From: Lepidurus packardi
Taxonomy: Eukaryota; Arthropoda; Branchiopoda; Notostraca; Triopsidae
Direction: 5' to 3'
Assembly: GCA_023053545.1 (NCBI GenBank)
Contig: JAKZAN010000002.1
Coordinates: 1,410,375 to 1,474,374, forward strand
DNA: 64,000 bases
Shown here: piece by piece, positions 1-64,000 of the stretch
Layout of the letters: every line of letters begins with the position of its first letter
How positions within the stretch are numbered: position 1 is the first letter of the stretch
Translations under genes and position numbers: made by a program
Notes under the pieces: model-generated
Databases searched by the model: none
Told to the model about the DNA's origin: nothing
The model's input: the letters and a program-made list of their open reading frames with translations, nothing else

Positions 1-1677
1 TGTGCAAACAGGTTTTCAGGGAGAAAACTTTGTCTCTGGGCAGAGTTCACCTGTGTATAACAACTGACATAACACTCAGCATCTACCGAATTCGGTGGAA
101 TGGATAGAAATCGTAATGCAAATTTCGTGAGTTCATGAAAGCGAGAAATATTGGCAGACCAGTAAGTTAGTGGAGAAACATCCATGTCAACTTCATTCAC
201 AGCATTCTTGAAAGCTAGGGCTTCCGTCACAGCACGAGAATTACTTGAAAGACCAGGGATAGCTTCCTTAAACCCGTCCAAACTGAGTATTTTGGCTTGA
301 TGGGGATCGAATAGCCGAACAGCTTTCAAAAACTTCACACCTTGCTGATGGAATCTGGGGACTCCTTTTGCGTCGGACATGTAATACTGGGTTAGCTTCG
401 TGGTCAGGTCAGAAAACGCTTTTTATGTGTTTCCCAGGCAATGTTAAACCTTTGGCCCGTTCTGTTGACCACGAGAGTAGGTCGGCTATACGCTTGTAAG
501 CTTGATGGATGTTGACCTGCCGTCCTTCGAACCACTTCAGCAATTCCACTAGTTGTCCGGAATTTCTTGCAACGAATATCAGATCGTTTTCGATCTCCTC
601 GTTTTCAAGCAAAGTGGACAGGAGTCCAAGGGCAGATGAACATTGGGAATTCTCAATTTCTTGCTCAACAAATTCCCTGTAGAAATTGATGTATTTGCTG
701 TGGTGGCAAACAGTAGCAAACCAGCTTCCCCAGCGAGTTATTACAGGGACTGATGGAAGCTGTACTGCGTCATTTGTTTGCTGCTGCATGAAGTTAATGT
801 AGCTTTTTTCCTTGAGGGGCAGTGCGACAGTATTTTCTTGAATGAAGCAACAAGCTTGTCTACAGCTGGGAAATGACTGCGCCAAGCTTCACCTAATAGG
901 TTCAGTATGTGTGCATTGCAAGTAATATGCACACAATTCGGTAGTAACCCCTTCAACGTTTCGTACTATTTGTACTTGGTCAAGCACTGTACAATAGCCT
1001 GTGAGACTGTCGTGCTGTTCACGTGCTCTAGGTTTACTATGTCGACGCATAATACCTCTAAGGATGGCGAAGTTGATAGCGATGTAGCTGATTTCAGTTG
1101 AATTTCTGGTATAAAAAGAATGTGATGTAGAATGAGGAAAAAGAAGACACTTTTAAAAGCAACTCCTCTTGCAACACAGCATAAACCTTTGCCTGGTAAA
1201 GACGTCGTAGAGCACTCGAATTGGGCAATTTGCCTAAATTCTTCACGGATTACTGGAATACGTAAAATTAAATAATCAGGACTAACAGGGTGCAAGTTAG
1301 TACTTTACTTGTAAATATTCACGTAGTTTAGGGTGATCCAATTTCGCCAGGGGTATACTAGCTACTGTAAAAGCTTCAACAAATTTGAAGTGAGTCAAGT
1401 TTCGGACGTCCCGAGATTCGGTATGGCGATTAAACGTTCCGACGATTGTGCATTGTCTTTCACTAACTAATTCAGATTTCTCATCCTTTGCCTCTCTTTT
1501 CAAACGATGCGCTTGAGTTTCAAGGTGACGATCAATTGAACCTTTTCGAGTGTGATCCAAAGTAACATTGTAAATCGTGCAAAAGAGCTTTCCACCATCA
1601 GCATGTAAAATTCCTTTCGGAAACTGCTTAGCTCGATCCTCGCAGGATATGTTCAGAGATTGCTTCTTCGAAGCCAT
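1..1677 (-). pseudogene. Decayed hAT-superfamily transposase with CGBP1-like N-terminus
   Basis: Reading the minus strand, an open segment from an ATG at 1677 to 1297 resembles the DNA-binding region of hAT-derived CGBP1 proteins (DGGKLFCTIYNVTLDH, then SIDRHLETQAH). The second Cys of the expected C-x2-C pair is Tyr. Similarity continues with stops and shifts to about 1150 (LPNSSALRRLY). It resumes at 956-741 (HITCNAHILNLLGEAW) and 885-409 (VITRWGSWF), typical hAT catalytic-core sequence. Near 420 the frame shifts, and 420-2 encodes the C-terminal dimerisation region (SPLTYWSANISRF, SIPPNSVDAE). The element runs off the left edge. Several frameshifts and stops make it non-functional as read. 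I could not define its terminal inverted repeats. Family assignment is from recalled motifs, not a search. Confidence 0.8.
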
Positions 1678-2386
1678 GGTAGAAGCGGCGTTGTGAAATA
1701 TAGGAAGAAAGAGAAAAGTGGCCGAGAAAAGGGCATGGAGGAACTGGGAACATGTGCTCAAAACAACGTATGCGCTGCGTAAGTGTGCTCTTTGCAAAAG
1801 TTTTAGGCCTCTGGAAGAAAATTGGGAGCGGAAACAATGACCCACATCTAGTGGTCACAAGCAGACTTACTTTTGGTAAAGGGTTTGTTCAAAAGACGGC
1901 GTTATGGACAAGAAAACACGATAAAACACGGTATTTCCCGATTTCGTGGTAAAACACGGTGGTCAGCCCAAATATCGTGAGCTGGCTGGGAAACGTTACG
2001 ATATCACTCTGATGATTTTAATAACAAACACGACTATATTTCGTCAATCGTGTGTACAGAAACAAAGAAATTTTTGGGGGTTACGATGGTCGACTAACCG
2101 TTGTCGAGAATGGAACGAGAGGGAGTTGCCTTAGCGAGAACATGTAATAGTAACAATGAATTTTTGCAATATTGAAATCTACCATCCGTATCTAGTACGG
2201 AACACACTGTATTTTCCGATTTTCACGGAAAAACTAAAATTTTGGGAAATATCACGGAATTCATGGCTTCCGTGAAATCGTGTTTTTAGACTAGTCCCTA
2301 CATAGAATGTACATCTACAAAAAAATATAACAAGTATTAAAATTGACTGAAAATTAGTTTGAAAAGCTTTCATTGGAGGAGCATAA

Positions 2387-2514
2387 GGCTCCCGTATACC
2401 TTAGCTTATTGGTGGGAAAGAGTCACATATGGCACTTATGTTCGTTATTGTTTCGCAAACGCCTAGCGTAAGAAAGTAAGAAATGAAATATATAGCTAAA
2501 TGCAGGCAAAGTTT
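2387..2514 (-). repeat. End fragment of a TTAA-type MITE (family C)
   Basis: It begins GGCTCCCGTATACCTTAGC and matches, in reverse, the right end of the complete copy at 46804-47351, including the segment reading TGGCACTTATGTTCG. Only about 128 bp of the element remains. The flank ATAA resembles the TTAA-like flank of the other copies. Confidence 0.7.
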
Positions 2515-3571
2515 AAGGGACCAATAGAATTTCGAGTTTAGAAAGTCTCTGAATTCGAAACTCTTTTGGTCCCTGTTACAGACCTGTCTTCCTTGCGTCT
2601 CGGGGCCCGTCGTCCTTTTTTTTTCGCTGCCGGGAGCTTTAAGGGGGATTTAACTTATAGAAACAGCCCTACAAAGTTTAGCCGGTATAACCCCAGATAG
2701 ACTAGATCAACAAGCTAGGATGAAAAACTGGGAAGTTGTCTGAACTTTTCCCCATTTCACTCAACACTCCAAAATTCGCCATTCTAAGAGAAAACCTAAG
2801 TACTAACCAAAACTTGATTAACAAATATTTTCTGTTTCTTAAATAAGATTTGAAAGATTAGTTTAAAGTCTAATTTGCATAAAAAACAAACCTAAACGTC
2901 TTACATAAATATTCAACTTTACTGACAGCTTACTTAAGATTCTTCAGAAACTCCTGAGGATTTCAATTCAGCTTGTTTTTTCGACCCAGGCATTCCTTAG
3001 CTAGATTTACTTGCGAGTCATTACGATGCATAAAGAAATAGAAAAACTTATGGAAACAAGAGGCTGTAGAACGGGTAAATGTACATGTCTATTCAGCGAA
3101 TAAATTTCAAACGAACCAAGTCCTTGCGGCAAACTAGCTATTTATTGCTTGTTTTCGTATAATCGTATATAAAAGGGAAAAAAAAGGAAAATTCTTAATT
3201 TCACACATACCACATAGACACCTCATTACAGTGCAAAATACAATGTAAACAAAAAAAGGAGCGGCTGAGAGCATTACATACGCCGATTATGAAAAAGGGA
3301 GAGTGGGACACGGTGAAACAAGACTCCGTATCACTTTTTTCCATTATACTGTGTTAACAAGGATCTGCTGTTAACAATGCGCAACACTTCACCAGAGGAA
3401 ATTGGCATGAGCTCTTGCTTTCTTTTTTGGGCCATGACGTATTAAATAGGAGAACAAAGGTCTGGCAGTCAAATAGTAAAAAATAAAAACAAAGAACTTG
3501 GCACTGATACTACAAAGTCTGAGATTGGAAAATGCAAATAAAAGAAATGGAATGAAACGCTAACTTTCCGT

Positions 3572-3745
3572 CTAGCGGCAAAATCATTAACTACTTGGCA
3601 ACAGCTTTGAGTAAACGATGGATTTCTGTTTCATGTGGCAATCTAGTGGCACAAATGTTAACTACTTGACAAAAGCTTTGAGTAAACAATGGATTTCTGT
3701 TTCATGTGACAATCTAGTGGCAGAAATGTTAACTACTTGGCAATA
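3572..3745. repeat. Tandem repeat, 71-bp unit, about 2.4 copies
   Basis: The phrase TTAACTACTTG(G/A)CAA recurs at 3587, 3658 and 3729, exactly 71 bp apart. The sequence between (GCTTTGAGTAAAC, GGATTTCTGTTTCATGTG) is nearly identical in the first two units. Confidence 0.85.
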
Positions 3746-4543
3746 GCGATTGTGATTTCTGGTGAAATTTAAGAAAATTAAACGTTCCGAAATAAAAGAT
3801 AAATCTTACAAACTGAAAACAAATCAGATCCAGTCCTTCTCCAGCACAAAAGTAATGTCCTCTCCTTCCCCCCAGCCTTTGAAAGACAACGCGGCTCACA
3901 CAAAAGCAAAAAGAAACAAAAAGAAAAATATTAACTCATTATTTTAAACAAAAAATCATTTTCGAACAAAACTGTTTTTCACACTGAATTTTTTAACGTG
4001 GGGCCATGGACGTGTTATATGGATTTAAAACAAACCTTGTGTCTCGGTTCCCACCCGGTATTTAATTTTCCATTTTTATCAAACGAAACAAAGTCATTAA
4101 TTCCAATTTCGTTAAATTACATATATACACACATGGTAAAGTCTTTCCTTTTTTAAAAAACTTCTCTCACGATGGCAAATTTGGTCTTTCCGGTGAATCT
4201 CGTTTAGCTAGTTTTTCTTTTCTTCTCTCTCTCTCTCTCTTCTCTTTTTCGCTGTGGTCATTAAGAAACGCAAAGGGACGAAGAGTTAGTGGGCAACCCA
4301 AGACAAGACACACAAAAAAAACTCTCCCTGCAAAAGAAAAGCTGTATCACAGGTCCGCTTTGCCATCGACGACCAATCAAGCGGTGCTCATTTAACTACT
4401 TTGTCGCGACACCGGGAAATCTGATGCCCTTCCTTACCAAAAAATGGTTAAAAAAAGAATTAAGAAAAAAGAGGGAACGAAGAAAAAGGGTGAAACGAGT
4501 GGGTAGAAGAAAATTGATAGCCATGTTTTCCTGGTTATATAAT

Positions 4544-15334
<10,791 letters not shown>

Positions 15335-18300
15335 GTCACAGCTCTTTGTTTATCCCCCAACAAACCAAAAAATCTGCCCACTCCGCTTCGCACTAAACTC
15401 CGTCACACACAAAACACACCAAACGCACTTTCCTTTCCTCCAAAATTATTCCCAAATCTTCCAATTCCCAACGCACTCAACATTCAACCTACAAGAAAAT
15501 AATTAATTTAATAAAAAAAATATGAATAAATAAAAATGAATCTAAACCAAATTCACTCGTCTTCTTCCTCTAATTAACCCTTTCCTCCTCTCTTACGCTT
15601 GACAATGCGTATAATAATGAAAAAAAAATTATCTTCTACCCCAAGAACCTTGAAGTGAAAATCCAAGGATCAAATTCCACCCAAATTCCGATTCACAATT
15701 CCAACAAAAATCACAAAAAATCCAAATTCCAAAGTAGAATGACACTCAAAAAATGGTTGAAAAAGACCCCCGAAAGTTTACATGTTCTATTTTACTTTGA
15801 AGGCAAGGGAATGCATTCGAGGGACGTCTGCAAGGGAGGTAAAAAGATCCACAAAATCCTTGCGCTGTGTTCGAGCGTCGATGCAATACTATGTCCTTTC
15901 TTGTTGGTTGTTTGGTAGATGCCAAGGCGAAAATGTGCAGGCGACCCGGGGGAAGCGGGAGGCGAGCGGGAGGACGAGAAAGGCAGGCCCAGGCAAGGTT
16001 TGCTGGCGCACCGAACAAGTGGCCCCAGCCATAACCCCAACCTTCTCTCCCCCTACGTTCTCTCTCTCTCCCCCCCCCCCCACCCGCGTTCCTTTTCGAG
16101 TCTCCCTCAAACCTTGTTCCATAGCTTTTTCGTGCGTATAAAGTTCTTCTCTTTGGGGCGGTCGGGGACCTTTTCGCCGCCAGGTTGGGGTGTGCAGAGC
16201 AGGTGGTTTCCACTGGGATTCTGTATATGACATACACCATACCTACCAACCGATTCTAAAGAAGGTGGAAAAGGGGGCGTTACCTCCACACCGCCTTCTT
16301 CCGCACGAAGCAGAGCTTTCGCAGCTGTTTCAGCTTCTGGACTTTTTTTTGCCCCTCCAGTGCAGATCGCCATACCATCTCTTTCCATGTTCTTAAAAAT
16401 TAACTTAAAAGAAAAACCAAAAAAAACTTAAGGCAGTTTTGTCATTCCTGGGGCAACATTTTGTCATTTTTTTTTTTTTTTTGGGGGGGGGGGGGGAATT
16501 TTCCTCCCGGCAGCTGCTTCTTTTCAGTCTTATCTTTTCTTTTCTTTAATATAGGAATCTAACCCCAATCTCCTGAATGTTGTCATGTCGTCTTGGCTTG
16601 GCGGAGATTTTGAAAGGAACCAAACTCAAAAAGGGGATAGTTCGCCGTGGATGACTAAACCTTAGAGCTTGCCTTAGAGAATAACTTCTTTTAATTGTTG
16701 GCAACAATGAAATTTTGAAACACCTTTTTCTGCTGCTTTGGCTTATTACCCAAGCTTGGGTGGCGCCTCTCCCAACACCAAGAGGGGCGGCGAGCTAACA
16801 ATGAAAAATTTGGGAAGATGAGTAACAATGAAAGTCACGGTTTAAAGGTGCCTTCTCTGCCGTTTTCCCAACTTTTCACTCCCTGAAAAGGCGGAAGGGA
16901 GCGGTTTGACTTTTAAGAAATGAAGCTTAGATTGGCTTTTGTTGTGGGGCGCAGGGAGGTGTGGGGGGATATCCTTCTGGCTTCGCTCCATTTGCGAACC
17001 CTTCAGAGATCGAGTCCAGAACAGCTCTGTGAATGAAATTAAAGGTAAAGGAACCGGGATTAAGTTTGTCAATTTCCAGGAGTTTTCTGAGAGGTTCCGA
17101 AGGCAGTCAGCCAGGTCAATGCTGAAAAGTCATGAATGAGCGGATAAGAGGCTGCAAAAAGAGAGAAAAGGTGAAGTCGTGGGTGTCGTAAAAGGTTCAT
17201 TTAGACTCGAAGACTGCTGGGATCTTATCTAAGGCGATAAGGACCGGAAGGAAAAAGTAATACTGCTTTAGAAAAGATAACATTGAACTATTCGGTAACT
17301 GGAAAGAATTTGTCTGGGAATTCTGGTGACTGAGAGAGTCGTGAAAAACCATATCAGATTTGTGAACAAAGAGTTTTTCTTGAAGAAAAAAACGAAAAAG
17401 TGATCTGAGATTAAAACGTTAGAAGGGTTGAAAAGGGACTGGTTTAAGGAGTCCGTTCGTAAAATGACTTATCACCGAAGATAATCCGAACAAAAAGACT
17501 CGAAAAAAAAGGAACGTTTTGAAATCTGAGGAAAAGAGAAACAACCGAAGGAAGAAAGATCAAGAATCACAGGCAGTTTGTAAAAATTAGGAATTATTTT
17601 TTAATGGAATTTAGTATTATCTTGGACGTAAAGCAAAGGGATATTTCATTGTTTACAGAGAACGTTTTTTTAAAGTGATAGTGGGGAATTGTACCAGTAT
17701 AAATTAATCATTACTGTGACTAACGAAATGTTTGCTTTTATATATAGCTGTATCATTGTTGAAAGCTTTCAAAATGATTTACACACTATCCTAGCAACGT
17801 TATGTGAGTGTCAGATAAGTCAAGTCCAACGGCCAAACCCGTCACAACAATACGTAAGGAAGACATGCGTGTGTCTGGCCTGCGCGCGCCTAGGATGCCT
17901 GCTGTAGGGCTAAACAACTCGGGTAGATGGCGAAGGCGCATGGAAAACCGTTAAAGCTGTTTTCAATTAAATTCATTACTCAATTAAAAGAAACGGCGTA
18001 ATAATAATAAGAAAAATAGAAATAAAGAATGATAATTTTAATACTAAAGCTTAGATGATTTTCTCATTTTCTGTTACAGGTATTGGAATTACTATGGAAT
18101 CGTCTAGTTAAAACAGCCATCTTTATAGTTGAGAGACAAAAAAGTTATTAAAAACCCAGTAACAGAATGTGTTAAAATAATTGTAATTCTTAACAGCACA
18201 TAATAATAAACACCTAGAGCTAAAGAGATTTGAAGCAGTGCTGTAAAAAGCGTTGAAGAGAGAATGAAATGCCTTTGGGGTTTTCCAAAACCTAACGCTT

Positions 18301-18350
18301 AGTAAACAGTATTGCCGCTAGATAATGTTGTCGGAAACCTCTAACCTAGC

Positions 18351-18686
18351 CAGTAGGTTATCCAGTTTCAGAACCCGAAGATGAAAATGACACAAGATGT
18401 GTATTATTGTTGCAAAACGTTCTCCGGTAAAGGAATGACAAACTGGTGTCAAGAGTTGAAAATTGGTAGTTAAATTGGAAATGCATTAGGTTAGGTTAGC
18501 TTAGGTTAGGTTGACGATTTTCATGTACTTTCGTTAGCGAGAATCTTTAAAACTTTTTCCTTCTTTTTCCTCCATTAGCTGAAAAAATACAAATTCATTT
18601 TTCGAAAGTGACACACTAGCGTCAGCTTTGACATAAAGTACACACAGGATACAGTACATAGCTTTGTCATTAAATCCGGATCCGGT
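18351..18686. mobile_element. hAT-like MITE carrying TTAGG repeats (family A, copy 2)
   Basis: It is in the opposite orientation to copy 1. It shares GGAAATGCATTAGGTTAGG, GTTGAAAATTGGTAG and CATTAGCTGAAAAAATACAAATTCATT-like segments with the copy at 34980. The terminal repeats are eroded (GGTTATCC, and ATCCGGATCCGG) and no clear duplication flanks it. The TTAGG block is short, at about 18487-18512. Confidence 0.75.
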
Positions 18687-21149
18687 TTCTCGATCTTTAA
18701 TCTCCTCCCAAAGATTTTTATCGCATTTTCCTTATCCGCGTTTCTAATTGTAATTTGATTTCCCTAACTCCTTTCATGTTCCAAGTAGGAACCGCGATTC
18801 GTTCCCATGCAAATTCTGTTACTCGCGGTTCACCACTTCCTAGTACAGATGAGCATAGTATGGTTCGAATAATATTCGTTGTCGTTACTTTCGTGTCTGA
18901 AGCATGTCGTGAACAGAGCGAACTTAATTAAATACAACGTTTAAAGATTAACTTTCTATAATCAACCCAGATAATTAGAAATGACCCATCCTAACTTTAA
19001 AACATAATTCCTAATCACAACGCAGGGAAAACCCCCCAAGAAATCCTCTTCCAATAAGTGGTTTCCCACAAGCGTGCATGAATGGAGGAAATTCCTTAAA
19101 TGTTGTTGTTATTTCTATTAATTTAATTATTTGTTGCAGCTAGACAAATCAGTTCATGTAACAATAAGCAAGTTGTTAAGGTTCGTACATTGTTATGAAA
19201 TAAATGGCACGGAGTATAAAGCATTCTCTATTGTTTAGAAACCTCCATGTGAACGTTTCTGGGTAGATAAAACGTTACCTGCAATCGAAATTTAACTAGA
19301 CAATATCATAGCACTGTAACAACTTTAACAATACGTAAAACACAAATAAACTAATATATCTCGACGATTGGAGGTTTTGAGGGTCAATGGATGATTTTCC
19401 ATTGTAGTAAAAGTTACTTTATGGAGAGAAATTTCGTTGAAGATTTCTCAAACAAAGGACCATTTCGAACTTCATAAACCGTCTCAAAACCTTCCATGAG
19501 ATGGCACAGGCGCATGAGAAAATACATTACATTAGAATTTTTATTTTGAATCTTTGTGACGTCACGCGCGCTTTACAAGGTTGGAATTTTGTATCGTTTA
19601 GTGTTCGAAGTCCCCAGTCGAAGCCGGTCCTTCACGATTAATCAACACGGCCAATTACCGTGCGCCTTATAAAAAGCGTTAATCACTTCATTACAAAATT
19701 AAACTATGTTAATTAAACCTAGGGTAACCAACCCAAAGGGGAAATTCGTTTTCCCAAGAATCAAAACTTTGAAATAGCAATCAACTAACTCAGCACAACC
19801 CTCCAGGACAACTGGCAACACCTTCACCTTTAAAAGCCAAACCTCCTTACCCTATTTACCCTCCCCCCAACCCTCATTTCCTTTCAATCAACCAACAATT
19901 TCCTCTCACTTGCCTAATTTTTTCAATTCCGTTTGGCATCCGGTCATACAACTTTCTGAGGGTTACTCACTTCCCCCATTCCCACCCCAACAATACCCTC
20001 CTGGAGCCCCTCTACACCCAGACAGAAAATTCAAACAGGGGAGCCCCTCGGAAGTAAACGCGAAAAAAACTAAAGTTTAGTAACGTTCCACCAACTCCAA
20101 ATTCCCCAAGAGACTCTCTGTCGCTTCTAAATTCCATCCAGTCACCTTTCCCTCCCCCGGTCTACGCGTGCTATACACTTACACCTCATAGTGCAATTAA
20201 CCTCAGACCTTTGGAAATTGGGAACCTCTACTCTTCCTTCACCCTCCTCACCCTTCCACCCACCCTCCGTTGGCTACTATATCCCCGAGACTGGCCACCA
20301 CATTTCCCCCGAGGCTACGACTCTCTCTCTCTGCGCTAACGTAAGCACCAACTTTACCTTCATTAACCCAAATCTTACCCTCTCTTGCCCCCCTCTACCC
20401 TTTCCGGCATCCACCCTCCGAGCACTTCAGAGCAAAATAAGCGATCACTTCCAAGTAATTTCCTAGCGTGACATTCTAATTACGATTTCCTTTCTACCAC
20501 AGCAACAGCCTTCTTTTTTCCTTCCTTCAAAAGAAACCCTTGTGACAACAAAAAAACAGGTACACAATAACCCTCCACCCTTGCGTTCCCTCGTCGCTTT
20601 TCCCTTTTTAAACAGCCCATGGAAAGTTCAGCTCACAGCGCATGACCCCCGTCGCTCTCGCGAGCAATCAAACCGAACGGAGCCCCGAAAACTCCGCGAC
20701 CCTGCTCAAAACTCGCCTTTAAAGATTCAGTCGCCCTTGGGGACACAACGAGTCGAGTCCATTTCACCCCTCAGGCTTATCTTCCTGAGTTTTCTCTAAG
20801 TGGTAGTTACAAACTAGCCCTTAGACCCAGGGAGGGTCTTAGAACCCCACCAATCGCGGTCGAAGGTAAAAAAAATAAAAAAAAAAATAAACAATCCTTC
20901 CTCCAACCAGAAATAAGAAAAACATCCTGTCTGGCGACCGAATAATCAGTCCATAGAAGTAAGACTTACGATCGTCGATTGTCGATCCCAGGACCCCCTA
21001 AAGAAGAAGTAGTAGCCCAATTTCCAAATCAGTGGTGTGGGACTTGATAGCTTATGAGGCACAACAGTGCCGGTCCATTTAACCTAAAGGAGGTGACCCT
21101 CCCTAACCCACATCAGCGACCCGAACCCATAAAGCATGTCTCCCTGTGT

Positions 21150-21480
21150 GTGTAACCCCCGTGACGGCGTATATGTTAGCTAGTGGGGTTTTAGGGATAT
21201 GTCTTTTAAAGAAAACCCTTCCCTCGTAAGGAAGATCACTAGATGTCGTTGTCCCTAGTGTGTGTGCTTGTGTGCTAGGTTTGGTTAAGTACTTCAATGT
21301 GGTCTTGATGACCTTTTCTGTAGGATTGCGAACTTAAATTGGCAGGAAAAAATTGGCAGGAAAATGTTTGATTTAATAGTAAATGAATTCTAAGATTGGA
21401 GGAATTTAGCTAGTTTAACATTTTTTAAATCTTTATCGAGGTGGAGAAAGTTTGACTTTTTTTTCGCCGAGGGGTGGAAA
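21150..21480 (+). repeat. Interspersed repeat family B, copy 1
   Basis: It shares GTAAGGAAG(A/C)TCACTAGATG, then a TTGATGACCTTTTC-type segment, TGCGAACTTAAATT and AGATTGGAGGAAT with the copies near 26.0 kb and 34.8 kb. It lies roughly 430 bp upstream of the Dscam start codon. Boundaries are approximate. Confidence 0.7.
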
Positions 21481-21745
21481 GGTTGTTTGATAGTTACCGT
21501 ACTGTACAGGACCCTAATCTTTTAATGTTTCTTTCTTTGTTTGTTAAAGCGTTTGGCCCCGCGAAAACCTTGTTTCGCTTGGAAGGAATCGTCAAACAAA
21601 ACAAAGAAAGGGAAAAAAGTTGCATATACTAACTCCAATTTGGTGTGCAACCGTTCTTATACCCTGCAGGGAAGGGTTTGCATTCCGGTGTTGCTCCAGG
21701 GGGTGTGCAGTGGATCCCGGACCCGACGGCGGTTTTGGAAAGGAC

Positions 21746-21773
21746 ACAGAGAGAGAGAGAGAGAGAGAGAGAC
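21746..21773 (+). promoter_or_regulatory. GA-dinucleotide tract upstream of Dscam start
   Basis: An almost pure (GA)n tract lies about 140 bp before the predicted Dscam ATG, with a CCAATTGG sequence between them. In arthropods such tracts can bind GAGA-factor-type proteins near promoters. The tract is visible; the promoter role is inference. It could also be a plain microsatellite in the 5' UTR. Confidence 0.4.
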
Positions 21774-21913
21774 TGAGTGAGAGGGGAAAATGTGAGACGG
21801 GATTAAAGGGGGGCCAATTGGGGAAGTGTCGTTCTCCTAGTCGTTGTTCGTCGTCGTCGTGAACGGTGGTGGTGGTTTTCACGTTTTTCATCCCTTCTCT
21901 GCGTCTTCCGCTC

Positions 21914-24900
21914 ATGGCTGCTTTTTCTACCAACTTCCTATTGTGGTTCGCCACCCAAACAGGTAATTACTCTTTCGTTTGATGAAAGTTCCTTTGCTAG
22001 ACCCTTCTTTTTTTAACCCTCTGCCTAGAAAGGGAAAGAAAGAACAGGGGGGTAAAAAGGGAAAATAAAAGTTGTTAATTATGTTCGTATAACTTAGAAA
22101 CCCCATTGACACTCAGTCTCAATTAGTGGTATCGCCCGTTTCTTGTTAGTTTGGGGAGGGTGTGAGGGATGCCTTCGCCACAAAAGGGTCTTATTCCACC
22201 CAAAGCCTTCTAAAAGGGGACGGAAAGAAAAGCCTTAGGGTAGGAACCAAAAAAGCTCCTGAATCATTAGCAGGGTCTTTGGGTAGAAAAGCCGGACTCG
22301 TAATTAGCTTGTCCACGCCTTTCGCCTTAAGGGTTTATCAGGATTATGTCTGGTGTGTGTGTGTTCATTCCCAGTGTACTGTACGACAGGAGATAAAAAA
22401 TTGAGGTTGAACGTATTGGGAGAGTGGGTGGGGCTCTGAACGGAAAATCCGGAGTATATAAGGTTCATTGCTTTTTCTGGGATTTGGGAAAGATTGCGTG
22501 CCTTCATGCTCATCTGGTTTCCATTTCCGATGCAGCCTCTCCTACCCTTCCACCCTCTATGCGAACTACTACTCTCCCAAATACGAATCTTTTGACTGTC
22601 CGAAAAGTCCATCGTGTGCGGCCAACTCGCTTAATCTCGGTTTCTTATCCTGCCTATCCTACTCTCTTAAGGGTTGGAGGGGTGCAGGGTGACAAGTTAA
22701 AGAACAATTTGGTATTTTACTTTCAAACTACTACAATGGAAATGTTTAAAGCAGCAAAAGCGAGTTTTTACACCATCGCAGTAGTGCAGGACGAGAGGGG
22801 TGAAACGGGTGGAGAGGGTGAAGGGTATGGGGTACAATGTTGGAAGGTGGCTTTTTATGTGAAAAAAATACACAATGGAAGTATCTAAGGAAATGACAAG
22901 ATTTTCAAGTTGTTTCACTTTTGGGAGGGTGGGGGTGGAGGGCATGTTTTTCCATTTTTGCTTAAACTACGATACGGAAACATTTAAATACTAAAATGTA
23001 ACTCTAATCGTTTTACTTTACAAAGGGTGACTGGTGCGACGAGTGAAGGATGGGGGTTAAGGGTATGGAGTAAAATGTTGGCTGTTTTACTTTTCTTTAA
23101 ACTACACAATGGAAGTATCTAGGGAATCGAAAAGATTTTTTACTTTTTGGAGGGTGAGGGTGAAGGGACGGAAAGGGTGAAGAGAGTGAAAGGTATATTT
23201 TCAAATTTTTTTCTAAGCTGCGAAACGGAAACACTTAAATATTAAAAAACGCACTTTAATAATTTTACTTTACAAAGGGTGAGAGGTTAAGGGTGGCCGC
23301 GAAAGGTGGGGGGTGAATGGTATGGGGTAAAATGCTTGCTATTTTACTTTAAGAAAACTACACAATGGAAGTATCTAGAAAAGAAAAAGATTTTAAAGGG
23401 TGAAGGTTACTTACATGTAAATAATAAATAGACGCTTTATTCGTTATACTTTACAAAGGGTGACGGGTGATAGGGGCGAAACGGGTGGAGAGGGTGCAGG
23501 GTGTACGTTCACATTTTCTTTAAACTAAGAAATTGAAACATTTCAATAGAAAAAAATCGGTTTATTCGTTTTACTTTACAAAGGGTGAAAGCTTAAGGGT
23601 GAGGTGATGAGTAAAAAAATTTCTTCCTCACTAAAAACTACGCCATACAAAAATGGTAAAGCAAGAGAGACTTTAAAGTTATTCTAAGCTTTCAGGAGGG
23701 ATGAGGGTTGAAGGGTCAACAAAGACCCCGAGGGTCCAAAGGTTTTTGCATCGGGGTTGGGGGAAGGAAGAATATGTTCCCTACTAACTTAAAGCTACAC
23801 TATTCAAATATCTAAAGAAGACGTGTCTATTTACCTATGCATTGGCACTTGACAACATTTCTCCGGGATCCTTAGAGACCCTGAAAACCCTACACTACCC
23901 TTCTGTTCTTTTCCTCATGTTAAGCACACAAACAAAAAAAAAAATCCCTGTTCCCTCCTTCAAGAAGAAAAATGAATATCAACAACCTGGTCCTTTGTCG
24001 ACAGACTTGAAAACAATTCATCCAGAAAAAAGAATATTCCCTTGCCTGGCAGGTTGTCGGCTGATTACTTCTCGCTCCCGTGCATCTCATTAGGCGTGTA
24101 TGCTGCTCCAAAACGGAGTACGAGCTTTAATGAGCATCCCTCTGTCATCCCCTCTCGGGTGCGAAGAGCACGCGAGCCCCAACTTGAAATCCGTTCTCCA
24201 CCGTTCTATGAGAGAAATTTCCACCATCCTGAACCGAAAACTCCATCAGCATCGTCCCGAGAAGCAAAGGCGACAAGTTTTATCAGACAACCTGCAGGCC
24301 CGCCGAAAACCCTGCAACCTCAACCCCCAAAAAAATCTTTCTTGCGGGATATACTGTAGTCTTATTTCTCCTCCAATCCCAAGTCAGTCAAGTCAATCGG
24401 CTGTCGGATTAAAAAATCGATAAATCGTTATCATGCTCACCCATGTGTACTTCGTCAAGAACCCTCCTGGAGGGTACATACGCACGGCTTTGACATAAGC
24501 CTGAAGAAAGTTCCTTCACAACTACAATCCCAATCCTCTTTTAACTCTAAAAACAATTATCTGTCCTCGCTGTCCCTTCTTTTACCGTTTCCCTCCTCTT
24601 TACCCCAGGAGGGTAACTACGACCACCTGTGTCGCCGTAAGAACCCTCGGAAATGTTAGCGGCCGTAAACTAACATAAAACTTTTCCTCGCTCGAGAAAA
24701 AACATTCTTCACCCAGCTGCCGCGCGTCAAGTCGTGTGTTTCCCTTCCTTTTTAAAAGTACCCGCCATATCCCTTATACTACATAGATATACCCTTTCCC
24801 GCCGCTCCCTTTCCCCTTTCATCACATCCGGGGCGCTCATTAACCCAGAGCTTACAACAAGATGGTTTCTCTACTCTACTCTCACCCGCATCTTCTTTTA

Positions 24901-27900
24901 CCTCGCGATTTATCAATGAGAGTTACGACAACTCCAGGCTGTTGGCCGCCATTTTAAGCTCTTAACGGCTGCCACGTTTTCAAACCCCTTCAACGTCCTT
25001 CTTTCGCTTTTCACCCTCATTACCGGACCTCTCCACTGGAACTATCCTCTATCCTCCCCCCTCCCTCCTTGTCACCCACTTAGGACGACTTTCTTTCACA
25101 TGGAGTGCTGGTACTCTCCAACCCGATTCAACCCGCCCCAGGGTGTAAATACATCTCGCATACAAGGAAACAATGCCTAAAGGGTTATTGGATGAGACTT
25201 GACGAAGAGGGTGGGGAAAGGGACGGGGAAGAAGGGTGAAGAACGGGGATAAGAAGGTTACCTTTTGAGACGGCTTCCTGGGTCCTAACAAGGCAGACAA
25301 GAACAGCAAGACAAGACGAACACATTGCGTAAAAGCAGTCAAGGGGGTAGGGGGGGGGGGGGAGAAAAACAGGAAAGTATCAAGGAAGAAAAAGGAAATA
25401 AGAGTACGAAGTGTCTCTTTTCCTCTCTCTTTGGTCGTTAGAAAAGATGACACACTCCAGACACAAGGAGGTCGTTTTTCCTTTTGGTAGAATAGAATAG
25501 CAAATATTGACAACTTCCCTCTTAACGAAGGTTCGTCACAAGAAACCGAAGCGGAGAGTTACGACCCAACCACAAAGGGGAAAGGAAACGATTTTTGAGG
25601 GTTCCCTTTATACTAATTTCTTTTGATACATTTGGACTTGACCAAGTTTCTATTTCTTTTTCGTGTTTTTTCCTTTTAGTGGTAGCGCGTGGAGTTTTGA
25701 ACCTATCGGAAGGAGGGCGCGATTCCACTTGGCAAGGCCCGGTTTTCCTAGCGGAACCGCCGCCGGCAACGGCCTGGAGCAGCCTGCGGGGCAGTAGCCT
25801 CCGGTGTTCGGCCCACGGGCGTCCTCCCGCTCAACTTAGTTGGATCGATGCCCAAAATCGCCCTGTTCTCTCCATCCCCGACTACAGGTAACAGAGCTGT
25901 CTCTACCCCCTTTCTACTTCTACTTCTCGGATTCATGTGCGACCTAACGTTTTACGACCTAATAACCTACAATCTGTGGGAGCTCGCATTTCGTCAGCAG
26001 TAAGAAACTTTAGACTTTTTGTTCTTATATATATTGGAGACATTCTCTTAAAAAGAAGTTGCTCCTGCCCCCATAAGGAAGCTCACTAGATGGCGTTGTC
26101 TCAAGTGCATGCACTAAACTTAGTTAGCCCATCAATGCTGTCTTAATGACCTTTTTCGTATGATGGCGAACTTGAATTTTTGCACAAAATTCTTTGAGAA
26201 AATGATTGATTTACTCGAGAAGGAATTACTCGGATTGGAGAAATAAGGCTAGTTTAATAATTTTTTGATAATCTTTACTTAGGAGGAGTTGGTAGTAGAA
26301 GTAGAGATCAAGAAAGCGCATAAAAAGTGGCGTTTTTTGTTTGTAAAGAAGGATTATGGACTTAAAAAGGAATTATAAAACAAAGTGTGCTACTGACGGG
26401 CTCATTTCCTCAACGATGTGGAGGAAATTATTTCTATTTTTTCGCCCTCTACTCGCTCTGCGGAAATATTCTTTTTTCTTGTGCGAGGACCAGCGGAAAG
26501 TGAAAGAAAAAAAGCAAAACAAATAAAAGGTTTGGCTTTGTACAAGCTGTTGATACCATCTGCTACCGTACACGCAGGAACGGGGAATGCTATGCTGGTA
26601 CCCATCCGGTTTATACAAAGAACAGTGTATTACTCCAGGGTCGTTTGTAAATGAAACTGTCTCGTTCTGGGTTAGGTTGGAATCTAATATAACTTCCTTC
26701 TCTCGTTCTCGCGTTGCGTTTCCCACCCTGTCAAAACGGACACATACCCACAACATAAAAAAAAATGGCAGACAAGTCTTTGACAATGGAACCTTACACT
26801 TCCCGCCTTTTCGACCAGTCCAGTACCGATCAGATGTCCACGACAGTCAATACCGCTGTGTTGCAACTAATGGCGTCGGAACGATCCTAAGTCGACCAAC
26901 ACACGTACGAGCAGGTATTTGCACTTCAAATTTCAGATTTCTGTTCCTCTAAATCCTATACAATTTGCCTTACGTTCGCTTTTTCTTTCTCCGTTTTGCA
27001 GTACAATAAGTACAGTTAATAATTAGAATTAAGATTTTGGAATGCTTTACAGAAATTAATGGAGGATCAATAATGACGTCACTTAGACAGATCATAACGA
27101 TATGAACTTAATTAAAATAATTGGTATTACGGGAGCTTACGGCAATTAAAAATGTTATGACATGTAATGACGGTCTACAATTCCACAAGCTAAGCTAAAT
27201 TAATAAGAACTTAATTTACTTTTATTAATAAGTAGTGTTTTGTTACAGTTACTAAATTATAAGGGTCAACAAAAGTAAACATAGGAAACGGACTTTGGTC
27301 AAGCCGGACTCGTAGAGTTACTCCGGGTTCCAGAGCAGTTGCTCTACAATGAAAACTGAAGAAACATTAATTAAATAGATGAGAATGACGGGTCTGCGAT
27401 TCGGCTATTAGGGCATGCCGGAGCAACATTACGCAACCCGGCCAGCAGCCAGGAACTTGGTTCGGTCCTTCCTCTTTTCATTATTGTAAAAACGGCACGG
27501 CAAGCCGGACTAACGCTAAAACCCCGGCCTGACCCAATTCAGTTTCCTGCGTTACTTTTCTTACACCTCGTAATATTAATTACATATACTTTAGTTATCA
27601 ACTCCAGATTCTAAATAGATTTAATAATTCCAGAATGTGAATGTTTTTTCTATAAATACGTATTTTAGATTACAATGTTAATTTTTTGTACTAACATCTC
27701 AACTTCTACTTTTCCGAATTGATTACTAAAACTTAGAATAATTTTAAAAACGCAATCCTTCTTTATAAATTCAAGTTATTCTTTCTTATAATAATTTTAC
27801 CCGATTAGTTACTTTTGTATAAAAAAGAAACTTAGAATAACTTGACAACTTTCGTAATCCCCAACTTGTAAATTCATTTACATTAATTTGGAACACGAAA

Positions 27901-30900
27901 AGGCGTCAACTAGAACGCTGGGCTTTGTTCTGCTTCGCAAGCGAAATTATCTCCCAATCAAAGTTTTCATTCCCTTTTCTATTACAAGAACCCGGAAGGT
28001 TCGAATCCGAGCTTTCGGATTAGCGCCCCCTCTCACCCCTCCTTCCTCTAATGCTCTTAGATGTTCCCGTGTCTGTCTTCATTAATACTAAGCTCCTCCC
28101 TAAAACCTCAGACTCATTAAACAAGTGCTAAGCCCCTTCCTTGACTAACAACGGCAGTCTACAGTACAACCACCCCTTTCCTTACCCTCCACCCTCCCCC
28201 CAAAACTTTTTTTTAAAAAAAGACGAAAAGTCCCTTTGGGAACGACCTACAAACGATCCTCACTTCTCACGCGAGTAGCAATTGCTGAGTAATCTTCTAA
28301 CCAACTTCTAACCCACCCCCCTTTTTGGTAGCCCGAGGCAAGGCATGGGTAACGCTCAAAGAGTACCCTCCCAACCCCTCTGGGTACTTTCCTATTGCTA
28401 TTTCTCTTTTCCTGGTTTTCTTCTCCTTACAAACCTCTCGCCTTCAGGTTTGGCTTTCGTTTCAGTTGTAACCATTTTTCTTTTTATCACCCTTTTCGCT
28501 GCTGAGCTTTTCCAAGAGAGCTAGAGAGTAAGGGAGTGAGAGAGCGAACGTGGAGTTATTGGTAGAGCCGGAAATGAGTCCATTGGGGGGCATAAGGGGT
28601 AAGAACGCACGCGACTTTTCGCCGGAAGTCCTTCTTTCTTCTTCTCGAGCGCCAAAAACTCAAACCGAACATTTCTCTCTAGCTCTTTTATACTTTCTTG
28701 GATACCAATTTTTTCGTGAGTTTCGAAAATTCCGGGAAATACGAAATGAAACCTTCAGAATCCTCCTAAAGAAGCTAAGGCTCCTTCCCCATTTTAGCCT
28801 AAGGGAAGAAAAAGAAGGGGGGTGGGGTAAAGAATCGAGAAAAAAAATGAAGAAAAATGGAAGAAAGGTTGCCCTGGTCGCCCATGCATGTTGGAGCAAG
28901 ATTGAAGTCGCGTTTGACGTTAGGGTAGGGTGAAAAAAGGACCATGTTTGCCCCCCTCACCTCACCCCCACCCTTGAACCATTTTGGAGTCGACAGCGAC
29001 AAGTTTTCTCGCTTCATCGTCGTCAAGGCAACCTTCTCGAGCACAATTGAACAAGTCCAAGACAACCTCAACCACCCGACACAGAAATTCTGTCCCTTTT
29101 CCTTTTCCGGGGGGGGGGGGGGGGGTATATTAGTTCTGGCTATAAGATTAAGATTAAAAGGGGCCCAAACCCACGTATGTCGACTCTGATTGGAAAACTA
29201 ATCCCTTTCCCTGGCGTTGCTACACTTTTTCCGCTTTTCTTTAGTGGTGGTCCAACCGTTCCAAGTTCAAACATTTGATGTAACGGTTTTGCGCGGGAAC
29301 GTGGCTTTGTTCCAATGCCATCTAGTGAGTGCCAATGTAGAGCACATTTCGGTACAGTCATGGTACAGGGTCCATTCAAACAACGTGCAGATTCCATTGG
29401 CCACAGGGGACAAGTAAAAAGAGTGTTTTTTTCGATGCGATGGAGCTGAAACGGTTTTCTTTTCTTTAAAAGGTATATAATTACGACCAAAGGGGACTTA
29501 CATGTACTGAGTGCGCAGGCGCAGGATGCTCCGGGCGGCTACCAGTGCCAAGCCCTTCATAGCTTAACAGGGGAGACCCAGCGGAGCAACGTCGTTCAGC
29601 TCGCTGTACAAGGTAAACTTAATTAAGGAGTTTGCATGGAAACGCAAAGAAGGGAATGACGGTGAAGGGAGGAAGGAGAGAGAAACTATTTTGACTAAAT
29701 TTCGGACTGTTTTAACTTTGTCGTCCAACGCGAACGCTTAAAAAGAGCCAGGCGACCCTACCGCCCCACGACTGGTGGCGGCATCTACCGCTGTGGTGGC
29801 CATCGAAGGGGAGGAGCAGGACCTGACATGCGTGGCGCATGGCTTCCCCGCTCCCACTTATAGGTAGCTATCCGTTCTGTTTTCAAATGAAGCATGTTCC
29901 ATTCTTTTGGGTTATTTTTTTAAGCTGGTTGAAAGAGGTGGAGGGGAACTGGGTGGAGCTGCATACGTCACTGCGCATAGATCGTGGCGAAAGTGTCCTC
30001 CGCATTCTACGCGTTAGTGCAGAGGATGAAGGTAGCTACCGTTGCCAAGTCTGGAACGCGGCGGGGCAAATCAAAGCCGAGATACAGCTGACGGTGCATG
30101 GGGCACTTTCCGCTGCTCTGCACCCGCCCCAAGCCATGGCTGATACGGGAGAGAATGTTACGCTGAACTGCGTCACAGGCGGACGTCCTGCAGGCCAGAT
30201 CACCTGGTTCAAGGACGGAAGGATGATCCAAGCAGACCGAGATCGTCGCTGGCGATTCCCTAATCCAGGACGGTTGGCCATCCCGGCGGTCACCAAGAAA
30301 GACGCGGGGATGTACCAATGCATGGTTACTAACCGAGAAGGCGCGGCTCAAAGTAGCGCCGAGTTAACTATTGGCGGTAAGCTTTTATTTCTATTTTGTA
30401 TATAAAAGAAAATAATCCTTAGAAAGAGATTGTCCTAATAACGAACTTGTGATTGAAAAGCTTCCAGTCCGGAATGGGCCAGTACTTTCGGTGAGCGCAC
30501 GGTACACCCAGGTACGGCGGTCTCATTGCAGTGTTCCGCTCGCGGCGACCCTCCGCCTGACGTCACTTGGACCTTCAACGACGAAACCCTCGGAGGTATG
30601 AGCACGAGCCAGCTCCTTTCTCTGACGAGCCTGAGTACAGGTGGAGCCGTCAGTAGTTTCTTGAACCTTACTAGCGTTCGCGTCCTCGACGGCGGGGATT
30701 ACACTTGCATGGCGACAAATAGACTGGGTACTGTGTATCACAGAGCCAAGTTACACGTTTACGGTACAGTCAAACTCATCAGCCTTTTCAATCCTTTAAC
30801 CTTGCAACATTTTCTTCAAAAGGACCCCCAACCCCGCGGAATCCTAAGAACCTAACCTTGGCTTCAGGATCGGGAGCGTGGCTCAACTGTCCGGTCGCAG

Positions 30901-33900
30901 GGTACCCTATTATTTCTATTTCATGGTCCAGAGATGGTCACCAGCTGACTGGTGTACCAGGACCCTCTCCGTCCTACCAGGTCTTGCCTAACGGGACTTT
31001 ATGGCTCCAACAAGTCGATTCCGAGCTCGATAACGGACTCTACCGGTGCCAAGCGACCAATAACTACGGACAATCAGTCGAAGGACGCCTTTTTTTGACA
31101 ATCCTAAGTAAGAAACGAACCACCTCCTTAGAACCTTTCTTAAACCATGGAAAACTTCCTACAGAACCGCCTGAGATCGCGCCTTTTCAGTTTCCGGAGA
31201 AGCTACACGCTGGAATGCGTTTGCAGGTCACGTGTAGTATCATCTCCGGGGACTTTCCTTTGACAATCACTTGGAAGAAGGACGGACAGCCTCTCAACTT
31301 ACCCCTGAGCTCATCATTGGGTATTAACGAACAAAGCCACGCCTACGCTAGTAGTCTGCTCTTCACCCAAGTCCGTGCCGAGCATTCCGGCCAATACATC
31401 TGTGTAGCTACTAATCAAGCAGCGACCAGTACCTTTTCTGCTCTGCTGCAAGTCAAAGGTAAATACACGCACTAAGTCACGCAACGTGACACAAGGACGA
31501 CTCGACAGAACGAAAGTTCCGTAATCTTTCAAAGGACCAATAAGGATTCGAGTTCAGAAAGTCTGTGCCCATTGGTTAAGCGTCAACTAGATTAAAAGGT
31601 GCTTAAGTTGTACAAAATACGCCACAAAGACGACGGACCCTGACTTAAAGACTACGAATCCTAACTTAAGGACTATGGACCCTGACTTAAGAACGACGGA
31701 TTGTTGCGTTTTACCTGAAGATTGTTCATCCAAAAATTTCCATCCAATTAAATTTCCACCAAATTATTGTCGTCCTCCTGTCCTTCTGTCCGGGGTCCGT
31801 AGTCCTTTTGTTGAGTCATCCTTGTATTTACGTCCCTAAGTGACACCGGTGAACTATTCTTTCGATTTTCTCTGATAAAAAGTGGCACCAACGTGGGTAA
31901 TACCTCCCCATGACGCAGTAACCGCCTACCGAGCGACCGTCGTATGGGATTGCCACGTGACAGGCTATCCGGCTCCGACCGTCCAATGGTTCCGCGCAGG
32001 TAAGAGCCAACGCCATCTGTTTTCGTATAAAATTCACTCAATCTTCCTTCCCAATCGAAAATGTCTTAGGAGAAAACGGAGAATTGCTGGAACTCTCTCA
32101 ACCCAGAGCCAATGTATTGACTAACGGTAGTTTGGTGCTCCACAGCGTGGGTAAGGAAGACGAGGGAAGGTACCAATGCTCTGCCCAGAACGGTATTGGC
32201 CACGCCCTTACAAAAGTGATCCAGCTCCAAGTCAACGGTAAAGTATTGACTTTCTTCATTGGCTTGCAAAGTTAGCAAATGTGAACTTCGCGTTCGTACC
32301 TTGATAGTACCGCCGCTGATGGAGACCCGGAAGGTGAACTATACGGCTTCTATTGGGCAATTAGCGTTGCTAGTATGCGAAGCTAGGGGTGATGCCCCTT
32401 TGCGCTTGCAGTGGCGGTTCCAAGAAGAAGTTATCACGACTCAATCGCGTTTATCGATCAAAGAACAAGCCACACCCTTCGGATTCCGCTCGGAACTCCA
32501 CGTCAGTCCAGTATCCCGACAAGATACCGGCATGTACCGTTGCACGGCCATCAACCCTCATGGTCACGCGCATATGACAATCCACCTCTTGGTTTTAGGT
32601 AGCAAATCCTTCAAATTTTACCAAAAGGTGACTGAAACTAAGAAAAATTTCACAGAACCGCCTGAATCCCCGCAACAATTGACGGCTACGAGGGTCCTGA
32701 GTCGTAATATAGGCGTAGCCTGGCATCCACCTTACGATGGCAACAGTCACGTGACGCATTACTTGCTCCAATGGCAGTTAGAAGGCACTGTCTCATGGAA
32801 TAACGTTAGTCTCGGCGGCTCGGACAGTCATACCACGCTTCCTAGCTTACTTCCCGCCCAAACATACATCTTGCGTCTCCTAGCGGTCAACAATGTAGGT
32901 GCTAGTGCGCCCTCTGCCGTCTTAACTGTCACTACCCTGCCTGAAGGTACTTTTTCTCATAAAACAACTTCTTAAAATACTTATAACTCAACATGTAGCG
33001 CCTACGACGCCTCCTACTGACATTAGTACCGATTCGGGCACAAATAGCGTGACAATAAGTTGGAAAGTAACTGTCTAATCCTTCGTTGAAACTGTCTAAA
33101 GAGTATCTAACCTAGATTCCTTCCCATGGACCTAAGAAAGGACCTATTTTAGGGTACCTCATCCGCTACAAATTATCGCAAGCTGCCACCTGGTGGCACA
33201 AAACGGTAGCTTCTAATGCATCTCAAACCGTACTCCATAACCTAGAGTCTGGGACGCAATACGAGCTATTACTACACGCGTTTAATGTGGTGGGGCTGAG
33301 CCCATCATCGAATCCGATCCTCGCAACGACCTTAGAAGGAGGTGACCCTGAACTTGACCTTTAAATTTTGTTGCTTGCGTAGCCTTCTCTGAAGGGAAAG
33401 GACAGTTAATTGGTAACCCCTTTAGGCTGGGTACCCTTTTCGTAGTCGTCGCACATGCGCCTACCAACGTTCATTGTAGCTCGACTTCGCCTCAGAGTTT
33501 GCTGATCCAGTGGACCACGCCTACGTGGCCCCGTCCTTTTGCTCCGGTGCTTCTAGGATACAAAGTGTACTACCGACGCCTGGGGTCTTTCACAGGTACC
33601 TATCCCCGTCACCAAAATAAAAGCTACCGACGTTTCACATAAGGCCTCGCGGGCTCTCGTAGCGTTGGTTAGGCCTGTCAGAATAGCAGAAAAGAGCTAA
33701 TAACAGAAAAAACGCAATAATGAATGATGAAATGTAAACCGAGCCAGCATGTTGCTCTTTAAACGGGACTTGTTCGGTTTCTCCGGCTTGCTGTTAGGTT
33801 GCCGGTAGCTTTTCTTTGGTTAATGGATGGAATAGGACAATACCTCTCTTTTATGAATCAAAAGTGCGTTCAACTAGAGATTTTACTACCAGGAATCGAA

Positions 33901-36900
33901 GGTAAACGAACCAGCAATTCGCAAATTGTATTGCAAAGCTTGATACGCAAGAGTAATTACTCGATCCAAGTATCAGCCTTAAACGCGGCTGGTGAAGGTC
34001 ACCGTAGCCAACCTTTACATTGCCAAACGGAAATCGAAGGTACTGAAGCGAATTTTTTGGATATAAGGAAATTTTTTAAGGTTTTCAATGGTATTTCTTT
34101 TGGAATTTTCAAGTCCCCGATACGATTCACCTCATCAAAGCCATAAACGCGGGTCCAACTAAGATCATCATTGCCTGGCACGCCCCTACGACCAATGACG
34201 TCATCTCATATAACCTTTATATCCGCTCTTCCAACGGCCAAGTGAAAAAAAAAACACCGCTCAAACTTTTGAATATGAAATTTGATTCAATTGTTATTGA
34301 TTTCTTAGGAAAATAAAATTTCGGTTACGTCCTCGACTCCAGAGAACTTCCACGAGGCGAACAATTTGCAAGAGAATGAACGGTACGAATTCCGGGTGAC
34401 CGGAGTCAATACCGTAGGGGAGGGGCTTAAATCCCATCCGGTGACCCAATTGCCTTCTCGCAAAGGTAAAAATGAGATTAAAATATCTTGACAATTCGGA
34501 GCAAATTCTCAAGCGTAATAAATTTCATGATTTTTCCCTCACAAATTTGCGTACCCAAAAGTACCAGCCCGGATTGCCACCTTACCCCAGCAATTCCTAG
34601 TCAAACAAGGGCAAGAACCCTTGCTATTACCCTGCAGGGTAGCCGGGCAAGTTCCGCCCACTGTTCAGTGGAGATTCGCAGGAAGTTTTAATCGACAAGA
34701 AATTTTACTTATTCAAGGAACCGATTATGGATTCCTACCTCACGCACTCCTAATTCGCCAAGTAATGCTCTAAATTTCTACTCTAAATTTACTTATGTCA
34801 TAACAATGCGCCTAATTAACCTACAACCTAGTGAGCTAGCATTATCTTTACAGTAAGAAACTTGAGACTTTTGTTTTTTTTATAGATTTGAGGAATTTTT
34901 AAGAAGTAAATTTTTAAAAAGTGCTCCGGCTCCGTAAGGAAGCTCACTAGATGGCGTTATACCTAGTGCGTATGCTAGACAACAGGTTCTCCAGTTTCAA
35001 AACCCGGAGATCAAATTGATACAGGTGTGTATCATTGTTGCAAAATGTTCTCCAGAAAAAGAACGACAAACGGGTGTCACTCGAGTTGAAAATTGGCAGT
35101 TGGATTGGAAACGCATTAGGTTTAGGTTAACAATTCTCATCAACTTTTGTTGATGAGAATCAACAAATTTGTACGTTTCGTTAAAACTTGTACTGTACTT
35201 TCTTTACTCCATTAGCTAAAAAAAGAAAAATTCATTGCTCGAAACTGAAACACAAGTGTAATTTTTGGCGGCAGCATACAGTACATACTTTTGTCACTAA
35301 ATCCGGAGAACGTGTTGGTGGTAGATCTGGTTAGCTATTAAAGATTTGACTTCCAATTTGGTATAAAAGACCTTTTCGTAGGATGTCGAACTTGAAATTT
35401 TGCACAAAATCTTCAGTAAAATGCTTGCTTTATTGCGGAAGGAATAACTCAGATTGGAGGAATAAGGACAGTTTAACAACTTTCTTAAATCTTTATTTAG
35501 GTGGCTCACGTATACCTTAGTTCGATATAAGCGACTAGCATGGGGAAATTCGAAACATTTTTTTGAGAAAACCAGTGCATTGCATGAAAATGTTCCTCGA
35601 CAAGACTCTTGAGCTTTCTAATAGGTAGTGCACTACCAACGCAAATTTTTTTCCAATGAGTAATAAATGAGCAATATGCAAATGAAGTTTGCAACTATGC
35701 TATATACGTTACCTAAAAATCTTTCCTTTGGTTGTGCACTAGCTGCTAATAAAACAAAATTTTTGTTTTAGATAGTTTTCAAAACTGAGAAGCCGTTTTC
35801 GAGAAATCTTGTTCCGAAAAGTTCGAAGACTTGATTTATGATATCGTGCTGCTACAGCAAACTGTGGTGACAAGTCGTACTTTTCAGAAGCAAAACAAAC
35901 GTTGAAACTTTGCCGGCAATTAGCTATATTTTTCTTTGTTTACTTTCTTGTCCAAGGCTTTCGCAAAACCAATACGTCCTCCGGATTTAGTTACACACAT
36001 ATGTAATATATTCCGGAGTCAAATATGATACATGTGTCCTTGTCCAGCAATGAATTTTTTTTGTTCAGCTAGTGGAGTGAAACAAAGTTTTCAATAATTC
36101 TCGTCAACGAAAGTTAATGAGAATCGTCAACCTAATCTAACCTAACTTAATAACCTAACGGTTATGTTATTAACCTAATAACCTAATAATCTAACCTAAC
36201 TTAATAACCTAACGGTTATGTTATTAAGTTAGGTTAGCTTAGGTTAGGTCCTAACCTAAGCTAACCTAATCAAACCTAAACTAACCTAACCCAACCTATC
36301 CTAACCTATCCTAACCTAACCTAACCTTACCAAATGCATTTCCAATCCAACTACCAATTTTCAACTTGAGTGACACCTGTTTGTCATTCGTTTTCCGGAG
36401 AACGTTTGGCAACAATAATACACATTAGTGTCATTGTTATCTCCAAGTTCCGAAATTGGAGAACCTGTTGAGCAAAACACTAACAAACGTCAGTGCCATC
36501 TGTGACTGTTTCCCGTCAATAAGCTAAGGTATACGGGAACCTTAAGAGAACGCGTAAAAAGGGGGGTCTTTTGTTTGTAGAGAAGGATTATAGACTTCAT
36601 AAAGGAATTGTAAAATAAAGTGTCTTTCTGACGGGCTCATTTAATTAATTTTAGTTCCTCCTACATTAAACTTACGTCATAAGATTAAAGAAATCACTAA
36701 AAAAATGTTGAAAAAATACCGATGTAATTAGAAAAAAAATGAAAATTAAGAAATAAAAGTAAATAATCCAACATTTTATTTGAAAAATTATGCTAGATAA
36801 CCAGGGCTACTACTGGCAACTACAGCTGTACCGTTGAAAACAGCCTAGGAAGAGATACCGTGACGCATTCCGTCCAAGTATTGGCTCCTCCCATGCCTCC

Positions 36901-39040
36901 CACCTTACAAATCCACCATATCGGATATTCAGAAGTCAAAATCGCTTGGAGTTCTTCCTCAGACGATCTCTTAATCCTAAGTAACTGTCTTTTAAAATTC
37001 CTAAATTTTCTTGTAAAGAAAAACTTGCAAATTCTTTTTTCTTTTTTTTCTGGCTTTTTAAAATCCCAGGTTATGCGTTAGCTTATAGTCGGAGCGGAAA
37101 CCAAACTTGGATTAAAGTGAATCTAGAAGCCCCTCGCGATAGCCACACCTTGTACCAATTGGATTGCGGTACGCGGTATCAGCTCCAGCTCCAAGCGCAG
37201 AACCACGTGGGTTGGAGTGAAACGAGTCCGATTTTGATGTTCACGACCAAAGGCTCCAGTTAAGCTCCTTCTTTTTCCTTCAGTGAAAGCTTTTAAAGCT
37301 AAATTTCACTCAATTTTAATACTTTTCCTAATTTAAAAAGGTCCTTCTATGCCTCGATCAGAGGAAATTATCGTCTTTCAAGACTCCAATACCATTGCTC
37401 TTCATTTGTACCGATGGCCGGATGGCGGTTGTGCCATCTCGCGGTATACAATCGCGGTTCAGATGAACTACGAATGGCAGGAGCAGAGCATTGACCTGAC
37501 CACGCCTACTACGCAAGCGTCTACTTTCGATCACGTACCCGAGCTCGTTTTCCTCCACGCACCAGAAACGTCCCTCCTTCGCATTACGGCCATTAATTCG
37601 GGTGGTTTGCTATCCCTCGAATTTAGAATCGCACCTCAAGGTCAGAATTTTCACTTCAAGATTTTCGCTTTTCTTAACGGATGATTCTTAACTGCAAGCA
37701 TTTTTACTGAGACCTGAATTTTCAAGATTTTTTGAACGAGTTCTAACGATTTTTTAAAATTTTACTATTTGTTTTTAAAGTTAATTCTACAGATTTTTTA
37801 TTTGTTTGTTTCTTTAGGGAAAATTGATTCTGTAAGCCAAGTTGTTTTGGGGGCTTTTACTCCAAACCACCCCTTAGGAGATTATTCGCATTTGTACACA
37901 ATAATCCCCGCCCTCTGTGGGACTATAACGACCCTCGCTTGTTTAGCGCTTTGTGGCGTCGTTTTCCATAGTCATCGGCGTAGAGATACCCTAAGACGTA
38001 ACAAACCCTCCAATTTACCCTTAAATGGTCGTAGGCAAGACACCCACACCCATCTCTACTCCCCAACCCCCTCTAGAAAGACAACCGGAACTCCCGACTG
38101 CGATACCCTCTACAAACCCGGCTCGGGTAAGTTTTTGTCGTTTTATTTAATGTACCATTTTTAAATTTTGAACTAAAATTGTACATAATACTTAGAATTT
38201 GTCTGCTTTTCAAGTAATTGTATGTTAATTATTTTACATTTTGTTATGCTGTTTATATTTTTTTGCTCTTTGTTTACGTGTATGGGTATTTATGTGTACA
38301 GTGACAAGTCAGGAATGGTGAGTGATTCATCTGCGTAAAGAAGGAGATTCTTCTTGTTTGTTTAGGTTTCTGTTTATGATATTTCTATACATAAAAAAGC
38401 AAAACATAATTAATTGTGACTAAACTGGATAAAAACTCCACAGATACGTCCGAGATATCTCCCTACGCTACCTTCAGCCTAGCCCATTGCCCAACCACGA
38501 AGAGAACGTGCACCACCGATACGGACCTGAACAGCGTCTGCGATACCACCTTCAGCGCAACCTATCACCAACTTGGACCAACAGTTCCTCCATCCAAAAA
38601 CCTTCGCAAGACGCCCAGGATCCTTTCGGGCACAATGGGCGTGCAAACGTTGGCTGTAACCGGTCCTGGTTATACCGAGTGTGACTCCGCCCACCATTTG
38701 CCCCGCCCTCCTTCCCGTCCAGCTCCCGACCAAGGTTTCTACCCTATTCATCCTAAAAACCGCCTTGAAGTGGATCCAGGTAAACTTCAATCTCCTCTAT
38801 AACTCTCTTCTTAAAGCTCCTTACATCTTAAGAAGCACTAAAAAGAAAACCCTTTTCCTCACATTGCTAGATGCTGTGTACGTCGCAGGATCCAGTACAG
38901 AATCTTCAGCCTCTCCAGACGCTCACTACCAGCAACAACAACATCTCCACCGCTCTTCAAAATCAACAACTTCCGGTCCGAATCGGCAGCGCCCTAATCA
39001 ATTACTACTCAGCCCACACAATTACCCGCTGCACCAGTAA
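21914..39040 (+). CDS. Dscam: Down syndrome cell adhesion molecule (Dscam)
   Basis: 27 exons join in unbroken phase to 1,868 residues: 21914-21962, 25680-25887, 26772-26914, 29245-29413, 29473-29612, 29746-29863, 29925-30376, 30461-30763, 30823-31107, 31165-31458, 31883-31999, 32070-32237, 32308-32598, 32656-32946, 32999-33066, 33116-33341, 33446-33595, 33878-34039, 34114-34241, 34309-34465, 34562-34761, 36797-36980, 37070-37258, 37341-37640, 37818-38126, 38444-38779, 38871-39040. Order: signal peptide, Ig1-9 (about 33-912), FN1-4 (913-1306), Ig10 (1307-1400), FN5-6 (to 1597), membrane span (about 1624-1647), tail. Diagnostic blocks include GPVFLAEPP and FPPFRPVQYR (Ig1), CPVAGYPI (Ig6), DCGTRYQL (FN5), DGGCAISRY (FN6) and EISPYATF in the tail. 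Family role: homophilic adhesion and neurite self-recognition. Ig2, Ig3 and Ig7 exons are single, so no hypervariable cassettes. An alternative last exon near 39150-39222 is possible. Confidence 0.95.
21963..25679 (+). other. First intron of Dscam
   Basis: This 3.7 kb phase-1 intron separates the signal-peptide exon from the first Ig exon. It holds the degenerate tandem array at 22730-23830. Otherwise it is C/T- and G-rich low-complexity sequence with no Ig-like exon that I could detect on either strand, so there is no sign of alternative Ig1 cassettes. Confidence 0.6.
22730..23830 (+). repeat. Degenerate tandem array (about 120-bp monomers, 230-250-bp higher-order period)
   Basis: ACTACACAATGGAAGTATCTA or close variants start near 22867, 23101 and 23351, and a weaker form lies near 23798. 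Between them GGAAACA(T/C)TTAAATA followed by TTTTACTTTACAAAGGGTGA recurs near 22977, 23228 and 23530. Alternating half-units and GGGTGA-rich linkers indicate an old minisatellite or satellite-like array. Confidence 0.75.
25950..26400 (+). repeat. Interspersed repeat family B, copy 2 (uninterrupted)
   Basis: It lies in the Dscam intron that splits Ig1 (25888-26771). It starts near AATAACCTACAATCTG, passes through GGAAGCTCACTAGATGGCGT and GACCTTTTTCGTA, and ends near ACTGACGGGCTCATTT. The same start, middle and end recur in order at 34.80-36.65 kb, where other elements interrupt the copy. I found no terminal inverted repeats. Confidence 0.8.
26915..29244 (+). other. Dscam intron between Ig1 and Ig2
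   Basis: No exon is recognisable. The intron contains short segments of the type CCGGAGCAACATTACG (about 27418) that resemble sequence near 57130 and 57220, and a run of 17 G at 29109-29125 close to the Ig2 exon. A GGTTCGAATCC box near 27998 is not part of a foldable tRNA. Confidence 0.5.
31630..31700 (+). repeat. Short tandem repeat, about 22-bp unit, three copies
   Basis: The motif (GGACCCT or AATCCT)(G/A)ACTTAA followed by GACTA or GACGA recurs three times in the Dscam intron after the Ig7 exon. The flanks resemble sequence near 2520-2600 (GGACCAATA-GATTTCGAGTT), so this may be part of a larger diverged repeat. Confidence 0.6.
34980..35317. mobile_element. hAT-like MITE (family A, copy 3), nested in repeat B
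   Basis: The ends are CAACAGGTTCTCC and GGAGAACGTGTTG. The flanking 8-mers ATGCTAGA and GTGGTAGA match at 6 of 8 positions. The internal telomere-like block is reduced to ATTAGGTTTAGGTTAAC. A small hairpin, TTCTCATCAACTTTTGTTGATGAGAA, sits next to it (35138-35163). Confidence 0.85.
35970..36470. mobile_element. hAT-like MITE (family A, copy 4) with long telomere-like block
   Basis: The ends are CAATACGTCCTCCGGA and GGAGAACCTGTTG. The flanking 8-mers CGCAAAAC and AGCAAAAC match at 7 of 8, and the empty site is visible in the family C copy at 47.28 kb. It contains an expanded CCTAA/TTAGG region at 36128-36334, including the palindrome at 36229-36269. Confidence 0.9.
36229..36269. repeat. Perfect head-to-head TTAGG/CCTAA palindrome
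   Basis: A 20-bp arm, TTAGGTTAGCTTAGGTTAGG, is followed after one T by its exact reverse complement. A second, looser inverted pair built on TTAATAACCTAACGG lies just upstream. Such a sequence could form a hairpin. Confidence 0.95.
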
Positions 39041-39250
39041 AAAAAAAAAGCTTGAAAAACCTCAACCGGAAAGGAATCTTACCAAAAACAAATTTCCCGT
39101 TTTTTCTTTTTTTTCCCCACCATCTTTCTTGTTTTCCCCCCAAAGAAACCGTCACGGGACGACGCCCAAGCAGCGGAAGGAAAAAGAAAAGTCCGGTTCG
39201 GCAGGTTCCGTCATCCATGTGTGAGAAGAGCTCTCCATGACATCAGCATC

Positions 39251-39256
39251 AATAAA
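39251..39256 (+). terminator. Probable Dscam polyadenylation signal
   Basis: AATAAA lies about 210 bases after the Dscam stop codon and before the promoter of the SOD-like gene. The equivalent AATAAA is preserved in the duplicated fragment at 44882-44887. Confidence 0.55.
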
Positions 39257-39515
39257 TTCCACGTTATTCGCATCTTCTATCTTCCTCTTGGCTCCTTTTT
39301 CTTTTTCTTCCACTTCTTCGAGTACCTTGTTCCCGTGCCAAATACATGCGTGTACATAGCCAATCCCATTTGTTCACCTCTTATCTTTTTTTTATTGCTT
39401 AATATTTTAGTTAAAGAAGGCGCTCCTCGAATTGCTTGTTCGGGATGTTTTTCAAGGTTAAAAGAAGTGGAAGTAAAGTGGAGAATCCTCTTATTGGTAT
39501 GCCAACCGACACAGG

Positions 39516-39541
39516 TATATAAACCCACGCAGTTCGTCAGT
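39516..39541 (+). promoter_or_regulatory. TATA box and initiator of SOD-like gene 1
   Basis: TATATAAA at 39516-39523 is followed by TCAGT at 39537-39541, a match to the arthropod initiator. The same pair with the same spacing occurs at 45122-45147 before SOD-like gene 2. A non-coding first exon probably runs to 39704 (AAATCAG, then gtagaaa), spliced to an acceptor at 40384 just before the coding start. TATA-to-initiator spacing of about 23 bp is slightly short. Confidence 0.6.
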
Positions 39542-39704
39542 CCTACCTGGACTGGACGCACACACACATTCTCCGTTCTTCTTTCTCAGTGCAGACCTTC
39601 GTTTGTTGTCCTCAAGTACAAGTCAGTGACTCTTTGTGGATTTGCATATTTCCATATTGGAGTCAACAAGTCTCCAAGAAGTTTAACAGCCTTTATAAAA
39701 TCAG

Positions 39705-40384
39705 GTAGAAACCCTTAAAAATCCTAGAAATTTCCTAATCTATAGTGAAGAACGAATTTCATAAGAAAGGAAAAGGTTACTATCTCTATTCAAAATCAAA
39801 ATATTCTAACCGTTTCCATTCAATTGAGTAAACACTGTCTGAAATCAAATAGGAAAAAATCGCTTGACAATGTTACGACTACAAACGTCTGAGCGGAATT
39901 TACGTAAAAAGTTTGAGTGAAATTTATGGGAATTAGAGGCAAAGTATCATTGACCGTAAAACGAAAATTATCTGAAAGTCATGGACAATTATTTGCCTAT
40001 TTAAATTTCTTAAATCGTTCATTTTTATTCCTTAAGAAAGAATAATTTCTTAAATCTATTTCTTAAGTGAGTTTTTGAATCGAATAAAATCCCTTCAAAT
40101 TCCTAACCTCTTAATTAAATTAACGAAATTTTGCTGAAAGAGAGAAAAAGTTACCATCTCTATTAAAAATCGACAAATGTTCTGTCCATTTTCGCTAAAT
40201 AATCTAGCTTGAAATCAAATGCAATTTTACGATAGCAGCGAAGTTTTAGTAAAACTGATGAAAATAATAGGCTAAAAGAATAGTTTTCGGAACAACTTTT
40301 CGAATTTTCTTAGCGTGGAAGAGTCTTTAGAGTGAAAATTCAGTAGAGTTTGGGAATGAATTCATGCGAAGGGTTTTTTTCTAG
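39705..40384 (+). repeat. 5' UTR intron of SOD-like gene 1 with an internal tandem duplication
   Basis: Segments of the type AAGGTTACTATCTCTATT-CAAA, GAAATCAAATAGG and TTATCTGAAAGTCATGGAC recur as diverged copies, about 370 bp apart (39.72 and 40.09 kb). The same arrangement is present in the paralogous intron at 45.25-45.96 kb, so the internal duplication is older than the gene duplication. Confidence 0.6.
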
Positions 40385-40438
40385 GATTCGTAAAGTAGTA
40401 CTTTCTTTTGTTTGGGGATCAGTTGCGAAAAAACAGCC

Positions 40439-41741
40439 ATGAACCAAATGTTGTGCGTCTTGATGGGCGTCATGACGACATTCACGCTTGGCGGCGGAGC
40501 AATCCGTGGATCCGGTATTGGCCCGCAGGTTTATATCCGCTCTTCGCCATTAGCATCAAGGATGAGAAGCGACTTCATCGAGGTTTTCGTCACGCCTTAC
40601 ACTTACGTCAGTACTTTTCTACTTTTTTTTACAAATTTATTTTCCTCTAATTTTTAGTTTAAAGTAAATTGCATACTTATTTTAAAATGTCTAATTTCGG
40701 GCTTCTGGGATTGCAATTCAGCAGGTTGAGAAAGAAAGAAGAGCTAGTGTACGGTTTTTGGATGAAAAGGGAGGAGTTATGGGGGTACTTTATTTTCTAC
40801 AACGAGTACCACCTGTTGGCCCAGTTCACATTACTGGTAACATCACAGGATTAAAACCGGGAATGCACGGAATCCATGTACACGCCAACGGAGACTGCAC
40901 TCAAGCCGGAGGACACTTTAATCCCTTCCAGGTACAATTTATTTAATAAATATATTGTTCCATTGAAATTACCGGAATCATTTACGTATCCATTTATCGA
41001 AGTGGCAAATCGATATTTTTAATCAGAAGGCGATTATTTCAAACCTCTCAAATGCCTTATTAGAGAAAATATCGATGTTAAAACCGATTCTTGATTCCCA
41101 ATTCTATCCGCGCTAGCTAATATCGATATGTAACCCAATTTCGCTCTCAAGCTCACAATTGCTCTAACAAAGTTCTCGATTTTAACAATTATTCTTACCC
41201 TTCAATCAATTCTACTACTTTGCTCCATTCGTATCACTCTTTCCATTAATAATTAAAGAATAACGATTTCCTAATCTCTTAGAAATCACCCGATAGCAAC
41301 AAATATCCCTCAAATTCCAATATCGATTGTTCCAACTCTTGATCAGAACCGATTTCAACTAAAATTCTTCTACTGCAATCAATTCTAATGACTGATCAAT
41401 AAAACCAAAATTCAGCTAATCGTTCGGAAGCTTAATAATACCTTCAAACTGCCCTTATCGATTGTTTTACCTACTGATTCAATGAATTTCAATAGCAAAT
41501 CCACGGATTGCCAGATGGTCCAGTCCGTCACGTGGGTGACATTGGCAACATTTTGGCCTCCGCGGACGGCGTAGCGGTCGTCGAATTGGTGGACACTTCC
41601 TTGTCACTAATAGGCAGACGCAACATAATCGGTCGCAGCGTAATCATCGATGCTGTGGAAGACCTTGGCCTTCCGGAAGAAAACCCTCCCATCTATCCAC
41701 CCCGTGTGACTTGCGGGACTATTGGCGTCATCGAAACATAA
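40439..41741 (+). CDS. Secreted Cu/Zn-superoxide-dismutase-like protein 1 (probable pseudo-enzyme)
   Basis: Three coding exons (40439-40606, 40722-40931, 41496-41741), all phase 0, give 207 residues. Residues 1-20 look like a signal peptide ([20 protein letters not shown]). The SOD fold covers about 65-207. GIHVH supplies two copper His, HFNP the bridging His, IHG and RHVGDIGN the remaining zinc ligands His, His and Asp. Cysteines equivalent to Cys57 and Cys146 (DCTQAG, TCGTIG) and the active-site Arg (PPRVTC) are kept. The fourth copper ligand, His120 in human SOD1 (VVHE), is Asp here (IIDAVEDLG), and the loop before Cys57 is four residues shorter. Normal dismutase activity is therefore doubtful. 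Possible roles such as metal binding or extracellular scavenging are speculation. AATAAA follows at 41787. Confidence 0.9.
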
Positions 41742-41786
41742 TAACAAGCATTATGAACAAATAACTCTTCGGCATTATTACACAAC

Positions 41787-41792
41787 AATAAA
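41787..41792 (+). terminator. Polyadenylation signal of SOD-like gene 1
   Basis: AATAAA lies 46 bases after the stop codon. In paralog 2 the aligned position reads AATGAA, and the nearest AATAAA there is about 165 bases further on, near 48614. Confidence 0.65.
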
Positions 41793-41955
41793 AAAAAACC
41801 GTCCAAGTGACGCAAAAATCTATTTCAAATTTGTGTTTTTCGTCTTTCTCATTTTTTTCCCTACATGGGGAATCGAACAAATGGGAACTTAATTTGTTTT
41901 TTCTTTACCTTTTTAAAACGGAACCAACTAGACAACAATGACGGTCATTTTTTTT

Positions 41956-44890
41956 TCTTTCTTAAGATTCCTAAACTGCTTATAACTCTACATGTAGCGC
42001 CTCCGACGCCTCCGACTCACATTAATACCGATTCGGGAACAAACGGGGTGACCCATAGTGTAAAGGTATACAGCAGGGGAACATCCCTGTGTAAAAGTCT
42101 GTTACCAAGAAATAGATGGAAAAGGAGGAGCCAAATAGTATGACCAGGGAACCAACTGCTGATTGGCCGTTACGACACAGATCGGTATCATTTATATAGA
42201 CAGAAACTTGTCAGACAGATACATGCAGTGCGAATACTAATAGTATAGGAAAGTCAATTCCTAGGGTATTGCTATGAAATCGATACATTCACATTGCTAT
42301 CAATTTACGTTTGAACCTCATTTTTATATTTGCCGGCATAAGCAAGGCGTTGGTCAACAAGTCGGACCAATTCTGTCCTCGCAGGGAATTAGCCCGCAGC
42401 TTCAAAAAGTAGTAACAAAAGGCCCATTAGGAAGGGGCTCCATGTTCCTTCTCTCTCTATATATATCTTTACTCAAAGTCCGCTACAGCCTGTCGCAAGC
42501 TATCACCTAGTGGCACAAAACTCTAGCTTCTTGTGCATTTCAATCCGTACCACAGTATAGAGGTTTCACAGTATGCTAACAGGGCTATCTTCCAATGTTA
42601 AGGTTTTCTGACGACCTTCTCGGTCCCCCGAGTAATATTCAGGTAAAAGGCCAGAAAATGAAAGGGTACATTCGCAAACCTCCCAGTGCAGTTCAAAAAA
42701 GGTCACGACGGTTTACAAAGCGCGTAATTTAAATCTATTGCTTTAAACTATGTGAGCTTAAAATAAAAGATGAATTAACTAGGTCAAAGCACAACACGTA
42801 TACACATTATAGACTATTTCGCATTACCCAGGTTGCACCACCGAGGAGGCAGTCTATTTTGCAACCCATGCATAGGTGTTTTATAATATACAGGTTTAAC
42901 CCCATATACTATAAAATACCCATGTATATTAATGTCTATATGTGTTGTTATGACTATTTATGTCTATATACGAGTTATCCATTACATTGGTACTTTACAA
43001 CTATTCCTAAATGTTACTAACTTTTGCAAGTTTAGTATTTTTCTTAACACATTTAACTACGGCTCTTTCTGCTACAGCTACATTTTCTTCTTTAAGTGTA
43101 TAGTAAATCCTAACTCGAACGAACAAATTTAAAAAATAATCAACTGGAAATCAACCGTTTTTTCCAAAAACACTTTGCGCGCGTTGCCGGTAGGACCCTA
43201 CGTCAGCCCAAAACTCCCTTGAGTGCCCGAGAGAAAGGTCACCAGTCCCCCGTTTTGTGAATGTTTTGTTCTCTTCTCGAACCCTTTTTTCTAGTAGATT
43301 AGGAATGCCTACATGGGGGTACATGGCACAGTCTGGGAATCCATCCCCCATATAAGCCTTCGTACCCTCACATCCTCTTGGGACCGAGAAAATCGTGTTA
43401 ATCCCTTTACATTGGAAGATACCCCCAGTTACCATACTGTGAAACCTTTATACTGTGATCCGTACTCCATACGTGCTACTACAACACATGTTTAATGTGA
43501 TGGGACAGGGTCCAGGTTCGATTATGATCCTCGCAACGTGGCTCCGTTTTTAAGTGGCGTCGTTATCCACAGTCATCGGCGTAGATACCCTAAGACGCGA
43601 CAAACCCTCCAATATACCCTTAAATGGCCACAGACAAAATACCCACACACATTTCTACTCCCCAACGCCGTGTATGAAGAGTGACGGCACTCCCGACTTC
43701 GATACTCTGTACAAATCTGACTCAGGTAATTTTTCGCTACTATATTTAATCTGCCACTTCTACATCAAATTGTATGTAATTTCTTAGAATGTATCTGTTT
43801 TTTCTTTGATTTTTAATTTGCATTTTGTTATGCTATTTATATGTATTTGTTTATGCGCTTTGTTTACGTGCTTGTGAACGTTCTTATTACTTTATGGTGT
43901 ACGGAAATGCCCGGAATAGTGAGTGTAAAAAGAAGAAAATTAATTGAATTTAATGCGTAAAAGAAGAAAATTAATTTTCTTTGTTTACGTCTATGTTTGT
44001 GCTATTCTCTTATTTTTAAATTTAAAGAACGAAAACATAATTATTCCAACCAAACAGATACTTCCGAGATATCTCCCTAAACGATCTTAAGGCTACGGTA
44101 CACCTTAAGGCTAAGGCTCTTATGGGCGAATTGCACAGGAAACGGCGTAGGTGATTCCACCAAAACCATGGGAAATTTTTTAAATTAGTTTCAGACAGTA
44201 ATGTAAATGATAATGATAACTAGCGCACATTGACTAGAGTTTTCAAAAATAATTCTTCTTAAATTTGCAAAACAGAAATGAATTTTCCCCTTTTTTTATT
44301 AAAACTAATTTAAAAAATCGGGCTTCAATGTGCTGTAGATTATTTTTCAACTGAATTTTTAAAGCCAACAGACTTTAAATCTGTTTTTTTTTTTGTTTTT
44401 TAAATCTGGGTTTTGAGTAATCGCATACGTAGTTTCGCGAAATTTCCTACCTACATTGCACTGCCGCATTGAACCATCTCGACCTTCAGCTTGGTGCAAT
44501 GTAGCCTTAAGCCTAGCTCAGTGCCCAGCCAAGAAGAAAACGTTTACCACCGATACGGACCTGAACAGCGTCCGCGGGACCACCTTCAGCGCCACCTATC
44601 ACCAGCTTCGACCAACTATTCCTTGATCCAAAAATCTTCGCAAGAGGCCCAGGGTCCTTTCATGGTTGTATAAACGTCCTTTCATGGTAAAACCCGCCTC
44701 GAATTGGATCCAGGTAAACATCAATCTCCTCTTAATTCTCCTTAGATTCTTAAAAAATACTTAAAAGAAAAACCTTCTCTCACATTGTTAGATGTGGTAT
44801 GCGCCGCAGGGTCCAGTACAGAATCATCAGCCTCTCCAGCTCGCCTTTAACAACATCTCCATCGCCAACAACATCAGTATCAATAAACTC
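41956..44890 (+). pseudogene. Duplicated, shattered 3' half of Dscam
   Basis: 41970-42055 copies the start of the FN2 exon with its upstream intron (CATGTAGCGCCTCCGACGCC). About 42475-42560 copies the middle and 43440-43548 the end of the second FN2 exon. 43549-43725 copies the juxtamembrane part of the membrane exon, 44050-44091 plus 44507-44715 the EISPYATF exon, and 44790-44850 the last exon. Exons for FN3 to FN6 are missing. Frames are broken by stops, indels and a MITE at 44092-44506. Unrelated sequence fills 42060-42470 and 42560-43430. It is immediately downstream of SOD-like gene 1, as expected for a tandem duplication. No full product is possible. Confidence 0.9.
44092..44506. mobile_element. 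piggyBac-type MITE with TTAA target duplication
   Basis: The 415-bp element is bounded by GGCTACGGTACACC and GGTGCAATGTAGCC and flanked by exact TTAA copies at 44088-44091 and 44507-44510. It interrupts the duplicated copy of the Dscam EISPYATF exon. The equivalent site in the intact exon near 38474 (CTACCTTCAGCCTAGCCC) has no insertion. The terminal repeat resembles that of family C (GGCTCCCGTATACC). Confidence 0.85.
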
Positions 44891-45121
44891 CAAATTATTC
44901 GCATCTTCCTTCTTACTCTTGCCTCCCTTTTCTTTTTCTTCGAGTTCTTGGAGTTCGAGTGCCTTGATCTCATGCCAAATACATGGGGTGTACAAAGCTA
45001 ATCTCATTTTTTACCTTTTTGTTTTTTTGTTTTCATTTAAGAAGGGCGTCAATTTGCTTGTTCGAGATCTTTTCCAAGGTTAAAAAAGTGTAAGTGTTAT
45101 TTGAATGCCAACCGACACAGG

Positions 45122-45147
45122 TATATAAACTCACCCATTTGGTCAGT
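45122..45147 (+). promoter_or_regulatory. TATA box and initiator of SOD-like gene 2
   Basis: TATATAAA at 45122-45129 and TCAGT at 45143-45147 repeat the arrangement of gene 1. The inferred non-coding first exon ends at 45248 (TTTAACAG, then gtaaaaa), and the acceptor is at 46027 (TTCCAAG). Conservation of the promoter suggests the second copy is still transcribed. Confidence 0.6.
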
Positions 45148-46082
45148 TCTACCTGTACTGAACATACATACCTTCTCTCTCTTCTTCCTCAATGCAGACA
45201 TTTTTTGTCGTCTTAAGTACAAGTTAGTGACTCCAATAAGTTTAACAGGTAAAAATCCTTCAAAATCCTTGAAATTTGCTAAACTCTAACTAAATTAACG
45301 AAATTTTCTTATAAAATGAGAAAAAATTATCTTCTCTAGTCAAAACCGCAAAAAAACATCTATTCATTTCCATTAAACTAACTAAACCTCGCTTGGAATC
45401 AAATGTAATGTTACGATTGCAAACGAAGTTTGGTAAGTTTTATCCAAATTAGTGCAACGTATCATTGACCAGAAAATTAAGATTATCCGACATCCATTGA
45501 CAATTATTTGCATACTTAGATATTTTAAATGATATTTTGTATTCCTTATAAAATAACAATTTTCTTCATTTCTTTCTTAACCGAGTTTTCGAAGCAAATA
45601 GAAACCCTTCAAATTTCATAACCTCTAAGTAAATAAACGAAATTTCCTTAGAAAGAGAGAAAAAATTAACATCTCTATAAAAATCGAAAAATATTCTATC
45701 CATTTTCATTAAACTGACTAAATCTCGTTTGGAATCAAATGGAATGTTATGATCGCAAGCGCAGTTTCAGTTAAATTTATGGAAATTAGAAGCAATTATC
45801 ATTGACAATGAAACAGAGGTTATCTGAAATCCATCGATATGTATTTACCTATTTCTGGAATTTCTTAAGCGAATAACTCGTTGCAAAAATAACGTTTTTT
45901 CTTGCTGTCTTTGTGAACCGAGTATTTTGATTTTATAAAATTTGTTTTCTTTGCTTAGAATGAAAATTTAGTAGATGTGGACAAAGGAAATTCACGAGAC
46001 GGAAATTTTTAATATTTTATTTCCAAGGACTTCAAAGGTCTAATTTTTTTTGTTTGGGGAAAAGTTGTGAAAAATTACAGCC

Positions 46083-48398
46083 ATGAACCAAATGTGGTGC
46101 ATCTTGATGTGCATGGCTTTTGGGGTTGCAATTCAGCAGGTTTCCAGCGTTCACCCGCAGGTTCATTTTCTCTATTCGCCATTACCATTATGGATGAGAA
46201 GCGACGTTATCGAGGTTCCCGTCACGCCTGAGTCACGCCACGGCACTCATGTCAGTCTTCTTGAACTTATTTTTAATAAATCTATTTTCATAGAATTTTC
46301 CAATTAAAATAAATTTCTTACTTTTTTAAAAAAAAAAATCTTATTTGGGGTTGTGGGATTGCAATTCAGGAGTCGGATTGCGATGAGGTTCAGAAAAAAA
46401 GGGCCATTGTACGGCTTTTGGATGAAAAGGGAGGAGTAATGGGTGCACTTCATTTTCGACAACAAAGGCCACCTAATGGCCCAGTTCACATTACGGGCAA
46501 CATCACAGGATTAGAGCCGGGCAAAAAAGGAATCCATGTACACACCAACGGAGATTGTATTGAAGCCGGACTACACTTCCAGGTATATTTTTTATATACT
46601 TATATTATTCTGTTGAAATTAACAATATCATGTAAGTCTCCATTTGCATATTATGAAGCGATTTGAGATTTCAAGTATGCTTACTTGGAATCTCAAGATT
46701 TGAGATTTCAAGTATGCTTACTTGAAATCTCAGGTCTTGGAATCTCCAAGTTCAACTTTAATCAAACAAACGATTCTTAGCGTGCTGTAACGTCAAAAAA
46801 TAAGGCTCCCATATACCTTAGTTTGGTAAAGGTGGTTAGGTGGTTATGGGGAATTTCGCTTGGGGAATTTCGAAGCAACTTTTTGATAAAACCAGTACAT
46901 TTAATGAAAAATTCTTTAAAACAGTAATATGGAGCTTGCTAACAGGTAGTACACAATCAATGTTATTGTTTTTTCCAATTAGCAATACATTAGCAATACA
47001 CATTTGCAATTTACAATATGAGAATACGTTACCTAAAAATCTGTCCTTTGCTTGTGCACTAGCTACTAATAAAAGAAAACATTTGTATAAGTTTGCTTTC
47101 AAATCGAATAAGCCTTTTTCGACAAATCTTGTTCCGAATGTTTGATGACTTAGTTTGGGAGATTGTGCTGCTACAACAAACTGGGGTGACAAACTGTACT
47201 TTTCATAAGCAAAACAAGCGTAGAAAATTTGCCAGCAATTAGCTATATGTTTCTTTTCTTACTTTCTTACGCAAGGCTTTCAGAAAACAGTAACAAACAT
47301 CAGTGCCATCTGTGATTCTTAACCAAGAATAAGCTAAGGTATACGGGAGCCTTAAGTCTTCTGACGTTTTCACAACGACGCAAAGCTGAATAATGAAATA
47401 CCACCGAGTGAATGTTAATCGCTAACGGGAATCTGTCCAATTACTCCGGCTTGGTATTACATCGCTCGATGCTTTTTATCCTGGGAGTCACGAAAACGAT
47501 GTGTTCGAAGTTTTTTTTTGCTATTAATTGATTAGAAACCCAACTACAGATATGATCTTCTAAACAGCTCCATTTCAAACTATCGATTTGTTCTAAGTTA
47601 CTTAGTCTAATACCTTAACCGTAAAAAAGGTACACAAACGCAACGTACCTCGTCAAATGTCGGAAATCAGCATATTGATATTTTTAATCAAAAGGCGATT
47701 ATTTCGAATCTAAAATGCCTTGTTAGAGACGTACCGATGCTCAAACTGATTCCTTTGACTCCCAATTTGATTCGCGCCAGCTAATACCGATACGTAACCC
47801 AATTTCGCTCTCGAGATCAAAACGCTTTACCAAGTCTCGATTTCACCTAGTAGTCTTCCCCTGCAATCAATTCAACTGCCTTGCTCCATTATTATCACCC
47901 TTTTTTATTAATAATTAAAGAGTAACGATTAGCTAATCGCTTAGACGTCACCCGATATCAACGATACCCTTGGACTCTAGATACCGATTGTTCTAGCTGT
48001 TGATCAATATCGATACAAACTAAACTTCCTCTCTATAATCAATTCTAATTTGATTATTGAGAGTAAAGTTCAGCTAATCGTTTTGAAGCTAAATTATTCC
48101 CTCAAACTTCAAATATATTTTTTTCCACTACTGATTCAATGCATTTCAATAGCAACGCCACGGATTGCCAGATGATGAACACCGCCACTGGGGTGACCTT
48201 GGCAACATTTTGGTCTCCGCGGATGGCGTGGCGGTCGTCGATATTACGGACGACATTCTTTCCCTAAACGGCGCACGCAACATGATCGGTCGCAGCCTAA
48301 TCATCGATGCCGTTGAAGACCTTGGCCTTCCGGAAGGAAGCCCTGTCATCTTGCCAACCCAAGCGGCTTGCGGGATTATTGGCTTCATCAAAGTTTAA
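46083..48398 (+). CDS. Secreted Cu/Zn-superoxide-dismutase-like protein 2 (diverged paralog)
   Basis: Three phase-0 coding exons (46083-46250, 46370-46582, 48153-48398) give 208 residues, with the same architecture as the gene at 40.4 kb. A hydrophobic start (MNQMWCILMCMAFGVAI) suggests secretion. GIHVH, HGLPDDEHRHWGDLGN, the two disulphide Cys and [15 protein letters not shown] are present. The His120-equivalent is again Asp. Three residues of the HFNP loop are deleted (LHFQ), the active-site Arg is Gln (PTQAAC), and the usual HG before HVH has become KG. It has thus moved further from an enzyme, yet the frame is intact over all exons. Intron 2 is enlarged by about 1 kb of inserted repeats, including a family C MITE. 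It could be a young pseudogene, but nothing in the coding sequence breaks it. Confidence 0.88.
46665..46752. repeat. Short palindromic tandem repeat in SOD-like gene 2 intron
   Basis: GATTTGAGATTTCAAGTATG followed by CTTACTTG(G/A)AATCTCA occurs twice in tandem. Each unit is itself an inverted repeat (GAGATTTCAAGTA, TACTTGAAATCTC). It is absent from the paralogous intron. Confidence 0.8.
46804..47351 (+). mobile_element. Complete TTAA-type MITE (family C), 548 bp
   Basis: It runs from GGCTCCCATATACCTTAG to CTAAGGTATACGGGAGCC. The right flank is TTAA and the left ATAA. It lies in intron 2 of SOD-like gene 2 and is missing from the same intron of gene 1, so it inserted after the duplication. 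It has no coding potential of note. Confidence 0.88.
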
Positions 48399-48599
48399 TA
48401 ACAAGCGTTGTAAACAAATAACTCTTCGGCATTATTACACAACAATGAAGAAATTGGTAACGCGACACAAAATCTATTTCAAATTTGCGTTTTTCCTCTC
48501 TCTATTTCTTCTACGCATGGTGAGCGGGACGAAAGAGAACTCAATTTGTCTGTTTTTTGGTTTCAAAAAAGGAACCAACTTGTAATTAATGACCATCAA

Positions 48600-48992
48600 C
48601 TTTGTTCCTTTTAAAATAAACGAGGAGCATATTGTTTTTCTGAGGGTACTCAAAGGGCAACATAACAACAAAAAATCGGGTGTTTTGTCTTGATTATGAA
48701 TAGATTACTTAAAAGCTGAAAGAAACTCCCCACCCCCCCCCAAAAAAAAGTCTCTATAAAAAAAAATCCCGAAATAATGGATGGGTTTCAGTGATGTCGG
48801 CAACAATAGGGCCTGTCATTTCGAAACCCAAACTATTTAAAAAAAATTAAAACATTTTTTAAACCTTATTTTAGATCTATCGCAACAATGGAGTAGACAA
48901 CAAATCCCAACTAAGCATTTTGTACAACAATCTCCACAAAACTTACCTAATTAACTCCCCTATTTTTCCAATGGCACTTTTCAATATCTCTC
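48600..48992. other. Short gene-free gap
   Basis: Similarity to the 3' flank of SOD-like gene 1 fades out by about 48,600. The remaining bases up to the retrotransposon are AT-rich with a C8 run near 48,736, and I see no feature. Confidence 0.5.
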
Positions 48993-49234
48993 TACTCATT
49001 TCTTTTTTTTTTTTTTTTTTAAATTTATTACCAGTTTAGGCCGAAGCCTGTTACTGGGTTCTCAGTAGTACATGTTTCATTTGAGCTATCACAGTTCGTT
49101 TTATCACTTATAAATAGGGAGACAGAAAGGAAGGGGGACTAGAGGGTGGCTTGTACCACCGTTTTAAAAGGGAGGGTAAGGTGCGGGGAGGGAAGGGGTA
49201 AAGGTTATGAGTATGTATACATATACTGGGTGAT

Positions 49235-52200
49235 TCATGTTTTCGACAATTCTTTCATGTTATTGCCAAAACTGGCGAGGGCTGGAAAGCATTTGGGGTT
49301 GCATAAAAAGTTTTCCGAAGTAAAAGGAATCTTTAATTTGCTGAGCTCTCTTAGTAATTTTGCTCTTTCATGATTAAGTCTCGTACAATGAAATAGCAGA
49401 TGTGGAACATCTTGTTTCATCTGAGATCGGCAAATGCAGGTATCGTCATCGATCTTTTTAATTCGCTTTAAATATGAGCGGCAGGGGAAATGGTTTGTGC
49501 GCAATTGGATTATCGTGGATAATATGCTTTTGGGCAGTTTTGAATCAACGATAGATTTTTTGTCTGGACTGGCTTTTAGATCTTTGGTAGCGTAATGGAA
49601 CTTGTTCCAGTCTTGACACCAAGTATTAAGTAAAAACTTGGAGAGCCAAATGCGCGCTACTTTTAATGAATCAGGAGGAGATGGCCAAGCGCTAGAGAGG
49701 AGGTTTCTTGCTCTTTCAGAATAGGAGGTGTAGCTTATATGCTTTGCGGGTTCATGTTTCGTAGGCCACACGTTCCAGATTTTTGAGGCATAATGGTTGA
49801 GAAGAGATTTCTTCAAGGCAAGATCCAGTGGTGGGAGTCCCAGGTCGACTTCAATTGCTGCAGAGGGTGTTGTTTTGAGGGCACCGGATATAGTTAATAA
49901 GCCTTTACGGTAAAGTTGTTGAAGTGGTTTCAGTTTAGCTTTCGATATATTGCACCATGCTGGGTATCCATATAAAAATTTACTAACGATTGTGGCTTGA
50001 AATAAGGTTTTTAATTGCTTGGATGATATTGATTTGCACCATTTAGCGATTTTTATCATACGTAATTGGGAGCTGTTGCATTGGTTAGCAATGTGTGAAA
50101 CGTGAGTAGACCAATTTAGTCGGTGATCAAGGTAGAGGCCCAGATATCTTGATGAAGTTTTGGGTACGATGGTGGTTTGACCCCAAGTCAGTGTTGCTTC
50201 TTCGGCTTGTCTTTATGGAAGTATACGAGTTCGGTTTTTTCTTTAGCAAATCGGACATTTAGTCTAATGCCCCATTTTTCTAATGCTGAAATGTTGTTAG
50301 CTAGTAGTTTGGTGTTTTGATTACTCGATTTGCTGGAGGTGAATAATATTAGGTCATCAGCAAAGGCCTGGATCTCTATCCTCTTGCGTTTGATTGTTGT
50401 GAAACAGACATTAATGTAAATTAAGAAGGGGAGAGGAGAAAGTGGGGACCCTTGGGGAACGCCGTTTGTAATTTGGTAGAGCAAACTATGCGTTTCTCTA
50501 TAGATGGTATAGGCGGTGCGGTTTTCCAAGAAGCTAGTGATCCAATTGAGTAGTACTTTGGGGGTTTTTATTTTTCGGAGCTCATTAATCAATTTTTGGT
50601 GATGAAAATTATCAAAAGCTCCACTTATATCTAGGAATAATGCTGTTAGTACTTTCCCTTTATCAAAGGCTTTAAGGCCAGCGTTGGATAGTCGGATTAG
50701 GGAGTCTGTGGTAGACCGATTTCGTCGAAATCCCCATTGATTTCCTGACAGGATTTTATTGTCATCGAGGAATTTCGTTAGTTTGCGAGTCATGGCTTTT
50801 TCCAATATCTTGCCCAGTACTGGGAGAAGAGAGATTGGGCGGAAACTCCGCATAGATTCGTAACTTGGTTTGTGTGGTTTGGGTAGAATTAGCACTTTAG
50901 CCATCTTCCAGTCTTTTGGGTAATAACTCAGACGAATCGAGGCGTTGTATATGTTAATCATAGGTTCTTTTAGTATGTTCCATAGTTCTTTTATTATTAT
51001 AGGCTGAATGTCGTCTTTTCCAGCTGCTTTCATGGGTTGTAGCTCAGTGATGATTGATGAGAGGTCTTCTGCTGTGATTTCGTCGTCTTTATCGAAGTTG
51101 TAATTTATTCGACGTATTTTAGATTTGGAGGGGGGGTTTGAATCTCTTGTGCCTCCTAAGAGTTTTTCTGCCGCATAGTTTAGTTTGGTGATTTCATCCG
51201 AAAAGTTGTTCCCGTCTTCTTGTAAAACGTGTTGGAGTAAGTTTTTTTCCTTGTTCTTTAGGTTATTATTAAAAGCCCATAATGTTTTGTTGTGTGGTTC
51301 TTTTATTTTGTTTAGCCAATACTCTTCTCTATATTTTCTTGTTTTGGCGCGATATAGGTTTCTTGCAACTTTCCAATTCGTTTCATCTTGTAATCCAGTG
51401 TTTTTGAACTTTTTAAGTGCTTTAGCTGCTGCTTTTCTAAGGGAGTTAAGGTCTGAATTCCACCAGGGGTTTGAGTTTTTCAGGACTCTTTTAGGTACAT
51501 GCTTCGATATTATTTCTTGGATAGTCGATGTCAAAGAGCCAACGGCAAGGTCAATAGCATCATTGTTTCCAAGTTTATCCAGGACAAGCGTGTGTCAAGA
51601 AGCTCTTTTGTTTTTGAACGGATTTTATCCCAGTTGACTTTTGTGTAAGACCACATGGTGGAGGTAAATTTAGCTTTGGCATTTGGGAGATCAATTATTA
51701 CAGCGGAGTGATCGGATTCATTATAATAGTCTTCGTCGTCACGAATTTTTAAGTAAACATGAGGTAGAAGCGTCAAGGAAGCATAAGTTAAGTCTAGTGT
51801 CGATTGGTGTCCTCGTTTGTTGTGAAATGTGTGGCGGTTCCAGGTGTTTAGCAGTTCCATGCCGTGTTTTGTCGTAAAGTCGTACAGTTGTATTCCAGGT
51901 AAGTCTGATTTTTTAGCTTCCCATGACCAATGATGAGCGTTAAAGTCCCCGGTTATGATGATATTTGATGTAGTTTTATAGAATTTTTCCCACAAGTTTT
52001 GAAGCAGAGTTTCTAAATTTTCATTGGATCTTCTGTAAAGTGCGATAACAAGTATAGGTGACGAGTTGAGAGATTGTATTTTTATTACCACGGATAATTG
52101 GGATATTTCTAGTATCTGGTATGAAGCTGATTGAGTAGTGAGTAGCGCTATTCCTTGGTATTCTAGCCGAGATCGAGAGATGGAGTATCTCGAAAGTTGA

Positions 52201-52337
52201 TTGATTGTTAAGTTTTGCGGAGGTTCGAGTTATACTATCACGTTATCTATATCTTCTTTCTGAGCTTGTCGTGTTAATTCTTGAAGTTGGTCATAGCTCT
52301 TTCTTATATTTTGGATCAAGATTCTTGTCGGTTTCAT
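49235..52337 (-). pseudogene. LINE ORF2: endonuclease and reverse transcriptase, disabled
   Basis: It starts at an ATG at 52337, just after the ORF1 stop at 52362. The endonuclease part (to about 51540) has ITGDFNAHHWSW and SDHSAVIIDL. The reverse transcriptase part has FRPISLLPVLGKILEK, LDISGAFDN, NGVPQGSPLSP and the catalytic AFADDLILF. A C-terminal region has TTPSAAIEVDLGLPPLDLAL and a Cys/His cluster (CICRSQMKQDVPHLLFHC). Defects: an in-frame TAA at 52230-52232, a frameshift near 51535-51545, and a frameshift near 50195-50205 after the RT palm. I see no RNase H between RT and the Cys/His cluster. Confidence 0.9.
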
Positions 52338-52361
52338 GCTTTTTTAGCGGATTGGGCTTCT

Positions 52362-53732
52362 TTAAATGGCAGCAATTCGGGTTGGGCAGTTCTTATCAAA
52401 GGCTGCGTGTTTGCCTCCGCAGTTGACACATTTCAAGAAGGTGTTGTCGCAGTTTTTAGTTTCATGTATTATTGTGCCAGACTTGGCGCATTTGGAGGTA
52501 ATGCTTTGACAGTTGAAGGAAGTGTGCCCGTATTTTTGGCATTTAAAGCATTGGAGGATTGAGGGCGGTCGAGAGCTTTCCACTTGTACTGTACGGTTGA
52601 AGGCAAGAAGAGTTCCGCGACTTGTAAGGATGTTTTTTTCCATTTCTGACGAGCAAATATAGAGGATGGAGCCGTGTTTTTTGCCATTGTCCTCGTTGAT
52701 CCATGAAACTTGATCAGGTTTAAAAGTGATATTGAGACTTGAGTTCTTTTCTGAAAGGTGTTCCCAAATTTCTTCTCTTGAGACATCTTTCGGGAGCAGA
52801 TGAATTGCTACTTTTAGCTTAGGTTGAATAGTGACGACCTTGATCATTCCAAGTTGACAGAGAAATTTTCCGTCCAAAATTTTTGCGGATTCTTCTTTTT
52901 CAGCTTTGTTTTTGTATGTGAGGATTAGATCTCCTTGCATCTTTTTTCTCACCAGGATTGGGCGAGGTGCTTGGCTATCAAAGGCTTTAATATCAGAGTC
53001 GATTAAGGATAGGAGGTCTCTTTTGGTGTACTGCTTTTTACGTTTTTCGGCGTCCTGCTGACGGATGAAAAGAGTCACGGCTTTTTCAGCGTTGATTGAG
53101 CTAATGTTAGGAGTTTGTTCTGGGGAAGTTTCAGGCAAGGGGATGGTATTCTCCTTTCCGTTGTTTTGAGTCTTGGGTTGTTTGGGTCGGTGCCTTCTGG
53201 TGACAAGCAGCCATCCATTTTCTTCCTGTTTTTTTTCCTCTTGTCGTGGCTCGGTGGCATTGAGTACGTTTTCAGGTCTAGCTTCAGCTCTTGTTTCGAG
53301 TTTGGTTTCAAGTTTGAGAACGATTCCGGTTAGATTTTTAACTTGCTCTGTAAGCAGAACTTGGGTTTCCATCATGGCTTGCAATGTGTAGGCTATGATT
53401 TCTGTTTGAGACGGTACTACGCTGCTAATCGAGTGGGAGCGTTTTCAAAACGAGAGTTGAGCCCTGGGGGAGTGTAAGCGGGCGCGTTTTAACGAATTTT
53501 GATGGCTTGGACAGGAATTGGAGGAGCTTTGATCATTTTCAAATTCCTTTCCGTAGATTGTACAAATCGAAGCATCGGTGTATTCCATTGAGTTGTCTTT
53601 TTCAGTAGTTTTTCTTTTTTCCGCTGGGCCAGTTTTCGGAGTCGGCAGTGCTGCTGCACCTTCCATGGGGGAAATTCCTGAACCAATATGGACGGACTTA
53701 TACGGACAATAAATTACGGACAATATGGACAC
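52362..53732 (-). pseudogene. LINE ORF1: zinc-knuckle nucleic-acid-binding protein, one nonsense codon
   Basis: One frame of about 456 codons runs from ATG 53732 to the stop at 52362, broken only by a TGA at 53445-53447. The C-terminus carries clustered knuckles (CFKCQKYGHTSFNC, CAKSGTIIHETKNC, CVNCGGKHAAFDKNC), as in ORF1 of Jockey, I and R1-type elements. The second knuckle lacks one Cys (CAKSG). The central region (KVAIHLLPKDVSREEIWEHL) resembles the ORF1 nucleic-acid-binding domain. The function in live elements is RNA binding and particle assembly. Confidence 0.85.
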
Positions 53733-54406
53733 TTTTCACGCAACGTTAAGCAAGAAATTTAACAGAAACGAAGTTATTAGTTTAGATAACTGAGTGTTAC
53801 TTTATCGTCGTGGTAAGGAACCAGACCCTTTAAGGAGCGGTAAGGAAACTGATTGTAGGGTGTGTCACATAGTGTCACTTTTAGGGGTAATTGTCATTGG
53901 AGGCAATAGGTAATAAGTTCAATTTAATCACCAAACGAACAAGGGCTTTAAGCACTTTCATTTAAACTGTAACACAGAACAAAAGTAACAGGATTTGAGG
54001 TGAAAAATTGACTTTTTAGGAGAGCGATGGGTGACACGTCTTCACTAGTCGTCGACCACCCGTTGCTCCACCCGTTACTCATTTCTTTGCAACCGAAGTT
54101 GCTAAGGCAGTAGTTTGCATTGAGAATAATACAAAATATTTGGGCAAACTTTAAGTTCAATTGAAATATTTGCTCAGATGCCTTAAGAAGAAGTTCAATT
54201 TTGTGTGGGTCGTCGTTTTTCATAAGCTTCTGTTTCACTTTGCCCGAACGCGAAATTTCTTCCCCAGACGCAGAGATTTGGGTCTCTGTGTCCGTAACAG
54301 GGTACGTACACAGGGTTTGTATGTTTATAGTTACATGCTAGTAGCTTAGTAGAGTTTAAAAGTTATTTCTTGAGCCAAAAGGCGCTTAGATAAAAGTTGT
54401 AGCTAA

Positions 54407-55244
54407 TAGCGATTTTCACTGGCTACTCTGGAGGACTCCTTTTTACTCCGAGTAGCGGCGGCTTCTTTCACTGAGCCAGTCAGAGGGGGAGTTACTCTTG
54501 TTGACGCCCTTCACTGGAAATCTCACTCCGTTTCGAGTCAAAAAGAGTACTCTCGGTCAACCCGTCTTTGAAGTCGGAGTAGGATATCCAGAGTGTGTTC
54601 GTTTGCGCGGGTAACATGGATCCAAATAGAGAGAAATTGTTACTTGCTTTGCTTGAAGAAACGTCTTCAAGTTCCAGTAGTGATAGTGACGAAGAAAATT
54701 ATAGAAGAATGATGCGTATGCTTTTAGCATAAAAATCCGAAGTATGTAGCATATCTGTTCCACACAGAGGCACAGTTTAGTAATAATTTTGTTAACAGTT
54801 TAAACGAAACTTTAGGATTACTCGGCAGGTTTCAGAGCTGCTAATTGTCATGTTTACAAGCTTCAAGCCATTATCTTGACACAGCCTGCACTTTGATTTC
54901 TGCTAACATATTTCCGAATCAATAAGAGGATATTTGCAACACAAATACAGAATACCTTCAGCTAGCACTGAGCAAAGAAAATCGCTTCCTATCATTGCTA
55001 AACCACCTTCACTAGTAAGTAAAAATTCCTGAAAAACCGCCATTTATTTCAGTAAAAACGTCTAAAAAAACGTAAGTTGCGCAGGCAAAACGCGTAAACA
55101 AGTCTGGCTGCGGTTTAATCCTAAAATTACCAGCGCCCTCCACTGGGCGTAGCGAATCCGAGATCTCACGGCGAATCTGCAGTTTCAGAGTACGCTTTGC
55201 CTGAGTAGAGTGACACTCTCAGAGTGGCCGGTTAAAAGTCGCTA
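54407..55244 (+). mobile_element. Non-autonomous PIF/Harbinger-type element with TAA target duplication
   Basis: The ends are inverted: TAGCGATTTTCACTGGC on the left, and the right end reads, in reverse complement, TAGCGACTTTTAACCGGC. Exact TAA triplets flank it at 54404-54406 and 55245-55247, matching the TWA duplications of Harbinger elements. It is 838 bp and lies about 320 bp beyond the LINE. It retains one small ORF near the left end. Confidence 0.82.
54616..54732 (+). CDS. 38-residue ORF in the Harbinger-type element
   Basis: It starts MDPNREKLLLALLEETSSS, continues through a Ser stretch and SDSDEENYRRMMRM, and stops at TAA. The acidic and Leu-rich start, followed by a basic helix, could be the N-terminus of a Harbinger transposase left after internal deletion. 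I cannot name it with confidence, and it may not be translated. Confidence 0.35.
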   Translation: MDPNREKLLLALLEETSSSSSSDSDEENYRRMMRMLLA

Positions 55245-55247
55245 TAA

Positions 55248-58200
55248 GTAAAAAAAAGGAAATTTTTCTTCATATTTTAATCTTTTTCTTCACTAGCAAT
55301 TTTTTCTTCAAAATTTTCATCCATATTTTCAATGTGTTCAAGAAAATAATTAATCTTACGTTGAGAAAATAAATTCACAAACTTTCATTCACACACTTTC
55401 ATTTCTGCTTTTAAGAAGGTCGTTTGCCTTCTAAGGAAAAGAAAGATACTTTCCATAAGATTCCTCAACATTAATTTTTCACAGCCTTCCAAAACCGTAA
55501 CAAGCCCCATTTCGTGCGTGGAGTTTAACGGTCCGTTTTTTAATAAGGGGTTAATTGTATTTTATTTTGTTTTGACCCAGACCCAGTTTTGTTTGAATTA
55601 GAGCAACAAAGTGTCTATATATGGAAAATGGTTCATTAGCCTTAGAAGATATATTTGGAACTCATAAATTGCAAGTACGAAATCACTGTTGACTGTTTTG
55701 TTACAGCGAGGAGAGGTTAACCAAACACTTAACGTTTCTTGAGACAACGAGCCACGTAAGCGTCCCTTTGGCAAGCCACTTTGGCCAGGTCAGCGACTTT
55801 ATCCTATTCGTGTGATGACCAAGGAGCTTGGGTCATGTAACGAGGCTCGAGAAAGATAGATGAGATCTACTTCGCGAAATGGCTTGAATTTATTCATTAA
55901 ACGTTACATGTGCAGGCATTCCTGTCGCCAGCATCCTATCTGGTAGGGAACGTAATGACGTTACAATGCTAAACCTTTATTCTCCCAAGCTGCCTATGGA
56001 ATACTTCCTCGTCCCCTTCTGGAAACTCTAAAGACCCTTCGTTTTAAAAATTATACTTGTGCAAAGAAGACAGGCTTGGGTACGTTTCTATGTATCCATT
56101 AAAAAGGTTATGATAATCCCCAGTAATTCGACTTGCTACGTGACACACAGGTAGGTTTTGATGAAGTACAGGACATCTTTTCCTCATCTAGTAAACAATA
56201 AGTAAAACATTGTTACAAGACATGTCTTTTGTTGACTCCTTTTGAAAAAATATAATTAGGGGTTTTAGAAAAACATGTATACCGTTGCTGGCGTACAATA
56301 CTGAGGGAACATTTTCTATCATCGCTTAGACCCCTTTCAAGATTTATTGTTTCGGAAAGCGATCTAGTTTCAGTAGTCTAAAACCTGCAATACTGGTATA
56401 GTGATGCCTGGTATTCTTTTTTTTTACTATTGAGCGTCTCGAAGTGTAGAGTAGAAAAGCTCTTCTTATTTCGCCCCAAAATTATGCTAAAAAACGTTCG
56501 TTTCCCATAGCTGCGATCGTGGCGCGCAATCCCATGTGTTGTCGCTCCATCATTTGTTAGCTCCGCAATACAAACCACGTTTTGGGGATTGCTGAGGTAT
56601 CTCAAAGCATGCAACGAATTTAGTCGCATTTGTTCCTTTATAACTCTTTAGTTTCTCTCCTTTTTCTTACCCGAGCGTTGAGTGTCCAGGGAATAAAAAA
56701 AGCCCGGCTCTTGCTCCACCACTGTTGCATACCAGCTCGCATTTGTTGCACACGACTGTTGTATACTTAGCTGACAAAACGTTTGCTCTTTCTGAATACG
56801 TACAGCGTTGACATGTGACAAGTCAAGATGAACATTGCCCTAGATTCCCCCCATCCTATTGACTTCATGCAGCATCGTGCAAGGTTGGTTAAGCTGACGA
56901 GAAACGTTCGATTTCCTCACCCTTCCCATGACGCAAGCATTGGCTTGGTTATCCCCCTTCTTCATGACTTGTTTCGTCTCCAGACATGCTTATTTAAGCT
57001 GTAGAAAAACGTTCGATTTTTCTTAGAGGTGGACAGTTTCACTCGTTTGGGCCCATTTCGAACAGCAACTTAACCGCTCCCCTCCCTCCCTTCCTACCAG
57101 GACACAGCAGCAACAAGCTCTAAACCGGAGTAATGTTACGAGTCCAGTCCAGGGGCAATGTCTTTCTTATTTTGTTTCATTGTTAGGCTATCTATTTATT
57201 CCACTATAGCCTAAGCAAACCGGAGTAACGCTACGATCCCGGCCAGTTCCAAAATAAGCCACCGTCTAAAAGCCCCGTGGCTTTTTGTGTTACATTTTAG
57301 TCAAACTCTCTGTTTGACAACACATTTTAACCGAAATTCGTCGCAAACCATACAGGAAGTATTTCCATTTTAAAATGGTATTTTCCATTTTTAAAATTCT
57401 TATATTAATTACCCCTAAAGAAACGCGCTATTATAATTCATAACTGCGCTAGCTAAAGTGATACATGCTATCGACCCAACAAAACCTAAATTTGACATCT
57501 TCATCATATTTTCCGACTTACAAAGGGCTAGCTGACTAAAAACTTTCGTTTTTTTTCAGCATACGCAGAGCGTTGACAAGTGATAAGTCAAGACAAGCAT
57601 TCCCCTAGATCCCTTCCCCCCTATGCGATGACTGCATACAGCACCGTGCAAGGCTGGTTAAACTGGCAAGAAACGTTCGATTTCCTCCCCTTACCATAGA
57701 CGCAAGCATTGATAAGTCAAGGCATAGGGCCTACATTGCCTTGGTTTTTCCGCACTTTCTTCATGACTTGTTACGTGCCCATGCAAACTTAATTTTGCTG
57801 TCGAAAAATTGTATATTTTTCTTAACAGATGGGCAGACAGTTGCACTCGTTTGGGCCAATTTCAAGCGCCACTTTACCAACCTCCCCCCTTTCCCCACCT
57901 GCTACCACGACATAGCAACAACATGCTCTGTTTTGACGTAGAATTCTCGTGGTTTGAAGTTTGAAAATACAACGCTGCATAAATATACTATTCACTAAGG
58001 TGGCATCAACCGTGTTCTCGTTTTCAATGCTTGTGTAATGAACAATCCCTAAACAATTAGCTGACCACATAGTTCTAAGCTCACTTCCAGGATGCCAAGT
58101 ATCTGATCGGACTTTAAGATTGCAAAATATTACTGACGCTATTATTACTGACAACCACGACGTTGTGTTGACGTCGTCAACACAACGATAGACCAATATC

Positions 58201-60147
58201 ACAAAGAAACAGAACCACTCCCTCGTAAACATATTGTAATTAACCACCGCTAATGCGGAAATTCAGATTAATTTAAAATTCGCTAATAATCTACTCCAAT
58301 ACTTAAATGACGATCTAACACTTATCGCAACTGGACGGCTGCCAACTGTTCAACTAATTAAAGCCCTATCCTATTGACTATTCAGATACATTTTTCCATG
58401 TCTTGGAATAAACTCCATCTTAATTGTCTATTCTGTTGCCTCGATGATGGTCTAGATTCCGAATGTCATGAATGGCTCTTTAGACTTTACCTGAGCACAT
58501 ATATACCTTAAGCCTAGACTATATAGATCAAACCAATCTATTGGCTAAGATTGGATAGCTCAGTCGCAGGTTCGATTTTGGTAAATTACATTCGGCAAAG
58601 CGAATTTTTAAATCAGTGAGCATACATATCAAATACTTCGTAAAGCTTATCCATTTCAAGCCAGTAAGCAATTCTATTTTTTCCGCACAAGTTCGGTGTG
58701 CAGTTTGGTAACCGGGTGCAAATATGGATCAGCAATCGAAGACACATTTGCAGAAAAACCCCCGTATTTCTGCTAATCCGTTCTCTATTCTCTTTTTCTG
58801 GTGAGCTCCTTTCAATGACAATCGAGTGCTATAACGTCCACTCACAAGTTTTTGACTTTTCTAACCTAATCTAATCCCTGTTAGTATTCCGAATCTGTAC
58901 CTCGATCGAAGGTTCTCAGCTCGTTCAAAAACATTTAACCGTAAACCGCGCTCACAGGTTCAATAAGAATATTAAGAGTCTGTGTATTTGGACTCAGGAT
59001 AGGTTTGGTTAAAGTAAATTTGATCGTCAAATTAATTAAATAGCATACACTTTTGTTAAATTCCTCCTGGGATCAGCTTTTGTACCTCAAAGCAGTACCT
59101 TTGCAGAATGACTTGGCGGTTTCGGTAAACTCGTGCTTTCGCATATAGAAACAAAGAGTTTGACTAAAATGTAACACAAAAAGCTATATACAGCAAAGTA
59201 TATACAGAGAAATCTTTACCTTGAAAATCAAGCTCACATAAATCAAGTTGTTTATAGAACGGCTGATGAAAGATTATTGAAACCAAGTTCAAAAGGGCTT
59301 AAAAACAAGTTGGTTTAGTCCTCAATTATGACGTCAATGAAAACAAATGAAAAATTTGGGGGAAATAGTGTAAAAGGGAAAGAAGGAAAACGTGCCTCGA
59401 GATATTTTCACTATGCAAGAAGCGAAGTAAAGGCGAATGGCGTACTCTTGAGGTTGCCAATTAGATTTTTGCATGCGCATAAAAAATTTGACTCAAGCCA
59501 AAGTTGGTATTTTTCGGTGTTTTTAAAGGTTTTATAACTACTATATAATTACATTAAAATACTTAAATATTTAAAGTTTTCTAAATATTTTTCTAAAGGT
59601 ATTTCTGGGTGCGGCTTTGAAGTTATCAATAACGAGTCCAAATAATGACATTCAACGTTAAGCGGCGAACCTTTCACTCTACAGACAAATTGAATTATTA
59701 TAGAACACGACGTTACTACAAAAATATTACAATTCCCCTGCTAGCAGTAATTCAAATGAATTATACATTTTGAATTTTGCGTAATTCTAAATTGAAAATG
59801 ACAATTCTAATTTGTAAGCTGGACTGGAAGGTGTAAACTGGCAAGAATTGGAAAATGTACGTTATTTATTCAGCATAATATTAAGAAAACTTGGTATTAT
59901 AATGTAACAGAAAGTGTGGACCTTAATTTCTATGATTAATTGCTTATTGGTGCATATATAAATTTTCTTAGAAATTGTACATGCAAAATAAGAGTACGCG
60001 TACGTGTATTGCACTAAATCCCAAATTGGAATTATTGTAAAAGAAGTATACAGAATAACTTTAATTTGGCTATTTTTACTGCATGTATGATTAAAAGCAT
60101 TTTAATTATGACCAAAATAAAATAGGACTGTTAATCTCATTAATAGG
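55248..60147. other. Gene-poor stretch upstream of the ABC transporter
   Basis: No gene is supported. The only longer open frame (58247-57822, minus, 141 codons) overlaps repetitive sequence and has no recognisable domain. A long direct repeat is at 56.77-57.94 kb, and a truncated tRNA-like sequence is near 58548-58585. The missing first coding exon and promoter of the ABCC4-like gene should lie towards the right end, but I could not identify them. Confidence 0.55.
56770..57940 (+). repeat. Direct repeat, about 360 bp, two copies
   Basis: Copy 1 is at about 56770-57105 and copy 2 at about 57540-57900. Shared landmarks in the same order are CAGCGTTGACA or GAGCGTTGACA, CCCTAGATYCC, CGTGCAAGG(T/C)TGGTTAA, GAAACGTTCGATTTCCTC, GACGCAAGCATTG, CTTCATGACTTGTT and ACTCGTTTGGGCC. 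Between them are two short copies of AAACCGGAGTAA. No inverted ends are evident. Confidence 0.8.
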
Positions 60148-63100
60148 TGGCTTAATCCATTCTTCAAGCTTGGAAGCAAAAAAGACCTAGTAGTTAGTGA
60201 TTTGTACGAAATCTTACCGGAGGATTCATCTAAAGTATTAGGAGAATCTCTAGAAAGGTAAGATGGTAATGTTGATATTGAAACACTTCAAACTAATAGC
60301 TTAAAAATACAGAGAATGGTCAAAAGAGTTGGAAAAGGCGGCAAAAGACAAGGAAACAAAACCAAGCTTGCTACAAGCCTTACGAAGATGTTTTGGTTGG
60401 GATTTGATGAAGCAAGGTTTTCTACTTTTGATTGAAGAATGTGGCTTAAAGTAACTCTAACATTATATTTGAATATAATGCTTGAATGGTTGAACTCGTT
60501 AGAGTTATACAGCCAGTGTGTTTGGGTTGGTTTGTGCGATCCTTTCAGCCAGGAACCACTACCCAACGATGGGAAGTTTACCTGTATGCAACAGGTGTAG
60601 GGGCTGCTTCTTTGTTCTTCGTATTTACCCATCATCCGTTTTTCCAAGCGGTTCAGCATATAGGCATGAAAGCTCGTGTAGCCTCGTGCTCCCTTATTTA
60701 TCGGAAGGTATAATTCTTTCATTCATTAGTGACACATTTCGTTTGACGAGAGTCCCTTTTATGGTAGACTTTGAAGCTCAGTAAAAGTGCCTTAGAGCAG
60801 ACGACGGTCGGACAAATGGTCAACTTACTGTCCAACGACGTGAATCGCTTCGACATTTCAGCCCTATTTCTGCATTACTTGTGGGTTGGACCTCTGCAAA
60901 CTGCCATCATTTTAGGATTGCTTTGGCATGAATTAGGTCCTTCTTGTTTAGCCGGACTTATCTTGCTCATCCTCTACATACCGTTTCAAGGTCAAGTAGA
61001 TTTTTTACAGGTTATCTATACAATTATTCATTATTCCATCCGTTAACAGGTTGGATTGGCAAGGTATTCGCGGACAAGAGGTCAAAGACTGCAGCGCATA
61101 CTGATGAGCGGATTCGTGTTATGAACGAAATCATCTCCGGAATGAGGGTCTTGAAGATGTATGCTTGGGAAAAACCTTTTGCTAGTCTGATTGAGCTTTG
61201 TAGAAAGTAAGGTCACCAAAATGTACATGTACTTCTACAGTTAAAGCTTGGCTTATGGTTTGGTAGGAAAGAAGTGGATGTTATTAGAAGAACTTCTTAC
61301 TATCAGTCACTAAATCAGAGTCTCTTTTTCACTTCATCCAAAGTCATCTTGTTTGCCACGCTCCTAATCTTCGTCCTAACAGGAAACACGCTTACAGCAG
61401 AGAAAGTAAAGTTTCTGTAAGTTTAGTTTAGGATTTTACTATAGAATTGAGAAAAGGTTTTTTTGACTCTTTCACTCTACGACAACATCCGAACGAACAT
61501 GACGTTAGCATTTCCCTTAGCTATCAGTTTTGCTGCAGAAAGCCTTGTATCCATTGCAAGATTAGAAGTAAAATTCCGTTTCATTCTATTTTATCCGCCT
61601 AAAATTGACATTCTTTTACTATTCTTAGAAATTCCTCTTGCTGGCCGAGAAATCCACAACGGGGAATACGTTTCTACGACCGCCTTTAGTACGTTGTGGT
61701 ATTACGTTGATAAATGCGTCAGCAAAGTGGCTTAAGGAAGCAAATGAACCCACATTGTCTTCCATTTCTTGTTCCGTAAAGCCCGGGCAGTTGCTAGCTG
61801 TAGTGGGACCTGTCGGCTCAGGGAAAGTATCGTCTTAACAGAGAAATCCAGACTTTTTTATTTATTTGTTTGAGCAATTTAGACTTCGTTGCTCCATGTG
61901 GTGCTCCAAGAAATGCCTTTAACTGGAGGTGGGTTGTCCGTCAAGGGCAAAATTGCCTACGCTTCACAAGAACCGTGGGTTTTTTCGGGGACAGTTCGAC
62001 AAAACATAGTGTGTGGTCAATCCTTCAATGTGAAGCGCTTTCAGCAAGTTATCAAAGTCTGCGCTTTGGATAAAGACTTGAATTTGCTTCCACATGGTGA
62101 CAAAACACTCGTGGGTGAGAAAGGGGTCACCCTTTCTGGCGGTCAAAAGGCTCGTGTCAACTTAGCGAGGTAAATTTCCTTGTATCTTCTTGTAACGATG
62201 TTAGTTTAATTTTTATTTATTGAAGGGCGCTGTACTTGGACGCAGACATTTATTTATTGGATGATCCTCTTTCAGCAGTGGATACACACGTGGGAAGGCA
62301 TGTCTTTGATCACAGCATTATGGGGTTCCTCAAAGATACAGTCCGTGTCTTGGTGACCCATCAATTGCAGTACCTAAAAGAAGCGCATCAAATCTTGGTT
62401 CTGAAAGATGTCTGTTTCTTTTATTTATGCGTATTTCCGTTTCTGACGTTTTGTATTCTGGCCCTCGTTTAGGGTCGTACGGAAGCAATGGGCACTTTTG
62501 CAGAGTTGCAGGCACAGGGAATTGATTTTGCTAGGCTGGTTGCTGACAATGAAGAGGAAGTTACTGAAGAACTAACTATTAAGGCCAACTCGAGCAGGAG
62601 ATCAGCAGAAATTCAAGCATCGGTTCGAATGCGCCACAGTTCGTCTGTATCTGAGCGTTCTGTATCGGTTTCGTCTGAGAAAGGAGAAGTGAGTACGAAG
62701 ATATTTCAAAGTATTTAGTATAATTTTCTAAATCTTTATTCTTTTCTTCCCTTTAAGGAAGCGGCACCAGTTCAAAAAGACGAAATTAGATCAAAAGGCA
62801 CTATTTCAGGAAAAACTTACTTGAGTTATTTTAGAGCAGGAGGAGGATGTCTAGTGGCTTTCTTTCTCGTTTCGTTGAATATCCTTACCCAAGTCTGCTT
62901 CAGCGGCTCTGACTATTGGCTGAAAATCTGGTAAAATTCTTTTACAATGACTTGGTCTTTATAAAACGGTAAATAAATTAGGACTAATGCTGAAGATCGG
63001 AAACTAAGCAAACTGGAAGCTTTGGCCAATCTTACTTCAGAATCTCTCGTGAACAACCTTGCCTCCAATGATGAGTCTAACACTTCCACGGTCAGCACGC

Positions 63101-64000
63101 TCGTAAATCAAACCGTGGCTGCTGGCCTGCAATCCGTCTTATCAGGATTCTTACAAAACATAGACACGTACACGGGCATGTATATTTACACGGCCATTGT
63201 AGGAGCCCTTTTTGTATTTTCCATGCTCCGGACTGTTATTTTCTTCATCGTTTGTATGAAGTCCTCCGTCAATCTGCACAACAGTATGTTAAGTGCTGTC
63301 ATTCGCTCGCCGGTTCGTTTTTTTGACTCAAATCCTATCGGTTAGCAAGCTGCCTTATCTTTCCAAAAGCATCTACATTAATTTGCCCTGTACTTCAGGT
63401 CGGACACTGAATCGATTTGCTAAAGATATTGGAACAATGGATGACATGCTGCCGTCGACACTTTACGATATTGTTACAGTACTTCCTTCTCAGGTGTTAA
63501 TTTACGTAGAGGCTTAATAACTGTTTGTTTATTAGATATTTTTAGGCATTTTTGGTTCTTGCATTGTGGTTGCATTTGTGAATCCCTGGCTTTTGCTACC
63601 TTCAGTGGTTCTTGGAGCTGTTTTCTATTACTTACGGTCCTACTATTTGGTCACAGCTCGCGATATTAAACGTTTAGAGGGTACCAGTAAGTGACAATAG
63701 ATTACACATCTATTGAACGCAAAAGTAAAAGATTTATTTTTAGCTCGTTCTCCTGTTTTCTCACATGTATCTGCCTCCTTGATGGGCTTGACTACTATAC
63801 GAGCTCACGGTGCGGAGGATCTATTCCAAGTCGAATTTGATTTGCATCAAGATCTGCACTCATCAGCGTGGTACTTGTTCTTGTGCACCGCACGCTGGTT
63901 TGGAATTTGGCTGGACTGGATTTGCGTGGTCTACCTTCTCGCTCTGACTTACGGATGCCTCGTTATGAGCGAAAGTAGATTTCGCCATTCGCGTCGGCTA
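60148..64000 (+). CDS. ABCC4: ABCC4/MRP4-like ABC transporter (partial, runs off window)
   Basis: Exons: 60148-60257, 60313-60450, 60503-60707, 60768-60990, 61050-61206, 61267-61405, 61457-61567, 61629-61826, 61883-62169, 62226-62409, 62473-62688, 62758-62930, 62982-63340, 63399-63493, 63536-63686, and 63744 to about 63974. The first retained exon opens WLNPFFKLG. Transmembrane domain 1 has [18 protein letters not shown] and KMYAWEKPF. Nucleotide-binding domain 1 has Walker A GPVGSGKT (split by an intron), Q-loop [11 protein letters not shown], signature [10 protein letters not shown] and Walker [14 protein letters not shown] Ser-rich linker, the start of transmembrane domain 2 and [12 protein letters not shown] follow. 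Family role: ATP-driven export of organic anions, cyclic nucleotides or drug conjugates at the plasma membrane. Missing: the N-terminal exon and nucleotide-binding domain 2 (outside the window). The first exon has an apparent one-base deletion in an A run at about 60179-60183. Confidence 0.92.

Follow-up and report, generated by a model that had tools for sequence, protein, structure and literature searches.

Two predicted genes for proteins with a Cu/Zn superoxide dismutase (SOD) domain lie on the forward strand of the window, the whole stretch of 64,000 nucleotides that was analysed, and their features are collected in Table 1. Gene 1 (40439-41741) and gene 2 (46083-48398) are full three-exon models coding for 207 aa and 208 aa, respectively (207 aa for gene 2 if the alternative acceptor at 46373 is used), with GT-AG borders in all four introns of the predicted models, in agreement with the initial annotation, which had described both frames as intact. 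Pfam scanning of these two models and of a third intact copy, L016, returned Sod_Cu (PF00080) alone, with no ATX1-like or C-terminal CCS domain; the scores were 113.7 (gene 1), 103.6 (gene 2) and 113.1 bits (L016) against a cut-off of 28.9, and the best stretches covered profile positions 2-133, 2-116 and 3-133 of 133. Hydropathy suggests a hydrophobic N-terminal start in all three intact copies, and exon 1 of gene 1 carries an N-terminal extension that is missing from L016. The promoter stretch around the TATATAA of gene 1 is 86% identical to that of gene 2 (65 aligned bases), and this motif was not found in the stretches examined at L016 and L017 (370 and 410 bases, respectively).

Table 1. 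Predicted features of the two SOD-like genes, in positions of the window
Feature	Position	Strand	Content
Gene 1 coding exon 1	40439..40606	+	hydrophobic signal-peptide-like start [15 protein letters not shown], judged by hydropathy only
Gene 1 coding exon 2	40722..40931	+	SOD domain first half: GIHVH (H46, H48), Cys57, HFNP (H63)
Gene 1 coding exon 3	41496..41741	+	H71, H80, D83, Asp at position 120, Arg143, Cys146, stop
Gene 1 Asp120 codon	41649-41651	+	GAT
TATATAA upstream of gene 1	39516..39522	+	consensus match only
Gene 2 coding exon 1	46083..46250	+	hydrophobic signal-peptide-like start and extension, by hydropathy only
Gene 2 coding exon 2	46370..46582	+	H46, H48, Cys57, H63; without NPF of gene 1
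Gene 2 coding exon 3	48153..48398	+	H71, H80, D83, Asp at position 120, Gln for Arg143, Cys146, stop
Gene 2 Asp120 codon	48306-48308	+	GAT
TATATAA upstream of gene 2	45122..45128	+	consensus match only

Copies of the family and their metal sites

Homologues were sought in this genome and in the PDB, the latter being the sole other source of animal SODs. The family, so far seen in this genome only, comprises five or more copies, all on a single chromosome. Three are intact (genes 1, 2 and L016) and two are broken, L017 by a stop codon (TAA) in exon 2 and by a GC donor site, and L021, for which only exon 3 was found, with no AG acceptor. The genome also holds a CCS-like gene, L011, with Thr rather than Asp at position 120, and two secreted SODs, L012 and L013, which keep His120, Arg143 and full loops. 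The translations of L012 and L013, whose first exons are not modelled, seem by eye to contain hydrophobic leaders. Two other SOD domains of the genome sit just 5' of vitellogenin matches, an arrangement suggestive of a cladoceran. No publication describing the family was found among titles and abstract openings, a search with most subscription journals outside its scope.

The strand register after GRS-x-I-I places an Asp codon (GAT) at the copper-ligand position 120 in genes 1 and 2, and this Asp falls in the His120 column of the MAFFT alignment; phmmer sometimes sets a one-residue gap there instead. Judged from the sequence alone, the site fits either a change of His to Asp or a deletion of His with Asp as the next residue, and the His is gone either way. 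The Asp codon is inside exon 3, and a non-exhaustive look revealed no exon choice yielding His at this position. All five copies have Asp (GAT) at the site, and genes 1 and 2 keep the equivalents of H46, H48, C57, H63, H71, H80, D83 and C146, which upholds the earlier claims that both paralogs had lost the copper ligand with zinc ligands and disulphide Cys retained, and that the shared change predates the duplication. The zinc ligands (H63, H71, H80, D83) and the C57-C146 disulphide are also conserved in L016 and L017, and the broken copy L021 has Pro instead of H80. Among the three intact copies the metal and disulphide residues are invariant at 8 of 8 positions, compared with 89 of the 141 columns in the alignment as a whole (hypergeometric P 0.022).

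The four-His copper site of active Cu/Zn SOD (H46, H48, H63, H120) is thus incomplete in five of five copies, and the family departs as well from the full electrostatic loop with Arg143 of the active enzymes. From position 120 to 143 there are 18 residues instead of 23, a loop shorter by five, and loop IV is shortened by the deletion of four residues that lie between H48 and C57. Arg143 is present in gene 1, L016 and L017 and replaced by Gln in gene 2, so that the loss of the active-site Arg reported for the second paralog is real and particular to it among these four copies. The accompanying statement that this paralog had further lost three HFNP-stretch residues holds within the pair, but the same loss occurs in L016 and L017, gene 1 being the only one of the four to keep HFNP.

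The invariance of H46 and H48, neither of which a zinc-only protein needs as a ligand, could mean that copper is still bound by three His and the Asp, in a protein of little or no dismutase activity that would bind or buffer copper outside the cell. A carboxylate is able in principle to ligate Cu(II), which is in favour of such a site. We nevertheless regard this as improbable, considering that human CCS domain II, which has the same three His and Asp, is reported not to bind Cu at this site (PMC13017621).

Origin of the family

A phase-0 intron after HFNPxx is common to the family, L012, L013 and L020 and is absent from the CCS-like gene L011, and this position points to descent from a gene for a secreted or extracellular Cu/Zn SOD. 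The protein tree separates neither origin, with AU p values of 0.436 for a clade with CCS and 0.423 for a clade with EcSOD; the 11-row trees and AU tests were run without L014, L018, L020 and E. coli SodC, which the 15-row tree includes, and none of the trees contained L015 or L019. An origin from CCS is attractive for the IID motif and is not rejected by the tree, but the gene structure and the signal-like start argue against it.

A related reading takes the family as secreted proteins equivalent to CCS domain II, pairing with extracellular SOD to aid its folding or to regulate it. The Asp shared with human CCS domain II, the seemingly hydrophobic leaders of the EcSODs L012 and L013 (by eye) and the AU result for the CCS clade are all in its favour, but the gene structure is unlike that of L011 and Sod_Cu is the sole Pfam domain. 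Moreover, the loop IV deletion removes residues of the SOD dimer side, and the usual SOD heterodimer is therefore unlikely; we give this reading very little credence.

Rates of evolution among the copies

Between genes 1 and 2 dN/dS is 1.07 (1.085 with other codon frequencies), and omega over four copies is 0.88, not different from 1 (p 0.53). The two genes have diverged (K) by 0.23-0.25 in exons 2 and 3, by 0.26 in intron 2, and by 0.31 in the exon 1 row, which includes 13 bases before the ATG and a two-base indel of gene 2 that was not placed. For L016 the rows of the 5'UTR exon, of exons 1-2 and of intron 1 were dropped, its alignment having failed there (40-42% identity), and the alignment of L021 is useful only from intron 2 onward. 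Because of the unplaced indel and these poor rows, the indel test was restricted to exons 2 and 3 (447 aligned bp), where no frame-breaking indel was observed against 9.4 expected (P 8.6e-5). The reading frame is open in both genes, and both frames stayed stop-free in 0.2-4% of neutral simulations, varying with start sequence and distance (0.7% from the gene 1 start at distance 0.25).

Codon site models were fitted with our own code to four sequences, one of them a pseudogene; L021 was omitted from these models and from the trees, only its exon 3 having been found. The likelihood ratios (LR) were 42.1 for M3 over M0 and 14.9 for M2a over M1a, and 46.1 and 21.6, respectively, for the three intact copies. 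The four-copy values were reached by none of 100 neutral and none of 100 M1a simulations, each run with one optimiser start, and the neutral maximum was 5.1 vs the observed 42.1. The models describe a constrained core, including the metal ligands, together with 32-39% of sites at omega of about 3, a class that is significant in exon 3 alone (LR 17.2) and not in exon 2 alone (LR 1.7). For the EcSOD pair L012/L013 omega is 0.56, not significantly below 1 (LR 2.22). Recombination was considered as a source of the site classes and rejected: of 16 informative sites, 11 support genes 1 and 2 against L016 and L017, with 4 and 1 for the other splits, and these form no clear block, a pattern that leaves room for small conversions.

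The dN/dS comparison proposed in the initial annotation therefore has two sides: a value of about 1 alone would suggest neutrality, but the frames are kept and site classes are present, and plain neutrality is disfavoured on both counts. The same observations lend support to the suggestion that selection for a non-dismutase role is plausible, and the proteins may have a new function. Relaxed decay, in which copper binding was lost, the family is drifting and genes 1, 2 and L016 are the copies not yet broken, would account for the mean omega of about 1, for exon K near intron K, for two of five copies being broken and for the want of TATATAA near L016 and L017 in the bases examined. It seems to us unlikely in the face of the missing frame-breaking indels, the small chance of two stop-free frames, a site-class structure unmatched in 100 neutral simulations and the eight invariant metal and disulphide residues.

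Proposed role and known SOD-fold proteins

As to function, we infer from the sequences that the family probably consists of secreted SOD-fold proteins derived from extracellular Cu/Zn SOD, which are no longer dismutases and act as zinc-only, fast-evolving binders, and on balance this is the account we favour. Asp120 would keep redox-active copper from binding stably, an effect reported for human CCS domain II (PMC13017621), and the product would therefore be a zinc-stabilised, probably monomeric beta-barrel. Such a protein may bind something outside the cell, whether a microbial surface, a host protein or a metal, in the manner of dominin and cavortin; diversifying selection would presumably act on the surface loops and leave the metal-stabilised core unchanged. 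Against this account are the mean omega not different from 1, the exon divergence similar to that of intron 2, the two broken copies of five, the non-significance of the omega>1 class in exon 2 alone, the raised omega of L012/L013 and a protein tree that does not reject the CCS clade. A more specific version, which we advance only tentatively and hold to be rather doubtful, is that a CCS-like His-to-Asp copper switch-off arose independently in a zinc-only extracellular SOD fold, followed by rapid diversification into a recognition or antagonist protein of arms-race type, with a frozen core, at least about one third of the sites positively selected, and copies gained and lost.

If true, a single-residue copper-site switch arose twice, once in a chaperone of the cytosol and once in a secreted SOD, where the barrel stabilised by zinc was retained as the framework on which the surface evolved rapidly. 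In that case, too, counts of water flea 'EC-SOD genes', read as antioxidant capacity (PMC9926121), may include non-dismutases. Non-dismutase SOD-fold proteins (dominin/cavortin) and the His-to-Asp change in CCS domain II are already known; the links to them are drawn here and were absent from the initial annotation, to which our analysis also adds at least three more copies, the four-residue H48-C57 deletion and the shortened electrostatic loop.

Human CCS domain II (PDB 1DO5/6FN8) reads IIDEGEDDLG where the family has IIDAVEDLG and resembles it in the SOD fold, zinc site, disulphide and three copper His with Asp; according to PMC13017621, it is unable to bind Cu at the Asp site, and replacing this Asp by His gives it SOD activity. 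CCS is a protein of the cytosol that has ATX1-like and C-terminal domains in addition and an electrostatic loop of full length, whereas the products of the window genes start with signal-like N-termini and have a short electrostatic loop and the loop IV deletion, and the introns of these genes are placed unlike those of L011. Dominin and cavortin (oyster plasma EcSOD) and pernin are reported to be secreted proteins of Cu/Zn-SOD type that lack SOD activity, and metal and pathogen binding has been proposed for them (PMC6530089, PMC13017621). With their signal-like start and lost copper ligand, the proteins of the window genes may be of this type, a likeness drawn from published descriptions; the known examples are molluscan and abundant in plasma.

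The extracellular SODs of this genome, L012 and L013, have the intron position found in the family, and four cladoceran species differ in how many EC-SOD copies they carry (9, 3, 4 and 5; PMC9926121); L012 and L013 differ from the window family in the His120, Arg143 and full loops that they keep. Cu-only SODs and CSRP, which are also extracellular and of SOD fold, lack the extended loop VII (PMC13017621). Their zinc is gone and copper is retained in those that are active, whereas the family is the opposite, with zinc ligands kept and a copper ligand lost. Finally, the SOD-vitellogenin fusions of Daphnia contain SOD-like domains with metal ligands partly lost (PMC2678069) and are part of a yolk protein, whereas the window genes stand alone.

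Gene models, the copper site and further copies

The window corresponds to C2:1410375-1474374. The six-frame search of the 108.6 Mb assembly (344 contigs) returned 26 Sod_Cu matches, from which 12 eukaryote-like loci outside the window were modeled with a spliced aligner of our own; for genes 1 and 2, exons were joined manually into models, which were then checked. Both genes match Pfam Sod_Cu, and, in agreement with the initial annotation, both predicted models have open frames, with 4/4 introns GT-AG. The Asp reported at the place of human SOD1 His120 (residue numbers are those of SOD1) was confirmed in exon 3 of both genes, the register being anchored on the GRS-x-I-I strand. Past position 120 the loop lacks one residue relative to SOD1; the gap is therefore placed differently by different aligners, and neither placement puts a His at position 120 in genes 1 and 2. 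The retention of ligands and disulfide cysteines (H46, H48, C57, H63, H71, H80, D83, and C146 in both) also held, as did the loss of the active-site Arg143 in gene 2 (replaced by Gln; retained in gene 1). Two features had escaped that annotation: four residues are absent between H48 and C57 in both genes, and the span from 120 to 143 comprises 18 residues instead of 23, so that the electrostatic loop is replaced over most of its sequence.

Protein and DNA genome searches followed by gene models placed at least five copies of this family in the genome (see table), such counts being lower bounds. The Asp, described as shared by the two paralogs, is encoded by GAT in 5/5 copies. The HFNP-loop loss ascribed to gene 2 is real in that the NPF of gene 1 is absent, but it is not unique, since L016 and L017 also lack NPF. 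The first coding exon is uninterrupted in L016 and L017; genes 1 and 2 carry one more intron and are extended at the N-terminus. By eye, exon 1 and intron 1 of the window genes resemble an insertion splitting the signal-peptide exon that is whole in L016, and the intron 1 acceptor is seemingly formed by a remnant (GGATTGCAATTCAG) of the split exon.

Other loci were also noticed. Among all Sod_Cu matches, the highest-scoring one is L009, a sodC-like frame free of interruptions and with dense adjacent reading frames; its 395 kb contig looks bacterial, and the assembly may therefore contain a bacterial associate. A highly divergent SOD-like reading frame (L019, 39.2 bits) has an unusual zinc-loop sequence. 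Shortly downstream of gene 2 lies a reverse transcriptase frame (RVT_1, 132 bits); two adjoining frames that were scanned had no Pfam match. The window also holds three Ig-domain reading frames, one of which also has fn3 and a DSCAM fn3 match of 27.1 bits, below the cut-off of 39; this region is perhaps a Dscam-like gene.

Positions of the family copies and of other loci (Ca:b, contig and position; otherwise window positions)
Feature	Position	Description	Basis
Gene 1	40439-41741	window family	hand-built exon model
Gene 1, exon 1 + intron 1	40439-40721	insertion-like	by eye
Gene 2	46083-48398	window family	hand-built exon model
Gene 2, exon 1 + intron 1	46083-46369	insertion-like	by eye
L016	from C2:3271366	intact, 171 aa	genome search + gene model
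L017	from ~C2:1478.7 kb, ~4 kb past window end	TAA within exon 2, GC donor	gene model
L021	C2:1251.2 kb	exon 3 alone found; acceptor AG lost; H80 to Pro	gene model
L014	C4:11908 kb	SOD domain near Vitellogenin_N	
L015	C1:706-708 kb (region C1:704000-709500)	SOD-like domains at C1:706141 and C1:707484	
L019	C5:99500-102700	divergent SOD-like frame	
L009	C42	sodC-like frame	
Ig-domain frames	29827-32975 (+)	three frames	
Reverse transcriptase frame	50191-51594 (-)	RVT_1	

Selection on the copies

The dN/dS comparison suggested in the initial annotation gave a pairwise omega (dN/dS) of 1.07 between genes 1 and 2 (dS 0.23). A single omega across four copies (genes 1 and 2, L016, and L017) was 0.88, no different from 1 (p = 0.53), and the gene 2 branch reached 1.58 versus 0.69 on the other branches (p = 0.084). 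The control pair of ordinary secreted SODs (EcSOD; L012/L013) had an omega of 0.56, not significantly below 1, thus raised omega between duplicates is not confined to the window family. Genes 1 and 2 diverge by 0.23 and 0.25 over exons 2 and 3, respectively, and by 0.31 over the exon 1 row; the values for intron 2 and the 3' flank are 0.26 and 0.28. Small frame-breaking indels numbered 16 in 764 aligned bp of intron 2 and 3' flank, and exons 2 and 3 had none in 447 aligned bp versus 9.4 expected (P = 8.6e-5). Both frames were stop-free in 0.2-4% of neutral simulations over nine settings (0.7% when gene 1 was the start sequence and the distance 0.25).

The conflict between an average omega of about 1 and frame retention is resolved by codon site models, which separate a slow and a fast class. 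For the four copies, M3 assigned omega 0.16 to 61% of sites and 2.9 to 39% (likelihood ratio, LR, 42.1 over M0), and M2a assigned 3.15 to 32% (LR 14.9 over M1a, p = 6e-4); these LRs were reached in 0/100 neutral and 0/100 M1a simulations (maxima 5.1 and 6.5). The LRs (M3/M0 and M2a/M1a, respectively) were 37.1 and 13.5 after removal of gap flanks, 46.1 and 21.6 for the three intact copies only, 40.5 and 18.6 for these three with gap flanks removed, 32.0 and 17.2 for exon 3 alone, and 11.5 and 1.7 for exon 2 alone. Metal and disulfide residues fell in the invariant set in 8/8 cases versus 89/141 columns (P = 0.022). In our mapping onto SOD1 numbering, the fast sites lie on the zinc loop rim, in the strand 5-6/loop VI region, within the shortened electrostatic loop, and at the C-terminus, as well as at residues adjoining H46.

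Origin of the family

The family copies included in the protein tree formed one clade (support 100/100), which the best tree joined to cytosolic SOD with negligible support (32/0), and topology tests rejected neither a grouping with CCS, the copper chaperone for SOD1 (AU p = 0.436), nor one with EcSOD (AU p = 0.423). Gene structure is more telling: the window genes share a phase-0 intron after HFNPxx, at the identical codon, with L012, L013, and a further SOD-like locus, L020. The CCS-like gene L011, which clusters with human CCS (99/98), has introns at other positions than the window genes. Because the HFNPxx intron is common to L012, L013, and L020 and not to L011, we infer that the family descended from a secreted SOD. 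Its Asp would be convergent with that of human CCS.

Among the remaining loci, the SOD domains L014 and L015 are followed 1-3 kb further 3' by Vitellogenin_N matches in the same orientation and are candidate fusions; SOD-vitellogenin fusions have been described in water fleas and Artemia (PMC9926121, PMC2678069). Judged from these pairings, the genome very probably belongs to a branchiopod, with a cladoceran the most likely candidate. At L015, two SOD-like domains stand just 5' of the vitellogenin matches, separated by numerous MYGPQ-like repeats in open frame; H46 and H48 are gone (VIIYD, VTIYE) and the zinc-type HFNP..H..H..D residues are retained. This pattern differs from that reported for D. 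pulex VTG1/VTG2, in which every Zn residue and a single Cu histidine are lost (PMC2678069).

Proposed function and known analogues

The ligand change, the kept zinc site, the trimmed loops, the retained frames, and the two site classes are shown by the analysis. By analogy with known proteins, the products of genes 1 and 2 most likely carry zinc only and act as binding proteins outside the cell: they would be secreted, copper-free, monomeric, and devoid of dismutase activity, and would serve a binding role. Sequence comparison indicates that human CCS domain II carries three copper histidines and an Asp, as the window proteins do. This domain reportedly binds no copper at its Asp site and gains copper binding and SOD function when the Asp is changed to His (PMC13017621). 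Dominin and cavortin of oysters illustrate that an activity-free secreted SOD fold can be retained for other roles (PMC6530089, PMC13017621).
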